Part shown: in pieces, positions 1-64,000 of the stretch | Position numbering within the stretch: position 1 is the stretch's first letter | How the letters are laid out: every line of letters begins with the position of its first letter | The notes under the pieces: model-generated | What the model saw: only the letters and a program-made list of their open reading frames with translations | Database searches by the model: none | Told to the model about the DNA's origin: nothing | Made by a program: the position numbers and the translations under genes | NCBI RefSeq assembly: GCF_030867385.1 | Contig: NZ_JAPFBJ010000001.1 | Coordinates: 372,001 to 436,000, forward strand | Origin: Sphingobium sp. DEHP117 | Lineage (GTDB): Bacteria > Pseudomonadota > Alphaproteobacteria > Sphingomonadales > Sphingomonadaceae | Length of the DNA stretch: 64,000 nt | Direction of reading: 5' to 3'

Positions 1-1
1 C

Positions 2-91
2 GGATCCGGCACGCTGCTGCTGATCCTGTGGGCGGAGCGGGGCAAGCTGTTCACGCGGCCCCGCCACGCCCATTTGAGGGTTGGTCAGTAG
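2..91 (+). CDS. 3' end of an unidentified gene (partial)
   Basis: An open frame enters from the left window edge and stops at 89-91. The 29 visible residues contain a short hydrophobic stretch (TLLLILW) followed by a basic tail, which fits the C-terminus of a membrane protein. Of the three forward frames it looks the most protein-like; one other is blocked by a stop at once. There is too little to assign a family. Confidence 0.4.
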   Translation, partial: GSGTLLLILWAERGKLFTRPRHAHLRVGQ

Positions 92-98
92 AGGGCTT

Positions 99-112
99 TT
101 TCCACGTGGAAA
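99..112. promoter_or_regulatory. 14-bp perfect palindrome (TTTCCACGTGGAAA)
   Basis: A perfect 14-bp dyad with a central CACGTG lies between the end of the left partial gene and the 3' end of the permease gene. It could be an operator or part of a weak terminator. It sits between converging 3' ends rather than upstream of a gene, so a promoter role is not obvious. Confidence 0.25.
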
Positions 113-175
113 GCATGTTTCGGATCGGCAACGATCAGACGCCGTTTCCGATCAAAATAGCCTTTTTACAATGAC

Positions 176-1729
176 TTATGCGTCATTTCCGCCTGGAGTA
201 TGCGCTCCTGGCAATGGCGGCACCGGCTGGGGTGGGACATCGGCGTCATCCTCGTGCACGTCGACGATTCCGCGGCCCACGAAGCTGTGGTTGCGGCTGT
301 AGAGGAAGTAGACGAGCAAGCCGATGACGGCCCAGCCGACGAACATCATCTTGGTCTCGTAGCCTAGCGACCAGAACAGATAGACGCAGCCGACTATCGC
401 GACCGGCGCGGTAAACGCGATCCCCGGTGTGCGAAAGGGGCGCCTGCGCGCCGGGTCTGTCCGCCTCAATACCAGCACGGCGATCGAGACGGCGGCAAAG
501 GCGAACAGAGTGCCGCTGTTGGAAATGTCCGCCAGCTTGCCCACCGGGAAAAACGCCGCGAACAGCGCCACGAAAATGCCGGTAAGGATCGTCACCACAT
601 GCGGCGTATGAAATTTCGGGTGAATCTTTGAAAACATCTGCGGCAAGAGGCCATCGCGGCTCATCACGAAGAAAATACGCGTCTGGCCGAACATCATCAT
701 CAGGATGACCGAGGGAAGGGCCAGACCCGCCGCGAGGCCGATGAGGTTGCCGATCTGCGGCCAGCCAATCGAGCGCAGGGTCCAGGCCAGCGCCTCCTTC
801 GAGCAGACGACGGCTGCATCGCCGATGGCCGCGCACTGCTGGCTCAGCTCCATGCTGCCGGGTGCCAGAGCCGCGCCGCCCGCGCCTGATACCGGTTGCG
901 CGCCCACGCTGCCGATCACGCCTGCCGCCACGAGAATATAAAATACCGTGCAGATGCCGAGCGAGCCGATCAGCCCGATCGGCATGTTGCGCTGAGGGTT
1001 TTTCGTTTCCTCCGCCGCCGTGGAGACCGCGTCGAAGCCGACATAGGCGAAGAAGATCGACGCCGCCGCCGCCGAAACGCCTGCGAAGCCGAGCGGCATG
1101 AATGGGGTGAAATTGTCCATGTTCATCACAGGCACGGCGAGGACGATGAACAGCGAAAGCGCCGCAACCTTCACACACACCAGTACCGCATTGACGATAG
1201 CGCTCTCGCGCGTGCCGATAACCAGCAGCCAGGTGACGAGCAGGGCGATGCCGAAGGCGGGGAGGTTGACGACCCCGCCGTCATAAGGGCCGCGCACCAG
1301 CATGTCTGGAATATCTATCGAAAAGGCGTTCTCGATCAGGCCGACGACATAGCCTGACCAGCCGACAGAAACCGCGCCTGCCGCCACCGCATATTCGAGG
1401 ATCAGCGCCCAGCCCACCATCCAGGCGATCAGTTCGCCCATGACGGCATAGCTGTAAGTATAGGCAGAACCGGAAACCGGCACCATCGCGGACATCTCGG
1501 CATAACACAGCGCCGCCACCGCGCAGACAAAACCCGCGATCACGAAGCTGAGCATCATGCCGGGACCTGCCTTTTGGGCGGCCTCGGCAGTCAGCACGAA
1601 AATGCCGGTGCCGATCACCGCGCCGATGCCCAGCATGGTGAGCTGGAATGCACCCAAAGACCGGTTGAGAGACTTCTTCTCTGCCGTCGCCAGAATCGAG
1701 TCCAGCGGCTTGATACGGCCAAAGATCAT
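176..1729 (-). CDS. APC-superfamily amino acid permease (CAT-like)
   Basis: This 517-residue inner-membrane protein has about twelve hydrophobic segments and probably imports amino acids by cation symport. The glycine-rich TM1 signature GIGAVIGTGIF at residues 34-44 is typical of the APC superfamily, and the FFAYVGFDAVSTAAEE segment is typical of the cationic amino acid transporter (YfnA-like) branch. I chose the ATG at 1729 because AAAGGA lies nine bases upstream. The open frame runs 39 codons further up, but that part is arginine- and cysteine-rich and unlike the family. The substrate cannot be read from sequence. The gene stands alone. Confidence 0.85.
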   Translation of the reverse strand: MIFGRIKPLDSILATAEKKSLNRSLGAFQLTMLGIGAVIGTGIFVLTAEAAQKAGPGMMLSFVIAGFVCAVAALCYAEMSAMVPVSGSAYTYSYAVMGELIAWMVGWALILEYAVAAGAVSVGWSGYVVGLIENAFSIDIPDMLVRGPYDGGVVNLPAFGIALLVTWLLVIGTRESAIVNAVLVCVKVAALSLFIVLAVPVMNMDNFTPFMPLGFAGVSAAAASIFFAYVGFDAVSTAAEETKNPQRNMPIGLIGSLGICTVFYILVAAGVIGSVGAQPVSGAGGAALAPGSMELSQQCAAIGDAAVVCSKEALAWTLRSIGWPQIGNLIGLAAGLALPSVILMMMFGQTRIFFVMSRDGLLPQMFSKIHPKFHTPHVVTILTGIFVALFAAFFPVGKLADISNSGTLFAFAAVSIAVLVLRRTDPARRRPFRTPGIAFTAPVAIVGCVYLFWSLGYETKMMFVGWAVIGLLVYFLYSRNHSFVGRGIVDVHEDDADVPPQPVPPLPGAHTPGGNDA

Positions 1730-1917
1730 AGAGATGTGTCCTTTATGTCCAGCGCACCCACCACGCACATGAAGCGGCGAGACTAGCCGCTTCTGCGCAT
1801 CGTGCAAGCAAAACGCTCTGACCAAATCTGGCGCCCCGGCGAACATATCCTATTGTCTATTTATTTAGTTGAGATAAGAGTGGTGCTTCGAACAGCCCAG
1901 TATGGCGGAGAAGGCGC

Positions 1918-2085
1918 ATGAGCAGAGAATTTTGGCTTGCCGAGGTGGCGCACAGCAAAGTCGGACTGAGGATGCCCCGCCGCATCTCTTCCGGCCTTGG
2001 CTGCATCGAGGGGCTGATGGTGGGCCTGCCGCTCAGCCTGCTGTTCTGGGTTGGGGCTTATATGCTGGGCGATATCTGGTTGTGA
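1918..2085 (+). CDS. small membrane protein, 55 aa
   Basis: The ATG at 1918 follows a purine-rich GGCGGAGAAGG and opens a 55-residue frame. The frame has a charged N-terminal half and one convincing membrane segment (GLMVGLPLSLLFWVGAYML) near the C-terminus. I recognise no family. A 39-bp piece of this gene (1975-2012, about 90 percent identical) reappears at 6674-6712 fused to a HIT-gene remnant. Overlapping frames on the other strand are low-complexity and look like shadows. Confidence 0.5.
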   Translation: MSREFWLAEVAHSKVGLRMPRRISSGLGCIEGLMVGLPLSLLFWVGAYMLGDIWL

Positions 2086-2354
2086 GCCGAGGGGGGGCGG
2101 CTGGGTTGAGGATTGAGGGGTGCTTTGAGCAGCTTGGCTGAAGTGTGTGGTTTGATCGCTGATTTGAGCTGTAGGTTGCTGACTTTCAAGAAGCAAGTGT
2201 AGAAAAGCTATTAATGTAACTGCTTATCCATAGCAACAACGCACCATTACCGATTAGATTTACTTCGCGATTACTCTTTATGCCTTGATAACGTCATTTC
2301 CTCGTGCCAAGTCCCACGCAGGGCGCGTATCGTAACAGTTCTCATAAACCGATT
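2086..2354. other. AT-richer spacer without a visible gene
   Basis: No credible frame is present; the ATGs at 2214 and 2280 run into stops within one or two codons. The lost N-terminal part of the lipase/RTX gene on the other side of the IS is not encoded here, which points to a deletion at the IS border rather than a simple insertion. Confidence 0.5.
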
Positions 2355-4007
2355 TAGCCCGCACTATTCATGAGGCCTCCGCTCCGGGTTCGTGCGAGCA
2401 TGGTTTGTCGGTCGCCGGGTGATCAGAGCAAGCTCCTCCGGCGGTTTTTTCACCGCGTCAGGATCGATGGGCTTTTCGAGGTTGAAGGACGAGGGCTCGG
2501 GCTTTGGGCGGCACTGCCGCGCTGGTTATGTGGGTGCCGGCCGGAGGCCGGTGGCAATGGTTCTGAACAGGCTGGCATCGGGACAGGCTGACGCGAAGGC
2601 GACGCGGATGCGCGTAGCGGTTTCGATGATGCGGGCGGCGACCTTGAGCAACCGCAGGCGCAGCGTTGCGAACTCGGCGGTGGCGAGCGCGGCAGCCTTC
2701 GGGATTTCCTGCTGGATGCGCCACACGAGCCAGTAGGCGGCGGTGTGCAGGATGAGGCGCATCTGGTTAGCATTGGCTGAGCGGCACGAGGTACGATCGC
2801 TGGCAAGCTGGGTCTTGTGGCGCTTGATCAGGTTCTCGGCGTTGCCGCGCGCGCAGTAGAGGGTGTCGTAGATATGCTCAGCCGAACCTTCGGCCAGCGA
2901 GGTGACGACATAGCGGATGTCCATGCCCAGCGTGCTGGCCTCGATCCGGGCGACGACGCGGCGCTGGCACTTCCAGCTCTTCGCGCCGTAGCGGGTCTCG
3001 GCATAGTTGCGCAGGACCGGATATTGGCGCTGAGCCCGCTTAACCGCGCAGGCATCGGCGGCAGCGACGATTTCGGGATCAGCACGCAGCGCGGCGTTGG
3101 TCGGCAGGCCGAACACGTAGTCGACGCCGGCCGCCTCGCAGAAGGCCATGACCTCGGGCCGGCCATAGTGCCCGTCGCCGCGGATGGTGATGTGCGTTTC
3201 GGGCCAGTGCCGGCGCAGATGGCGCACCAGGCGCCGGATGTGGCCGGCAGCTTCGGCGCCCGACGGTGTCTTGCCGGTGCGCAGCAGCATCGCCACCGGT
3301 CGGCCGGTGGCAGTGTCGTAGACATGGATCGGCAGGAAGCAGCGCTCGCCATGATGCCCGTTCCAGAAGGAGAGCTGCTGATAGCCATGAACAACGTCAC
3401 AGGTGTCATCGATATCCAGCGTCACCGCCGCCGGCGCGGCGGGGTAGCTGGTGCAGTAGATGTCGATCATCGCGGCCATCATCCTGGCCAGCTCGCGTGT
3501 GGTCGGCGCATTTTCCCACCGGCTCATCGTCGGTTGGCTGGCCAGCCCCGCGCCCGATCCCGGCAGCTTGCCCAGCGCCAGGCGGAAGCCCGGATCGTCG
3601 CGCAGAGCGTCGAGATCATCGGCGTCTTCATAGCCGCAGGCGATCGCGAACACCCGGGCACGCAGGATGTCATCAAGGCGATGGATCACCCGCACAGGGT
3701 CCCGCGGATCGGCAATGCAAGCCGCAAGCCGCCGGCAAAGCCCCATCGCGCGCTCGGCCTGTGCCAGCAGCAGAACACCGCCATCCGAGGTGAGCCGACC
3801 TCCGTCGAACGCGGCTGTGATCTTCTTGCGCCCGATCGCTGGAAACGAAAATCCCGGCGCGCTATCATCGCTCCCGGCGGGTGTGGCCCGTGGCATAAAT
3901 TGCCTCGCTGCAGGACTGGTCTAGACACCCATTTTCCTACATCAAAGCAATCGCTTACACCACTCCCGCCAACCCTTCTGACCAAGCCCGATGAATAAGC
4001 CGGGCTA
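2355..4007 (-). mobile_element. IS1380-family insertion sequence (copy 1)
   Basis: The element is 1653 bp and carries one transposase gene. Its ends are imperfect inverted repeats: reading inward, both start TAGCCCG and share TATTCAT a few bases further in (2355-2370 and the complement of 3991-4007). The size is normal for IS1380. The four bases outside each end (GATT and GCGT) do not match, so no target duplication is visible. This suggests that one flank was lost after insertion. Confidence 0.75.
2526..3896 (-). CDS. IS1380-family transposase
   Basis: The 456-residue DDE transposase starts with the hallmark AAFDGGRLTSDGGVLLL region. It also has a conserved DIDDTCD segment, IRGDGHYGRPEVM (second acidic residue) and the C-terminal Y-CARGNAENLIKRHK block (third acidic residue). 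It looks full length and intact, so the element may still be active. Large open frames on the opposite strand are antisense shadows caused by the high GC content. Confidence 0.92.
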   Translation of the reverse strand: MPRATPAGSDDSAPGFSFPAIGRKKITAAFDGGRLTSDGGVLLLAQAERAMGLCRRLAACIADPRDPVRVIHRLDDILRARVFAIACGYEDADDLDALRDDPGFRLALGKLPGSGAGLASQPTMSRWENAPTTRELARMMAAMIDIYCTSYPAAPAAVTLDIDDTCDVVHGYQQLSFWNGHHGERCFLPIHVYDTATGRPVAMLLRTGKTPSGAEAAGHIRRLVRHLRRHWPETHITIRGDGHYGRPEVMAFCEAAGVDYVFGLPTNAALRADPEIVAAADACAVKRAQRQYPVLRNYAETRYGAKSWKCQRRVVARIEASTLGMDIRYVVTSLAEGSAEHIYDTLYCARGNAENLIKRHKTQLASDRTSCRSANANQMRLILHTAAYWLVWRIQQEIPKAAALATAEFATLRLRLLKVAARIIETATRIRVAFASACPDASLFRTIATGLRPAPT

Positions 4008-4012
4008 GCGTT

Positions 4013-6358
4013 TTGACAAATAACGGCCAGCGTTTGGATATTGCCGCTGGTTTCTATGCTATTGCTTATGATTGGACAGACAGCACCAACCTTCGAAATA
4101 CTGTGATCAGCTATCGCGGCACAGACACAACACTTTCCACTGCGTCGTACGATGAATTTTTGCAAAGCCCTCTTATCAAGGATGCATGGAACGGGTGGGC
4201 ATTAGGTGCAGGGTATGCTGGCGCAAGCCAGGGAGGACTGGCTCTCTCATTCTATCATAGCGTTTTCAATGCCGCGGATGAGAATGGCAATATCATCGTT
4301 GATGGAACTCAGGGAATAGTACTGGGTCACTCCCTTGGTGGAGGACTAGCTGGTTTCGTTGCATCGAACGCTTACACAGGAAGCAACCTAATTGCATACG
4401 GTTATGATCACATGCCATTCGGCGTGGCGGCATGGGCACAGGCAATAACTGAGGCGTTTGTAGATGCAGTCGATTCCTTATCGCTGGATCTGAATTCTGT
4501 AGTCAATATCATGAATGGCAACCCGTCGTTGGTTGATTTTGTGAATGCCTCGCTAACGGTGAGTGACTTTGTCATCGCATTTGCCTCAGCAGTTGTTGAT
4601 CATGCCCCGCGCTTTTCCAACTTTTACGGCATCCACACGGAGGGAGAGGTGCTAACGTACGTTAGGGATGGTTTAGCCCAAGTGTTGATTGGTGACATCG
4701 CGGGAACGGTCCTCTCTGCCTTGCAACAGCCAGGCCTAGCACTGCTTGTTCAAGCAGCTGGCTTAGCATTAGGTGGAGGGACAGTTGCGCTTGAGGCCTT
4801 GTTACCCGCCCAGTCTGAACTGAGTACCTTCGGTGCCTTCGATTTGTTCACGGACACCGTTCAATTGCATAGCATGGCATTGCTCACGACGCTGGAATAT
4901 GCGGATAAGCAATGGCCATCAGAAAGCGGCGCCCATAACACTACAGACTGGCAATACGCTGCCGCAGATGTTCTTCCGGCCATTATGGATGAAGAAGTTG
5001 CATCCGGCCTTAATAGGCAAAAAGATGTAACTGGCGCGGCTGAAGCCGGGGATCAGCTTGCTACAATCATTGCCTATTCCGCCATTGATCAGGGGACGAT
5101 GCCGTTCGGAGATACTGGCATACGTGCCCTCTTCGACGATGCAAGCGACCTCGGCAAAACAATAGACCCCTTGAACACTTTGGCACCTCAGTCGCTAATT
5201 GCAGGCCGAACTGGAATTGGCCGTTTCATAGCAGAATACGCAGGCTTCCTGGCCACCAACGGCGTTACTCAATCCTCCAACCCCTTAGCCATAGATGGCG
5301 TGCTGCACGCTATTGCGGCGACAGGGAGATTCGCTCATACGCTGGAACTGGATTTTACAAGCACGACATGGTCGATTGATGGGACCGCGCACGAAGTCGT
5401 GACACGTGACGACGTCGTGACAAGCCTACTAAACGGCGACGGCAACGGCTCCTCGATTTTGACCTCGATAGATCAATGGTATTCCATAAATGTTGGTGTC
5501 GGTCACACGATAGAACAGGATATCGATCGCATCAGCATTGGTCTTTCCGGAACCGGTAAATTGGCGTCGGCTGTCGGCGCAGGCATATTGATGCAGGTCC
5601 TCAGCGACTCGGGCAACAAAGCCGTATCAACGACTGGCACAGATTTCATTCTAGGAGGAGAGGCAGACGATACCATCACCGGCGGCGGCGGTAGCGACAT
5701 CCTGATTGGCGGCGGTGGCAATGACGCACTCAATGGCAGCAGCGCCAGCGATTATCTGTCTGGAGGAAGCGGGGATGATATTCTGCATGCGAATGGTGGC
5801 AAGGATTCTCTTTTCAGCGCGAGCGGCTATGACATCCTCTATGGCGATGGCGGAAGGGATATACTGACTTTCGATGGTGGGACAGGAGTAGCAATAGGCG
5901 GGCTAGGAAACGATCGGATCGACCCTACAAGGGCATCTGCGTTCATCCGGGTGGAATATTATACGGGCGATGGATTTGATAAGATAGTTCAAGACCTTGA
6001 GGGAATAGATGTTAGCTCACTACAGTTTGACGCAGACGGGAACATTCCTGACATGCCTATTACCAAAGCGTATGTTGACTTTATGGATTTGGCAATGGGG
6101 GAGGTGAATCTGGTTTGGGATGCAAGTATAACTGATAGTCTTTCAACAACAACTGGAAGGCAGTTCGATCTTTTGACTGGACACATGATCATCGAGTCGC
6201 GATCAGGCACTAAGCTGGTTGACATAGGTGAAGCTGTTGGAACGATGTATCATAACGACATGACCACGCTGTCATTCCATAATATTGCAGGCCTTCATTT
6301 TATTGATGGTTACTTTGATTATAACGAGGGAGCCAACGGTGGAATTGTCCTGATCTAG
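4013..6358 (+). pseudogene. lipase-like/RTX calcium-binding protein, 5'-truncated by the IS
   Basis: This frame encodes an alpha/beta-hydrolase fold of the lipase class 3 type, with ISYRGTD near residue 32 and the nucleophile elbow GHSLGG at 105-110. From about residue 550 to 640 it carries several glycine/aspartate nonapeptide repeats (GGGGSDILIGGGGNDAL type), which mark calcium-binding substrates of type I secretion. The frame is open from 3995, only a few codons inside the IS, and has no ATG or ribosome site; the listed TTG is formal. Related proteins carry extra sequence before this point, so the true N-terminus has probably been removed. Codon use is clearly AT-richer than the neighbours, a sign of transfer. 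Confidence 0.75.
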
Positions 6359-6550
6359 GTTGAGACGATTGTACTGATAGGGAAGGTTTGATCTCGGCGC
6401 CTGCCAATGTGCGCACCCACCATTTGTAGCCTCAAGACTCCTAATTCAGTCTATCCCTTATTTATTGCCTCCCGAATCCTACCTAGCCGGAGCGTTCAGC
6501 AGCGGGACCCCGGGTCAGTGACTTCAGGCGAGAGATCGCAGCGGACATGC
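6359..6550. other. spacer with no visible gene
   Basis: No plausible coding frame, strong hairpin or repeat was seen between the lipase/RTX gene and the HIT-like remnant. Confidence 0.4.
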
Positions 6551-6712
6551 GCCTCAGCGCGCCAGCATCGGGCCCAGCGGCGTGTCTGCGAAGAGGTGGA
6601 CGTGGAGGTGCGGCACTTCCGGAAGGGCGTCCGGGCCGATATGGGCGAGCAGGCGATAGCCGGGCTGAACACGCCCCGCCGCGTTTCTTCGGGCCTTGGC
6701 TGCATCGAGCGG
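6551..6712 (-). pseudogene. chimeric remnant: HIT-gene 3' end joined to a piece of the small membrane-protein gene
   Basis: Bases 6551-6682 align without gaps to 8166-8297, the 3' end of the HIT gene in this window. They still encode its last ~40 residues, including VPHLHVHLFA and the terminal LGPMLAR. At the shared string CCCCGCCGC the match switches, and 6674-6712 instead resembles 1975-2012 in the small membrane-protein gene. There is no start and no 5' half, so it is a dead fragment. It probably arose by local recombination or template switching at the nine-base homology. Confidence 0.7.
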
Positions 6713-6743
6713 CAGCTCATGCTGACACAATATCGCTTGACCG

Positions 6744-7778
6744 ATGGGAACCACTTCGAAAGTAAATGCTTTTGGTGAGGAAACGTGGCACCCAGAGTTC
6801 ATGGCAAGTTTCCAGGCAAATATCACAGAGGTTCAGTTTCGCGCGCTGGCGAACTCGATGCCAAACCTCGCGTGGATGGCTGACCCCGATGGGTGGATAA
6901 ACTGGTATAACGACAGGTGGTACGAGTATACGGGTACGACGCCGGAGGAAATGGAAGGCTGGGGGTGGCAAGCCGTTCATCACCCTGACGTGCTTCCGGA
7001 GATGCTGGAGCGCTGGACGGCGGCGCTCCATTCGGGCGAGACCTTCGAGATGACCTTTCCGCTCCGACGCGGGTCCGATGGTTCCTTCAGGACATTCATG
7101 ACCCGGGCCGAGCCATTGCGAGAGAATGGCAGGATCGTCGGCTGGCTCGGGACGAACACGGACATCACCGAGCAAGAACGAACGCGCGAGCGGCTGCAAC
7201 TGGTCATTCAGGAGCTTAACCACCGCGTGAAAAACATGCTGGCGACGGTTCAATCGATCGCGCACAGCAGCTTCGCATCGGTTGACGGGGCCGCCTATGA
7301 CACCTTTGAACGCCGGCTGATCTCGCTTGGCAACGTCCACGAATTACTCACCCGGCAACAATGGTCCGGCGCTGATCTGAGAGAGCTGGTCCAGGGGCAG
7401 ATTGCAAGCTTCGACCAAAGTCGGTTCAAGCTTTCCGGCCCGGACGTGCTGGTCGAGCCAAGGATAGCCGGGCCATTGGCGATGACATTGCACGAACTGG
7501 CCACCAATGCAGTCAAATATGGTGCCCTGTCGAACGCCACCGGCACGATCGACATAGGGTGGACAACAGAAACTGACATCAATCGCGAGATGCTCATCCT
7601 GAACTGGACAGAGCAAGGGGGGCCGGTTCCCCACCCGCCGGAACGGGATGGCTTTGGCCTGAGAATGATAAAGCGCGTGCTATCGGGCGATCGAGGGTCT
7701 GTCATCAACCATCAGTTCGCTCCCGGCGGTGTTCGCTTCATGGCGCGGCTGATACTGAGCAACCTGCCTCACCGATGA
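6744..7778 (+). CDS. PAS-domain HWE-family sensor histidine kinase
   Basis: The 344-residue protein has one PAS domain (about residues 30-145, with NLAWMADPDGWINWYN) and an HWE kinase core. The phosphoacceptor is H160 in LNHRVKNML, the N-box is LHELATNAVKYG (250-260) and the WxE motif is W288/E290. No membrane segment or signal peptide is present, so it is cytoplasmic. HWE kinases are common in alphaproteobacteria and often sense light or stress; no chromophore cysteine was identified here. The stop overlaps the next start by four bases (ATGA), coupling it to the response regulator. The start is uncertain: ATG 6801 (residue 20) is the alternative and neither has a good ribosome site. Confidence 0.88.
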   Translation: MGTTSKVNAFGEETWHPEFMASFQANITEVQFRALANSMPNLAWMADPDGWINWYNDRWYEYTGTTPEEMEGWGWQAVHHPDVLPEMLERWTAALHSGETFEMTFPLRRGSDGSFRTFMTRAEPLRENGRIVGWLGTNTDITEQERTRERLQLVIQELNHRVKNMLATVQSIAHSSFASVDGAAYDTFERRLISLGNVHELLTRQQWSGADLRELVQGQIASFDQSRFKLSGPDVLVEPRIAGPLAMTLHELATNAVKYGALSNATGTIDIGWTTETDINREMLILNWTEQGGPVPHPPERDGFGLRMIKRVLSGDRGSVINHQFAPGGVRFMARLILSNLPHR

Positions 7779-8125
7779 GCGGGCTGCGCGTCTTGATCGT
7801 CGAAGACGAAGCCGTGATCGCCATGTTGGTGGAGGATGCGGTCGAGGCGGCTGGGCATAGCGTCGTCGCCCAGGCGAGCAATATCAGCGATGCAATGGTC
7901 ACTGCCGCGAAAGCGGATTTCGACGTGGCCCTGCTGGACCTGAACCTCAATGGTCAGAAGGCGCATGGAGTGGCCATGGTCATCGAGTCACGCGGCAAGC
8001 GCTTTGCGTTCGTGACCGGCTACGGCGACGATGGCGTCCTGGCAAAATTTGCGCATGCACCCGTCCTCAGCAAGCCATTCTCCTTCGGGGATGTTGCAGC
8101 GATCCTGGACAAGCTTGCGTCTTAG
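7775..8125 (+). CDS. single-domain response regulator (CheY-like)
   Basis: The 116-residue receiver domain has the acidic pair E10/D11, phosphoacceptor D55 in LLDLNLNG, T81 and K100 in LSKPF. There is no output domain. It overlaps the HWE kinase by ATGA and is almost surely its cognate partner. In alphaproteobacteria such pairs often act as phosphate sinks or feed the PhyR/EcfG general stress branch; that role is inference. Confidence 0.9.
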   Translation: MSGLRVLIVEDEAVIAMLVEDAVEAAGHSVVAQASNISDAMVTAAKADFDVALLDLNLNGQKAHGVAMVIESRGKRFAFVTGYGDDGVLAKFAHAPVLSKPFSFGDVAAILDKLAS

Positions 8126-8168
8126 AGGCTGCGGGGATTCAAGGTGGGGGCTGCCACAGGCTTTCGCC

Positions 8169-8558
8169 TCAGCGCGCCAGCATTGGCCCCAGCGGCTTGC
8201 CTGCGAAGAGGTGGACGTGGAGGTGCGGCACTTCCTGATGCGCGTCGAGGCCGATATTGGCGAGCAGGCGGTAGCCCGGCTGGACATGCCCCGCCGCCCG
8301 CGCCACTTCGCCAACCGCGCGCACGAAACCGGCAATCTCCTCCGTTGAGGCACTGGCCGAAAAATCGTCCCAGCTCACATAGCGGCCCTTGGGGATGACG
8401 AGGATATGGCTCGGCGCCTGCGGGTTGATGTCGTGAAAGGCCAGCGCCCATTCATCCTCATAGACCTTGGTGCACGGGATCTCGCCGCGCAGGATCTTCG
8501 CGAAGATGTTGGCATCGTCATAGGGCAGGGTAGGGTCGATAGGCATGTTTGTCTCCAT
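8169..8558 (-). CDS. HIT-family (histidine triad) nucleotide-binding protein
   Basis: The 129-residue cytosolic protein carries the histidine triad HLHVHLFAG near the C-terminus and the family's N-terminal block NIFAKILRGEIP. HINT-branch members hydrolyse purine nucleoside phosphoramidates. The ATG at 8558 follows AGGAG by five bases; ATG 8546 is an equally possible start. It lies 43 bases downstream of hisE, the order seen behind hisF in many sphingomonads, so hisE-HIT is probably one transcript. Its 3' end is partly duplicated at 6551-6682. Confidence 0.9.
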   Translation of the reverse strand: METNMPIDPTLPYDDANIFAKILRGEIPCTKVYEDEWALAFHDINPQAPSHILVIPKGRYVSWDDFSASASTEEIAGFVRAVGEVARAAGHVQPGYRLLANIGLDAHQEVPHLHVHLFAGKPLGPMLAR

Positions 8559-8601
8559 TTCGGCTCCTGCGCGGTCGGGTGGAGGAGCGGGCCGGTGCGG
8601 A

Positions 8602-8922
8602 TCAGCTCCCGGATCGTGCCGCTTTTTCGGCGAGGCCGGAAAGCCCCTCGCGCCGCTCAAGCTCCGCGCGGATATCATCGAGCGAGAGGCCCATGTCGGC
8701 GAGCAGCACGGCAAGGTGGAAGACGAGGTCCGCGCCTTCCTTGACCACCTCGGCGCGGTCATCCGCCATGGCGGCGATGACGGTCTCGACCGCTTCCTCG
8801 CCCAGCTTCTGCGCGATCTTGGCGCGGCCCCTCGCTGTCAGCTTCGCAACATAGCTCGACTCCGGATCGGCCATGCGGCGGGCGCGGATGGTTTCCTCAA
8901 GGCGGTCAAGAGCGTCGGTCAT
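8602..8922 (-). CDS. hisE: phosphoribosyl-ATP diphosphatase
   Basis: The 106-residue HisE catalyses the second step of histidine synthesis, PR-ATP to PR-AMP plus diphosphate. The all-alpha MazG-like motif is clear: KLGEEAVETVIAA followed by EGADLVFHLAVLL, which supply the acidic metal ligands. AGGAG lies eight bases before the ATG. HisE is a separate protein here, not fused to HisI. hisF, its usual upstream neighbour, is absent; a diguanylate cyclase gene ends 78 bases upstream. Confidence 0.93.
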   Translation of the reverse strand: MTDALDRLEETIRARRMADPESSYVAKLTARGRAKIAQKLGEEAVETVIAAMADDRAEVVKEGADLVFHLAVLLADMGLSLDDIRAELERREGLSGLAEKAARSGS

Positions 8923-8999
8923 GCCTCAAGCTCCTGCCACATCTGCCCCGCGATGGGCAAGCGCGACTATGATGCTGTTGACCGACCGGCGGACGAGCG

Positions 9000-10160
9000 T
9001 CAGTCGACGGCGACCGAGCCCTTGGCCATATAGACGCGGTTGCGGCCATGCTCCTTGGCGAGGTAAAGCGCCTGGTCGGCGGCTTTGAGGGCATCGCGCG
9101 GATCGGGATAGGCGAAGGCATCCGCCACGCCGCCCGAGAAGCTGACCTGGTTCATGCGCTCGCCCGAGTTGCGATCAACCAGATTGCGCGAGGCAAGGTC
9201 TGCGCGGGTCTGATCCACAATCTCGCAGGCTTCTGCGGCGGTCTTGCCACGGAACACCATCACGAACTCCTCGCCGCCGTGGCGCGCGACATGGCACTTC
9301 TCGCCCGAAATCTTGGCGAGCAGCGAGCCGACGAACTTCAGCACCCGGTCGCCGGTGTCGTGGCCGTGGGTGTCGTTGATCTTCTTGAAGTGATCGATGT
9401 CGCAGAAGGCGACCGAGAGCGCTTCCCCGCTGGCCTGCGCCAGCGTCACTTCTTCCTTAAGGCGCGCCTCGAACGCGCGGCGGTTGGGTAGGCCGGTGAG
9501 GTGATCCTGCTCGGCGGCCTTGCGCGCCTGCTCCAGATTCTGTTGCAGGGCGCGGGTCTTCTTCTGGCTCTCGCGCATCTCCGCCTCGATCTGGCGCGAC
9601 TTCTCGACCATCGAGCGGGTGAGGCCGATGAGCGCGGACACGACCTTTTCGGGCGAGGTCTCGCCGCCCATGTCCTTGACTTTCGCTTCGAGAGCCTCGC
9701 CATAGTCGGTAGCGGATGCCTGGGACTCGTTGGCCAGCTTGGTGAAGCGGGTAAGGTCTTCCTCGACTGTCGACAGCATGGTGCTGAGACCTTCGGCGGT
9801 CATCTCTCCGGCATGTCGCTCGGCGACGATCTGCTCAACCACGCCATTGGTGAGCTGGCCCTTTTCGGAAAGGATTGCGCGCACCGCCTTTTCGATCTGG
9901 TGATCGTTGCCGGTGAGATAATCGAGGGCAAGGCCAAAGTTGACGACCGTGAGATCTAGGTCATGCGCAAACAGGAAGGAGCCGATATCGTTGTAAAGGT
10001 CGCGGCGGCGATCGACCTCACGGCTGGAGCCGTTGCGGGTCGCCTCACGCGCGGTATTGTCAGGTGCCAGGGGAGCGCCGCCCTCCTCAGAGGACTTGCC
10101 CTTTGCCCAGCGCGCGATGCGCGTGGTCAAACCCGTCTGTGCGTTCATCTCATTGCCCAT
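9000..10160 (-). CDS. diguanylate cyclase (GGDEF domain)
   Basis: The 386-residue protein has a largely helical N-terminal region with a predicted coiled coil near 185-218, then a GGDEF domain from about residue 215. The active-site motif is GGEEF (295-299), preceded by the DxLTGLPNRRAF signature. No RxxD inhibitory site is seen just upstream of GGEEF. It should make cyclic di-GMP in the cytosol; no membrane segment is present. Start alternatives are 10160 and 10148 (MNAQTG), both without a strong ribosome site. Confidence 0.9.
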   Translation of the reverse strand: MGNEMNAQTGLTTRIARWAKGKSSEEGGAPLAPDNTAREATRNGSSREVDRRRDLYNDIGSFLFAHDLDLTVVNFGLALDYLTGNDHQIEKAVRAILSEKGQLTNGVVEQIVAERHAGEMTAEGLSTMLSTVEEDLTRFTKLANESQASATDYGEALEAKVKDMGGETSPEKVVSALIGLTRSMVEKSRQIEAEMRESQKKTRALQQNLEQARKAAEQDHLTGLPNRRAFEARLKEEVTLAQASGEALSVAFCDIDHFKKINDTHGHDTGDRVLKFVGSLLAKISGEKCHVARHGGEEFVMVFRGKTAAEACEIVDQTRADLASRNLVDRNSGERMNQVSFSGGVADAFAYPDPRDALKAADQALYLAKEHGRNRVYMAKGSVAVD

Positions 10161-10254
10161 CTATATTCTGGTTCGCGTTCGCGCGTTTATCTAAGCAGCA
10201 GAGGGCAAATTTTTGGTTAATTCGACCTGGAATTACGCGATTTTCCGCGATTTT

Positions 10255-11130
10255 TCACACGTCGTGATTCACCAGCCAGTCATGGAAAATCTTGACTGCG
10301 CGGTTCTGAAGCGCCTTGGGGCGGCAGACGAAATAGTAGCGATAACTACTCTCAATCTCAAAATTTAGAACCTTTTCAATGCGTTCGTCGTGAGAGTGAG
10401 TGAAATGGCTGGCCAGCATGGCGGCAATCCCCAGCCCCTGCGCTGCGGCTTCGAGCATCAGCGGCCCTGAGTCGAACGTGTCGATACTCGCGGGTTCGAG
10501 CTGCGGCACCCCCATCGCCTGTTTCCATTCGTCGAAGAGAGTCGGCATGTCCCTGTGGATCAGCAGCGTATGGCTGGCGAGATCCTCTGGCCGGTTTACG
10601 GGATGCGCCCGCAAATGATCGCGCCCGCCCACCAGAAAAGCCGACTCGCGGCCGAGATCGTGCACATGGAGCGTGGGGTCGGGATCGCGACTGAGTATGA
10701 TCGCTGCGTCTATCCCTTCGCCCAGCCGCGTAATGGCAAGCGGCGTTGTCTCGATATCGATGTGCAATTGTGGAAATGCCTGCCGCAATTCGCCCAAAAT
10801 CGGCAAGAGTCGCTGCGATGCAAAAAGCGGCAAGACCGCAAGCCTGAGCCGAAGTTGGTTCCCGCCGCTGATCAGCTTGTCCACGGATACTGCAATGGAA
10901 TCGAGCGCGGGGGCAATTTCGTTAAGCAGCGCAGTGCCGTCTGCGTTGATCTCGAGCGCCTGGTGCTTGCGATCGAACAGGGGGCGGCCGACATAGCGCT
11001 CAAGGCTTTGAATTCTGCGGCTTAGCGCCGGTGTGGACAGCGCCAGTTCCTCTGCCGCAGCTTTGACCGAACCAAGTCTCGCAACCTGAATAAAGGCCTC
11101 AAGGGCCGTCAAAGGGGGCAGTCGCCGCAT
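10255..11130 (-). CDS. LysR-family transcriptional regulator (GcvA-like)
   Basis: The 291-residue protein has an N-terminal winged helix (residues 5-62, with ALEAFIQVARLGSVKAAA and LSRRIQSLE) and a periplasmic-binding-protein-type effector domain. The start RRLPPLTALEAF is typical of the GcvA/AmpR branch. It is not divergent from an obvious metabolic target; the next gene on the other strand is 360 bases away. Its ligand is unknown. Confidence 0.88.
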   Translation of the reverse strand: MRRLPPLTALEAFIQVARLGSVKAAAEELALSTPALSRRIQSLERYVGRPLFDRKHQALEINADGTALLNEIAPALDSIAVSVDKLISGGNQLRLRLAVLPLFASQRLLPILGELRQAFPQLHIDIETTPLAITRLGEGIDAAIILSRDPDPTLHVHDLGRESAFLVGGRDHLRAHPVNRPEDLASHTLLIHRDMPTLFDEWKQAMGVPQLEPASIDTFDSGPLMLEAAAQGLGIAAMLASHFTHSHDERIEKVLNFEIESSYRYYFVCRPKALQNRAVKIFHDWLVNHDV

Positions 11131-11274
11131 TTTTCCTCGTTATTGTTTCAAATCTTCCCCAGCGAACATGCCCGAAATGTCTGTCTTCGACAACTTAAGA
11201 TCCCCGTTAGCCATCAAACTTCATGGATTGTCGGTTGCATATTTTGCAACCGGGGGCATCACATTTCGCACTTG

Positions 11275-11365
11275 CAAAAATTTTGCTGCGGATGCACAAA
11301 GAACCTGCCTTTCAGGCATCCTCTCCTAAAACTTTCCAGGGTCAGCTTCGGCTGGCCCTTTTTTT
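11275..11365 (+). ncRNA. candidate small RNA ending in a strong terminator
   Basis: In a 360-base gap with no credible coding frame there is a small hairpin (TGCCTTTCAGGCA), then an unpaired CTCTCCT stretch that could pair with ribosome-binding sites, then a canonical terminator. The terminator faces + and has no + strand gene upstream, which suggests an independent short transcript. The 5' end is a guess because no convincing promoter was found. Confidence 0.3.
11339..11365 (+). terminator. Rho-independent terminator
   Basis: The stem GGGTCAGC/GCTGGCCC (one G-U pair) closes a TTCG tetraloop and is followed directly by seven T residues. It precedes, rather than follows, the methyltransferase gene on the same strand. 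Confidence 0.75.
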
Positions 11366-11492
11366 GTTCCGGTGGTGCCGGGGAACGCGATGGGGAAATT
11401 GGGCGTTTATCGCAGCGCTGTCGCGCGCTAGAGTTTTCAGCTATGCGCGGGCCGGATGTCCGCACTCATTGCTACAGGTTTGCCCTCGCACC

Positions 11493-12140
11493 ATGCACAA
11501 CCTCTCCGAAAAGCTCATATTCCTCACCCAGTTTCTGCGACATCCCAAGATGATCGGCTCCGTAATCCCTACTTCGCCACGGGTGGTGGATGCGTTGCTC
11601 TCAAGGGTGGATTGGGACGAAACGCGTCTGTTCGTGGAATATGGGCCGGGGCTGGGAACGTTCACCCGGCCCATCCTGGCTCGCATGCGGCCTGATGCGC
11701 GTCTGGTGGCGATCGATACCAATCCCGCTTTCGTGGCGCACCTCCGGCATTCAATCGTCGATTCGCGGCTGGAGGTGGTGCATGGCTCCGCTGCGGATGT
11801 CGAGGAGATAGTCGGGACCAAGCGGGGAGGGATGCGAGCGGATCATATCCTCTCTGGCCTGCCTTTCTCCACGCTTCCGTCGGGCGTGGCGGAGCTGATT
11901 GCAGAGGCGGCCTCGCGGGCGCTCAAGCCCGGTGGCTCGTTGCTGGTCTATCAATATTCGAGCCAGTTCGCCCGTTTCCTTGAGCCCTGGTTCCCCCAGA
12001 TAGAGCTTGGGCGGGTGTGGAAGAACGTGCCGCCCTGCGTGATCGCGCAGGCGAACGTCGCGCCCGCGCCCGGATCAGCCAGGCAGGTTGAGGCGGCGGG
12101 TGATCTTGTAATCAAGAACTCCCACAAGAAAGTAGCTTAG
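11493..12140 (+). CDS. PmtA-like class I SAM-dependent methyltransferase
   Basis: The 215-residue protein opens with FLTQFLRHPKMIGSVIPTS and has the SAM motif EYGPGLGTFT (49-58). This is the pattern of the phospholipid N-methyltransferase group, with related rRNA-adenine-dimethylase-like proteins. The likely role is methylating phosphatidylethanolamine at the membrane. The last ~21 codons run into the 3' end of the convergent PLD gene (66-base overlap), and this tail looks unlike the family, so the original stop may have been lost. The longer upstream frame from 11223 crosses a terminator and was rejected. Confidence 0.8.
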   Translation: MHNLSEKLIFLTQFLRHPKMIGSVIPTSPRVVDALLSRVDWDETRLFVEYGPGLGTFTRPILARMRPDARLVAIDTNPAFVAHLRHSIVDSRLEVVHGSAADVEEIVGTKRGGMRADHILSGLPFSTLPSGVAELIAEAASRALKPGGSLLVYQYSSQFARFLEPWFPQIELGRVWKNVPPCVIAQANVAPAPGSARQVEAAGDLVIKNSHKKVA

Positions 12141-13307
12141 CCAGCCCTTCAGCAGCCGCAACGGCGAGCGGCGCGCCCGGTGGACAGCGGGTGTGATAGC
12201 CTCACTGTCATCTGCACATGTGTCGATAAAGCCGCGCATCCGGTCTGCGAACGCGGCGTCCTGAATGCGGAGCATCAGCTCCAGATTCAGGAACAGGCTG
12301 CGCATGTCGAAGTTCGCGGAGCCGATATAGACGGCATCGTCGATGACCAGAAGCTTCATGTGCAGGCGGCAGGGCTGATATTCGTATATCTGGGTGCCGG
12401 CGCGAAGCAGCGGGCCATAAAGCAGGCGGGCGGCAGCGATAGTGGTGGTGTTGTCTGACTTTGAGGCCAGAACAAGGCGCACCGCGCCGCGCCGTGCCAC
12501 ACGTTTAAGCCGCGCCAACATGCTGTTTCCGGGGGTGAAATAGGCAGCGACGGTATCTACGCGGCGGGCATGCTCCAGATCGGCGCGCACCGTGCGCGCC
12601 CACGGGCTGAGCCGATAGGTCGGCCCGCCGATCAACCAGCGAAACTGGCCTCTCGCGTCACGCCAGGCCATAACCATCGCGCGCAGATGCCGGAATCGCT
12701 GGCGCGTGCCGGAGACCCAGTGCCACAGCACATCGTACCAGCGGATCAGCGTGGCCACCTCCGGACCCTGGATGCGAAGGCCCAGATCGTGCCAGCAATC
12801 GCCTTCACGCTCGCCGAAATAGCCGTCCTGCACGTTGAAACCGCCGATGATGGCGCGGTCTTCATCAGCGATCGCCATCTTCTGATGATTGCGGATCAGC
12901 ATCTTGGTCGACCAGCTCGCGCCGAACCAGCCGATCTTGCCCCCTGCGCGTTCGAGCGGCTCAAAAAAGTGCCGGTTTGTCTCGATACTGCCGAAGCGGT
13001 CGACCATCAGGGTTACGTTTACACCGCGGCGCGCCGCGCGGATCGCCGCCGCCAACACACGCCGGCCGCTCTCGTCTGAGGCAAACATGTAATAATGAAG
13101 GCGCAGCCGGGAGCGGGCGCTGTCGATCAGTTCGATCAGCATTTCGAGGCAGCCCGGACCATCGCCGCGCACATGCAGCCTGTTCTCGCCCACAGCATGA
13201 TCTATGCGGAACGGCCGCGTCTCGGGATCGACGCATGGGGTGGCGGCGGATGCGTTATCCATGTCCGCACTGTGCGCGCTGAGGCTCGACTGATCCAGAT
13301 AATTCAT
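12075..13307 (-). CDS. phospholipase D-family protein, cardiolipin synthase-like
   Basis: Two HKD motifs mark the protein: [10 protein letters not shown] at about 141-150 and HMKLLVIDD at about 316-324, each followed by the GGFN or GSANFD block. This layout fits a bacterial cardiolipin synthase of the ClsB type, which lacks the N-terminal membrane helices of ClsA; the reaction would be transfer of a phosphatidyl group. The frame is open to 13406, but that would include the rpoZ promoter, so I prefer ATG 13307; ATG 13262 is also possible. Its pairing with a PmtA-like gene suggests a phospholipid-modification locus. Confidence 0.85.
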
Positions 13308-13367
13308 TCCGAGCGTCAGAATGCGCGAGGTGCACGGTGGGTTCCGCCCGTGCGATGCAGGCAAATA

Positions 13368-13396
13368 TTGACTCAATGTCACGCGGTTGCTAGGGC
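13368..13396 (+). promoter_or_regulatory. probable sigma-70 promoter of rpoZ
   Basis: TTGACT (13368-13373) and TAGGGC (13391-13396) are separated by exactly 17 bases, 32 bases before the rpoZ start. The -35 is good and the -10 weak, common for alphaproteobacterial housekeeping promoters. Confidence 0.5.
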
Positions 13397-13427
13397 GCGC
13401 GCTCATCTCATTCGTTCAGGAGGCCCG

Positions 13428-13769
13428 ATGGCCCGCGTTACTGTCGAAGATTGCGTCGACAAGGTTCCCAATCGCTTTGATCTCGTCCTGCTCGCCGCCC
13501 AGCGCGCGCGCGAAATTTCTGGCGGAGCCGAGCTGACCGTGGATCGTGACCGCGACAAGAACCCTGTCGTGGCGCTGCGCGAGATCGCCGAAGAAACCGT
13601 GCTGCCGCAGGATCTGCATGATGCGCTGGTGGGCGATCTTCAGAAGGTCCGCATCGACGACGATGACATGCCGGATGAAATCGGCAACATCGCCCAGTCG
13701 GCAGAGGCGCTGCGCCTCACTGCGGCAGCTCCGCCGCGCAACCAGAACCTCGGTGGCGACTACGACTAA
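13428..13769 (+). CDS. rpoZ: DNA-directed RNA polymerase omega subunit
   Basis: The 113-residue omega subunit has the conserved start [19 protein letters not shown] and the LAAQRAREI helix that clamps the beta' subunit. AGGAGG lies five bases before the ATG. The acidic C-terminal tail ([10 protein letters not shown]) is typical of alphaproteobacterial omega proteins. A strong terminator follows, so it is probably transcribed alone. Confidence 0.95.
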
Positions 13770-13815
13770 ACCATAAAGCCGCCGCTTCCCAAAAAAGGAA
13801 TAACAGGAGGGGAGG

Positions 13816-13850
13816 AAGGCCCGGACGCTCGCAAGAGCGCCGGGCCTTTT
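13816..13850 (+). terminator. Rho-independent terminator after rpoZ
   Basis: AAGGCCCGG and CCGGGCCTT form a long stem with an inner CGCTC/GAGCG arm and a GCAA-type loop, ending in TTTT. Confidence 0.8.
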
Positions 13851-13910
13851 CCATTGTGGAACTATCCTGTGCCGCCAGCGCTTATGATCTGACCCGCGCA
13901 GGAGATGAAC

Positions 13911-13991
13911 ATGGGAAGAGGCTGTTTGCTTTGGCTGCTCGGGGTGCCGATCCCCGTGATCATCCTGTTGTATATCTTCTTCTTCAGATAG
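13911..13991 (+). CDS. 26-aa single-span membrane miniprotein
   Basis: AGGAG followed by six bases precedes this ATG. The product is MGRGC, then a hydrophobic run (LLWLLGVPIPVIILLYIFFF) and a final Arg. This is a textbook one-helix membrane miniprotein. It stops one base before the purA stop on the other strand. Similar tiny Gly-Cys/Pro-Ile-Pro hydrophobic peptides occur in alphaproteobacteria, but I know of no assigned function. Confidence 0.6.
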   Translation: MGRGCLLWLLGVPIPVIILLYIFFFR

Positions 13992-13992
13992 C

Positions 13993-15282
13993 TCAGTCCG
14001 CGAAGGGATCGGTCACCAGGATGGTGTCGTCCCGCTGCGGGGATGTGGACACCAGCGCCACCGGGCACTCGATGAGCTCCTCCACCCGCTTGATATATTT
14101 GATCGCCTGCGCGGGGAGGTCAGCCCAGCTGCGCGCGCCCGCCGTCGTTTCCTGCCAGCCAGGCATGCTCTCGTAGATCGGTTCGACCCTCGCCTGATCC
14201 TGCGGGTGGGGCGGCAGATAATCGAAGCGTTTGCCATCCAGCATGTAGCCGGTGCAGATCCGGATTTCCTCGAACCCGTCGAGAATGTCGAGCTTGGTGA
14301 GGGCGATGCCGGTAATGCCCGATACGGCCGCCGACTGGCGCACCAGCACGGCATCGAACCAGCCGCAGCGGCGCTGGCGCCCGGTGTTGGTGCCGAACTC
14401 GTGGCCGCGAAGCCCAAGCGTCTGGCCGATCTCGTTATCCTGCTCGGTCGGGAAGGGACCGGAGCCGACGCGCGTGGTATATGCCTTGACGATGCCGAGC
14501 ACGAAGCCCGCGCCCTTGGGGCCGAGCCCGGTACCGGAGCTGGCGGTGCCCGCCACGGTGTTGGAGCTGGTGACGAACGGGTAGGTGCCATGGTCGACAT
14601 CCAGCAGCACGCCCTGCGCGCCTTCGAACAATATGCGGTCGCCGCGCTTGCGCGCTTCGTTGAGTGTCACCCACACCGGTTTGGCATAGGGCAGCACGAA
14701 GGGGGCGATGTCCTTCAGATCCGCCAGCAGGCGGGCGCGGTCGACAGGCGGCTGGCCGAACCCGGCGCGCAGCGCGTCATGATGGGCGCAGAGGCGCTCA
14801 ATCTGCGGCTCCAGCGCGTCGAGATGCGCAAGATCGCAGATGCGGATGGCGCGGCGGCCAACCTTGTCCTCGTAAGCAGGGCCGATGCCGCGCCGGGTGG
14901 TGCCGATCTTGCCCGCGCCGGACGCATCCTCGCGCATGCCGTCAAGGTCCCGGTGGATGGGGAGAATGAGCGGGGCCGTCTCCGCCACATGCAGCACTTG
15001 CGGAGTGATCGAGACGCCCTGCTGCGCGATCTTGGTCACCTCGTCGCGGAAGTGCCAGGGATCGAACACCACGCCGTTGCCGATGACCGAGAGCGTGCCG
15101 CGCACAACGCCGCTGGGAAGCAGGGCGAGCTTGTAGGTCTTGTCGCCAATGACGAGCGTATGCCCGGCATTATGCCCGCCCTGAAAGCGCACGACACAGC
15201 TTGCCCGCTCGGCCAGCCAGTCGACGATCTTGCCTTTGCCCTCATCGCCCCACTGGGCGCCGATCACGGTTACGTTGGCCAT
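13993..15282 (-). CDS. purA: adenylosuccinate synthetase
   Basis: The 429-residue enzyme joins IMP and aspartate with GTP to form adenylosuccinate, the first committed step to AMP. The P-loop-like GDEGKGK is at residues 12-18, followed by [22 protein letters not shown] and the C-terminal [13 protein letters not shown]. Length is normal for the family. The converging miniprotein gene ends directly against its 3' end. Confidence 0.97.
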
Positions 15283-15460
15283 TGGATATAGGTCTCCACC
15301 CTGCCGGGGAGCACCCGGCGCGCCCTTCGACAGGACTCGGCACGCGGGCTGGATTCAGGCCGGGCGGTAGGCGCCCGAGGATGCGGGCGGCGGATTAGCC
15401 GCACAGCATCCCCCCGTCAAGGCTTGGCCGGCACGAACCCGCTGTACCGGAAAAAAGCGG

Positions 15461-15525
15461 GATCCCGGATCAAGCCTTGCCGCGAAAAGCTGAATGCTTT
15501 TCCGGGCAAGGCCAAGTCCGGGATG
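15461..15525. repeat. palindromic intergenic repeat
   Basis: The outer arms ATCCCGGA/TCCGGGAT and inner arms CTTGCC/GGCAAG enclose a third small hairpin (GAAAAGC/GCTTTTC). The outer arms resemble the short repeat at 36796-36821. It looks like a member of a dispersed palindromic repeat family of this genome. Confidence 0.6.
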
Positions 15526-15547
15526 ACGGCAGGAACGAGGTTCCGAA

Positions 15548-15640
15548 TCAAAACACTTCCGAGAAGAAGTCCTGATTCCTTACAGGATTTCCGAGAAGAA
15601 ATCCTGCGCCTTCATTTAAAGGATTTCCGAGAAGAAATCC
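15548..15640 (-). repeat. three tandem copies of the dienelactone hydrolase gene tail
   Basis: A 25-base unit encoding DFFSEIL plus stop occurs at 15616-15640 (the live gene end), 15580-15604 (same peptide, stop TAA) and 15548-15573 (DFFSEVF, stop TGA). The spacing is 36 and 32 bases. Divergence increases away from the live copy, and each copy ends with its own stop codon. Confidence 0.85.
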
Positions 15641-16329
15641 TTCATGGCCTGCCAGCTGCGCCGATTGGTGTCGGGCTGGAAGCCGAATGTCTTGGCGTCG
15701 TCCATTGGCATATTGTCGGCGGTGAAGGCATGGCCGGTGTGGCCATAGGCGATCAGCTGCCAGTCGACGCCCCCGTCGGTCAGTTCCCTGGCGAGAGCGT
15801 TCATCGCTTCAGGCGGGCAGAGCGGGTCGTTCCAGCCGTGGCACACCAGCAGCTTCGCGGTGATCGCCGCATTGGGGAAGGGCGGCGCGTCATAGACGCC
15901 GTGGAAGACCACGCCGCCCTTGATGTCCGCGCCAGCGCGCGCGAGATCGAGCACGCATTTGCCGCCGAGGCAAAAGCCGATCGCGCCCAGCCTGTTCGCA
16001 TCCACGCCCGGCAATTTTTTCAGCTCTTCCAGCGCACCTAGCAGCCGGTCGCGCATGACCGCACGGTCAGCAACCAGTTCCTGCATCAGTTGTCCGGCAG
16101 ATTCCATGTCCGTGGCGCGCTTGCCCTGGCCATAATAGTCGACCACCAGCACCTTGTAGCCCAGCATCGCCAAGACCTCTGCCTTGTCGAAGTCCCACTC
16201 CTTTGTGCCCATGAAATTGGGGAAGAGCAGCAGGCCGGGCTGGCTGCCCGCGTCTGGATCATAGACCGCCATCGATTCAAACGGGCCGCCGGGGCCGCCA
16301 TGAAGGAGGGTTTTCTGCTGGATTGCCAT
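15616..16329 (-). CDS. dienelactone hydrolase-family protein
   Basis: The 237-residue alpha/beta hydrolase has the cysteine nucleophile in GFCLGGKC (C120), the acid in GWNDPLCP (D168) and the histidine in GHTGHAF (H200). This catalytic triad is that of carboxymethylenebutenolidase. The ATG at 16329 follows AGGAG by eight bases; the longer frame to 16401 is not family-like. No catechol-degradation genes lie nearby, so the substrate is unknown. Its 3' end has been duplicated twice (15548-15604). Confidence 0.9.
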   Translation of the reverse strand: MAIQQKTLLHGGPGGPFESMAVYDPDAGSQPGLLLFPNFMGTKEWDFDKAEVLAMLGYKVLVVDYYGQGKRATDMESAGQLMQELVADRAVMRDRLLGALEELKKLPGVDANRLGAIGFCLGGKCVLDLARAGADIKGGVVFHGVYDAPPFPNAAITAKLLVCHGWNDPLCPPEAMNALARELTDGGVDWQLIAYGHTGHAFTADNMPMDDAKTFGFQPDTNRRSWQAMKDFFSEIL

Positions 16330-16460
16330 CACCGAATCTCCTGACACTGTTCCTATATGGCGCGGGGTTTTCCATAATGCTCGCGGTGGCGCAAGTTGCA
16401 TGTCCCGATTTTCGCGCTATGGAGGCGCCCATCCTTCCCTAGCCCGGAGCGCCCGTCCTC

Positions 16461-17147
16461 ATGCCCACCCTCGTCCTCATCCGCCACGGCCAGTCCGCCT
16501 GGAACCTCGAAAACCGCTTCACCGGCTGGTGGGACGTGGATGTGACCGAGAAGGGCGCGGAGGAAGCGCGCGCGGCGGGGAGGCTCATGCGCGACAAGGG
16601 GCTGGATTTCGACTGCTGCTTCACGAGCGTGCAGACGCGGGCGATCAAGACGCTCAACCTGGCGCTGGAAGAGATGGGCCGCCTGTGGCTGCCGGTTGAG
16701 AAGGACTGGCATCTGAACGAGCGCCATTATGGCGGCCTGACCGGGCTGAACAAGGCGGAGACCGCCGCCAAGCATGGCGACGAACAGGTTCACATCTGGC
16801 GCCGCAGCTTTGATATTCCGCCCCCGCCGCTCGATGCTGGTAGCGAGTTTGATCTCAGCAAGGACCGCCGCTATGCGGGCATCGCCATCCCCGCGACCGA
16901 GAGCCTCAAGGACACGATTGCCCGCGTGCTGCCCTATTGGGAGGGCAGGATCGCGCCGGAGCTTAAAAGCGGCAAGCGCGTGGTCATCTCCGCTCACGGC
17001 AATTCGCTGCGCGCGCTGGTGAAGCACCTCTCCAATATCCCGGACGACGAGATCACCAGCCTTGAAATTCCGACCGGCCAGCCGATCGTCTATCAGCTCG
17101 ACGAGGCGCTTAATGCCACGGATCGTTATTATCTGAACGAGCGGTAA
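16461..17147 (+). CDS. gpmA: 2,3-bisphosphoglycerate-dependent phosphoglycerate mutase
   Basis: The 228-residue glycolytic enzyme interconverts 3- and 2-phosphoglycerate. It starts [20 protein letters not shown], with the catalytic H9 in RHG, then [16 protein letters not shown], and the second histidine in [12 protein letters not shown]. Length is normal. It is divergent from the dienelactone hydrolase gene. Confidence 0.95.
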
Positions 17148-17243
17148 TCGAGCACCGCGGTTAAAATAACTCTCGACTCCGCTCGCCACCCTCGCGATAA
17201 GAACAAAAGAGGCACAGGGCGGGGCAAAGGGGGCACAAGCGGC

Positions 17244-18752
17244 GTGATCGCCACGGTATCGACGGTCGCCTATCTGGGGCTGGAGGCGCGCGCGGTCGAG
17301 GTGCAGTGCCAGATGGTCGCCGGGCTGCCCAACCTCATCGTCGTCGGGCTTGCGGACAAGGCGGTGTCCGAGAGCAAGGAGCGGGTGCGCAACGCGATTG
17401 CGGCCATTGGCCTTGCGCTGCCGCCCAAGCGCATCACGGTCAACCTATCGCCGGCGGACCTGCCCAAGGAAGGATCGCATTACGATCTGCCAATTGCACT
17501 GGCCGTGCTGGGGGCGATGGGCGTGATCGATGCCGAGGCGCTCTCGCATTATGTCGTGGTGGGTGAGCTGGGGCTGGATGGGCGGATCGCGCCTTCGCCC
17601 GGAGTGCTGCTCGCCGCGCTGCATGCGGGCGGGCTGGATATGGGGCTGATCTGCCCGGAGGCGCAGGGGGCGGAGGCCGCGTGGGCAGGCAATGTCGAGG
17701 TGATCGCCGCGCCGAACCTGCTGGGGCTGATCAATCACCTGAAAGGGCAGGGCGTGCTGCGCTCGCCGGAGCCGGGAGCAGTAGAGGCGCGCGCATCCGG
17801 CCCGGACCTGCGACAGGTGAAGGGGCAGGAAAGCGCCAAGCGCGCGCTGGAGATTGCGGCGGCGGGCGGGCATAACCTGCTGATGAGCGGCCCGCCGGGC
17901 GCGGGCAAATCCCTGATGGCGGCATGCATGCCCGGGATATTGCCTGAGCTGACGCCCGCCGAGGCGCTGGAAGTTTCGATGGTCGCGAGTGTCGCGGGGA
18001 CTCTGGAAGGCGGGCGGATGACACGCGCCCGACCGTTTCGCGCGCCGCATCACAGTGCGTCGATGGCGGCGCTGGTCGGCGGCGGGCTGAAGGCGCGGCC
18101 GGGCGAGGTCAGCCTCGCGCATCTGGGTGTGTTGTTCCTCGACGAGTTGCCGGAGTTTCAGCGTGCGGTGCTCGATAGCCTGCGCCAGCCGCTGGAGACC
18201 GGCACGGTGACGATCGCGCGAGCGAACAGCCATGTCACTTTCCCTGCGCGGGTTCAGCTGGTGGCCGCGATGAACCCGTGCCGTTGCGGTCATCTGGCGG
18301 ATGCCAGCCAAGCCTGTTCGCGCGCGCCGCGCTGTGCGGCGGACTATCAGGGCAGGCTCTCCGGCCCGCTGCTCGACAGGATCGACCTGCATGTCGATGT
18401 CGCGGCGGTGAGCGCGGCGGACCTCACCCTGCCGCCGCCCGCCGAGGGATCGGCCGAGGTCGCGGCGCGGGTGGCGCGGGCGCGGGCGGTGCAGACCCAG
18501 CGTTATCAGGATCACGGCATCCGCACCAATGCAGAGGCCGATGGCGAGGTGTTGGAGGCCCATGCCGCGCCGGACAGCGAAGGGCGGGCTCTGCTGGAGC
18601 AGGCGGCGACTGCGATGCGGCTTTCCGCACGCGGCTATACGCGGGTGTTGCGGGTGGCGCGCACCATTGCGGATCTTGGCGGCGCGGCGGAGGTGAGCCG
18701 ACTCCACATTGCCGAGGCTTTAGCTTATCGTCGGGCCGCGCCGATGCGGTAA
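17244..18752 (+). CDS. comM: YifB/ComM-family Mg-chelatase-like AAA ATPase
   Basis: The 502-residue protein has an N-terminal Lon-S5-like domain (GLPNLIVVGLADKAVSESKER), Walker A GPPGAGKS at 216-223, Walker B LFLDELPEF and the cysteine-bearing insert CRCGHL plus a second Cys pair. ComM is a hexameric helicase that drives branch migration during natural transformation, though most bacteria keep it without known competence. The start is GTG with a weak purine-rich site, and the gene is near full length. Confidence 0.92.
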   Translation: MIATVSTVAYLGLEARAVEVQCQMVAGLPNLIVVGLADKAVSESKERVRNAIAAIGLALPPKRITVNLSPADLPKEGSHYDLPIALAVLGAMGVIDAEALSHYVVVGELGLDGRIAPSPGVLLAALHAGGLDMGLICPEAQGAEAAWAGNVEVIAAPNLLGLINHLKGQGVLRSPEPGAVEARASGPDLRQVKGQESAKRALEIAAAGGHNLLMSGPPGAGKSLMAACMPGILPELTPAEALEVSMVASVAGTLEGGRMTRARPFRAPHHSASMAALVGGGLKARPGEVSLAHLGVLFLDELPEFQRAVLDSLRQPLETGTVTIARANSHVTFPARVQLVAAMNPCRCGHLADASQACSRAPRCAADYQGRLSGPLLDRIDLHVDVAAVSAADLTLPPPAEGSAEVAARVARARAVQTQRYQDHGIRTNAEADGEVLEAHAAPDSEGRALLEQAATAMRLSARGYTRVLRVARTIADLGGAAEVSRLHIAEALAYRRAAPMR

Positions 18753-18775
18753 CGGCGCATGACAGGAGGACGCCT

Positions 18776-19219
18776 ATGAACTGGATGACCCTGCCCCTTA
18801 AACGCTATGCCCAGTTTTCCGGCCGGGCGCGGCCCAAGGAATATTGGATGTATGCGCTGTTCCTGTTTCTGTGCATGATAGCGATCAGCATCGTGGAAAC
18901 TATACTCGGCCTCGGCAATACGCGCGAATGGGCCTATCGCAGTGGGTGGAACATGGCAGCCGGCGCGCATCACGAAGGAGGGCCACTGTTCGGCCTGTTC
19001 GCGCTCGGCACCTTCATTCCTTCAATCGCCGTGGCAGTACGGCGGCTGCACGACACCGATCGGTCTGCCTGGTGGTTGCTGCTCGCGTTCCTGCCGGTTG
19101 TGGGCTGGATCTGGCTGTTCGTGCTGATGGTGATGGGCGGCACGCGGGGGCCGAACCGCTTCGGGCCGGATCCGGTGGAGGCGGGTGAGGGTGCCGCTGA
19201 TGCGCGAGGTTATGATTAA
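18776..19219 (+). CDS. DUF805 inner-membrane protein
   Basis: The 147-residue protein has four hydrophobic segments and the DUF805 landmarks: FSGRARPKEYWMY near the N-terminus, AVRRLHDTDRSAWW, and the C-terminal GTRGPNRFGPDP. AGGAGG precedes the ATG by six bases. It follows comM by 23 bases, so they may be cotranscribed. Function is unknown. Confidence 0.88.
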   Translation: MNWMTLPLKRYAQFSGRARPKEYWMYALFLFLCMIAISIVETILGLGNTREWAYRSGWNMAAGAHHEGGPLFGLFALGTFIPSIAVAVRRLHDTDRSAWWLLLAFLPVVGWIWLFVLMVMGGTRGPNRFGPDPVEAGEGAADARGYD

Positions 19220-19298
19220 ATTAACCATTTGTCGCAAACGCGGGAACGAGTTTCCAATATTCCAGTTGATGCCGGGACTCATGTGTGAGGAGGACCGC

Positions 19299-19538
19299 AT
19301 GGCTGAGTTCCGTACTTACGTTAACGAACCGAGACGCAAGGTTATCTGGGAGCAGGAACCGGAGAATAACGGGAGTGGGGGAGCAGTGATGCTCGTCATG
19401 TTGCTGCTGATCCTGGCGATCGGCACCGTCTATTTCCTGTGGGAGGCGAGCAACGCCGAGGCGCGCGCGCATGAGGCTGCGCTGGCGTCGGGTGCGCGAA
19501 CGGTAGCTGTGGCTGCTGATATGCCAGCAGCCCGGTAA
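19299..19538 (+). CDS. small single-span membrane protein
   Basis: The 79-residue protein has a polar, charged N-terminus (AEFRTYVNEPRRKVIWE), one membrane helix (VMLVMLLLILAIGTVYFLW, about 34-52) and an alanine-rich tail. A strong AGGAGG precedes the ATG. No family is recognised; it converges on the bactofilin gene. Confidence 0.65.
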   Translation: MAEFRTYVNEPRRKVIWEQEPENNGSGGAVMLVMLLLILAIGTVYFLWEASNAEARAHEAALASGARTVAVAADMPAAR

Positions 19539-19562
19539 GGCTGCCTCATTGCTCGAAGATGG

Positions 19563-20045
19563 TCAGGCGGTGGCGCTGCCAGCCGCTTGTGTGCCCTCGC
19601 CGCTGACGAGTTTCAGCTCGGTGGCCACGGGAGCAGTCGCTGCGGAGCCTGCGCCCCTGCGATGCGTGAAGCGGCCGTCCACCTGGCTGCCCGGCGCGAC
19701 GGTGATGCTTTCATAGGTGACGTCGCCCGCTATCCGCGCGCTCGCCTCGATCACAAGCTCGCCCACTGTGATCGCGCCCTCGATATGCCCGGCAAGCCGC
19801 GCGGACAGGGCGGTGATACTGCCCTTGATGCGGCTCTCTGCCCCCTGCACGAGCGAAGCGCAGGCGATGTCTCCCTCTACCTGGCCGTCGATATGCAGGT
19901 CTGCCCCGGCGCGGATGTCGCCTTTTACCGCTACGTCGGCCCCCAGGATCGAAAAGGTGGCCTTACCCGACATTGCGGCTCTTGGCTGTGACGGAGCGGA
20001 CGTGGCCGATGCGTTGCTTGGCGATTTGCTGGACTTGGAGAACAT
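19563..20045 (-). CDS. bactofilin (polymer-forming cytoskeletal protein)
   Basis: The 160-residue protein has a disordered N-terminus, then a right-handed beta-helix core (about 28-125) built on repeats such as GDIRAGADLHIDGQVEGDI and GSITALSARLAGHIEGAI. Bactofilins polymerise without nucleotide and position cell-wall enzymes. The gene overlaps the M23 peptidase upstream by 83 bases. The pairing of bactofilin with an M23 endopeptidase is seen in many bacteria and supports a shared role in local peptidoglycan remodelling. Confidence 0.92.
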   Translation of the reverse strand: MFSKSSKSPSNASATSAPSQPRAAMSGKATFSILGADVAVKGDIRAGADLHIDGQVEGDIACASLVQGAESRIKGSITALSARLAGHIEGAITVGELVIEASARIAGDVTYESITVAPGSQVDGRFTHRRGAGSAATAPVATELKLVSGEGTQAAGSATA

Positions 20046-21171
20046 CTTGTCGAACCTCCAGAAAGCGGGTGGGGTTGATGGGGTTGCCGTTGACGCGGAC
20101 TTCGAAGTGCAGATGAGTGCCGGTCGAGCGGCCGGTGGACCCCATGCGGGCTATCGCATCGCCGCGCGCGACCTGAGCGCCGGGACGGACGCCGAAGCGT
20201 GAGAGGTGCGCATAGCGGGTGAGAATGCCGTGGCCATGGTCGATTTCCACCACATTGCCATATCCCGGCCGCCCGCCGACATAGACGACGCGGCCATTCG
20301 CGGCGGCGAGTATCGGCTGGCCATAGCTGCCGGGGAAATCGACCCCCGCATGGAAAGCTGCGTGGCCGTTGAACGGATCCCGCCGATAGCCATAGGAGCT
20401 GGTCAGCACGGGGCTGGCGGTGGGGCGGCCCGAGGGGATGGCGGCGAGGCCCTGCTCCAGCGCATTGAGGCGGTCGAACGAACGGCTGAGCGTTGCGAGC
20501 GCGGCGTCGTCGTTGGCGCTGTCGTCCGCCCAGGGCACGAAGGGACCACCACGGCCGGTGCGGGCGCCGTTGGCAATCTGTGCCGGGTTGAGGCCGAAAC
20601 TGCGGATCGCGGCTTCCGCCTTGGCGGCGCGCTGATCGATCAGCATGGCGAGACGGCGGGCGAACTGGGTCTGCCGATTTTCAATCGCGCGCAGCTTGCC
20701 AACGGCGGCGGCAGGATTGGCAGGCGCGGCAGACGCGTCGCTCAGCTTTTTTGCACCGGGCTTGTTGGCGGCGGCAGGCTCTTCCTGCGGGCCGACCACG
20801 TCTGCGGGATTGGCGACGGGGCCGAACTGGCTGCGCACCATGTCGTCCAGAGCATTCTGGCGCCGGTCAAGATCGGCCGCGATATCGTTGACGGAGCGCT
20901 TGAAGAAGTTGACGCGGCGGGCCTCCGCAGCCACAGCCTTCGCCTTGGCGTCCATCGCCGCCTGTGCGCCCGCGACGCGCGCCTGGTTGAACAGCATGGC
21001 CGCGCTGGCGGCGAGCCAGAGCAGTGCCACGGCGACCACGAGCGAAACTATGGTGATCTGGACGGTGCGGCTGATGCGGAAGAAGCGAACTTCGCCTCCG
21101 CTGCGGAAGAAAACTTCCTTGTCCGCAAAGATCCTGCTCAGCCACTTTCGCGTGTCCCGAAGGTGGCTCAT
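19963..21171 (-). CDS. M23-family (LytM-like) metallopeptidase
   Basis: About 402 residues: a cytoplasmic start, one membrane helix (ITIVSLVVAVALLWLAASAAML, near 35-55), a coiled-coil stalk, then a LytM domain. The domain has the zinc ligands HAGVDFPG and HLHFEVR. It is anchored in the inner membrane with the catalytic domain in the periplasm, where it would cut peptide cross-links. A GTG at 21213 in the same frame is an alternative start. The 3' end overlaps the bactofilin start by 83 bases, unusually long for same-strand genes. Confidence 0.9.
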   Translation of the reverse strand: MSHLRDTRKWLSRIFADKEVFFRSGGEVRFFRISRTVQITIVSLVVAVALLWLAASAAMLFNQARVAGAQAAMDAKAKAVAAEARRVNFFKRSVNDIAADLDRRQNALDDMVRSQFGPVANPADVVGPQEEPAAANKPGAKKLSDASAAPANPAAAVGKLRAIENRQTQFARRLAMLIDQRAAKAEAAIRSFGLNPAQIANGARTGRGGPFVPWADDSANDDAALATLSRSFDRLNALEQGLAAIPSGRPTASPVLTSSYGYRRDPFNGHAAFHAGVDFPGSYGQPILAAANGRVVYVGGRPGYGNVVEIDHGHGILTRYAHLSRFGVRPGAQVARGDAIARMGSTGRSTGTHLHFEVRVNGNPINPTRFLEVRQDVLQVQQIAKQRIGHVRSVTAKSRNVG

Positions 21172-21388
21172 GCCGATACTGTTCAAGGTGGTCCCGTCCG
21201 CTTGCTGCCCCACAGGTAGAGCGGTGCGGGTACCAAAGGACGTGCGACGAATCGAATCCGGGGCGCGGAGTCGGGTCGGGTCGGGTGAATCGTGCGACGA
21301 GTCGAGTACAAGAGGTCGGATCGGACCTATTTTCCGTAAAGCATAATGGCGAAGGACAGTTGCGACTCGGGATAGCGCGAGTCGAAAA

Positions 21389-22515
21389 TCACCGCCGCGC
21401 GGCGAACCAGGGTGTCATGCGCGCAATAGCGTCCCGCACCTCGGCAGTAGAGACCGCGAAGCTGAAACGCACAAAGCCGCGCCCGTTCACGGGGTCGAAA
21501 TCGATGCCCGGTGCGGTAGCGACGCCGGTGTCCTCCAGCAGCTGAGCGCAAAAGGCGAGGCTGTCATCCGTCAGGTGCCGGACATCCGCGTAGATATAGA
21601 AGGCGCCATCGGGCGGCGCGATGCGCTCCAGGCCCAGATGCGGCAGCGCGTCGAGCATCAGCTGTCGGTTGGTGCGATAGGCTTCGACATGATCCTCCAG
21701 TTCTTCTCTGCAGTCGAACGCCACCAGCCCGGCATGTTGCGCGAGCGAGGGCGGCGTGAGGAACAGGTTGCCCATCAATGCGCGGGTCTTCGCGGTATAT
21801 TCCTCCGGCACGATTAGCCAGCCGAGCCGCCAGCCCGCCATGCTGTAATATTTGGAGAAGCTGTTGATGATGAAAGCTGTGTCGTCCTCCTCGAGCGCGC
21901 TGGTGAGCGGGCCGACATAGCTCAGGCCGTGATAAATCTCGTCCGAGATCACCGTGATGTTCCGCTCGCGGCAGAGGCGCATGATCGCCGCCAGTTCGTC
22001 GGTGGGGATTACCGAGCCGGTGGGGTTGGCGGGGCTGGAGAGGATCACGCCATCGGGCGCGGGGTCGAGCGCGGCAAGCGCGGCGGCGGAAAGCTGGAAA
22101 TGGGTGTCTGCGCCGCAGTCCACCTCCACCGGCTCCATGTAGAGCCCGCGCGTGACGTTGCGATAGGCGACATAGCCGGGCCGGGCGAAGGCGATGCGCG
22201 CGCCCGGCTCGAACCGGGTCGTGATGGCCAGCACCAGCGCGGGCGAGGCGCCGTTGGTGAGGAAGATGCGCTCCGGGTCGACCGTGCAGCGGTGACGCTC
22301 TGCATAGTAGCGCGCGATCCGGTCTTTGAGCGGCTGGCTCTCCCAATAGCCCATCGGGTCCTGATCGAGCACGCGGTGCGCTGCGGCGATGGCGGCAGCT
22401 GGTGCACCGGTCGAGGGTTGCCCGAACTCCATGTGGATGATCGAGCGGCCCTGCGCCTTCAGCTCATGCGCCCTGCGGCTGATCGCGATAGCGTGAAAGG
22501 GAGCGATCTCCCGGC

Positions 22516-22519
<4 letters not shown>
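21389..22519 (-). CDS. class I/II PLP-dependent aminotransferase, probable CTG start
   Basis: The 376-residue aminotransferase has SPANPTG (162-168), DEIYHGLSY and the PLP lysine K223 in [15 protein letters not shown]. The protein should begin near [19 protein letters not shown], but there is no ATG, GTG or TTG nearby in this frame. A CTG at 22519 overlaps the lepA stop as CTGA, copying the usual ATGA coupling, and GGGAG/GAGGG lie just upstream. The in-frame ATG further up would need over 130 bases of overlap with lepA and gives a non-family sequence. Substrate is unknown. Confidence 0.82.
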
Positions 22520-24321
<1,802 letters not shown>

Positions 24322-24475
24322 GGAGCGCGCGAATAGCAGGGGCGGGCCATGCTGTCACGCCCTGCGGCATCATGGTGAACAAGCTTGAGATTTGGCCGCC
24401 TTGTGATAGACATCACCGCCGCAAAGGGTCCGCAGGGATAGCACAATTCAAACAGTTTTTGTGTGAAGGGATGGC

Positions 24476-25249
24476 ATGATGCGTAAGGTCAAGGCGCTGG
24501 TTGGCGCGCTTTCGGTATTGGGGTTGGTATCCGCGCCGGTAATGGCGGCGGACAAGGGATCGTCCGGGCATCAGGCCCAGGAAAAGAAGCAGATGGAAAT
24601 TCCCCGCTGCACCAAGAAGCTGGGCACGGTCGCCATTGTTGAGCCGGATACCCAGTGGTGGCGCGAGCTGAGCCTCGGAAGCCCCGAAGCAATCATCAAG
24701 TTGTTCGTGCAGCAATCCGGCTGCTTCACCCTCGTCAATCGTGGGCGCTCGATGATGAACCGCAACATGGAGCGGGCGATGGCGGATGCGGGCGAGCTTC
24801 AGGCCGGATCGAACCTCGGCAAGGGTCAGGTCAAAGCGGCCGATTATTTCCTCCAGCCCGATATCGTGACGACCAACAACAATAGCGGCGGCAACAGCTT
24901 TGGCGGCATGCTCGGCGGCATGCTCGGCGGACGTCTGGGCGGCGCGCTGCTCGGCGGCATCTCGATCAAGAAGAAGGAGGCGAACGTCACGCTCTCGCTG
25001 GTAAACGCGCGCACCACCGAAGAAGAGATCATGAGCCAGGGTTATTTCCGCAAGTCCGACCTGAGCTTCGGTGGCGGTGGCGGCCTGGGCTGGATGGGTG
25101 GTCTGGCCGCAGCGGGTGGCGGCGGCTATCAGAACACCGACATCGGCCAAGTGATCGTGCTTGCCTATCTCGACAGCTATACCAAGCTGGTGACCCAGAT
25201 GGGCGGCCTGCCGGAAAACGCCTCGGCAGCCGCGCCCAAGGCGAAGTAA
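24476..25249 (+). CDS. CsgG/HfaB-like secreted protein
   Basis: The 257-residue protein has a signal peptide (cut likely after PVMAA, about residue 25) and a CsgG-type core: GTVAIVEPDTQWW, then FTLVNRGRSMMNRNMERAMAD, ADYFLQPDIV and VTLSLVNARTTEEE. A glycine-rich stretch (GGMLGGMLGGRLGGALLGG) interrupts the core. No lipobox cysteine follows the signal peptide, unlike true CsgG, so it may be soluble in the periplasm. No curli subunit or chaperone genes lie nearby. GAAGGGA precedes the ATG. Confidence 0.7.
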   Translation: MMRKVKALVGALSVLGLVSAPVMAADKGSSGHQAQEKKQMEIPRCTKKLGTVAIVEPDTQWWRELSLGSPEAIIKLFVQQSGCFTLVNRGRSMMNRNMERAMADAGELQAGSNLGKGQVKAADYFLQPDIVTTNNNSGGNSFGGMLGGMLGGRLGGALLGGISIKKKEANVTLSLVNARTTEEEIMSQGYFRKSDLSFGGGGGLGWMGGLAAAGGGGYQNTDIGQVIVLAYLDSYTKLVTQMGGLPENASAAAPKAK

Positions 25250-25271
25250 CCGCGGTTTATATGTGAATGGA

Positions 25272-25300
25272 GACGCCCGGCCTTATCCGCCGGGCGTTTT
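25272..25300. terminator. Rho-independent terminator after the CsgG-like gene
   Basis: CGCCCGGC and GCCGGGCG-type arms (CGCCCG 25274-25279 with CGGGCG 25291-25296) are followed by TTTT. It lies between two converging genes and may serve both. Confidence 0.75.
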
Positions 25301-25311
25301 GCTATGCGCAG

Positions 25312-26644
25312 TTAGCCTGCGAGACGCACCGGCGCGCCGGCTTGCACCTGACGCACGTCTATGGCCTGCGCGAACTGGACGCCCATGCGGTCGTCGACCG
25401 ACCAGCGGGCAACCGCCTCGATCGAGAGACCTTCGGCAAGGTCGATCTGGAAGTGCGTTTCGGGCGGAACGTTCCACAGACCTTCGATCATCGCGCCGCC
25501 GGCGGAGATGTTGCGCACGCGGCCGATATAGCGTTGCCCCAGATGATGGATCGCGACCGAGCGCAGCATCGACTGGCGCGGCGGGCGGCTCGATTTGAAG
25601 CCGGAGGCGCGCGCCTCCATCCCGTCCTGGGCAAAGCGCAGGTTCACTTCCTCGCGCGCGCTGCCCTTGCCATAGATGAAGCCCTGTATCTGCGACACGC
25701 CGAGCGAGCGCACCAATTCCAGCTCGTCATGCGTTTCCACGCCCTCGGCCGTGGTGTCCATGCCGAGCGCGTTGGCGAGGCTGACGATAGACGTGATGAT
25801 CGCGGCATTGCGGTTTCCTGCCGTCGCCGCGCCGCGCACGAAGCTCTGGTCGATCTTGATCTTGTCGAACGGCGCCTTCTTCAGATAGCCCAGCGAGGAG
25901 TAGCCGGTGCCGAAATCGTCTAGCGCGAGGCGCACGCCCAGAGATTTGAGCTGCGCGAACATCCGATCGGTCTTTTCGCCTTCGTTGATGAAGCAGCTTT
26001 CGGTGATCTCCAGCTCCAGCCGATGCGGGGCGAGGCCCGATGACGCAAGCGCGTTCATAACGATGCCTGGCAGGGCCGGGTTGGAAAACTGGAGCGGCGA
26101 GACGTTGACTGCGATGCGCGTTGTGCCCGGCCAGTCCGCCGCAGCGGCGCATGCGGTGCGCAGCACCCATTCGCCCAGCGTATTGATGAGCCCGGCATCC
26201 TCGGCGATCGGTACGAAAATGGCGGGTGAGACCGGGCCGCGTTCAGGGTGGTTCCAGCGCAAGAGTGTTTCGAATCCGACGATCTGGCCGCTCGTGGCGC
26301 TGACGAGCGGCTGATAGACCAGTTCGAGCGCGTCATCTGCGAGCGCCGTGCGCAGATCGTCCTCCAGCTTGCGGCGATCCTCCGCCTCGGCATGCATGAC
26401 CGATGAATAGAAGCGATGCACGCCCCGGCCCGCATCCTTGGCGGCATAGAGCGCGAGGTCGGCATTGCGCACCAGCGCTTCGGCGGTGGTGCCATCATCC
26501 GGGCAGATTGCGATGCCGACGGATGCGCCGATCACCACCTGCGTATTTTCGATGACGTAAGGCTGAGAGAGCGCGGCGATGACCGCATCGGCGAGCACGG
26601 CGAGCTTGGCGCGATCGGCCCGACCGGGCAGCACGACCTTGAAC
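25312..26644 (-). pseudogene. 3' half of a split PAS-GGDEF-EAL-PilZ gene
   Basis: This half starts inside the GGDEF domain (FKVVLPGRADRAKL, then ASVGIAICPDDG) and continues with an EAL domain and a C-terminal PilZ domain. The EAL domain has FETLLRW at the EAL position, EITESCF, and DDFGTGYSSLGYL; the PilZ domain has RRYIGRVRNISAGG-like features. It has no start or ribosome site of its own; the frame runs backward into merR sequence. It joins in frame to the half at 28919-30241 when 26645-28918 and one GAAC copy are removed. ETL in place of EAL may still allow phosphodiesterase activity. PilZ would bind cyclic di-GMP. Confidence 0.88.
26641..26644. repeat. 4-bp direct repeat GAAC (left target duplication)
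   Basis: This copy borders the truncated merR; the second copy is at 28919-28922. Four bases is a usual duplication length for IS1380 elements. Confidence 0.7.
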
Positions 26645-26822
26645 GGTGGATGCGCCGGGCCAGCTCGACGTCGTGAGGCCGGTAATAGCGGCGATTGCCC
26701 GCGCGCTGGAGTGGGCGCAGCGCCGGAAAGCGCGTTTCCCAATAGCGCAAGACGTGCTGCGGAACATTCAGTTCAGCGGAAAGTTCGCCGATCGTGAGAA
26801 AGGCACCGGATTGCTTGGTCAT
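26645..26822 (-). pseudogene. MerR-family regulator, 3'-truncated
   Basis: The first 59-60 residues form a clean MerR DNA-binding domain: FLTIGELSAELNVPQHVLRYWE, FPALRP and NRRYYRPHDVELARRIH. The sequence then jumps into the GGDEF-EAL gene in a different frame and stops after a non-family tail. The cut lies exactly at the GAAC repeat. It begins 61 bases after ihfA, the typical sphingomonad order. The original full gene may still exist elsewhere in the genome. Confidence 0.85.
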
Positions 26823-26882
26823 GCCCCCACTTTACCGGGCAGGCCGATCTCGTCAATCGGTCAGCGCGCGCTGCCGCCTATA

Positions 26883-27179
26883 TCAGGCCTTGGCAACGTG
26901 CTCGCGCATGATCTGGCTCGGCCGGAAGGTCAGCACCCGGCGTGGCGTGATCGGCACCTCTATTCCGGTTTTTGGATTACGGCCGACCCGCGCAGACTTG
27001 TCACGCAGCACAAAGGTGCCGAACCCAGAAATCTTGACGTTCTCGCCGCGCGCGAGCGCCTCGCACATCATGTCAAGTATGGACTCGACAATCCTCGCAG
27101 ACTCCGCGCGGGACAGCCCCACTCTGCCGTTCAGGCTTTCCGCCAGATCAGCGCGCGTCAGCGTTTCTCTACCCCCCAT
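26883..27179 (-). CDS. ihfA: integration host factor alpha subunit
   Basis: The 98-residue HU/IHF-fold protein begins [21 protein letters not shown]. It has the [23 protein letters not shown] core with the DNA-intercalating arm and ends [19 protein letters not shown] bends DNA at specific sites as an alpha/beta heterodimer. I chose ATG 27179; the longer frame enters intergenic and IS sequence. Its usual upstream genes (plsX, fabH) are missing, replaced by the IS end only 66 bases upstream. Expression may therefore depend on the IS, and this may be a second copy. Confidence 0.93.
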
Positions 27180-27245
27180 GATATGGTTCTTTCTCTTCTT
27201 CCCACCTAGAATTGCGCACTTGATTCCCCAAGCGGATGCCTTTTG

Positions 27246-28918
27246 CCCTGCATTCCCCAAGTGGCGTGGCGTTTGAGGTGAAGATCGCCTGTATCCGAGC
27301 GCTAGACAAGGATTTTCTGCCGCAAGCGGCACCTGCGGTCGCGCAGACTGCTGGATCTGGACGGATCAGACCGCGAAGCCGCTGTTTCCTTGCCCAGGGG
27401 CGGCGTTTTTCAGCGCAGCGGACAGATCTGTCCAGCCGCTTTCGTTCAGTTTGAGCGTGGATCGCGATCATGCGCATAGCGGTGGCGCTCGCAATCGGCG
27501 GATAGCGGCGAGGATGGCGCGTACCATCGTGCCGGTGACAGCGACCTCGGCCAGCTGGAAGGTGATGGTGCGGGCGTGACGGACCACACGTGCCCCGATC
27601 TTGATCAGCTTCAGTTGCAGGCTGGTCAACGACCAGTCGGCCATGGCCTCGGGCAGCTCGATGCAGCGCAAGAAGGTGGCCAGGTTGTACGCCAGGGCGT
27701 GCAGTTGCAGCCGCACCTCATTGTCGCGGAACTTCCGGCACGACAGCCGCGTCCAGCGAAAGGCGTATTTGCCCTCTTTGATGTGCTGCTCGGCGGTGCC
27801 GCGCTGGTTGTAGAACCGCACCACCCAGTCCGGCTCCATCGGCAGGTTGGTGACGATGAAGCCGACACGCGGGAACAGTTCGCCCGGATGCCATTCGATC
27901 TTGGCGATCACCCGGCGTTCCTTGTCCCAGGACGCCGCCTGATACTCGAATTCCTCGAAGAACCGCTTGACCTTGGTCAGTGACGGCCGCCCGACAGGGC
28001 GCGTTAGCCGATGCGCGATCTTGTCCTTGAGGACCGCGTTTGCGGGCAGCCGGATGGCGTAGAAGAACCGCGCTTCTTCCAATCGCTCATAGATCGCCGG
28101 GATCGCGTAGGCAGCATCGGCCCGGAAGAACCTGCCACCAAGGTCGCGCTCCGCGTAGCGCGCAATGACGGGGTCGAGAACATCACGCCAGCCATCGGCG
28201 CTGTGGACGTTGCCATGGCGCAGGGCGCAGCGTTCCAGCATCCCGAACTGGTTGAACAGAAAGTTGGGGTGATAGCAGCTACAGTCGAAATGGCCATTCC
28301 AGGCGGACCCTTCCTGGTCGCCATGGGTCGGGCTGACCGAGCTGTCCATGTCCAGAACGATGTACTTCAGCCCGTTACGGTCATGGAACCGGTCGATCCA
28401 TTGCCCGTTCAGGTCGGCCAGCGCGGCACGGTTCCCGGCCAGAGCCAGCGTCTCGGTCTCGAACCGTCCCATCTGCGATGCCGAGGCCGCTTGTGCATCG
28501 ACCGCTCTGCCGCCGACAACTTGGCGCATGACCGGATCGCAGGCGAGACGGTTGGCGTCGTTGACATCCTCGTATCCGGCCAGCCGCCCAAAGACTGATT
28601 GCCGGAACAGGCCGTCGAGCCGATGGACCGTGTTCTTGCCAGAGCGAGTATCGCGCAGCGCCGCTGACGCCAAATCGGACAACCCGAGCGCGTCATCAAG
28701 CTCGCGCATCACCAGAAGGCCGCCGTCGGAACTGAGCTGCGTGCCGCGAAATTCCAGCCGCACGCGAGGGTCGAAATCCACCCGATCTGCCCGTTGCAAG
28801 CCCGCACCCTCTGGGTGATCCATGAAACGCGCCCCTCGCAGCCTTCAACACCATGTTTTATATAGGAAATATAATGGTCAGGACAGCGAAATCAGCGCCT
28901 TACTTGGGAAATGTGGGT
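27246..28918 (-). mobile_element. IS1380-family insertion sequence (copy 2)
   Basis: The 1673-bp element has imperfect 17-bp ends reading inward as ACCCACATTTCCCAAGT (complement of 28902-28918) and CCCTGCATTCCCCAAGT (27246-27262), matching at 13 of 17 positions. A second end-like string, GATTCCCCAAGCGG, lies just outside at 27222. It differs strongly from copy 1 in both ends and transposase. Confidence 0.72.
27468..28823 (-). CDS. IS1380-family transposase (copy 2)
   Basis: The 451-residue transposase has the family start FRGTQLSSDGGLLVMREL, a DMDSSVSPTHGDQEG acidic motif, FRADAAYAIPAIYE and YNQRGTAEQHIKEGK. It appears intact. It is only distantly related to the transposase at 2526-3896, so the two IS elements are different species rather than two copies of one. 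Confidence 0.92.
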   Translation of the reverse strand: MDHPEGAGLQRADRVDFDPRVRLEFRGTQLSSDGGLLVMRELDDALGLSDLASAALRDTRSGKNTVHRLDGLFRQSVFGRLAGYEDVNDANRLACDPVMRQVVGGRAVDAQAASASQMGRFETETLALAGNRAALADLNGQWIDRFHDRNGLKYIVLDMDSSVSPTHGDQEGSAWNGHFDCSCYHPNFLFNQFGMLERCALRHGNVHSADGWRDVLDPVIARYAERDLGGRFFRADAAYAIPAIYERLEEARFFYAIRLPANAVLKDKIAHRLTRPVGRPSLTKVKRFFEEFEYQAASWDKERRVIAKIEWHPGELFPRVGFIVTNLPMEPDWVVRFYNQRGTAEQHIKEGKYAFRWTRLSCRKFRDNEVRLQLHALAYNLATFLRCIELPEAMADWSLTSLQLKLIKIGARVVRHARTITFQLAEVAVTGTMVRAILAAIRRLRAPPLCA

Positions 28919-28922
28919 GAAC
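28919..28922. repeat. 4-bp direct repeat GAAC (right target duplication)
   Basis: This copy borders the IS right end; its partner is at 26641-26644. Confidence 0.7.
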
Positions 28923-30241
28923 TCGTCTCCGCCCAGGCGACCGACCATCCCGCGCTCGCCCACGACATGCTTCAGGCGGCGACTGACTTCGCGCAGCAGC
29001 GCGTCGCCTGCCGGATGGCCCATCGTGTCGTTGACGTTCTTGAAGCGATCGAGATCGAGCAGGAACAGCGCGCATTCGCCGACGCCACCGCGCGCATCGA
29101 TGACGGCCTGTTCCAGCGCCCGCTGCATCTGGACACGATTGGCGAGACCGGTGAGCGAATCGAACTGCGCGAGGCGCGTGACTTCGGCCTGGCTGCGCTT
29201 CATCTCCGTCAGGTCTGAACCGCTGCCGCGAAAGCCCTGGAACTGGCCATATTCGTTGATGACGGGTTGGCCCGAGAGCGCCCACCAGCGCTCATCGCCC
29301 TGGGTCGCGGCGCGCACGGCGACATCGGTGAAGGTGCTGCGCGAGGACAGATGATAGCCGAGCGTGCGGTTGCCTTCATGCTCGTCCACCGCGCCCAGGT
29401 TCAGCAGGTCGGTCAGCTTTTTGCCCAACAGCGCCCCATGCTCTGCGCCCAGCGAGCGTTCGAGTGTGGGCGAGATGTAGGTGAGAGCGCCGGCACGGTT
29501 GGTCTCCCAGAACCAGCCCCGACCGGCCTCCTCATAGTCGGTCAACAGCCGCTGCGCCCTCTGGCTGCGAACCTCGTTCGCCTGCGCCAAAAGATATCGG
29601 TGCCGTTCCGCCCGGGCATGAAGCAGCGTTGATGCGCCCACGCCCAATAGGATAAGGGCCGAAATCAGGTCTCTGCCGGGGGCGCCGAGGCTGACGGTAC
29701 CGAGCGCCATCCCCAAGGCATATGCGAGCGCTGGGGCGCGGACATGACCGAACAGGCTGACCGCAATCACCGCCAGCGCCACCTGCCCGACGAAAGGCGT
29801 GAAGGCTCCGTCGGCCACACTTCTGGGAAGCGCTCCCAGCCACCATGCCGTCAAAAACGCTGTAGCGAGCGACAATGCGCACACGATCGCCATCTGTTGG
29901 GTCGGCCTGAGCCGCAGCAGAAGACCACGGGCCGGCAACAGCCACAGGCTGAGGCTGCAGAGCAGTGCCAATCCCAGAGGAAGAAGCACGCCTATGCTCG
30001 CCGAATCGATCAAGGCTGCTGGGCGGACCGCGCCCAGAATAACGCACAGCTGCGCCGCGATGAACAGCGGCCAGACCTGTGCGATGGCGCGAAGGTCCCG
30101 GGTTGTTAAGGGAGCTGCACCACCGTCCGCCGCCTCAGCCAGCCCTAATGCGGCGAGGAGTTCCGGCCTGCTGGCGGTTGACTCTGAGTCACTTGAGGGG
30201 CGGCGCGCGATCGACATGCCCGAATGCATGGCGCGAAACAT
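28919..30241 (-). pseudogene. 5' half of a split PAS-GGDEF-EAL-PilZ gene
   Basis: This half encodes about four to six membrane helices (residues 50-210), a PAS domain (GWFWETNRAGALTYISPTLE to GFRGSGSDLTEMKRS) and most of a GGDEF domain, ending exactly at the active-site string GRLGGDEF. After the GAAC repeat the frame reads nine foreign codons from the IS and stops at 28892. Joined to 25312-26644 it would give a membrane-bound sensor that makes and/or degrades cyclic di-GMP. A truncated product lacking the second half of GGDEF should be inactive. The start could be 30241 or 30217. Confidence 0.88.
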
Positions 30242-30375
30242 TTACGATCCGGTTTATAGCGCGTGCGGATCGTCGCAACTCTAGGATTTTACATCCTGTT
30301 GCCGCCTCACGCGATTACCGCTTGCGGTGGCGTGAATGCGCTTTAGCATCACGCCAAAGAAGGTGGAGGGCTTGG

Positions 30376-31677
30376 ATGCGGCATATAGCGATCATCGGCT
30401 CGGGACCGGCGGGCTATTATACCGCCGAAGCGTGTCGAAATATATTCGGCGATAGCGCGCGCGTGGACATCATCGACAGGCTGCCGGTGCCCTTCGGCCT
30501 GATCCGCACCGGCGTCGCGCCCGACCACCAATCGATCAAGGCGGTGGCCAAGCGGTATGAGGCGGTCGCGCTCACTGACACGGTGCGCTTTGTCGGTAAT
30601 GTATCGATAGGGCGTGATATCAGTATCGCCGAGCTGCAATCGCTGTATGACGCGGTGGTGATCGCGACCGGCGCTCCGCATGACCGCAAGCTGGAGATAC
30701 CCGGCGCTGACCTGCCCGGAGTGGTTGGCAGCGCGGCGTTCGTGGGCTGGTATAATGGTCATCCGGATTATGCGCGGCTCAATCCCTCGCTGCATGGCGG
30801 CCATGCGGTGGTGATCGGCAACGGCAATGTCGCGCTCGATGTCGCGCGCATCCTCTCCAAGACACCGGACGAGTTCGCGGGAAGCGACATTGTCGCCCAT
30901 GCGCGCGAGGCGCTGGCGCAGTCGCATGTCCGCCATATCACGCTGCTCGGTCGGCGTGGGCCGCATCAGATCGCGATGACGCCAAAGGAGCTGGGCGAGC
31001 TGGGCAAGCTGGAGCGCGCCGCTCCCCGCGTCGACCCTGCGGACTTTCCCGAAGCGGGCGCCGACGCGCTGCTGGAGCCGGGCATGCGCAAGTCGGTCAC
31101 CCTGCTGCGCGAGTTCGCCGCCAATCCGGTGGCGAAACCGGTGACGATCGACTTTGATTTCTTTGCGATGCCGGTCGCGATCGAGGGCGAGGGGCATGTG
31201 CAGCGCGTGATCGTGGAGCGCACGGTGCTGGACGACCGCTGCAACAGCCACGGCACCGGCGAGCATTATGCGATCGAGGCGTCGCTGGTGGTGAGTTGCA
31301 TCGGCTATCAGACGCCCGCGATCGACGGCGTGCCCTATGAACATGGGCGGGGGCGTTTTGCGAGCGACGAGGGGCGCATATTACCCGGCCTTTATTGTGT
31401 CGGCTGGGCGCGGCGCGGGCCGACCGGCACGATCGGTACGAACAAGCCGGACGGCGTGATGATCGCCGACAAGATCGCGGCCGACATTGGCGAGGGTGCG
31501 GGCAAGGCCGGGCGGCCAGGGCTGGATGCGCTGCTGGCCGAGCGCAACGTCGATGTCGTCACCTTTCGCGATTGGCAGAACATCGACACGGCGGAGATTG
31601 CGCGCGCCCTGCCGGGCAATCCGCGCGAAAAGTTCACCGACATCGGCGAGATGGTGCGCGCCGCCACCGGGAGATGA
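30376..31677 (+). CDS. ferredoxin-NADP reductase, adrenodoxin-reductase type
   Basis: The 433-residue flavoprotein has FAD motif IIGSGPAGYYTAEA near the N-terminus, LPVPFGLIRTGVAPDH, the NADP-binding VIGNGNVALDVARIL and the C-terminal GWARRGPTGTIGTNKPD. These match the FprA/adrenodoxin reductase family, which passes electrons between NADPH and ferredoxin in the cytosol. GGAGGG precedes the ATG by six bases; the frame to 30079 has no family sequence. No ferredoxin or P450 lies nearby. Confidence 0.92.
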   Translation: MRHIAIIGSGPAGYYTAEACRNIFGDSARVDIIDRLPVPFGLIRTGVAPDHQSIKAVAKRYEAVALTDTVRFVGNVSIGRDISIAELQSLYDAVVIATGAPHDRKLEIPGADLPGVVGSAAFVGWYNGHPDYARLNPSLHGGHAVVIGNGNVALDVARILSKTPDEFAGSDIVAHAREALAQSHVRHITLLGRRGPHQIAMTPKELGELGKLERAAPRVDPADFPEAGADALLEPGMRKSVTLLREFAANPVAKPVTIDFDFFAMPVAIEGEGHVQRVIVERTVLDDRCNSHGTGEHYAIEASLVVSCIGYQTPAIDGVPYEHGRGRFASDEGRILPGLYCVGWARRGPTGTIGTNKPDGVMIADKIAADIGEGAGKAGRPGLDALLAERNVDVVTFRDWQNIDTAEIARALPGNPREKFTDIGEMVRAATGR

Positions 31678-31737
31678 CCGGCGCACTTCACGCGCATCTC
31701 CCAAGGATTTCCTAAGATTTTCGGGCTATGGGGAGGC

Positions 31738-32868
31738 ATGGACATGGCCTCTGCCCCTGTTGCAAAATGCGTCGCCGCCGCGCCCAGCGCGCAGGAGTGG
31801 CGCGCACTGGCCGAGTGCGCGGCGGAGCCTAACCCCTTCTATCATCCGGCAATTCTCGTGCCTGCCCTGCGCCATCTCGACGAGGGTGCACAGGTGCGCA
31901 TGGTCGATGCGCGCGATGCAGGCGGGAGACTGATCGGCCTGATGCCGGTTATGACGAAGGCGCATCATGCGCGCTATCGCGTGAAACATAGCGCGAACTG
32001 GATGCACGGCCAGTGCTTCTTCGGCGCGCCGCTGATGCTGGCCGGGGCAGAGGCGCAGGCATGGTCAGCGATACTGGCCACGCTCGATCAGGCAGGCTGG
32101 GCGGGCCATTTCCTCCATTTTGATGGGCTGGATGCGGACGGACCTGTGGCTGCCGCGCTGAAAAGCCTCTGTGCCGCGCAAGGCCGGGGCTGCAAGCGCA
32201 TCGCCAGCCACGAGCGCGCGCTGCTGCGCTCCTCGCTCGATGCTGACGCTTACTGGCAAACCCATGTGCGGGCGAAGAAGCGCAAGGAGATCCGGCGGCT
32301 CATCAACCGGCTGGAGGAACTTGGGCATGTGACGCACCGCCGCTTCGCCGAGGGAGACGGCGCATCGCAATGGGCGGAAGACTTCATCACGCTGGAAGGC
32401 GCGGGTTGGAAGGGCGCGGAGGGCACCGCGCTCGGCAACGCGCGCGCGACCCGCGCTTTCTTCCGCGATGCCATCGCCAATGCCGCGCAGGATGGCCTGC
32501 TCGACATGCTGCGCATCGATATCGACGGCGCGCCGATTGCGATGCTGGTCAACTTCCGGCTGGGGCGCGGCGCGTTCAGCTACAAGATCGCCTTCGATGA
32601 GACATTTGCCCGGTTCTCGCCCGGCATATTGATCGAGATAGACAATCTGCGCGCGGCTCTCTCCGATCCTGATCTCGACTGGATGGACAGCTGCGCCGCG
32701 CCCAATCACCCGATGATCGATGGCATTTGGGCGGAGCGGCGGCGCATCGTGCAGTATCGCGTGGCGCTTGGCGGTGGAGGCGCGCGTGGGCTTGCGCGTC
32801 GCGCAGCCTTCGCGGGCATCGGCATGGTGGAAGACGGCATCAGTGCGGTGAAAGGAAGACGGACATGA
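31738..32868 (+). CDS. CelD/BcsL-like GNAT-family N-acyltransferase
   Basis: The 376-residue protein belongs to the group with a FemAB-like double GNAT fold. FYHPAILVPALRHL sits near the N-terminus and AKKRKEIRRLINRLEELG starts the second half, which ends with FSYKIAFDETFARFSPGILIEID. Members are found with polysaccharide and cellulose loci. It overlaps the next gene by four bases (ATGA). The acyl donor and target are unknown. A related protein lies at 33811-34884 on the other strand. Confidence 0.8.
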   Translation: MDMASAPVAKCVAAAPSAQEWRALAECAAEPNPFYHPAILVPALRHLDEGAQVRMVDARDAGGRLIGLMPVMTKAHHARYRVKHSANWMHGQCFFGAPLMLAGAEAQAWSAILATLDQAGWAGHFLHFDGLDADGPVAAALKSLCAAQGRGCKRIASHERALLRSSLDADAYWQTHVRAKKRKEIRRLINRLEELGHVTHRRFAEGDGASQWAEDFITLEGAGWKGAEGTALGNARATRAFFRDAIANAAQDGLLDMLRIDIDGAPIAMLVNFRLGRGAFSYKIAFDETFARFSPGILIEIDNLRAALSDPDLDWMDSCAAPNHPMIDGIWAERRRIVQYRVALGGGGARGLARRAAFAGIGMVEDGISAVKGRRT

Positions 32869-33746
32869 GCCTTCATCAACCGATAAGCGAGGGAAGGGCA
32901 GAACCCTTCGCCTTTGACGAAACGGCGCGGGCGGCCTTCGCGAAAGCCTATCCCGACAGGCACACGCATCTGCATCACCGGCTCGCCGAGCATCCGCTGC
33001 TCAGCCTCACTGCGCTGGCGCAGCTGGCCGAGCGCATGCCTGCTAACCGGGTGGAATATAACCGTGGCGACCTGCCGCTTGGCATCCGGCCGGAAGATAC
33101 CCCCGCCAATGGCCTGACGCTCGGCGAAACCATCCGCACGATCGACAGCAACGGCAGCTGGGCGGTGCTCAAGAATGTGGAGCGCGACCCTGCCTACGCC
33201 GCGCTGCTCGACGCCGCGCTGGAGGATCTGCGCCCCCTGGTCGAGGCGCAAACCGGGCCGATGCTCCACCGCGAGGCGTTTATCTTCATCACATCGCCGG
33301 GCAGCATCACGCCGTTTCACATGGACCCGGAGCATAATATCCTGCTCCAGATCCGGTCCGACAAGACCATGCATGTCTTCCCCACGCATGACGCGGAGAC
33401 CGTGCCGCCGCAGCAGAGCGAGAGTTTCGCGCGCGGGGGGCATCGCAATCTTGTGTGGGAGGACCGCTTCATGGACCGGGTGAGCGCGGTTCACCTCGCG
33501 CCGGGCGAGGGGGTGCTGATGCCGGTGAAGGCGCCGCATTTCGTGAAGAACGGTGAGGGCGTTTCGGTCAGCTTCTCGATCACATGGCGGTCGGAACGCA
33601 GCGTGGCCGAGGGAGAGCTGCATAGCCTCAACGCCCGCCTGCGCGCGCGCGGCTTGCCGCTGGTGAAGGTCGGGCGCAGGCCGGAGAAACAATGGATCGG
33701 GCGGGCGCTGTTCCGCCTCGTCAACCGGCTGGGCTGGGAAGCGTGA
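32865..33746 (+). CDS. cupin/JmjC-like protein
   Basis: The 293-residue protein has a double-stranded beta-helix core with a possible metal site in TPFHMDPEHNILLQI (HxD), a downstream APHFVKNG histidine, and VSFSITWRSE. It resembles the cupin_8/JmjC-like 'transcription factor-like' proteins, which are putative 2-oxoglutarate dioxygenases. GGAC precedes the coupled ATG. Coupling to the GNAT gene suggests that both act on the same product. Confidence 0.72.
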   Translation: MSLHQPISEGRAEPFAFDETARAAFAKAYPDRHTHLHHRLAEHPLLSLTALAQLAERMPANRVEYNRGDLPLGIRPEDTPANGLTLGETIRTIDSNGSWAVLKNVERDPAYAALLDAALEDLRPLVEAQTGPMLHREAFIFITSPGSITPFHMDPEHNILLQIRSDKTMHVFPTHDAETVPPQQSESFARGGHRNLVWEDRFMDRVSAVHLAPGEGVLMPVKAPHFVKNGEGVSVSFSITWRSERSVAEGELHSLNARLRARGLPLVKVGRRPEKQWIGRALFRLVNRLGWEA

Positions 33747-33755
33747 ATGCATTGA

Positions 33756-33786
33756 TCCGAAACAGGCCGCGCTGCGGCGTTTCGGA
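33756..33786. terminator. strong hairpin between converging genes
   Basis: TCCGAAAC pairs perfectly with GTTTCGGA and an inner GCCGC/GCGGC arm closes a three-base loop, giving about 13 base pairs. There is no T run, so intrinsic termination is only possible. Confidence 0.45.
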
Positions 33787-33810
33787 CAAGCGGTGCACCG
33801 CGGTGCCCAA

Positions 33811-34884
33811 CTAACGCCTGAACAACCTCCGCAGCACCGCTTCGGCCTCAAGCCGCCAATCGAACCGCTCCAGCGCCCACCAGTTCAGCTCCTCCGCGCC
33901 GGTGGACAGGCTGTGCTTGTAGCGGTCCTTGCCCGCGAGGAAGGAATAGAGCTTGAAGTCGCGCGCCGCATAATGCGCGACTGCCGTGGCATGGCACATC
34001 AGGCCCGGCTTGGACTTGGCGGTGCCCGGCTCGGCAAAGGCGGACTGATAGTTCATGGCGCGGCCCGCCCAGACGAAATTGAGGAGATAGCCGATCGTCG
34101 TGCCGTCACTCGCAATACGCATCAGTTCGACCGTACCGTCGGCTAGCCCCGCGCGCGTGAGCCGGCTGACGAAATCGCGAAAGAACGCGCTGTCCCACGC
34201 ATTGTCGGCATGGCGGCCTGTATTGAGGGTGCGCATGTCGTCCAGCCAGTGATCGAGCGTCCGCTCGTCGCTGGCAATATCGATCGTCAGCTCACCGGGC
34301 TCGTCCTTGAGGGAGCGCTTGATCTGCCCCCGCGTGTTGGCGCTGAGTAATGAGAGATAATCCCCGCCTGCCTCGCGCACGGCCTTGAGGTCTGCATGAT
34401 AGGCAGGCGAGGCATCGCGGATGACGCGGCGGCGCACGCCCGGGACCTCGGTCAAAAGCGATCCGAAACCGAGACCGGAAAGATAGAGCATACGCCAGTC
34501 CTCCCGCTCCGCCATTGCCTCGCAGAATGCGTGAACCGCGAACGGCAACTTGTCTTTGGCACACAAGATGCCGTTATATTCGATGAATGGGCGGTCGCCC
34601 TCCGTGTCACCCGCCTCGTTCAGCCAGAGTGCCGGCACGGAGCCGAACATGCGGCGTTTCTCGCCTGCGCCGACCAGCGCCATCCCCTCGTCGCGCATCT
34701 CGTCACCGATGACAAGCAACTGTGGGAGCGGAATGCCTGCTTGCTGAAGGGCCGCAAGCCAGCTTCCCATCCATGTCCAGCGCAGGAAAAAGGATGCGGG
34801 ATGCGCCGCGTTTTCCAGCGCGCGCCAGCGCGAACCGAGCATTTGAAGATCGGTAATGTTTTCGAAACGGGCGGACAAATGCAT
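33811..34884 (-). CDS. CelD/BcsL-like GNAT-family N-acyltransferase
   Basis: The 357-residue protein has the same plan as the one at 31738: ASFFLRWTWMGSWLAAL in the first half, NTRGQIKRSLKDEPGE opening the second, and MNYQSAFAEPGTAKSKPGLM near the end. I chose ATG 34884, with GAAGG upstream; the frame runs on to 35556 but that part is antisense to ung. The two proteins converge with the cupin gene between them, suggesting one functional locus. Confidence 0.8.
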   Translation of the reverse strand: MHLSARFENITDLQMLGSRWRALENAAHPASFFLRWTWMGSWLAALQQAGIPLPQLLVIGDEMRDEGMALVGAGEKRRMFGSVPALWLNEAGDTEGDRPFIEYNGILCAKDKLPFAVHAFCEAMAEREDWRMLYLSGLGFGSLLTEVPGVRRRVIRDASPAYHADLKAVREAGGDYLSLLSANTRGQIKRSLKDEPGELTIDIASDERTLDHWLDDMRTLNTGRHADNAWDSAFFRDFVSRLTRAGLADGTVELMRIASDGTTIGYLLNFVWAGRAMNYQSAFAEPGTAKSKPGLMCHATAVAHYAARDFKLYSFLAGKDRYKHSLSTGAEELNWWALERFDWRLEAEAVLRRLFRR

Positions 34885-34950
34885 GACACGCGCCTTCGTG
34901 ATACACGGTGAAGCTTTGCATGATCGCAGTAATTTCTTAACATAGCGCTG

Positions 34951-35670
34951 ATGACCGACACAGACGAGACCGCCACCCGACCCGCGCCGAAGCTGCATGC
35001 CGGCTGGGCCACGCCGCTGGCCCCGATGTTCGCCTCGCCGGTGATGGAGAGCCTGCGTGCTTTCCTGCTGGAGCAGAAGGGGCAGGGGAAGCGCATTTTT
35101 CCCAAGGGCAGCGAGTATTTCCGCGCGCTCGACCTTACGCCGCTCGACACGGTGCGTGTCGTGATATTGGGGCAGGACCCCTATCATGGCGAGGGGCAGG
35201 CGCACGGCCTGTGCTTTTCCGTGCAGCGCGGGGTGCGTCCACCGCCGAGCCTGGTCAATATTTTCAAGGAGATGAAAGCCGATCTTGGCATCGATCCTCC
35301 GCGTCATGGGAACCTGACGCACTGGGCGGAGCAGGGCGTGCTGCTGCTGAACAGCGTGCTGACGGTGGAAATGGGGCAGGCCGCCAGCCATCAGGGGCGC
35401 GGGTGGGAAAAGTTTACGGATGAGGTGATCGCCCTGGTGGCGCGGCAGGAACGGCCGATCGTCTTCATCCTGTGGGGTGCCTATGCGCAGAAGAAGGCGG
35501 CGTTCGTGAAGGATGTGAGCCAGGGCGGGCGGCATCTGGTGATCCGCTCCGCTCACCCCTCGCCGCTTTCAGCGCATAACGGCTTTTTCGGCAGCCGCCC
35601 GTTCAGCCGCGCCAATGCTTTTCTGAGAGAACATGGCGAGCAGCCGATAGACTGGAAATTGCCTGAATAG
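34951..35670 (+). CDS. ung: uracil-DNA glycosylase
   Basis: The 239-residue family-1 enzyme removes uracil from DNA. It has the water-activating motif GQDPYHGEGQAHGLCFS, the AEQGVLLLNSVLTVE core and the DNA-intercalation loop HPSPLSAHNGFFG. A roughly 25-residue N-terminal extension precedes the standard core. Confidence 0.96.
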   Translation: MTDTDETATRPAPKLHAGWATPLAPMFASPVMESLRAFLLEQKGQGKRIFPKGSEYFRALDLTPLDTVRVVILGQDPYHGEGQAHGLCFSVQRGVRPPPSLVNIFKEMKADLGIDPPRHGNLTHWAEQGVLLLNSVLTVEMGQAASHQGRGWEKFTDEVIALVARQERPIVFILWGAYAQKKAAFVKDVSQGGRHLVIRSAHPSPLSAHNGFFGSRPFSRANAFLREHGEQPIDWKLPE

Positions 35671-35800
35671 CGCTGCCCGGATTTGGTTCAGACGGAGCCG
35701 AGAACGGTGGATTTTGAGAACCGGAGCGCAGCGACCTCAATGGGTCGTGAGCACCGGAAGCGCAGAAAGCTGCCGTTCGCAGGCCCGTATGGAGCAAATC

Positions 35801-36205
35801 CTAGTTGGCGACGGCGCGGCCGTATTGACCGTCACCCTCAGGCGCGGAGAGGATGTCGCGCGTGGTCGCGCCCTTGTCGACGAGGTTGGTCTGCGGATCG
35901 CCGACTGCCGAGCGGATGCCGGGAAGGGCATTGTCGCGCCCGGCGGCGGAGAGCGTTGCGGCTTCGCTGGCCGAACGCGCGGCGGGCGCGCCGAACATCG
36001 CCTCCATCGCCTGGCGGTTGGCCTCGGGCGTCACCGTCGGCGCGGCGCCGGGCGCAGGCGGCACCAACGCGAAATCTGGCGGGATGACCAGCGGGGCCTG
36101 CCGCGTCACCTGCATCTCGTCCGGCCGGGCGCGATTGAAAATCCCGCGCGATCCGCAGGCGGACAATGTGGCAACGAGGACGGCGGCGACGACAAGTTTA
36201 CGCAT
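35801..36205 (-). CDS. DUF3035 lipoprotein
   Basis: The 134-residue protein has a lipoprotein signal (MRKLVVAAVLVATLSAC, lipobox cysteine at 17) and then the DUF3035 core (RPDEMQVTRQAPLVIPPDF). The start ATG shares one base with the lspA stop (TGATG), so translation is coupled. Being encoded directly behind the lipoprotein signal peptidase is a common alphaproteobacterial arrangement. Function is unknown; it should sit in the outer membrane or on the periplasmic side. Confidence 0.88.
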   Translation of the reverse strand: MRKLVVAAVLVATLSACGSRGIFNRARPDEMQVTRQAPLVIPPDFALVPPAPGAAPTVTPEANRQAMEAMFGAPAARSASEAATLSAAGRDNALPGIRSAVGDPQTNLVDKGATTRDILSAPEGDGQYGRAVAN

Positions 36206-36720
36206 CAGTTTTGACTCTCCGAATTTGCGCCCTTTTCGCGCAGCAGGAGCGCGCGCGCAAGCAGGATCAGCACGCCGATGGTAATCGCGGCGTCCGCCAG
36301 GTTGAAAATGAGGAATGGCCGCCACTCGCCAAAGTGCAGATCGGCATAATCGACCACGAAACCGAGGCGCACGCGGTCGATGATATTGCCCAAGGCACCG
36401 CCGAGCACGAGGCCCAGGGCGATAACATCCTGGCGGGACCGCTCGCGCCACATCCAGCTAGCGACGAACCCGGCGATGCCCGCCGTCATCGCGACGAGCA
36501 GCCAGCGCGCGGTGTCATTATCCGCATGGAAGAACCCCATCGAGATGCCGCGGTTCTCCACCCAGCGCAGCGCGAAGATCGGGATTATCTCCAGCCCCTC
36601 ATCCCCGCGCGATTGAAGCTGGAGCGGCACGGTGACGATATATTTGATGAGCTGATCGAGGATCAGGATCACGGACGCGATGGCGAGCCCGAGCTTGCGG
36701 TGAAGGGGGGGGGGCGTCAT
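36205..36720 (-). CDS. lspA: lipoprotein signal peptidase (signal peptidase II)
   Basis: The 171-residue inner-membrane aspartic protease cuts prolipoproteins. It has four hydrophobic segments. The catalytic aspartates are in the block LGGALGNIIDRVRLG and in VDYADLHFGEW with FNLADAAITIG downstream. It follows ileS on the same strand, the usual ileS-lspA order, with a repeat-filled 118-base gap. Confidence 0.95.
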   Translation of the reverse strand: MTPPPLHRKLGLAIASVILILDQLIKYIVTVPLQLQSRGDEGLEIIPIFALRWVENRGISMGFFHADNDTARWLLVAMTAGIAGFVASWMWRERSRQDVIALGLVLGGALGNIIDRVRLGFVVDYADLHFGEWRPFLIFNLADAAITIGVLILLARALLLREKGANSESQN

Positions 36721-36730
36721 TGTGAAAATC

Positions 36731-36759
36731 CGTCATGCTGAGCCTGGTTCAGCATCCAT
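36731..36759. repeat. short palindromic repeat between lspA and ileS
   Basis: The unit has GATGCTGAA-type arms (ATGCTGAGC and GGTTCAGCAT). Such 'CATGCTGAAC...TTCAGCATCC' units are widespread in sphingomonad genomes. Confidence 0.55.
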
Positions 36760-36795
36760 CGCGCCTTTGGCGAACCCGGGGCGGAAGAAAAGCGG

Positions 36796-36821
36796 GACCC
36801 CGGATCAAGTCCGGGGTGACG
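36796..36821. repeat. short palindromic repeat (CCCCGGATCAAGTCCGGGG type)
   Basis: CCCCGGA and TCCGGGG form a perfect stem around TCAAG. The outer arms at 15461-15525 resemble it. Confidence 0.6.
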
Positions 36822-36838
36822 AGGTTGGGTGCATAGGC

Positions 36839-39800
36839 TCACGAGAGGATGTCCTCGCAGCGGTTGCAGAGGTCTCCGTCTTCGGTGACTTCGGGAAGGT
36901 GACGCCAGCAGCGGCCGCATTTGTGGTGGGTGGTTTTCGTTACAACCGCCTCGCTTTGTAAATCCAAATTGTCTTTCAGGTCATCCAAGATGACTTCCGC
37001 ACCCGATGTGATCCATAACTCCGGTAGGTCGTCGCCCACTGAGGACAGGATATTGTAGTCGCAGTTTCCAGCTGTAATTATCGCATTAGCTTCCAAGCTT
37101 GATCGAATAGTCTTTTCTCGCCGATGAGGCTCAATAGCTTCGTTTACTTGATCGCGATAATGGCGCAAACGCCCCCATTTTTGCGCCAGCCCCTCATCCA
37201 ACAACCCGTCATTCCCGCGAAGGCGGGAATCCAGGTCTGTTGTCGATGCTGGATCCCCGCCTGCGCGGGAATGACGGGAGAGAAGGCTGGCGAAGTCCGG
37301 CCAATCCAACATGTGCACGCTGTCCGCATCCGGGAAGCGGCTCTTCCATACTTCTTCCGCCGTGAAGGGGATGATCGGCGCGGCGTAGCGGACCAGCGCG
37401 TGGAACAGCACATTAAGCACCGTGCGATAGGCGCGGCGTTTGTCGGTCTGCTTGCCCGTCTCCGGGTTCACATCGCAATAGAGGCAGTCCTTGCGGATGT
37501 CGAAGAAGAAGGCGCTGAGGTCGATATTGGCAAAATCGTTGAGCGCCCGGGTGTAGCGGCTGAACTCCAGCCAGCTCTCACTCGCGCGGTTTTCGACGAC
37601 TTCGCGCAGCGTGGCGTCCAGCTCGGCCAGGCGGTGAAGCATGTAGCGCTCCAGCTCCGGCATCTCGCTAACCGGCACTTTCCCGTCTTCGTCAAATCCC
37701 TCAAGTGCGCCCAGCAAATAGCGGAAAGTATTGCGTAATTTTCGGTACGCGTCGGACGATCCGGCCAACACTTCCTTGCCGATGCGGACGTCGTCGAAAT
37801 AGTCGGTGCTCGCCACCCACATGCGCAATATGTCCGCGCCGCTCTCGCTCATGATCTTCAGCGGATCGACGACATTGCCGAGCGACTTGGACATTTTGCG
37901 GCCCTGGCCATCGAGCGCGAAGCCGTGGGTGAGGACGGACTTATAGGGCGCGCGCCCACGGGTGCCGCAGCTTTCGAGCAAGCTCGACTGGAACCAGCCG
38001 CGATGCTGGTCCGACCCTTCGAGATAGAGGTCCGCACGGTCGTCAGCATCCGTGCCGAATTGCGGTTCGACCACGAAGCTGTGGGTGGAGCCGCTGTCGA
38101 ACCACACGTCGAGGATGTCGTTCACGACCTCATAGTCATCGAGGCTGTATTCGTTGCCCAGCAGCGCCTGATGGTCCGCGCCGAACCACGCATCCGCGCC
38201 GCCTTGCTCGAACGCCGCGCGGATGCGGGCGTTGACTTGCGCGTCGCGCAGGTAGTCGCCGGTTTGTTTGTGGACATACAGCGCGATGGGCACGCCCCAG
38301 GCGCGCTGGCGGCTGATGACCCAATCGGGCCGATCGGAGACCATGGCAAAGATGCGGTTGCGCGAGCGGGTGGGCACCCAGCGCGTGTCCTCGATGGCGG
38401 CGAGCGCTGTCTGACGCAGCGTGGTGGTGTTGCTGCCCTGCGCTGCGTGGATGCCCGCTTCGGTCTCGCACAGCGGGATGTTGGCGTCGCGCTCTCGATC
38501 CATCGGAATGAACCATTGCGGGGTGCAGCGATAGATGATCCGTGCCTTGGAGCGCCACGAGTGCGGGTAGCTGTGGCGGAATTCGCTGGCCGAGAGGAGC
38601 GCGCCTGCTTCGCGCAGGTCGGAGCAGATCGGACCGTCGGCCGCGTTGAATTTCGTATTGATTACCGAGCCTTGCCCGCCGAGCCACGCCCAGTCCTCGC
38701 GGTAGAAGCCGCTGTCCGTCACTGCGAAGACGGGATCGATGCCGACGGCCTTGCAGGCGAAAAAATCTTCCTCGCCATGATCGGGAGCCATGTGGACGAG
38801 GCCGGTGCCCGCGTCGGTGGTGACGTGGGGGGCGGGGAGGAAGGGGCGGGGGCGGAGGAAGAACTCGGCGAGCGGGGAGGCGGGATGGATCGTTTTAAGC
38901 CCCTCCCCTTCAGGGGAGGGGTTGGAGTGGGGCGTGTCCTCTGGGCGCGGCGCTTGGAGCGTGCCCCCACCCCCTGCCCCTCCCCTAAAGGGGAGGGGAG
39001 TCTGGAGGAGGTTGGCGATGGGGTGGCGGGCGGTGGCTCCGGCTAGGGCGGTGCCGGTGCCGCGCCAACTGACGTCGAGAAAGTGTGAAACGCCCGGTGC
39101 AATTCGTGCTGCTAATGCTTCAACAAGATCACCAGCAACAAGATATGGACCCATGCCGTTGATCTTGACGCACCAGTACTCAATCCCCTCCCCATAGGCG
39201 ATGCCCTGGTTGGTGGGGATGGTCCAGGGGGTGGTCGTCCAGATGACGGCGTAGGCGCCTTCCAGCTCGCGGCAATTCGGCGCATCCACAATCTCGAACG
39301 CGACGTCGATCTGGGTGCTCGTCACGTCCTCATATTCGACTTCGGCCTCGGCGAGCGCGGTTTTCTCCACAGGGGACCACATCACCGGCTTCGCGCCGCG
39401 ATAGAGCTGGCTGCTCTCGGCGAACTTCAGCAGCTCGCCGACGATGGCCGCCTCGGCCTCGAACTTCATCGTCAGGTAGGGATTGTCCCAGTCGCCCATG
39501 ACGCCGAGGCGCTTGAACTGTTCCTTCTGCACGCCCACCCATGTGTCGGCATAGGCGCGGCACTGGGCGCGGAATTCCTTTGCGGGCACCTCGTCCTTGT
39601 TGAGCTTTTTCTTGCGATATTCCTCCTCGATCTTCCACTCGATGGGGAGGCCGTGGCAATCCCAGCCCGGGGTGTAGGGCGCGTCCTTGCCCAGCAGGGT
39701 CTGGGACCGGACGATGATGTCTTTCAGCACCTTGTTGAGCGCGTGGCCCATGTGGATGTCGCCGTTCGCATAAGGCGGGCCGTCATGCAGCACGAAGCGC

Positions 39801-39955
39801 TCGCGCCCTTTTCTGGCGGCGCGGAGCTTTGCATACAGCCCGTCCGCCTCCCACTTCGCGGCGATGGCCGGCTCCTTCTGCGCGAGGCCCGCCTTCATCG
39901 GAAAGTCGGTCTTGGGCAGAAAGACGGTGTCTTTATAGTCTTTGGGCTCGGTCAT
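36839..39955 (-). CDS. ileS: isoleucyl-tRNA synthetase with two in-frame repeat insertions
   Basis: The 1038-residue class I synthetase charges tRNA-Ile. It has the HIGH-type motif GDIHMGHALNK, KMSKSLGNV and a C-terminal zinc knuckle (CGRCWRHLPEV...CNRC). It is about 60-80 residues longer than expected. One cause is a palindromic repeat of about 99 bases at 38900-38998, read through as PFRGGAGGGG...NPSPEGEGL in the editing-domain region. The other is a repeat at 37205-37278, read as RHSRAGGDPAS...DSRLRGNDG near the anticodon-binding region. Both keep the frame. Being essential, the gene is presumably functional. Confidence 0.96.
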   Translation of the reverse strand: MTEPKDYKDTVFLPKTDFPMKAGLAQKEPAIAAKWEADGLYAKLRAARKGRERFVLHDGPPYANGDIHMGHALNKVLKDIIVRSQTLLGKDAPYTPGWDCHGLPIEWKIEEEYRKKKLNKDEVPAKEFRAQCRAYADTWVGVQKEQFKRLGVMGDWDNPYLTMKFEAEAAIVGELLKFAESSQLYRGAKPVMWSPVEKTALAEAEVEYEDVTSTQIDVAFEIVDAPNCRELEGAYAVIWTTTPWTIPTNQGIAYGEGIEYWCVKINGMGPYLVAGDLVEALAARIAPGVSHFLDVSWRGTGTALAGATARHPIANLLQTPLPFRGGAGGGGTLQAPRPEDTPHSNPSPEGEGLKTIHPASPLAEFFLRPRPFLPAPHVTTDAGTGLVHMAPDHGEEDFFACKAVGIDPVFAVTDSGFYREDWAWLGGQGSVINTKFNAADGPICSDLREAGALLSASEFRHSYPHSWRSKARIIYRCTPQWFIPMDRERDANIPLCETEAGIHAAQGSNTTTLRQTALAAIEDTRWVPTRSRNRIFAMVSDRPDWVISRQRAWGVPIALYVHKQTGDYLRDAQVNARIRAAFEQGGADAWFGADHQALLGNEYSLDDYEVVNDILDVWFDSGSTHSFVVEPQFGTDADDRADLYLEGSDQHRGWFQSSLLESCGTRGRAPYKSVLTHGFALDGQGRKMSKSLGNVVDPLKIMSESGADILRMWVASTDYFDDVRIGKEVLAGSSDAYRKLRNTFRYLLGALEGFDEDGKVPVSEMPELERYMLHRLAELDATLREVVENRASESWLEFSRYTRALNDFANIDLSAFFFDIRKDCLYCDVNPETGKQTDKRRAYRTVLNVLFHALVRYAAPIIPFTAEEVWKSRFPDADSVHMLDWPDFASLLSRHSRAGGDPASTTDLDSRLRGNDGLLDEGLAQKWGRLRHYRDQVNEAIEPHRREKTIRSSLEANAIITAGNCDYNILSSVGDDLPELWITSGAEVILDDLKDNLDLQSEAVVTKTTHHKCGRCWRHLPEVTEDGDLCNRCEDILS
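37205..37278. repeat. palindromic repeat inserted in frame in ileS (C-terminal part)
   Basis: The outer arms CCCGTCATTCCCGC and GCGGGAATGACGGG are perfect inverses; inner arms GGAATCCAG/CTGGATCCC also pair. It encodes the widespread RHSRAGG...DSRLRGNDG peptide seen where this repeat enters genes. Confidence 0.85.
38900..38998. repeat. paired palindromic repeat inserted in frame in ileS (editing region)
   Basis: Two hairpins, CCCCTCCCCTTCAGGGGAGG and CCCCTCCCCTAAAGGGGAGG, lie in a larger inverted arrangement with TTGGAGTGGGG / CCCCCACCCCCTG inside. It looks like a small MITE-like unit. Confidence 0.85.
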
Positions 39956-40005
39956 GTGCGGTCCGGTGGAAAAGCGAAATCGGACCCGGCTCTAGGGCCA
40001 AAATT

Positions 40006-40950
40006 CTATGAGGACAAGCGGGGCGTCTGCGCGAGGATGTGTCGCGCCGCCGCGCAATCCCGCGCGATCTGGGCCTTGAGCGCATCGAGCCCGTCATATT
40101 TCGCTTCCGGGCGCAGGTGGGCGATCAGCTGTACCTCGATGGTCTCGCCGTAGAGGTCTTCGGCCAAATCGAAGAAATAGGTTTCAAGCAGTTCCTTGGG
40201 TGGATCGAACATCGGGCGGATGCCGAGGTTCGCGACACCATCTATCAGGCGACCGTCAGGCAGCCGCCCGCGCACCGCGTAAACCCCATAGGCCGGGCGA
40301 AGATAGCTGCCCAGCGTCATGTTGGCGGTCGGGAAATCGAGGGTACGGCCAAGCTTTGCGCCATGCTGAACCACGCCCTCGATCGCGAAGGGGCGGGTGA
40401 GCAGGCAGGCGGCGGTGGTGCAGTCGCCCGAACGGAGCGCCTCACGGATGCGGCTGGAGGAGACGGTTGCGCCGGTTTCGTCTGTCACCGGAGCGACCGC
40501 CTCCGCGCGCAGGCCATGCACTGCGCCGAGTTCCCTGAGGCGCGTCACGTTGCCGCATCGGCCTTTGCCGAAGGTGAAATCTTCCCCCGTCACCACCCCG
40601 GCCGCGGCATATGGCCCGGCGAGCATGGCCACGAATTCCTCCGCGCTTTTTTCCGCCAGCTCTCGCGTGAAGTGGAAGACCATCATCGCGTCTGCCCCGG
40701 CCTCGGCGAACAACCGCTCGCGCTGGTTCAGCGAGGTGAGGCGAAATGGCGGTGTGTCGGGCTTGAACAGGCGCACAGGGTGCGGATCGAACGTCGCGAC
40801 GATGACCGGGCGCCCTTCTGCCCGCGCCCAGGCAATCGCCTTGCCCACAACCGCCTGATGGCCGAGATGAAAGCCGTCGAAATTGCCGAGCGCGATTACG
40901 GCCCCGCGCAGATTCGCGCTCACCTCCCCCATGTTGTCCAGCCGCTCCAT
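40006..40950 (-). CDS. ribF: bifunctional riboflavin kinase/FAD synthetase
   Basis: The 314-residue enzyme phosphorylates riboflavin to FMN and adenylates it to FAD. The N-terminal nucleotidyltransferase domain has ALGNFDGFHLGHQAVV and GEDFTFGKGRCG and ends at SSSRIREAL. The C-terminal kinase domain has GRTLDFPTANM and GVYAVRG. It lies upstream of ileS on the same strand, the common ribF-ileS-lspA order. Confidence 0.96.
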   Translation of the reverse strand: MERLDNMGEVSANLRGAVIALGNFDGFHLGHQAVVGKAIAWARAEGRPVIVATFDPHPVRLFKPDTPPFRLTSLNQRERLFAEAGADAMMVFHFTRELAEKSAEEFVAMLAGPYAAAGVVTGEDFTFGKGRCGNVTRLRELGAVHGLRAEAVAPVTDETGATVSSSRIREALRSGDCTTAACLLTRPFAIEGVVQHGAKLGRTLDFPTANMTLGSYLRPAYGVYAVRGRLPDGRLIDGVANLGIRPMFDPPKELLETYFFDLAEDLYGETIEVQLIAHLRPEAKYDGLDALKAQIARDCAAARHILAQTPRLSS

Positions 40951-41015
40951 CCCCGCCGCTATAGCAGCATGAACTGCCTATGCAATTCCGTTGCGGGTGA
41001 GGATGGCGTGGTGGG

Positions 41016-41840
41016 TCAGGCCACGCTTTGGAGAAAGTCGATAATGTCCTGGTTGAGCCGCTGCGGCGTGGTGGCGAACAGGCCGTGCGGTTCGCCATCA
41101 TATTCGATGAGCCGCGCATTGGCGAGCCGCGCGGCGGCTGCGCGCGCCGTGGGTTCGATGGGTACCGTTTTGTCGCTGGTGCCGTGGATGATCAGCGTGG
41201 GCATGGTGACGGCGGCGAGGTCGGGACGGAAATCGGTGCGTGCGAAGGCATCGACGCATTCCAACGTCGCGACCGGGCTGGCCATCAGCGCCAGCGTGAA
41301 CGTCCAATCCAGCACGCCCTGGCTCACCGGCCGGCTGACGAAGCCGAAGCCGTAGAACTGCTTGGCGAAGGTCTGGAGAAAATCGAAACGATCGGCCCGG
41401 ATCTGGTCCTGCATGTCGTCGAACACCGATTCGTCAACGCCGTCGGGGTTGCCTTCATCCTTCAGCAGATAAGGGACGACCGACGAAATGAACATGACGC
41501 GGCTGACGCGCGTCCCGCCGTGGCGGTGCAGATAGCGCGCAATCTCGCCGCCGCCCATGGAAAAGCCAATGAGGGCAACGGACCGGAGATCCAGCGCCTC
41601 GATCACTGCGGCAAGATCATCGGCGAAGCGATCGTAATCATATCCGGTTGCCGGATGGGCCGAGTGCCCGAAACCGCGCCGATCATAGGTGATGACGCGA
41701 TAGCCGGCTTCGAGCAGGGCGACGACCTGATATTCCCACATGTCGCCGGTCAGCGGCCAGCCATGAATGAGGATGACCGGGCTGCCGCTGCCCATGTCCT
41801 TTACGTGAAGAGAGACACCGTCATCCGCGTCGATATACAT
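41016..41840 (-). CDS. alpha/beta hydrolase (chloroperoxidase-like)
   Basis: The 274-residue hydrolase has the oxyanion HGWPLTGDMWEYQ, the nucleophile elbow GFSMGGGE, acid in HGTSDKTVP and histidine in GEPHGLF. Cofactor-free haloperoxidases and esterases of this group share these motifs; halogenation is unlikely to be the real role. AGGAG lies seven bases before ATG 41840; the 55-codon upstream extension was rejected. Confidence 0.88.
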   Translation of the reverse strand: MYIDADDGVSLHVKDMGSGSPVILIHGWPLTGDMWEYQVVALLEAGYRVITYDRRGFGHSAHPATGYDYDRFADDLAAVIEALDLRSVALIGFSMGGGEIARYLHRHGGTRVSRVMFISSVVPYLLKDEGNPDGVDESVFDDMQDQIRADRFDFLQTFAKQFYGFGFVSRPVSQGVLDWTFTLALMASPVATLECVDAFARTDFRPDLAAVTMPTLIIHGTSDKTVPIEPTARAAAARLANARLIEYDGEPHGLFATTPQRLNQDIIDFLQSVA

Positions 41841-41877
41841 GGGCAAGCTCCTGCGTGGGAGTTGCCGAGACGCCCAA

Positions 41878-42381
41878 TCAGCTCTTGCGTTCCGTAGGCC
41901 GCTTGAGGGTGACGAAACTGTAGGCGGGGCGAGGCCCTTCTGCGTCGAACCGCTGTCGCGAGACTTCATGCCAGTCTGCAGGGTCGGGCCGGTCGATACG
42001 GGCATCGCCCTCGATCTCGGCGTGCACCTCGGTCAACTCGATACGGTCGGCGATGGGGAGGAACTGGTTGTAAATTTCTGCCCCGCCGATCACGGAGATA
42101 TGCGGTGCATTGGCGCGCTGCAGCGCATCTTCGACGGTGTGGGCAACCTCGGCGCCGTCTTCCTGCCATTCCCGGTCCCGCGTCAGCACGATATGCCGCC
42201 GCCCATCGAGCAGGCCGGGCAGGCTCTCAAAGGTCTTGCGGCCCATGATCATTGGCCTGCCCTGGGTCAGCGCCTTGAAGTGGCGCAGATCGGCGGGGAG
42301 GTGCCATGGAAGGCGCCCATTGTGCCCGATGACGCCATTGTCGGCGCGGGCGAGAATGAGGACGATCTCGGGATGGTTCAT
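41878..42381 (-). CDS. folA: dihydrofolate reductase
   Basis: The 167-residue enzyme makes tetrahydrofolate with NADPH. It has VLILARADNGVIGHNGRLPWHLPADLR in pieces typical of the family, the acidic residue D/E site after LPWHLPADL, MGRKTFESL and VIGGAEIYNQFLP. It follows purK by nine bases and is probably cotranscribed with purE-purK. Confidence 0.95.
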   Translation of the reverse strand: MNHPEIVLILARADNGVIGHNGRLPWHLPADLRHFKALTQGRPMIMGRKTFESLPGLLDGRRHIVLTRDREWQEDGAEVAHTVEDALQRANAPHISVIGGAEIYNQFLPIADRIELTEVHAEIEGDARIDRPDPADWHEVSRQRFDAEGPRPAYSFVTLKRPTERKS

Positions 42382-42390
42382 GGCCTCGTC

Positions 42391-43461
42391 CTAGAGTTCC
42401 AGCCGCGTGACATGGCCCATCTTGCGACCGGGGCGCGCGCCGTGTTTGCCATAGAGATGGAGATGGTTGGCCGGGTCCGCGAGGATGGCGGCCCACTCAT
42501 GCGCGTCCTCGCCGATGAGGTTGCGCATCTGCACCCCCCTGGCCGCCAGCGCCGTGTGCCCAAGCGGCAGGCCGCAAATGGCGCGAATATGGTTTTCGAA
42601 CTGGCTGGTCAGCGCGCCCTCGATGGTCCAGTGACCGCTGTTGTGGACGCGTGGCGCCATCTCGTTGAACACCGGGCCTTGCGCGGTGGCGAAAAATTCA
42701 AGCGTGAGAACGCCGACATAATCGAGCGCATCTACCACCTGCCGGGCGAGCGCACGGGCGGTTTCCACCTGCTCCATGATCTGTGCCCCGGCGGGCAGGG
42801 TGGAGGTGGACAGGATGCCATCCACATGCACATTGTGCGGGCTGTCCCAAAAGCGGACCTCGCCATCGATACCGCGCACGAGGATGACCGAGAACTCCGC
42901 GTCGAAGCTAACGAAACCCTCCAATATGCAGGGCTGGCCTTTCACCGCCTCCCAGGCTGCGGCCGCCTCGCTGGCCGAGCGCAGGCGCACCTGCCCCTTG
43001 CCATCATAGCCGAAGCGATTGGTCTTGAGGATGGCGGGTGTTCCGATCCGGCCGAGCGCTGCCTCCAGATCGGCAAGGCTGTCCACCGCCGCGAACGGAG
43101 CCGTGGCGCCGCCCAGCCCGGTTACGAACGTCTTCTCCTTGAGGCGATCCTGCGCGATCCGCAGCGCCTCGACATTGGGGCGCACCAGCCCGTGCTGGCT
43201 CAGCGTCTCCAGCGTGCCGCCATCGACATTCTCGAACTCGTAGGTCAGCACATCGACAGCGTCGGCAAAGGCGGCGAGGCGGCCTGCGTCTTCATAGGCG
43301 CCCTGCGTCCAGTCCGCGCATGTATCCGCAGCCGGGCCGCTTTCCTCTGGCGCATAGACATGCGCGCGATAGCCCAGTTGCGCGGCAGCTACGCCCAGCA
43401 TGCGGCCGAGCTGCCCGCCGCCGATGATGCCGATAGTGGAGCCGGGCGGTAATGAAGTCAT
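42391..43461 (-). CDS. purK: 5-(carboxyamino)imidazole ribonucleotide synthase
   Basis: The 356-residue ATP-grasp enzyme makes N5-CAIR from AIR, bicarbonate and ATP in purine synthesis. IGIIGGGQLGRMLGVAA sits at the start, ATP-grasp residues in ILKTNRFGYDGKGQ, and NEMAPRVHNSGHWTIEG near the end. ATG 43461 gives the family N-terminus; the frame extends 12 codons upstream. It lies downstream of purE. Confidence 0.95.
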   Translation of the reverse strand: MTSLPPGSTIGIIGGGQLGRMLGVAAAQLGYRAHVYAPEESGPAADTCADWTQGAYEDAGRLAAFADAVDVLTYEFENVDGGTLETLSQHGLVRPNVEALRIAQDRLKEKTFVTGLGGATAPFAAVDSLADLEAALGRIGTPAILKTNRFGYDGKGQVRLRSASEAAAAWEAVKGQPCILEGFVSFDAEFSVILVRGIDGEVRFWDSPHNVHVDGILSTSTLPAGAQIMEQVETARALARQVVDALDYVGVLTLEFFATAQGPVFNEMAPRVHNSGHWTIEGALTSQFENHIRAICGLPLGHTALAARGVQMRNLIGEDAHEWAAILADPANHLHLYGKHGARPGRKMGHVTRLEL

Positions 43462-43489
43462 TGTCGGGTTCCCGCACCGGCCCACTCTC

Positions 43490-43533
43490 CCTCCCAACCT
43501 CCCGATATGGTATCCTTTGGGAGGTCGGGAGGG
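43490..43533. repeat. hairpin repeat between purE and purK
   Basis: CCCTCCCAACCTCCC pairs with GGGAGGTCGGGAGGG with one G-T mismatch over 15 positions around a 15-base loop. It sits in the 130-base purE-purK gap. It may be a dispersed repeat or attenuate purK expression. Confidence 0.6.
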
Positions 43534-43591
43534 GCGTGGTCGAGGCGCGTGACTCTACCACGGGGCTGGCACCGCATCTCAGAAAAAGCCT

Positions 43592-44095
43592 TCATTCCGG
43601 TTCCTGCGCCACGTCGGCCGTCTGCTTGGCGCGCCATGCCTCCAGCCGCGCGGCGAGTTCGTCATCGGTGTTGGCGAGCATAGCTGTGGCGAGGAGGGCG
43701 GCATTGACCGCGCCGGCCCGCCCGATCGCCAGCGTGCCTACCGGTATACCTGCGGGCATCTGGACGATGGACAGGAGGCTGTCCATGCCATTGAGAGCCT
43801 TTGACTCCACCGGCACGCCCAGCACCGGCAGGCGTGTCATGCTCGCGGCCATGCCGGGCAGATGCGCCGCGCCGCCTGCGCCCGCGATGATCGCCCTGAG
43901 GCCGCGCGAGACGGCGCCCGTGGCATAATCATACAGCCGCTGGGGCGTGCGATGGGCGGAGACGACCTTGCACTCATGCGCCACGCCCAGCGCGGAGAGT
44001 GTCTCGCTGACGTGGCGCATCGTTTCCCAGTCCGAGCGGCTGCCCATGATGACGCCGATGATGGGCTTTTCTCCCTCGCTGCTCTGCCCCGTCAT
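43592..44095 (-). CDS. purE: N5-carboxyaminoimidazole ribonucleotide mutase
   Basis: The 167-residue class I PurE converts N5-CAIR to CAIR. It shows [32 protein letters not shown] and [13 protein letters not shown]. It is first in the purE-purK-folA run. Confidence 0.96.
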
Positions 44096-44296
44096 GTGAT
44101 CTGCTTTCTCCCTTTGAGGTTCAGGCCTTAAACAGCCGAGGGGCGAGGGGCAATGCCCAAGATGATTGTGGTCGGGAGATGTCGGTATTCACCTATCGGT
44201 AAGGTTGGGCAGGCCATTATGCTGCACCTGCCGATTCAAAGCCGACGTTGTGCGGCCAGGACGCAGGCATAGGGACTTTTCCGGGGATACCAGCGC

Positions 44297-44941
44297 ATGA
44301 CCGAAGGCGGCCAGAGCGAAACGTCGACGCAGGGGGCAGACTTGTCCGCCGCCATCATTGCCGAGCTCAAGGCAGAGGTGTCTTCGCTGCGGCGCGATGT
44401 GCGCCTGCTGCGCATCGCCAATGCCGAGCTGGAGCGTGTGGCGGTCTGCGATACGCTGACCCCGCTCTACAATCGCCGCTATTTCATCGGCGCGCTGAAT
44501 GAGCGGATCGTGCGTGCCCAGCGCTATCAGGCGAGTTCTGCGGTGCTGTTTCTCGACATCAACCGCATGAAGCATATCAACGACAAGTTTGGCCACAGCG
44601 CGGGTGATTTCGCGCTGGTGCACGCGGCCCAGCTGGTGCAGGCGCATATCCGCAAGACGGACGTCGCGGCGCGCCTGGGTGGTGACGAGTTTGCGCTGAT
44701 CATCGAGGAAGTGAACGAGAAGCAGGCCGCCAAGAAGGCCGATCATATCGATCATGTCTTGCGCAGCACCGAATGCCGGTACGGCGAGGCTGTGCTGCCG
44801 GTGTCGGCGTCTATCGGATGGGCGATACTGATGCCGAACGACACGGTCGATTCGCTGATCGAGCGGGCAGATGCCAACATGTATGCACGCAAGCGCGCAT
44901 GGCATGGAGGAGCGGCCAATGCAGGCGGTCAGGCTGCCTGA
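44297..44941 (+). CDS. diguanylate cyclase (short GGDEF protein)
   Basis: The 214-residue cytosolic protein has a coiled-coil start (IIAELKAEVSSLRRDVRLLRIANAELE region, about 18-48) and a GGDEF domain with DTLTPLYNRRYF and the active-site ARLGGDEFAL. No RxxD inhibitory site is visible just upstream. The 3' end overlaps dapE by 13 bases on the opposite strand. Confidence 0.9.
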   Translation: MTEGGQSETSTQGADLSAAIIAELKAEVSSLRRDVRLLRIANAELERVAVCDTLTPLYNRRYFIGALNERIVRAQRYQASSAVLFLDINRMKHINDKFGHSAGDFALVHAAQLVQAHIRKTDVAARLGGDEFALIIEEVNEKQAAKKADHIDHVLRSTECRYGEAVLPVSASIGWAILMPNDTVDSLIERADANMYARKRAWHGGAANAGGQAA

Positions 44942-46071
44942 ACCATCGCCTTGCGCATGATAGCGGCATAAATATCGCGCAGGGTGCCGAGGTCCTGAAC
45001 CGCCACCGCTTCATCGAGCTTGTGCATCGTCGCATTGCAGAGGCCAAATTCCACCACCGGGCATAGCGCCGAGAGGAAACGGGCATCGGATGTCCCGCCC
45101 GTGGTCGAAAGTTCGGGCGCGAGGCCTGTCGCTTCGCTGATCGCCTGGCTGATGAGGGAGGAAAATTCGCCCGGCGGGGTGAGAAACGCCTCGCCGCTGA
45201 TCTTCGCTTCCAGCGCGCCGCCTTCCGCCTCCACCAGCGAGCGGACGCGCTCGGTCAACCCGGCCCCGGTGTGCATGTCATTGAAGCGGATCGAGATGCG
45301 CGCCCGCGCTTCGCCCGGGATCATGTTCGTCGCGTCATTGCCCACGGAAATGTCGGTGATTTCGATGTTGCTGGGCTGAAACCAGTCGTTGCCGCTGTCC
45401 AGCTCTATCGCCTCTATCGCAGCGAGGATGCGCACCAGCCGCGGGATCGGGTTGTCGGCCAGATGCGGATAGGCGACATGACCCTGCGTACCCTTCACGC
45501 TGATCCACATATTGACCGAGCCGCGCCGTCCGATTTTCACCATGTCGCCCAAGCGGTGAACGGAGGTCGGTTCACCAACCAGGCACAGGTCCGGCTTTAT
45601 TCCCTGCTCCGCCATCCTTTCCATGATCGCGCGGGTGCCATAGGTCGCCGCGCCCTCTTCATCACCGGTGATGAGCAGCGAGATGGTGCCGGGAAGGTCG
45701 AGGCAGGCGGGCAGGGCGGCGACGAAGCTCGCGATGCTGCCCTTCATATCCACCGCGCCGCGCCCATGCAGCAGGTCTCCGCGCCGCTCGGGCGTGAAGG
45801 GATCACTCGCCCAACCATGGCCAGGCGGCACGACATCGAGGTGCCCGGCGAAGGCGAAATGCCTGCCCGGCCCATTGCTGCGCAGGGCGATGAGGTTTTC
45901 CACCGGCCCGTCGGGCGCATCGCCCGTTATCCAGCGATCCACGGTGAAACCCAGCGGCGTGAGCATGGCTTCGAGCGCAGCGAACACCGGGCCGGTCGCA
46001 GGTGTGACCGAAGGGCAGGCGATCAATTGCTCGGCCAGCGGCACAGGATCGGTAAAGGTGGGATTGGACAT
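44929..46071 (-). CDS. dapE: succinyl-diaminopimelate desuccinylase
   Basis: The 380-residue M20 metallopeptidase makes LL-diaminopimelate for lysine and cell wall. The metal ligands are in FAGHLDVVPPG, GRGAVDMKGS, TGDEEGAA and a C-terminal CNATMHKLDE histidine; SGGTSDARF is also present. In-frame ATGs at 46071, 46077 and 46104 are all possible; the first matches the family length best. It is divergent from the cupin gene. Confidence 0.95.
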   Translation of the reverse strand: MSNPTFTDPVPLAEQLIACPSVTPATGPVFAALEAMLTPLGFTVDRWITGDAPDGPVENLIALRSNGPGRHFAFAGHLDVVPPGHGWASDPFTPERRGDLLHGRGAVDMKGSIASFVAALPACLDLPGTISLLITGDEEGAATYGTRAIMERMAEQGIKPDLCLVGEPTSVHRLGDMVKIGRRGSVNMWISVKGTQGHVAYPHLADNPIPRLVRILAAIEAIELDSGNDWFQPSNIEITDISVGNDATNMIPGEARARISIRFNDMHTGAGLTERVRSLVEAEGGALEAKISGEAFLTPPGEFSSLISQAISEATGLAPELSTTGGTSDARFLSALCPVVEFGLCNATMHKLDEAVAVQDLGTLRDIYAAIMRKAMVQAA

Positions 46072-46128
46072 CGGCATGGCGCTGCGATAGCGAATGATTG
46101 CCATCAGCGCCAGATGAGGGATGCGCCC

Positions 46129-46575
46129 ATGCCGAAGATCGACCTCGCCTCCATCCCAGCCACCAACAGCACAGGCTATCCGGCGGAGTATAAGGGCGTG
46201 GTCGATGGGCGCTGGGTGCGGCGGCTGGCGCCGCTGTTCGGCCTTGCCGATTTCGGTGTGAGCCATGTGACGCTCAAGCCCGGCGCGGCGTCATCGCAAC
46301 GGCACTGGCATGAGGACGAGGATGAGCTGGTGGTGATGCTGTCCGGCGAAGCGGTGCTGATCGACGACAGCGGGCGCAGCCCGCTTGCGCCGGGAGACAT
46401 AGCCATATTCCCCAAGAATGACGGCAATGGCCACCATATCGTCAACGAAGGGGCGCAGGACTGCATTTTTGTGGCGATCGGCAGGCCGCCGGTCGGCGAC
46501 TGTCACTATCCCGATATCGACATGGCGTTTTCGGCGGCGACGGGATTTGTGCGCAAGGATGGTGGGGCTTTCTAG
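46129..46575 (+). CDS. cupin-domain protein
   Basis: The 148-residue single cupin has motif 1 RHWHEDEDELVVMLSGE and motif 2 DIAIFPKNDGNGHHIVN, with the metal-binding His/Glu set largely kept. Such small cupins are often sugar- or auxin-like-compound binding or of unknown role. It lies 11 bases before apt and may be in its operon. Confidence 0.82.
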   Translation: MPKIDLASIPATNSTGYPAEYKGVVDGRWVRRLAPLFGLADFGVSHVTLKPGAASSQRHWHEDEDELVVMLSGEAVLIDDSGRSPLAPGDIAIFPKNDGNGHHIVNEGAQDCIFVAIGRPPVGDCHYPDIDMAFSAATGFVRKDGGAF

Positions 46576-46586
46576 GGGGATATCAG

Positions 46587-47138
46587 ATGCTGGATCAAAT
46601 CGATGCCAATGCCGATCTTGCTGCCTTAGTGCGCACGATCCCGGATTTTCCAAAGCCTGGCATACTCTTTCGCGATGTTTCGACACTGCTGCTGGATGGG
46701 CCGGGATTTCGCGCGGCGATCGACCGGCTGATCGCGACCTTCGACACGGGAGAGGTGGACCTGATCGCGGGGATCGAGGCGCGTGGGTTCATCGTGGCCT
46801 CGGCGCTGAGCTATGCACTGGGAAAGGGCAAGATCATGCTACGCAAATCGGGGAAGCTGCCCGGCGCCGCCGTTGGGGTCGACTACGCACTGGAATATGG
46901 CACGGACCGGATCGAGATGCATGTCGGCGCGGTGAAGGCAGGATCGCGGGTGCTGCTGGTCGATGATCTGATCGCGACCGGCGGGACGGCGCTTGCGGGC
47001 GTGCAGTTGCTGCGGGGCGAAGGCGCTGTGGTGACGCAGGCGCGGTTTTTAGTGGACCTGCCCGATCTGGGTGGTGCGGCGCGGTTGGCGAACGCGGGCG
47101 TGAGGAGCGGCGCGCTGCTCGCCTTTCCGGGGCACTGA
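46587..47138 (+). CDS. apt: adenine phosphoribosyltransferase
   Basis: The 183-residue salvage enzyme makes AMP from adenine and PRPP. It has DFPKPGILFRDVSTLL, GIEARGFIVASALSYALGKG and the PRPP loop VLLVDDLIATGGTA. The nucleosidase gene starts three bases after its stop, giving an adenine-release and recapture pair. Confidence 0.96.
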   Translation: MLDQIDANADLAALVRTIPDFPKPGILFRDVSTLLLDGPGFRAAIDRLIATFDTGEVDLIAGIEARGFIVASALSYALGKGKIMLRKSGKLPGAAVGVDYALEYGTDRIEMHVGAVKAGSRVLLVDDLIATGGTALAGVQLLRGEGAVVTQARFLVDLPDLGGAARLANAGVRSGALLAFPGH

Positions 47139-47141
47139 ACC

Positions 47142-47810
47142 GTGAGAGTAGCATTGATCACAGGGGTGGAGCAGGAAGCGGACGCGTTTCTGCCGGGGCG
47201 GCACGACAGGCTGGAACAACACGGGCATTTGTCGGTGCGGTTCGTGAGGCACGGCGCGCATGAAATTGCAGTAACCTGTTGTGGCGTCGGCAAGGTCAAT
47301 GCCGCGATCGCCGCGACGTTGCTGGCGGGTCTGCATCATGCCGAGCTGTTGATGATCATCGGCACGGCGGGTAAGCTATCGGACATCGCGGGCGACTGTT
47401 TCGTCATCCACGAGGCTGTGCAGGGTGACTATGGCGCGCAGCGGCCCGAGGGGTTTGCGCATTTCACGGCAGGCAGTTGGCCGATAGGCGTTGCGCAAGT
47501 CGAGGCCTTTCGCGCGCAGCCACTGCCGGACATTGGATTGCCGCAAGCGCGGATCGTCACGGGGGACAGCTTTGTCGAGTGCCCGGATCACAGCATGCGC
47601 CTGCGCGATGGCCTCAGCGGCGACCTCGTCGATATGGAGACCGGCGCGCTGGCGCAGGTGGCGCAGCGGCTCGGCCTGCCCTGGGCCGGGATCAAGGCGA
47701 CCACCGACGACGCCAACGGAGAAAGTGCGGGCGACTTCCAGACCAATCTGCTGTTGGCGGCGCGCCGCGCGGCGGAAGCGGCAGAGTGGGCTATCAGCCT
47801 CTTGCGATAG
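47142..47810 (+). CDS. MTA/SAH nucleosidase-like phosphorylase-fold protein
   Basis: The 222-residue protein has the PNP/UDP fold: VALITGVEQEADAF, CCGVGKVNAAIAATLL, IIGTAGKLSD, TGDSFV and DLVDMETGALAQVAQRLG with the substrate-binding ME, then ATTDDANG-type end. Start is GTG 47142, three bases after apt. Cleaving methylthioadenosine or S-adenosylhomocysteine would give adenine for Apt. Close relatives are often annotated only as phosphorylase. Confidence 0.82.
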   Translation: MRVALITGVEQEADAFLPGRHDRLEQHGHLSVRFVRHGAHEIAVTCCGVGKVNAAIAATLLAGLHHAELLMIIGTAGKLSDIAGDCFVIHEAVQGDYGAQRPEGFAHFTAGSWPIGVAQVEAFRAQPLPDIGLPQARIVTGDSFVECPDHSMRLRDGLSGDLVDMETGALAQVAQRLGLPWAGIKATTDDANGESAGDFQTNLLLAARRAAEAAEWAISLLR

Positions 47811-47884
47811 GCGCCATTGCGCTGCAGCGCAAAATAGGCTAGGGGCCGCGCCGATACGCCTCCTCTAAAACGAGCAGATATTTC

Positions 47885-49717
47885 ATGAGCCTCCGCAATG
47901 TGGCCATCATCGCGCACGTCGATCATGGCAAGACCACCCTCGTTGACCAGCTTTTCCGCCAGTCCGGCACCTTCCGCGACAATCAGCGCGTCGAAGAGCG
48001 GGCGATGGACTCGAACGACCTCGAGAAAGAGCGGGGCATCACCATCCTCGCCAAGCCGACCTCGGTGGAGTGGGCGCCTCCGGGCGGCGGAGAGCCGGTG
48101 CGCATCAACATCGTCGATACGCCGGGCCACGCCGACTTCGGCGGCGAGGTGGAGCGCATCCTCTCGATGGTCGATGGCGTGATCCTGCTCGTCGACAGCT
48201 CCGAAGGCGCGATGCCGCAGACCAAGTTCGTCACCGGCAAGGCGCTGGCGCTTGGCCTGCGTCCTATCGTGGTCGTCAACAAGGTAGACCGGCCCGACCA
48301 GCGCATCCAGGAGGTGCTGGACGAGGTGTTCGACCTGTTCGTCTCGCTCGATGCAACCGACGAGCAGCTCGACTTCCCCGTGCTCTACGCCTCAGGCCGC
48401 AACGGCTATGCCAGCGAGGACCCGGATCGGCGCGAGGGCGACCTGATCCCGCTGTTCGAGAAGATCGTCGAGCATGTGCCGCCGCCGGCGCTGGATATCG
48501 ATGCGCCGTTCACCTTTCTCGTGACGCTGCTCGATCGTGACAATTTCCTCGGCCGTATTCTCACCGGCCGCGTGACCTCAGGCACGGTGAAGGTCAACCA
48601 GGCGATCCACGCGCTCGATATGGACGGCAAGGTGATCGAAACCGGCCGCGCCTCGAAGCTGATGGCGTTTCGCGGGCTGGACCGGGTGCCGGTCGAAACC
48701 GCTCAGGCGGGCGACATTATCAGCCTTGCGGGCCTTACGGTTGCGACCGTGGCGAACACGATTGCCGACACCTCCGTCAGTACGCCGATTCAGGCTCAGC
48801 CCATCGACCCGCCGACCCTGTCCATGCGCTTTGCCGTGAATGACTCACCCATGGCGGGCCGGGAAGGCGACAAGGTGACGAGCCGCATGATCCGCGACCG
48901 TCTGTTCCGCGAGGGCGAGAGCAATGTCGCGATTCGCGTGACCGAGGCAGAGGACAAGGACAGCTTCGAGGTCGCGGGGCGCGGCGAACTTCAGCTCGGC
49001 GTGTTGATCGAGACGATGCGCCGGGAAGGCTTCGAGCTGGGCATTTCCCGCCCGCGCGTGCTGTTCCGCGAAGGACCGGACGGCCGCGAGGAACCCTATG
49101 AAACCGTCATCATCGACGTGGACGACGAGCATGCTGGCACCGTCGTCGAGAAGATGGCGATCCGCAAGGCAGAGATGACCGACATGCGCCCCTCCGGCGG
49201 CGGCAAGACGCGGATCATCTTTTCCGCCCCGTCGCGCGGGATGATCGGCTATCATGGCGAGTTCCTGAGCGACACACGTGGCACCGGCATCATGAACCGT
49301 CTGTTCGAGAAATATGGCCCCTACAAGGGCGCGATCGAGGGTCGCAAGAACGGTGTGCTGATCTCCAACGGCACGGGCGAGGCCGTTGCCTATGCGCTTG
49401 GGCCGCTCGAGGAGCGCGGCGTGCTGTTCGTCTCGCCCGGCGAGGCGCTGTACGAGGGGATGATCATCGGCGAGAATGCGAAGCCGGAAGACCTTGAGGT
49501 CAACCCGATGAAGAGCAAGCAGCTCACCAACTTCCGCTCCAGCGGCAAGGACGACCAGATCCGCCTCACGCCGCCGCGGCGGATGACGCTGGAGCAGGCG
49601 ATCGCCTATATCGACGAGGACGAGATGGTGGAGGTGACGCCCAAGTCCATCCGCATCCGCAAGCGCCACCTCGATCCGCACGAGCGCAAGCGCGCGAACC
49701 GCGCCAAGGCGGCTTAA
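47885..49717 (+). CDS. typA: ribosome-associated GTPase TypA/BipA
   Basis: The 610-residue translational GTPase has G1 [15 protein letters not shown]2 [10 protein letters not shown]3 [15 protein letters not shown]4 [12 protein letters not shown]-like domains, and the BipA C-terminal domain ([20 protein letters not shown]). It aids 50S assembly under cold and stress. Length is normal. Confidence 0.97.
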
Positions 49718-49730
49718 ATCCCGTTACCGG

Positions 49731-49753
49731 ACCACGCCGCCGGGTGGCGTGGT
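49731..49753. terminator. hairpin at the convergent ends of typA and the carbonic anhydrase gene
   Basis: ACCACGCC and GGCGTGGT form an eight-bp perfect stem abutting the carbonic anhydrase stop. There is no clear T run on either strand. Confidence 0.45.
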
Positions 49754-50491
49754 TCAGTCGGCGATAAGACGTCGCCCGTTCAGCGGCTGGACCGGTCGCG
49801 CGTTTTCGCCAAGTATCGCGTGTAGCGCGCCGATCTGCTCCTTGCTGGCGTGGGCGGGCTGGACCGCCACATGCCAGGTCACGCCCTCGCTACACGGTGG
49901 CGTGGTGAGCGAGCCTGCGTACCGGTACACATGCAGATCATGGGGCAGCAGGGCGGCGGGGTTCAGCGCCACGCCTGCCACCTCGTGTGCCGGGGTCATG
50001 CTCTTGGGTGCGTGGGAAATCAGGTTGGCCAGTTCGGCATTGGGTGCGCCCTCCTCGAACATGACGCCGAGCACGGCAAGCTTGCCGGCGGCATCCTTGT
50101 GCACGAAGTGCGCGACCATGGGATAGTGCTTGCCGTTGAACGCCTCTTCCGATGGTGTGTGGAAATGCACCTGCACGAGATTGTAGCTGTGCCCGCCACT
50201 CTCCAGGGTGGAGCCGGGCGAGAAGTTCGCCTGCACCGTGTGGCCGTTGTGCAGCAGGCTGAGCGCCCCGGCATGATAGTCTGCGCGGACCGGAACGGCC
50301 TGTTTGGCGTCGAACGCGGCGTGGTCGATCGGTGATTGCGTCTTGCCAGTGGCGCAGGTTGCAAAGTCCGGCGCGAGCGCGCCCCAATGCTCCGGCCCCT
50401 CCGCTCCCTCATAGCTCCAGTGGGGCGCATGGCCCGTCGCGGCGGCCATCGTCATCGATATGGCGGACGCCAATGTAAGTAATGCTTGCAC
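49754..50491 (-). CDS. alpha-class carbonic anhydrase, secreted
   Basis: The 245-residue protein has a signal peptide (cut near AAATGHA) and the alpha-CA core: HWSYEGAEGPEHWG, SPIDH, zinc histidines in VQVHFHTPSEE and MVAHFVHKD, and YAGSLTTPPCSEGVTW near the end. It interconverts CO2 and bicarbonate in the periplasm. The gene is alone; typA converges on it. Confidence 0.93.
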   Translation of the reverse strand: MQALLTLASAISMTMAAATGHAPHWSYEGAEGPEHWGALAPDFATCATGKTQSPIDHAAFDAKQAVPVRADYHAGALSLLHNGHTVQANFSPGSTLESGGHSYNLVQVHFHTPSEEAFNGKHYPMVAHFVHKDAAGKLAVLGVMFEEGAPNAELANLISHAPKSMTPAHEVAGVALNPAALLPHDLHVYRYAGSLTTPPCSEGVTWHVAVQPAHASKEQIGALHAILGENARPVQPLNGRRLIAD

Positions 50492-50585
50492 GAAATGTCT
50501 CCCGGATAGCGAAATATAGTTTCCCCATTGTAGGATGGAGAATGGCAGTCCGGGTGTTGGGGGGAGGCAGGGGTTCGGCCGGGGG

Positions 50586-51335
50586 TCAGCTCAGAGCGTC
50601 CCAGACGAGTTTTGCGCCGATGGCGACAAGCATAATATTGGCGAAGACATAGAAGCGAGGGCCGTTCATACGGTTCACCAACCTTGCCCCGGCCAGCGTC
50701 GCCAGCGTGGCGACCGGGATGAACAGTGCGGCCAGCAGGAGAGAGTCGCGGCTAAAAGCGCCCAGCGCCACGAAAGCGGGAACCTTTGCCCAGTTGATGG
50801 CGGCAAACAGAACTGCCCCGGTGCCTACGAAAACCCGGTGGGGCAGCCTTTTCGGGATCAGCCACATTTGCAGTGGCGGGGCGCCTGCATGGCCGATCTG
50901 GCTCGTGAAGCCACAGAAGAAGCCGAAGATGATGCCGGGCCATTGCCGGGTCGACGGCTGGCTGATCGCAACGGCATGATAAGCCATCCACAAGCGCCAC
51001 AAGCCAAAGGCCATCGAGATCATGCCCAGCAACGCCAAAATCGCGGAGGGCGAGACGGAGGCGGCAAAAATGGCCGCCGCGGCGATCCCCACCAAAGCGC
51101 CGGGGAGCATCCACGCAACGATGGCCTTGTCCCAGCTGTCGCGATAGAGCCACACGCTGAATGCGTCCTGTGCGATCAGCACGGGCAGGAGGATTGCGGC
51201 AGCCTCCACCGGGGGAAACACCATCGCCATCAACGGCATCCCCAATATGCCCAGACCAGCAAGGCCGCCCTTGGCAAAGCCGATGCTGCACAGGCTCAGT
51301 AGGATCAGCAGGAGAGACATCGGCTCGGTCGGCAT
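50586..51335 (-). CDS. TauE/SafE-family permease
   Basis: The 249-residue membrane protein has about seven to eight helices. It starts LLLILLSLCSIGFAKGGLAGLG and has GFFCGFTSQIGHAGAPPLQMWLIP, the repeated family motif. Members export sulfite, sulfoacetate or related anions; no sulfur genes lie nearby. ATG 51335 and 51320 are both possible; the 79-codon upstream frame is not family-like. Confidence 0.85.
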   Translation of the reverse strand: MPTEPMSLLLILLSLCSIGFAKGGLAGLGILGMPLMAMVFPPVEAAAILLPVLIAQDAFSVWLYRDSWDKAIVAWMLPGALVGIAAAAIFAASVSPSAILALLGMISMAFGLWRLWMAYHAVAISQPSTRQWPGIIFGFFCGFTSQIGHAGAPPLQMWLIPKRLPHRVFVGTGAVLFAAINWAKVPAFVALGAFSRDSLLLAALFIPVATLATLAGARLVNRMNGPRFYVFANIMLVAIGAKLVWDALS

Positions 51336-51392
51336 GGCCGCGCGATATAGGGGGGAGTTGAAGTGAGGGCCAGACAATATGATAAGCGGCTG

Positions 51393-51851
51393 ATGAGACA
51401 CCGGCTTGCCACATCGGACAGTGAACTTCTGTTCGTTTACGGCACCTTGCGGCGCGGTTGCGACAACCAACAGGCGCATCGCCTGCATTCGGAGAGCAGC
51501 TGGCTCGGGACGGGGCTTGCACGCGGTCGTCTTTACAGGGTGGACTGGTATCCGGCACTGGTAGCCGATCAAGAGGCAGGATGGGTGGCGGGCGATATCC
51601 TGCGGATGGCGGACCCGGATGCGACTCTGGCATGGCTCGATGCCTATGAGGAGTGCGGCCCCGCCTTTCCGCAGCCGCAGGAGTATCGGCGGGAGCCAAT
51701 CGACATTGTGTTCGCCGGTGCGCAGGTGCGGGCTTGGGCCTATCTTTATAACCGCCCGCTCGATGGGCTGAAGCCGGTACCGGACGGCGACTGGCTAAGT
51801 GGACAGAGTTCTTCTGCCGATCCTGTCGATCAGCCAGATTGCCGAGAGTGA
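51393..51851 (+). CDS. gamma-glutamylcyclotransferase-like (AIG2/GGCT) protein
   Basis: About 152 residues. The family's anchor LLFVYGTLRRG is near residue 15, and the acidic YEECGPAFPQPQEYRRE lies in the middle, with ARAWAYLYNRPL-type end. I chose ATG 51393; a GTG at 51363 in frame is the alternative. The last ~19 codons overlap the convergent PepSY gene and look non-family, so a stop has probably been lost. Confidence 0.75.
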   Translation: MRHRLATSDSELLFVYGTLRRGCDNQQAHRLHSESSWLGTGLARGRLYRVDWYPALVADQEAGWVAGDILRMADPDATLAWLDAYEECGPAFPQPQEYRREPIDIVFAGAQVRAWAYLYNRPLDGLKPVPDGDWLSGQSSSADPVDQPDCRE

Positions 51852-53150
51852 TAGCGCGAACAGCGGCAGCGTGAGGAAGAAAAATCCGCCGATCGCCAGC
51901 ACAGCCGCGCTGCGTGCCGGAGCGCGCGGGGCGGGCGGTACGCCAAGGCCGCCCTGCGGCTTGCGCCGCCGCCACTGGATAAAGCCGGTAACGCTGAGCG
52001 CCACCAAAGCGAAGGCGGTGAGCAGCCCGATGAGCTGATTGACCCAGCCGAACAGCGCCCCCTCGTGCCATGCGATGCCATAGCCCACCACCCGGTCGAT
52101 CACATGCTTGTCGGCAAAGGTGTCGCGGCTGACTTCCTGCGCGCCGGCGGCATCGTAACGGATGGTGATGCGCCGGGGGCGGTCCTGCGTGTCGGAGCGA
52201 ACCGTCCAAGTAGGGCCAGCCTTTGCGCCGAAAGCCTGCGGTGCGCCGGGTGGCGTGACGATGACGGGGAAGGGCAGATGCTCCGCCTGCGCCTTGTCGA
52301 CGATGGCATTCAACCGGTCTGGCGCGGGATGTGCGTGATGGTGCGATGCGCCTGTCATCATGGCGCTGTGGTCATGCTCGGCGTGAAGCGCATGCTCGCC
52401 CGCATCTTCTGACGCTCCCGGCGCGCGACCGCCGATCGTCCAATCCTGCGCGCCCTTTACCCAGCCCATCTGTTCGCGCACCGTCTTGAAGCTGCTGCCC
52501 CACACGCCCGCCCATGGCAGCCCGGTGACCAGCAGCACGAGGGCAAGCCCCGAGACCCAGAAACCGGTGACTGCGTGCAGATCCCGCCAGAGCACGCGCG
52601 GCTCCTGCTTGAGCCGCGGCCAGAGCACGCCCGCCGCGCCCCGCCCGCGCGGCCACCAGAGATAAAGGCCGGTGGCAATCATCACGATGGCCCAGCTCGC
52701 CGCCAGCTCGACCAGCCAGCTTCCCCTTGGGCCGAGCAGCAGCTGGCCGTGAATATCATGGGCGATCTGCATGATCCGCCATTCCGGGTCGATCGAGCCG
52801 ACTACGTCGCCCTGCGGCGAGACGAATACGTCGCGCATGCCCTTGTCGCCCGGTAAGGCGATGTGGATCAGCGCGGCGTCGCCGCTGCGCCCGGGCAGGC
52901 GATAGCTGTGGAAGGCGGCGCCCGGAAAGGCCGCGAGCGCCGCGTCGCGCTGTGCCGAGGGAGCAACCGCGCCAGCAACCGCCAGCCCCTGAAAAGCGCG
53001 CTCTTCCCAGCGTTCGATCTGCGGCTTGAACAGATAGAGCGCGCCCGTGAGCGATAGGACCAGCACCATCGGCATGACGAACAGCCCGGCATAGAAATGC
53101 CAGCGCCACAGCATGCGATAGAGCGCGGTTTTTTCGGAAGAACTCGCCAT
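51795..53150 (-). CDS. PepSY-associated TM-helix protein (PiuB-like)
   Basis: The 451-residue inner-membrane protein has RMLWRWHFYAGLFVMPMVLVLSLTGALYLFKP, then IAHDIHGQLLLG, RDLHAVTGFWVSGLALVLL and a C-terminal FGWVNQLIGLLTAFALVALSVTG, all typical of the PepSY_TM (DUF2271-like) iron-uptake proteins, with a His-rich loop (HALHAEHDHSAMMTGASHHHAH, pieces) in the middle. It starts two bases after the TonB receptor stop, with GGAG nine bases upstream. The likely job is reduction or passage of the metal brought in by the receptor. Confidence 0.85.
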   Translation of the reverse strand: MASSSEKTALYRMLWRWHFYAGLFVMPMVLVLSLTGALYLFKPQIERWEERAFQGLAVAGAVAPSAQRDAALAAFPGAAFHSYRLPGRSGDAALIHIALPGDKGMRDVFVSPQGDVVGSIDPEWRIMQIAHDIHGQLLLGPRGSWLVELAASWAIVMIATGLYLWWPRGRGAAGVLWPRLKQEPRVLWRDLHAVTGFWVSGLALVLLVTGLPWAGVWGSSFKTVREQMGWVKGAQDWTIGGRAPGASEDAGEHALHAEHDHSAMMTGASHHHAHPAPDRLNAIVDKAQAEHLPFPVIVTPPGAPQAFGAKAGPTWTVRSDTQDRPRRITIRYDAAGAQEVSRDTFADKHVIDRVVGYGIAWHEGALFGWVNQLIGLLTAFALVALSVTGFIQWRRRKPQGGLGVPPAPRAPARSAAVLAIGGFFFLTLPLFALSLSAIWLIDRIGRRTLST

Positions 53151-53152
53151 CG

Positions 53153-55432
53153 TCAGAGTCTCCATCCGGCTTCGACCAGGAAGGCGCGTTGCGGATAGGG
53201 GTGGAAGACCCAGGCGCGATTATTGGTGATATTGTCGACCCCTGCGGACAGGCGGAAATGCGCCGACATGTCCCAGTTCACGCGCGCATCCAGCGCGAAC
53301 AGCTCTGATGTGTAGCCGAACGTGTCGCCGCGCTGGAGGCCGAACATGTCGGTATTGGGGCGGCTCGCATATCGTAGCCCGAGCGAGGTCTGCACGTCAT
53401 GGGTGAGCGAATAGCGCAGGTTTGCGTTGACGCGCCAGCGCGGAATGCGCGGAAACTGCACGCCTTCCGCCGCCGGGTTGGCGCGATTGCGCACGGTCTT
53501 GCTGTCTATCCACGCGGCATTCGCCTCCAGGCCCAAGCCCGGCACCGGCCAGTCCTTCGTCTCGGCGATGGCCTCGATGCCCCACTGGCGGGTGCGGTCT
53601 ATGTTCTTGAAGTTGTTGCGCGGATTATTCGGCCCTTGCAGATAATCGGTGAAAGAGAAGATGGTGTTCTTCACCCGTTGGTAGAATATCGATCCGGTGA
53701 GCGTAACCGGCCCAAGCGCGCGGCGGACAAGCAGATTGGCATCGCGGCTCTTTTCCGGCTTGAGATTCGGATCGAAGCTCGAATTGAATGTGCCGTTGTT
53801 GAGCACGGAGCCCTGAAACAGCTCTCCCACGGTCGGGAAGCGGGTCGCCGTTGCGAGGCTGAGTTGTACCAGCGTACCATTGAGCTCGATCTGGCCCGAT
53901 ATGGTGGGCGAGAGCGCATCATCGTGGCGGGAGGGGTAGGGGGTGAAGCGGAGAGTACTCGCACCCGGAGTTCCGATGCCTCCATCATAGGCTCGCCAAT
54001 CATCATAGCGCAGGCCTGCGCTGATCTGCGCATCGGGCGTAATGTGCCAGACATCCTCTGCCCAGAGCGAAAGGACGCGCGTCTTGCCCAGGGTTTCGGT
54101 CGTGAGCCCCTTGATCGTGGCCCTGCTGCGCCAGTTGTTGAGCGTATAGTTGCGGGTATCAGTGCGATAAAAGCTCGCGGTTCCACCCACGGCCAGCTCG
54201 TGCGCGCCGCCCTTGCGCTCGATCGCGATGTCGCCGGTCCACCAGCCGGTCGGCCCGGCTTCGCTCAACCGCCCGGTCTTGTTGTCCCTTCCCGCGAAAT
54301 AACCGTTGGACGTGAAGCCTTTGCTGGTCACGATCTGGTAGGTGGAGAGAGAGGCCTTTGCCGTCCATTGTCCCCACAGCGGAGCGGCAAGTTTGAGGCC
54401 GAGCAGAAACTCGTCGCGCTTGGTGAGCGACCAGTTGGCGCCTGAAGCGGTGTAGGGCACTCCGCTCACGCTCACTGCACCTTCACACACCGGATTGCCG
54501 GTCGCAGCAACACGCAGATAGCAATCGGGCGCAAGTTGATCGTCGCGGTTGTTCCACCAGGCGAACAGGAGCTGTGCCTTGATTGCGCCATCGTCATAGC
54601 CGATTTTGACCTTGCCCTGTTTTTGGGTGATGAGCGCGGGCGATTGCGCGGCAAAGATGGGGGTGGCTGCGGTTCCCGGCGATCCGGCGATGTTCTGTCT
54701 GGGGTCGATGATCGCGCCGGTCACCGGCGTGGTGCCTGCGCCGCCAAGCGTCAGCCCATAAAAGCTCATCGGCTGGCCTTCGTTCCTGAAGTATCGCGCC
54801 GTCACGCGGAGCGACCACGGCCCATCCTTTTGTTTCAAGCCAAAGCCGGCCTCGGCCGATCCGCCCCAATAGCTGTCATCAGTGCCGAACTGGCTGTAGG
54901 GCTGGACCATGCCCTGCACCTTGGCGAACGCCTCGGTCTCCTTAGGGTCGCGCGTGGTGATGTTGACGATGCCGCCCATCGAATTGCCGACATAGCGGGA
55001 GGAATAGGGGCCGTAGACTATGTCGAACTGCTGCACCTCGCCGGGGCCGACCACGCCCCATTTCGGCGCGAAGCTGAAGGAATTGCCAAGGAAGTTCGAG
55101 ACGACGAAGCCATCGACCATCGCCAGCGTGCGCGCGCTCTGCGTGGAGTGGGTGCCGCGAAAGCCGGGGACGCCGTTGCTGTCTCCCGCATAGCGTTTGC
55201 GCACGAAAAAGTTCGGCGCGTATTTCATCAGGTCTTCGGTGTTGGCGGCGTTGACGGCGCTGAACTGCTCCCCGCCCAGCGAGACGGCGAGGCCGCGCGG
55301 GGCGATTTCTATCGGGGCGTCGCGCTGACCGACAACGAGGATGGTATCGGGCGCGTCTGCTGGTGCGTCATCGGCAAGCGCGGGAGTGGAAAGGCAAAGG
55401 GTGGCCGCGAGGGCGACATAAGAGGGTTTCAT
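53153..55432 (-). CDS. TonB-dependent outer-membrane receptor
   Basis: The 759-residue receptor has a signal peptide (SYVALAATLCLSTPALA), a TonB-box-like DTILVVGQRD, the plug domain (YAPNFFVRKRYAG, SMGGIVNITTRDP) and a beta barrel ending in the aromatic AGWRL motif typical of barrel insertion. It imports a metal chelate; the substrate is unknown. It is the middle gene of DUF2946-receptor-PepSY. The same trio recurs in sphingomonads, with copper or iron as candidates. Confidence 0.93.
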   Translation of the reverse strand: MKPSYVALAATLCLSTPALADDAPADAPDTILVVGQRDAPIEIAPRGLAVSLGGEQFSAVNAANTEDLMKYAPNFFVRKRYAGDSNGVPGFRGTHSTQSARTLAMVDGFVVSNFLGNSFSFAPKWGVVGPGEVQQFDIVYGPYSSRYVGNSMGGIVNITTRDPKETEAFAKVQGMVQPYSQFGTDDSYWGGSAEAGFGLKQKDGPWSLRVTARYFRNEGQPMSFYGLTLGGAGTTPVTGAIIDPRQNIAGSPGTAATPIFAAQSPALITQKQGKVKIGYDDGAIKAQLLFAWWNNRDDQLAPDCYLRVAATGNPVCEGAVSVSGVPYTASGANWSLTKRDEFLLGLKLAAPLWGQWTAKASLSTYQIVTSKGFTSNGYFAGRDNKTGRLSEAGPTGWWTGDIAIERKGGAHELAVGGTASFYRTDTRNYTLNNWRSRATIKGLTTETLGKTRVLSLWAEDVWHITPDAQISAGLRYDDWRAYDGGIGTPGASTLRFTPYPSRHDDALSPTISGQIELNGTLVQLSLATATRFPTVGELFQGSVLNNGTFNSSFDPNLKPEKSRDANLLVRRALGPVTLTGSIFYQRVKNTIFSFTDYLQGPNNPRNNFKNIDRTRQWGIEAIAETKDWPVPGLGLEANAAWIDSKTVRNRANPAAEGVQFPRIPRWRVNANLRYSLTHDVQTSLGLRYASRPNTDMFGLQRGDTFGYTSELFALDARVNWDMSAHFRLSAGVDNITNNRAWVFHPYPQRAFLVEAGWRL

Positions 55433-55515
55433 TAGACATGATCCTGAACAGGGGAATGGCCTGCCGAAGGGAGCGCGCAAGGTCGCGCATGCCCGTCAGA
55501 GTGGCGGTTGGGCGT

Positions 55516-55914
55516 TCAGGCGGTGAGTGGCGGCCCGCGCAACGGCGGGCGCAGATGGGGCGTGCTGCCCCGGAGTGTCAGGATGCGCGGGGCAAAGCCG
55601 GTCGCCAGAATGAAGAGCAGAGCCAGCGCCAGCAACGGCCCATCCGCGCCCGAAAGCGCTCCCATCGTCAGCGACGCAAAGGCGCAAGGCTCGTCAACAG
55701 AGGATTTTGCGGGTCCCTGTTCGCCCTTCACCGGCACGGCGACGGTAACGCTTTTGTGGGTGATGCCATCAAGGCAGAGCTGGACCGACAGAAACTTCTG
55801 CCCACCGCCCGCCATATAGCCCTGCGGGATCAATGCCTTCACGGCGAGCGCGCACGCCAGCAGCAGCAGGGCGAAGGCGCGTTGATCGCGAATCAGGGCG
55901 CGAAGCGGGTTCAC
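55516..55914 (-). CDS. DUF2946-like membrane-anchored protein
   Basis: The 132-residue protein has one N-terminal helix (FALLLLACALAVKALIP), a short extracytoplasmic stretch with LCLDG and EPCAFASL, and a second helix (LLALALLFILATGFAPRIL). The two short Cys motifs fit DUF2946, often beside copper-handling genes. It lies just upstream of the TonB receptor in the same direction. Confidence 0.7.
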   Translation of the reverse strand: MNPLRALIRDQRAFALLLLACALAVKALIPQGYMAGGGQKFLSVQLCLDGITHKSVTVAVPVKGEQGPAKSSVDEPCAFASLTMGALSGADGPLLALALLFILATGFAPRILTLRGSTPHLRPPLRGPPLTA

Positions 55915-55970
55915 GGACCGGGCCTTTAGGGTGCGATCGGGGGCCTGTCACCCCTTAAGCGCAGGTGCGG

Positions 55971-56354
55971 CTAGTGCCGATACCGCGGACGCAGCGTGTA
56001 CTTGCCGTCCTGATAGGTGCCGAACAGCCCAGAGATCGCGGGATGCTCTACCGGCTCGTCGCTATCATCCGCCACCAGATTTTGCTGGCTGACATAGGCG
56101 ATATAGCTGCCCTCGTTATTCTCCGCGAGCAGATGATAGAATGGCTGGTCCTTCGCGGGGCGCATACCCTCCGGGATCGCCTCGTACCATTCGTCGCTAT
56201 TGGCGAATACCGGATCGATATCGAACACCACGCCGCGAAAGCCGAACATCCGGTGCTGCACCACATCGCCAATGCTAAAGCGCGCGTGGGCAACAGACGG
56301 GGCGGGGAGGGGGCGGGCGGCGCCCATCGCAAAATGGCTGAATGTCCGTTCCAT
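55971..56354 (-). CDS. hspQ: HspQ/YccV-like hemimethylated-DNA-binding domain protein
   Basis: The 127-residue protein has the SH3-like core: ARFSIGDVVQHRMFGFRGVVFDIDPVFAN, QPFYHLLAENNEG, YVSQQNLVADDS and the C-terminal YQDGKYTLR. HspQ in enterobacteria stimulates Lon degradation and slows DnaA; in this group the role is inferred. ATG 56354 is preferred; 56384 and further upstream frames are arginine- and proline-rich and unlike the family. Confidence 0.85.
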   Translation of the reverse strand: MERTFSHFAMGAARPLPAPSVAHARFSIGDVVQHRMFGFRGVVFDIDPVFANSDEWYEAIPEGMRPAKDQPFYHLLAENNEGSYIAYVSQQNLVADDSDEPVEHPAISGLFGTYQDGKYTLRPRYRH

Positions 56355-56609
56355 ACAGCCAATGTAGGCATTGCCGCGCAGCATACAAGGCAATTCGGGT
56401 TGCGAGACGCGGAGTGGGTGACGCGCGGCGCGGACGCGGGCCCTTAGACCCGCCGGAGCCGGGGGGGCGGGGGGATAAGAAAAAGTGCGGCGTGCGGCTT
56501 GGCAAATACGCCGCGCTCGGTTAAGTGCCGCCGCTCGACCCGCTATGGATGATGGCGGGACAGGCGGACGAGGGCGCGCTTTTGCTCCTCCCTCCGCCCG
56601 CCCCGGCCC

Positions 56610-56699
56610 GGAGAGGTGGCAGAGTGGTCGAATGCGCCGCACTCGAAATGCGGTTTACGGGCAACCGTAACGTGGGTTCGAATCCCACCCTCTCCGCCA
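56610..56699 (+). tRNA. tRNA-Ser (anticodon CGA)
   Basis: The 90-nt sequence folds with acceptor GGAGAGG/CCTCTCC, an encoded CCA, a D-arm GTGGCAGAGTGGTCGAATGC, anticodon loop CTCGAAA (reads UCG), a long variable arm (TTACGGGCAACCGTAA) and T-arm GTGGGTTCGAATCCCAC. The long variable arm is diagnostic for serine. Confidence 0.95.
56676..56699 (+). other. probable attL at the tRNA-Ser 3' end
   Basis: P4-type integrases use tRNA 3' ends as target, and the integrase gene begins 168 bases downstream. The second copy (attR) was not seen in the window, so the exact core is unproven. Confidence 0.4.
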
Positions 56700-56866
56700 G
56701 TTTCCTGTCAGCATAAGTCCGAAGGTGTCAATAAGACACTTACAAATGACGCGATTTTGCGGTAAAATATCCCCATCAATGTATCGCGCAGTCTGCGGTC
56801 TTCTTCCCCAAGCTCATTCATGTGGGGGCATCGTTGCGGCACTGGTAGCGGAATCTGGGGGCATGG

Positions 56867-58147
56867 ATGCTGACCGAACTCAAAGTGAAGGCCGCTAAAG
56901 CAGCGGAGCGGGATTACAAGCTGAGCGATGATCGCGGGCTTTACCTCTATGTGACCACCAAAGGCTATAAAAGCTGGCGCCTCAAATATCGCTTCAAAGG
57001 TAAGGAAGGCAGGCTGGTGTTCGGACCATGGCCAGAGGTGTCGTTGTCAGAGGCCCGCGACAAGCGAGATCATGCACGGCGGGAACTGCGTGAAGGCCGT
57101 GATCCAGCTATCGCACAGAGGAAACGCAAACTTTTGGGCGACGCCGGAGATGATTCATTCGAGAACGTTGCGCGCCGTTGGCACGAAACGCAGAAGGATC
57201 GCTGGGCACCTATCCACGCCGATGACGTGATCCGCAGTCTTGAACGAGACATCTTTCCGCAGCTTGGAAAGCTTCCAGTTGGCGAGATAGACGTGCCCAC
57301 AACTCTGGCAGTTCTTCGTGAGGTGGAGAACCGAGGGTCTCTTGAGACAGCCAAACGGCTGCGCCAGCGTATGTCGGCGGTTTTTTCGTTCGGGATCGCT
57401 GAGGGCATTTGCGAGAATGATCCGGCTGCCGTCGTCACTAAAGCGTTGAAGCCGGTCAACAAGAAGAAGCGACAACCCGCACTCACCGATCTTGAACAAT
57501 TGCAGGGGCTGCTTGTCAAAGCAGAAGAGTCTGGCGCCAGCCCGGTAACGAAGCTGGCTTCTCGTCTATTGGCACTTACCGCCGTGCGCCCGGGCGTTGT
57601 TCGAGGTATGTCATGGGGAGAAATCGAAGGTGTCGACTTGGATGGTGATCCGTTCGACTATCCTGATGACGCGGTATGGCGCATCCCCGCGCAGCGCATG
57701 AAATTGGTGCTTGATCGAAAGGACGATGAGGCTTTTGAGCTTATTGTTCCTCTATCTCGCCAGGCCATAGAGGTTCTCCATGCAATGAGGCCGCTGACAA
57801 AGCGTGCTAGATATATTTTTCCTGGTGTTCGCCATGGCCATCGCTCGATCAGCGAGAATGCAATCGGCTATTTGTACAATCGTGTCGGTTATCATGGGCG
57901 GCATGTCCCTCACGGATGGCGTGCTGCATTCTCGACCATCATGAACGAGAAGGCTGAACGGGAAGGTCGTGCATCAGACCGGGCCGTCATTGATCTCATG
58001 CTTGCCCATGTTCCTCCCAACATCGAAGGTCGCTATAACAGGGCTGCCTATATGGAACGCCGTCGCGAACTGGCGCAGGAATGGGCCAGCCTCTTGTGCA
58101 AGCCTTTGATTGCGCCGGCCGAGCTGTTAAAGTTGCCCAGGCGATGA
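56867..58147 (+). CDS. P4-type tyrosine integrase
   Basis: The 426-residue integrase has an N-terminal DUF4102-type DNA-binding domain (YKLSDDRGLYLYVTTKGYKSW), a core-binding domain and a catalytic domain. Catalytic residues include the Arg in TAVRPGVVRG, HGWRAAFSTIMNE (His/Arg), and a C-terminal RYNRAAYMERRRELAQEWA with the nucleophile Tyr. It lies next to tRNA-Ser and should integrate and excise the island. It overlaps the next gene by ATGA. Confidence 0.93.
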   Translation: MLTELKVKAAKAAERDYKLSDDRGLYLYVTTKGYKSWRLKYRFKGKEGRLVFGPWPEVSLSEARDKRDHARRELREGRDPAIAQRKRKLLGDAGDDSFENVARRWHETQKDRWAPIHADDVIRSLERDIFPQLGKLPVGEIDVPTTLAVLREVENRGSLETAKRLRQRMSAVFSFGIAEGICENDPAAVVTKALKPVNKKKRQPALTDLEQLQGLLVKAEESGASPVTKLASRLLALTAVRPGVVRGMSWGEIEGVDLDGDPFDYPDDAVWRIPAQRMKLVLDRKDDEAFELIVPLSRQAIEVLHAMRPLTKRARYIFPGVRHGHRSISENAIGYLYNRVGYHGRHVPHGWRAAFSTIMNEKAEREGRASDRAVIDLMLAHVPPNIEGRYNRAAYMERRRELAQEWASLLCKPLIAPAELLKLPRR

Positions 58148-58806
58148 GCGAGCGACAACGCCTTGGATTTACAGGGATCATTGAAAGGGTCCCCGTTAGG
58201 TTGAGTCCCGACCAGCGTTGTTTTGTTAAGGGTACTGTCTCAGCGGAAGGCATACCGAATTTCGATTTGGGCCGCTTCGTGACGCTATATGAAGACGCGA
58301 TCGCCCTTTATCTTGGAACTCGCCAACTGAATCAGGCATGCTCTCCTCGGTCAATTCGCTCAAATCTTGAAAATGCTCTGAGGGTTATCGTTGCCGGACA
58401 AGAAACCAACCTCGACGTGCTGGATGGTATTAGCAGGCAGCTGGTACAGGTTCACCTCGCAAAGACTTCACCTGGGCCGGACCGACTTAGGAAGGCAGTG
58501 GAAAGCGCCGCCAAGCATGCTCAAATCCATCTTTCGCGCAAAGGTAGAAATCCCGAGCCAGAACGTTATTATCTGGTTGCGGCAATTGATCGGGCGTTGA
58601 CCGACTGTGGCGCACCCGGATCGCGACCTACGAGAGTGGGAGGATATTTTGAGCGGCTCATCTCTTTTGCGTTTGATGTTGCGGGGGTAGGGCGTTCAAG
58701 GGGTGAAGGCAGTCGCTATTCGCTGGTCAGCAAAGCGATGGCTCAGCAGATCGTTTTTGAGGAACCCGGTATTATCAGATATGAATCTCCGGGTATAACC
58801 AACTAA
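58144..58806 (+). CDS. unknown protein coupled to the integrase
   Basis: The 220-residue protein starts in the ATGA overlap with the integrase stop. It has no signal, no membrane helix and no motif that I recognise. It may be an island accessory or integration cofactor. GC content is lower than the chromosome, like its neighbours. Confidence 0.6.
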   Translation: MSERQRLGFTGIIERVPVRLSPDQRCFVKGTVSAEGIPNFDLGRFVTLYEDAIALYLGTRQLNQACSPRSIRSNLENALRVIVAGQETNLDVLDGISRQLVQVHLAKTSPGPDRLRKAVESAAKHAQIHLSRKGRNPEPERYYLVAAIDRALTDCGAPGSRPTRVGGYFERLISFAFDVAGVGRSRGEGSRYSLVSKAMAQQIVFEEPGIIRYESPGITN

Positions 58807-58882
58807 ATTCAATTAAAAATATCCGACTCTCCCAATCTCCTGCCAGCTCCTGACGTCGCAATTTGACTCAAGGAGATTTTCT

Positions 58883-59113
58883 GTGAACTTTCTGAAGATG
58901 AAGGAGCTGCGTGAGCGCGGCTGGCGCCAATCGCGCGCTACGACCTATCGCGATATTTCCGAGGGGACATTCCCCAAGCCCATCAAGATCGGTGCAGCCT
59001 CATACTGGGGTGACAGCGAGGTCGACCGCGTGATTGCAGCCTATACTCGCGGTGCTTCCGAGGTGGAACTGAAGGACGTTGTTGCTCAGATCCATGCCGA
59101 GAGGCTGAGCTAA
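58883..59113 (+). CDS. AlpA-like DNA-binding regulator/excisionase
   Basis: The 76-residue protein has the helix-turn-helix RERGWRQSRATTYRDISEG and the PKPIKIGAASYWGDSEVDRVIAAY block of AlpA/phage transcription-regulator proteins. AAGGAG precedes the GTG start. AlpA-type proteins activate integrase or excision in islands. Its stop shares one base with the next start (TAATG). Confidence 0.8.
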   Translation: MNFLKMKELRERGWRQSRATTYRDISEGTFPKPIKIGAASYWGDSEVDRVIAAYTRGASEVELKDVVAQIHAERLS

Positions 59114-59425
59114 TGGCGCGCTATCACAATCCGCGCCGCATCAAGAGCCATCGCTCCTATACCCGCAAAGAGATAGCAGAGCTTTTTGATGTGTCCCTCC
59201 TCACCGTACACAAATGGCGCCATGAGGGACTTGAGCCAGATAATGATGGCAAGCCGGAGATATTCTCCCCCGCGACATTGAGCGCGTTCATCGAGAACCG
59301 CAACAGACCGCATGTGCCGCTTCAGCCAGGAAAGTTTTTCTGCGTCTGCTGCAAGAAGAGCGTCCGCGCTGAAGGCAACACGGCTGATTTCGTTCCGCTG
59401 AACGAAAAGGTCGGCGATCTTCAGG
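59113..59425 (+). pseudogene. HTH/zinc-ribbon protein, 5' part, broken by IS21
   Basis: The first ~104 codons survive: an MerR-like helix-turn-helix (TRKEIAELFDVSLLTVHKWRHEGLE), then CVCCKKSVRA. The frame enters the IS at 59426 and reads the IS repeats as GPPIGAQKGPPF before stopping at 59499. The rest of the gene is at 61954-62063. Rejoined, the product is a DNA-binding protein with paired CxxC motifs. Confidence 0.85.
59417..59425. repeat. 9-bp direct repeat ATCTTCAGG (left IS21 target duplication)
   Basis: It matches 61945-61953 exactly, directly outside each IS end. Confidence 0.85.
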
Positions 59426-59602
59426 TGTCAATCGGCGTGCAAACGGGACCCCCTATCGGCGCGCAAAAGGGACCCCCTTTCACGATGGCGCAAGGTTGAT
59501 CGGACACGCGCCTTTGCGCTGCGCGCGGCGTAGGGAGGGCGGAGCCCGACCGGAGGCGCGCGCAGCGCAAAGCATCTTTTAATCGGAGGTCGGTGGGGGC
59601 GA

Positions 59603-60331
59603 TCAGCTGCGGTTTTTGAAGCGCCAGCTGTCATTGCCGGTCTCGACGATGTCGCAATGGTGGGTGACGCGATCAAGGAGCGCGGTGGTCATCTTGGGAT
59701 CGCCGAACACGGTGGGCCATTCGCCGAACGCGAGGTTGGTGGTGATGATGACGCTGGTCTGCTCGTAGAGCTTGCTGATCAGGTGGAACAGCAACTGGCC
59801 GCCCGAGCGGGCGAACGGCAGATATCCCAGTTCGTCGAGCACGATCAGGTCGAGGCGGGATAGCTGGGCGGCGAGAGCGCCGCTCTTGCCGATCCTGGCC
59901 TCCTCTTCGAGGCGGGTCACCAGATCGACGGTGTTGAAGTAGCGGCCTCGCGCACCCGAGCGAACGACATTGGCGGCGATGGCGATGGCCAGGTGGGTTT
60001 TGCCGGTGCCCGTGCCGCCGACCAGGACGATGTTGCGCCGAGCGGGCAGGAACGCGCCACTGTGCAGCGAACGCACCAGCCCCTCGTTGATCGGCGTGCC
60101 CTCGAACCGGAACGCATCGATATCCTTCACGACCGGCAGCCGGGCGGCCGCCATCCGGTATCGGATCGAGGCAGCATGGCGATGTGTTGCTTCCGCGCGC
60201 AGAAGGTCGGTCAGTATCTCCATCGTGGTGCGCTGGCGCTGAAGGCCGGTGGTGACCGCATCGTCGAACGCGCCCGCCATGCCCTTGAGCCCAAGCCCGC
60301 GCATCGCCTCGATCATGTCATGCCGCTGCAT
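59603..60331 (-). CDS. istB: IS21-family ATP-binding helper
   Basis: The 242-residue AAA+ protein has Walker A GGTGTGKT (105-112), Walker [14 protein letters not shown] and the family end [27 protein letters not shown]. It stimulates IstA. Its start overlaps the istA stop by 14 bases, typical coupling. Confidence 0.95.
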
Positions 60332-61832
60332 CGAAGGTCCTCAGCTGGTCGTAACGGGCGCAGTCGGCGATCGGCGGATGGCGCAAGGCGCTGTCTTCGG
60401 AGGTGATGATGGTGAGCGGTCGCGGCGGTTCGCGGCGCCGCGCCAGGATGTTGAGGATCAGGTCGTCGCTCGCCGTGCCGGTCGCCAATGCCTCGCGGAC
60501 GGCCGCTTCGACCGGCTCCAGACCATCGGTCAGCACGGCCGACAGCACACGGACGAACCGGCGGTCGGCATCGTCGCCATTGCCAAGCTTGCGGCGCAGG
60601 CGCGCCAGCGCCGGCGGCAGATCCCAGTCCTGGAAGGGCGCGCCGTTCCGCAGCGCTCCGGGCTTGCGGGCCAGTACCGGCAGATAATGCCAGGGGTCAT
60701 AGATCGTGCGGTTGCGCCCGAAGTAGCGGGGATGCTCGGCGACAACCTCCTCGCCGCAGCGCACGACAATGCGGTCGGCATAGGCCCGGACCTGCACCGT
60801 CCGCCGCGCCACCGTCGAGAGAACCGAGTAGCGGTTGCGATCGAAGCTGATCAGGCAGGTGCCCGTCACCGCATGCTCGCTCTCGTTAAAGCCGTCGAAC
60901 GGTCCCAGCATCGGCTGCAGTGCCGATCGCTCGATCTCCAGCGCCTGCGCCACGGTCAGCTCGCCCTGTTCCGGGTGTGCCTGTCGTTCCGCCCAGCGCT
61001 GGCACTCGGCCTCCAGCCAGCCATTGAGCTCGTCGAGGCTGGCGAACCGCAACCGGGGTTGGAAGAAGCGGCCCCGGATCGTCTGCACCTGGTTCTCGAC
61101 CTGGCCCTTCTCCCATCCCGCCGCCGGCGAGCAGGCGGTGGGCTCGACCATATAATGGTCGGTCATGATCAGGAACCGCCGGTTGAAGACCCGCTCCTTC
61201 CCCGTGAACACGCTCGTCACCGCCGTCTTCATATTATCGTAGATGCCGCGGCCCGGCACGCCGCCGAAGAAAGCAAAGCCGCGCGCATGCGCGTCGAACA
61301 GCATCTCCTGACTCTCGCGCGGATAGGCCCGGACATAGACCGCCCGCGATGCACACAGCCGCATATGCGCAACCTTCACGCGCATCGGCTTGCCGGCGAT
61401 CTCCACATCCTCATGGCTCCAGTCGAACTGGTAGGCCTCGCCCGGCTTGAACATCAGCGGGATGAAGGCGGTGACACCATCGCCGGCATCCTTGCGCCGG
61501 TCGGCCTTCCAGCGCGCCGCGTAGCGCCGAACGGCATCGTAGGAACCCTCAAAACCTTCGCGCTCCAGCAGATCATGTATCCGCGTCATCCGCAGTCGCT
61601 CGCGCCTGCCGCGCACCTCGTTCTCTTCCAGCAGTGTGTTCAGGCGATCCTGAAACGGCCCGATCCTAGGCAGTGGCTGAACCTTGCGCTGATAGTCGAA
61701 TGCGCCTTCCGGCGCCCGGATCGCCTTGCGGATCACCTTCCGCGACACATGCAAATCCCGCGCGATCGCCTTGATCGCCTTGCCGCCGGCATACTCGCGC
61801 CGAATCCGAACCACTGTCTCCAAAATCAACAT
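60318..61832 (-). CDS. istA: IS21-family transposase
   Basis: The 504-residue transposase has an N-terminal helix-turn-helix ([20 protein letters not shown]), then the DDE core: [19 protein letters not shown]-type second acidic residue ([10 protein letters not shown]) and a later glutamate in [11 protein letters not shown]. It appears complete. Confidence 0.95.
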
Positions 61833-61944
61833 CCCGATCTCGCCGCCTGAAAATCCAGCCGGCTGCTTAAACCATCGAAATGAGGGGTCCCTTTTAGACG
61901 CCGATCACCCCGCTAACGGGGTCCTTTTTGCACGCCGATCCACA

Positions 61945-61953
61945 ATCTTCAGG
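61945..61953. repeat. 9-bp direct repeat ATCTTCAGG (right IS21 target duplication)
   Basis: It is the partner of 59417-59425. Confidence 0.85.
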
Positions 61954-62063
61954 GCGATTGCGAGACCTGCGGGCGCCGCCTCTTCCGCCGCACTCGTACG
62001 GCAGAGATCGCCGAGAAAGCGGGCGAGCTCATCGTCGTCATGAAGACGGCGAAGCACCTGTAG
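61954..62063 (+). pseudogene. HTH/zinc-ribbon protein, 3' part
   Basis: In the frame set by the 5' part this reads GDCETCGRRLFRRTRTAEIAEKAGEL and ends MKTAKHL, stop at 62061-62063. CETC supplies the second CxxC to match CVCC upstream, giving a likely zinc ribbon. It has no start of its own. Confidence 0.82.
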
Positions 62064-62111
62064 GCGAATCTCGTCATCCTCCACCAATCTTAACTTTGAA
62101 AGCTATTCTCT

Positions 62112-63161
62112 ATGAACCCCAAGGACCGTTCCAATTTCTGTGCTGCAAATGCGCTGATCATCAGGCAGTATGAGCACTTCTTGCGCGAGGCGCAGGGGCT
62201 TGCAGAAACGACTATTGTACTCAATCTGCGCGCGATCGCCGATTACGAGAAGTTCACCAGTCACGCCAACTTCAAGAGTTTCAGCGCTGACAATGCGGTC
62301 GCCTATAAGCGCGGCCTTCTGAAAAAGGGCGGCCGTCATGCCGCAGAGAAATCGAGCCGTGCCACTGTCTACTCAAAGCTCCGCGCCGTTGAACGCTTTT
62401 TCCGCTGGCTCTCCGATAAGCCGACCTACAAGTCACGCATCCAAATTAGTGATACGGCATACTTCCGCCTTTCTAACCGCGATGTCGCGCTGACTCGCGG
62501 TCACACCTTCAAGGACGCCGCCTCTCTCGAGCAGTTGCGCCATGTCATCTCGCTAATGCCGAGTTCCAGCGCGATCGAAAAACGCAACCGCGCCTTGCTG
62601 GCATGCACTCTCCTGACAGGCGTACGCATAAAGGCGCTTATCACCCTCAAGCTCAAGCACATGCGCGCTGACAATCTCGGTATCAATCAGGACGCTGAAG
62701 AGGTCGGCACCAAATTTGCGAAGACTATCCCTACGGCATTCTTTCCCGTGGGTGATGACATTCGCGCCATCCTACTGGATTATGTTCAGTTTCTGAAATC
62801 AGAGCTTCATTTCGGCAACAATGACCCGCTGTTCCCGAGTACCCGTAAAGAGGTGGGGGAAGATCGCATATTTCACTGGGTTGGTCTCACCCGCGAGCAC
62901 TGGGAGACACCTGAACCAGTCCGCAGGATTTTCCGCGAGGCGTTCGCTGCTGCCAGTATTCCCTATTTCTCGCCCCATACGGTGCGCAACACACTCGTGC
63001 TGCTGGGGCAGGAGATTTGCGTGGGGCCAGCAGATTTCAAAGCCTGGTCACAGAATCTGGGCCACGAAAGTACACTCACAACCTTCAACTCTTATGGGCA
63101 CCTCCCTGAGCGCCAGCAAATCTCTCTGATCCAATCTCTTGCTAACAAGAAAACGCGCTGA
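62112..63161 (+). CDS. tyrosine recombinase/phage-type integrase
   Basis: The 349-residue protein has a core-binding domain (HFLREAQGLAETTIVLNLRAI) and a catalytic domain with Arg in LLTGVRIKALITLK, His-Arg in SPHTVRNTLV, His in LGHESTLTTFNSYGH and a Tyr nucleophile there. It is a different branch from the integrase at 56867, nearer the XerC/D-like recombinases of islands. RBS is weak. It follows the broken regulator gene by 48 bases. Confidence 0.9.
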   Translation: MNPKDRSNFCAANALIIRQYEHFLREAQGLAETTIVLNLRAIADYEKFTSHANFKSFSADNAVAYKRGLLKKGGRHAAEKSSRATVYSKLRAVERFFRWLSDKPTYKSRIQISDTAYFRLSNRDVALTRGHTFKDAASLEQLRHVISLMPSSSAIEKRNRALLACTLLTGVRIKALITLKLKHMRADNLGINQDAEEVGTKFAKTIPTAFFPVGDDIRAILLDYVQFLKSELHFGNNDPLFPSTRKEVGEDRIFHWVGLTREHWETPEPVRRIFREAFAAASIPYFSPHTVRNTLVLLGQEICVGPADFKAWSQNLGHESTLTTFNSYGHLPERQQISLIQSLANKKTR

Positions 63162-63184
63162 CCGACGCGCGGAAGGAACAGGGA

Positions 63185-63745
63185 ATGAGCGAAGAAATTG
63201 TCATCTCTCATGCGGGCATCATCAATTTGTGCTTGGATGCTGAAACGCTAATGCAGCTGGAGGTCGGCTCTATCTCAGCAGCAGAACTCATGGACAAAGG
63301 CGCTGCTGTCGAGCGAATATCGAGTATCGGGAAGTTGGCATGTCCCATCGTAAGCTGGCACGAATGTGAATTTGAGATTCTTGAGAACGGCGATGCGGTA
63401 AGCACCGTCAAATTTGTCGGCTATTTTGCATGTAATTTGATTGATCCGGACCACGTTCTTCAGGTGGTTTCGTGCCCGGATGAGATCGAAGGACAGGACG
63501 CATTCCACCCTCTTTCATGGAAAAAGGGCAAACTGGTCATCTATTATTCCCTTGCGGGTGCCACCATGAAAGACGCCCGCAAGGAGTTTGAGAGCGTCAT
63601 CACCGCCTATCGGAAAAGCGTGGATCACCTCTGCCATCTCGTTCAGCTGTACAATTCGGCACTTCCTTATCTGGCGACCAAACTGATCGAACTCAGGGCT
63701 ATGGTAGGAGTGCCTCCCAATGAGTATGGAAGAACGTTCCATTAG
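63185..63745 (+). CDS. unknown protein downstream of the recombinase
   Basis: The 186-residue cytosolic protein has AGGAACAGGG before ATG 63185 and follows the recombinase by 23 bases, so the two are probably one operon. I recognise no family. Its centre (ELMDKGAAVERIS...) and a helical C-terminal third (ARKEFESVITAYRKSVDHLCHLV) are unremarkable. Confidence 0.6.
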   Translation: MSEEIVISHAGIINLCLDAETLMQLEVGSISAAELMDKGAAVERISSIGKLACPIVSWHECEFEILENGDAVSTVKFVGYFACNLIDPDHVLQVVSCPDEIEGQDAFHPLSWKKGKLVIYYSLAGATMKDARKEFESVITAYRKSVDHLCHLVQLYNSALPYLATKLIELRAMVGVPPNEYGRTFH

Positions 63746-64000
63746 TTTGTAGCGGATGCGACAGTCGGCTTCGACATTTGACAGCACCTGCGCGTTGGTT
63801 GGACGGAAGAAATAAGTCGGTTTGGGCTGGGCGTCGCTCCAACCTATGTCACGTTACAACTGGAACCGTGCGGGCATCCTTGGCGAGCAACGACAATGAC
63901 TTCAGTTGGCCGTGTCTGCGAAAACTGGTGTGGCGGGTGAGACAGCAACCGCATTGATCCTCTGATCAAGGCGTTTTTGGTGTTTCTTTCAGGCTTAACA
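63746..64000. other. window end, no gene seen
   Basis: No credible gene starts here on either strand. The island seems to continue beyond the window. Confidence 0.4.

What the first reader, a model, noticed from the sequence alone, without database searches (positions are those of the whole stretch)
26641..28922. IS1380-family element has carried ihfA and half of merR into a cyclic-di-GMP gene
A 2274-bp segment sits inside a GGDEF-EAL gene. Directly outside both segment borders is GAAC, the 4-bp size expected for IS1380. Removing the segment and one GAAC restores GGDEF followed by KVVLPG in the same frame. The segment is not just an IS: it ends not at the IS's own inner repeat (27246) but about 600 bp further on, inside merR, so ihfA and 5' merR were taken along. 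ISEcp1, an IS1380 element, moves resistance genes this way; here the passenger is a core nucleoid-protein gene. The surrogate end at 26645 shows no clear match to the IS ends, as also happens with ISEcp1.
Basis: partly seen in the sequence, partly recalled or inferred. Interest (0 to 1): 0.85.

Follow-up and report, generated by a model that had tools for sequence, protein, structure and literature searches.

The report
IS1247 carrying ihfA to new sites
A small jumping gene landed next to a bacterium's gene for a DNA-bending protein and then copied that gene along with itself to two new places, in one case breaking a signalling gene; this kind of one-sided gene carrying is known for this element, but the cargo is unusual.

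Summary
The finding is real, and its main interpretation holds with corrections. Window 26645-28917 is a 2273-bp unit: IS1247 (IS1380 family, 1671 bp) plus a 602-bp passenger holding complete ihfA and the 5' part of merR. It interrupts a PAS-GGDEF-EAL-PilZ gene. The target duplication is 5 bp (TGAAC), not 4. Nine of nine fetched relatives carry the gene uninterrupted. The same genome keeps the source locus (plsX-fabH-IS1247-ihfA-merR, IS1247 between its own TTTGC repeats) and a third, identical unit on another contig, with TTGAA repeats and the same surrogate end. This is a "transposable module" (TMo), already reported for IS1380-family elements and for IS1247 itself (passages and citations). 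A core nucleoid-protein gene as cargo is, in my judgement, unusual, but nothing shows that it was selected. New member of a known kind.

The parts
26640..26644 (+). left 5-bp target duplication TGAAC
28918..28922 (+). right 5-bp target duplication TGAAC
   Evidence: relatives' gene runs through without the insert
26645..28917 (-). 2273-bp mobile unit (IS1247 transposable module with ihfA)
   Evidence: identical 2273 bp at two other places in the genome, one of them with its own 5-bp repeats TTGAA around the unit
27247..28917 (-). IS1247, IS1380 family, 1671 bp
   Evidence: 99.8-100% in the 40 listed plasmid records; four identical copies in this genome
27468..28823 (-). transposase, 451 aa
   Evidence: NF033539 IS1380 transposase, 389 bits over cut-off 180; PF13701
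27247..27262 (-). IS inner terminal repeat, next to ihfA
   Evidence: CCTGCATTCCCCAAGT against CCCACATTTCCCAAGT at the other end, read
28902..28917 (+). IS outer terminal repeat
26645..27246 (-). 602-bp passenger copied from the source locus
   Evidence: identical to L007; ends at the same base in the third copy L006
27242..27246 (-). TTTGC (plus-strand reading), one of the two source-site repeats, carried along with the passenger
   Evidence: TTTGC stands on both sides of the IS only at the source locus
26645..26659 (-). surrogate end, CCCGGCGCATCCACC in transposase sense
   Evidence: 8 of 15 bases match the IS end; 2.3% of 3940 positions do as well or better
26883..27179 (-). ihfA, complete, 98 aa
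   Evidence: NF001401 137 bits over cut-off 111; TIGR00987 129 over 120.25
26645..26822 (-). merR 5' part (HTH), cut by the surrogate end
   Evidence: PF13411; open frame of 127 aa at the source locus
28918..30241 (-). 5' part of the interrupted PAS-GGDEF-EAL-PilZ gene
   Evidence: PAS and N-terminal half of GGDEF
25312..26644 (-). 3' part of the same gene (rest of GGDEF, EAL, PilZ)
   Evidence: joined frame

Best explanation
IS1247 first inserted between fabH and ihfA at the source locus, making TTTGC repeats. Its transposase then paired the true outer end with a sequence inside merR that resembles the inner end, skipped the real inner end, and copied IS + ihfA + 5' merR to new sites, making a fresh 5-bp duplication each time. 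One copy landed in the GGDEF-EAL gene of this window, another on contig C4. Both stop at the same surrogate base, so probably the 2273-bp unit, once formed, moved again as a whole (about 0.7; the stated confidence is for the capture itself). Shown: three identical units, their borders, the 5-bp repeats, empty sites in relatives. Inferred: the end-pairing step, the order of the two jumps, replicative copying, and any effect on IHF level or c-di-GMP.
For: Repeats at each site: window TGAAC, C4 TTGAA, source IS TTTGC. The three 2273-bp units are identical. The passenger of both daughters begins with the source repeat (TTTGC on the window strand, GCAAA in transposase sense), which puts the source insertion before the capture. 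Uninterrupted gene in 9 of 9 fetched relatives; fabH-ihfA without IS in 3 of 3 fetched relatives. ihfA DNA matches three times here; in the 93 other genomes of the genus 85 have one match (three of these also a fragment of 26-34 bases) and 8 none. Same pattern with other cargo: exact 5-bp repeats around IS plus passenger in L138, L134, L139 and L030. Surrogate ends resemble the IS end: 41 of 75 bases over five ends against 19.6 expected, 0 of 200,000 draws.
Against: Similarity to the IS end does not single out the end used: four positions in the first 700 bp score higher, one of them 12 of 15, and one of the five ends (L134) is not remarkable alone (6.3% of positions do as well). Two independent captures at the same surrogate end are not excluded. 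The intact source locus fits copying, but the data cannot separate replicative movement from cut-and-paste followed by repair from a sister chromosome. Three divergence points in shared passengers (L008/L137, L046, L049) show no exact repeat.
Confidence: 0.96

Rival explanations
1. Variant of the same mechanism: two separate one-ended events from the source locus stopped at the same base of merR because that site is a preferred surrogate end.
For: The surrogate end is IS-end-like (8 of 15). The source copy is still there and could repeat the error.
Against: Four places in the first 700 bp match the IS end better and were not used. In the P450 group the same end (1575 bp) also borders two insertions, L138 and L049, as expected if a formed unit moves again (L049's repeat differs in one base, so this is weak).
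Confidence: 0.25
2. The extra ihfA copies came from homologous recombination or a larger rearrangement, and the 5-bp repeats are chance.
For: Three identical segments in one genome could in principle be spread by recombination.
Against: Borders are exact at IS end and surrogate end, with different flanks and different exact 5-bp repeats at the two sites; fetched relatives have the uninterrupted gene.
Confidence: 0.02
3. Assembly artefact: one unit wrongly placed three times.
For: Identical repeats of 2.3 kb are a classic source of misassembly; no reads were available.
Against: Each copy has unlike flanks and its own 5-bp duplication, which a misjoin would not create. The genome is in 5 contigs with 99.98% completeness.
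Confidence: 0.02

Closest known systems
IS1247-dhlB mobilisation in Xanthobacter autotrophicus GJ10 (van der Ploeg et al. 1995; title seen in reference lists; effect summarised in one passage of PMC4558774; paper itself not held)
   Same: Same element; the IS inserts upstream of a gene, and the region is then mobilised by the IS to a plasmid (passage). That no second IS copy was needed is my recollection.
   Different: There the cargo is a dehalogenase gene under bromoacetate selection; here it is ihfA with no known selection, on a 1.41-Mb Sphingobium contig.
IS1247a-driven transposable module of Paracoccus marcusii (Szuplewska and Bartosik 2009; title seen in reference list)
   Same: Same element (isoform) and same structure class (TMo).
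   Different: The passage in PMC3281130 lists it among work done with trap plasmids; here it is read from natural genomes with empty sites. The paper itself was not seen.
TMos of ISPme1, Paracoccus methylutens (Bartosik et al. 2008; described in PMC9330008 section 7.3, passages)
   Same: IS1380 family; DNA next to the 3' end is carried; downstream ends resembling the IR; replicative movement suggested there.
   Different: Different element; a strong outward promoter is reported there, not tested here.
ISEcp1 transposition units (PMC9330008, passages)
   Same: IS1380 family, adjacent genes mobilised, downstream region resembling the IR used as end.
   Different: Different element; the cargo named there is resistance genes.

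Membership tests
IS1247 (IS1380 family) | sequence and transposase of the family | tested here: met
   99.8-100% over the IS in the 40 listed records, annotated IS1247; NF033539 over cut-off
IS1247 (IS1380 family) | short target duplication at simple insertions | tested here: met
   5 bp at the source site, and in 8 of 43 copies in all
Transposable module (TMo) | single IS copy plus adjacent DNA at its 3' side moves as a unit | tested here: met
   two daughter insertions and a source locus
Transposable module (TMo) | target duplication encloses IS plus passenger | tested here: met
   TGAAC and TTGAA
Transposable module (TMo) | downstream end resembles the IS inverted repeat | tested here: met
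   8 of 15 bases here; 7-9 of 15 in five different ends, jointly far above background, L134 alone not
Transposable module (TMo) | outward promoter of the IS drives the cargo (reported for ISPme1 and ISEcp1) | not testable with these tools
   a simple scan of 26600-27700 found one sigma-70-like site, at 26856-26829 near merR, none at the IS inner end; other promoter types are not covered
Composite transposon | two IS copies flanking the cargo | tested here: not met
   one IS copy in each unit; the cargo side ends in merR sequence and a target repeat

The most novel reading that the evidence does not exclude
The unit is an incipient transposon that carries a gene for a DNA-bending protein of the kind that many transposition reactions use, so extra IHF-alpha may favour its own spread. 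Two insertions with the same end and one IHF-like site with one mismatch at the outer IS end (not significant) are compatible with this but do not show it.
Probability: 0.06. Interest if true: 0.75.

Novelty: new member of a known kind. Interest (0 to 1): 0.42.

Why it matters
It is a clean natural case, with source, two daughters and empty sites in relatives, of a single IS copying a core nucleoid gene. The survey that came with it suggests that IS1247 often travels with neighbouring DNA and gives a small set of mapped surrogate ends, which makes the rule for choosing them testable. PMC3281130 says that many such elements cannot be told by in silico analysis unless they sit in a highly conserved context (passage); shared passengers and a conserved target gene give that context here.

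Tried and rejected
Borders as 4-bp GAAC repeats: rejected, since three sites agree on 5 bp. Composite transposon: rejected, one IS per unit. Plasmids holding the whole unit: 200 records match, in none does one place cover 80% of it (the tool says that records of this genome may be left out). Own C5 copy (L008): no direct repeat; its inner flank shares 93 bp with a copy on the TKS plasmid (L137), but no matching 5-bp repeat stands at the end of the shared part: unresolved. P450 group: L046 and L049 have no exact repeat at the end of the shared stretch: unresolved, L049 one base off. IHF-like sites in the unit: one with one mismatch, against 0.38 on average in shuffled sequence: not significant. 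Promoter scan: nothing at the IS inner end, one site near merR. Paper search for ihfA with 'insertion sequence' and 'transposition unit': 0 papers. The listings show no title on an IS1247-ihfA unit; that is no proof of absence from print, since the library holds few subscription papers.

Full report
What is there. The window lies in a five-contig genome (3.59 Mb, 99.98% complete). Its genus is Sphingobium by inference: contigs of genus-mates match named Sphingobium records in length and IS position (G021 C5 and NZ_CP020542 at 9968 bp, G042 C7 and NZ_CP005089 at 53908 bp, G087 C68 and S. ummariense RL-3 contig068 at 22406 bp). Window 26645-28917 is a 2273-bp insert in the minus-strand gene for a PAS-GGDEF-EAL-PilZ protein (domains). 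It consists of IS1247 (27247-28917; 99.8-100% in the 40 listed of 200 matching plasmid records, 139 of the 200 being at 99% or more) and a 602-bp passenger with ihfA (equivalog-level match) and the first 178 bp of merR.

Borders and empty site. Five bases, TGAAC, stand on both sides. Five bp is also the repeat at the source IS (TTTGC) and around the third copy (TTGAA). Joining the flanks with one TGAAC gives an 883-aa open frame through GGDEF. One search returned nine relatives' loci for this gene (L020-L028; it gives one locus a genome, so some close relatives are represented by other matches), and nine of nine align through the junction without interruption.

Source and third copy. The genome holds the 2273 bp at two more places, with no base difference. 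Three of three fetched relatives have fabH-ihfA without an IS there; a block just upstream of ihfA that is conserved in them lies on the ihfA side of the IS and so went with the passenger. On C4 (L006 5751-8023) there is a second daughter with TTGAA repeats and the same surrogate end. The passenger in both daughters starts with TTTGC, the source repeat, so the IS sat next to ihfA before the capture. A DNA search with ihfA in 94 genomes of the genus, own included, found three full-length matches here; of the 93 others 85 have one match, often over part of the gene, and 8 none; the second matches in three genomes are fragments of 26-34 bases (seven candidates scored a genome). Six HU/IHF-family genes are found in this genome, three of them the ihfA copies.

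IS1247 elsewhere. I collected IS1247 copies of 99% identity or more with both ends and at least 30 bases of flank from loci and the window; after removing duplicates by flank there were 43, the four own copies included. The set is not random: one search keeps the best 80 of 321 matches, and partial copies were dropped. Eight of 43 have identical 5 bp directly at both IS ends; shuffled pairings give 0.37 on average. Six groups of copies share the same inner flank at different places. In five of the six at least one member has, exactly at the end of the shared passenger, the same five bases as outside the outer IS end: the window (GTTCA in transposase sense, 602 bp), L006 (TTCAA, 602), L138 (GACAA, 1575, cytochrome P450), L134 of S. 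herbicidovorans (TGTAA, 1795, two glutathione-transferase-like genes), L139 (ATGTG, 1944, sul2), and L030 of Pseudogemmobacter bohemicus (TTTAT, 364, no gene identified), whose sister copy L041 has direct TTGAA repeats. Divergence points without such a match: L008/L137, L046 and L049. L049 diverges at the same place as L138, with TTGAA there against TTAAA outside the IS, so it may be a further jump of the same unit with one changed base.

Surrogate ends. The five different ends match the last 15 bases of the IS in 8, 9, 7, 9 and 8 positions (background mean 3.8-4.0); summed, 41 against 19.6, with 0 of 200,000 random draws as high; Fisher p 5e-6, or 3e-5 if either IS end may be matched. For the window's end, 2.3% of 3940 positions do as well; for L134 6.3%, so that one alone is unremarkable. 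The two scorings do not always choose the same place. So some of the copies without direct repeats are probably modules too, but which ones is uncertain for a single copy, and deletions, recombination or draft assembly may explain others. Similarity does not decide alone: in the source passenger a 12-of-15 match at 27218-27232 was not used.

How it works. The simplest chain: insertion next to ihfA; transposase pairs the outer end with an IS-end-like stretch in merR; IS and passenger are copied to a new site; the formed unit moves once more. The pairing model is the one given in a review for ISPme1 and ISEcp1 (PMC9330008, passages of section 7.3). Copying rather than loss is inferred from the intact source locus.

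Consequences. The GGDEF domain is cut just after its GGDEF motif, and EAL-PilZ is separated from its original start. Whether ihfA is overexpressed is unknown; the simple promoter scan shows nothing at the IS end.

Known or new. A passage in PMC4558774 says that IS1247 inserted upstream of dhlB raised bromoacetate resistance and that the region was mobilised by the IS to a plasmid; that this needed no second IS copy is my memory of the 1995 abstract, and the paper is not held. An IS1247a-driven module is named in a 2009 title. So the mechanism and even the element are known; the cargo, the three-locus record and the survey are the additions. The literature searches were read as listings, plus passages of four papers (the passage is a reference list only).

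Noticed in passing
L138, L038, L046, L049 (IS1247 inner flank): Four copies in different genomes share the same passenger start; in L138 it holds a cytochrome P450 gene and IS plus 1575 bp is enclosed by GACAA repeats.
   Followed up: partly
L134, L133, L012: Three IS1247 copies in G021 (S. herbicidovorans by contig match), two on a 2.92-Mb contig and one on a 9968-bp contig, share a passenger start; in L134 TGTAA repeats enclose 1795 bp with two glutathione-transferase-like genes.
   Followed up: partly
L139, L057: IS1247 next to the same passenger in G175 (family of the window's genome) and Luteovulum azotoformans; in L139 it holds sul2 and ATGTG repeats enclose 1944 bp. Described only.
   Followed up: partly
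L008 6112-7782: Own C5 copy of IS1247 has no direct repeat; its inner flank shares 93 bp with an IS1247 copy on a Sphingobium sp. TKS plasmid contig (L137) and then diverges.
   Followed up: partly
27218-27232: A stretch just upstream of ihfA, its CTTGGGGAATCA also in relatives L108 and L109, matches the IS inner end in 12 of 15 bases and lies within 30 bp of the insertion point. Chance or target choice is open.
   Followed up: partly
L008 1-4048 and 11567-12331: Contig C5 holds repeated segments; the same 254-aa transposase-like frame, IS6 family from memory, occurs three times.
   Followed up: no
L046: TTCAT follows the shared passenger and also stands three bases outside the outer IS end, so a repeat with a 3-base offset is possible.
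   Followed up: no
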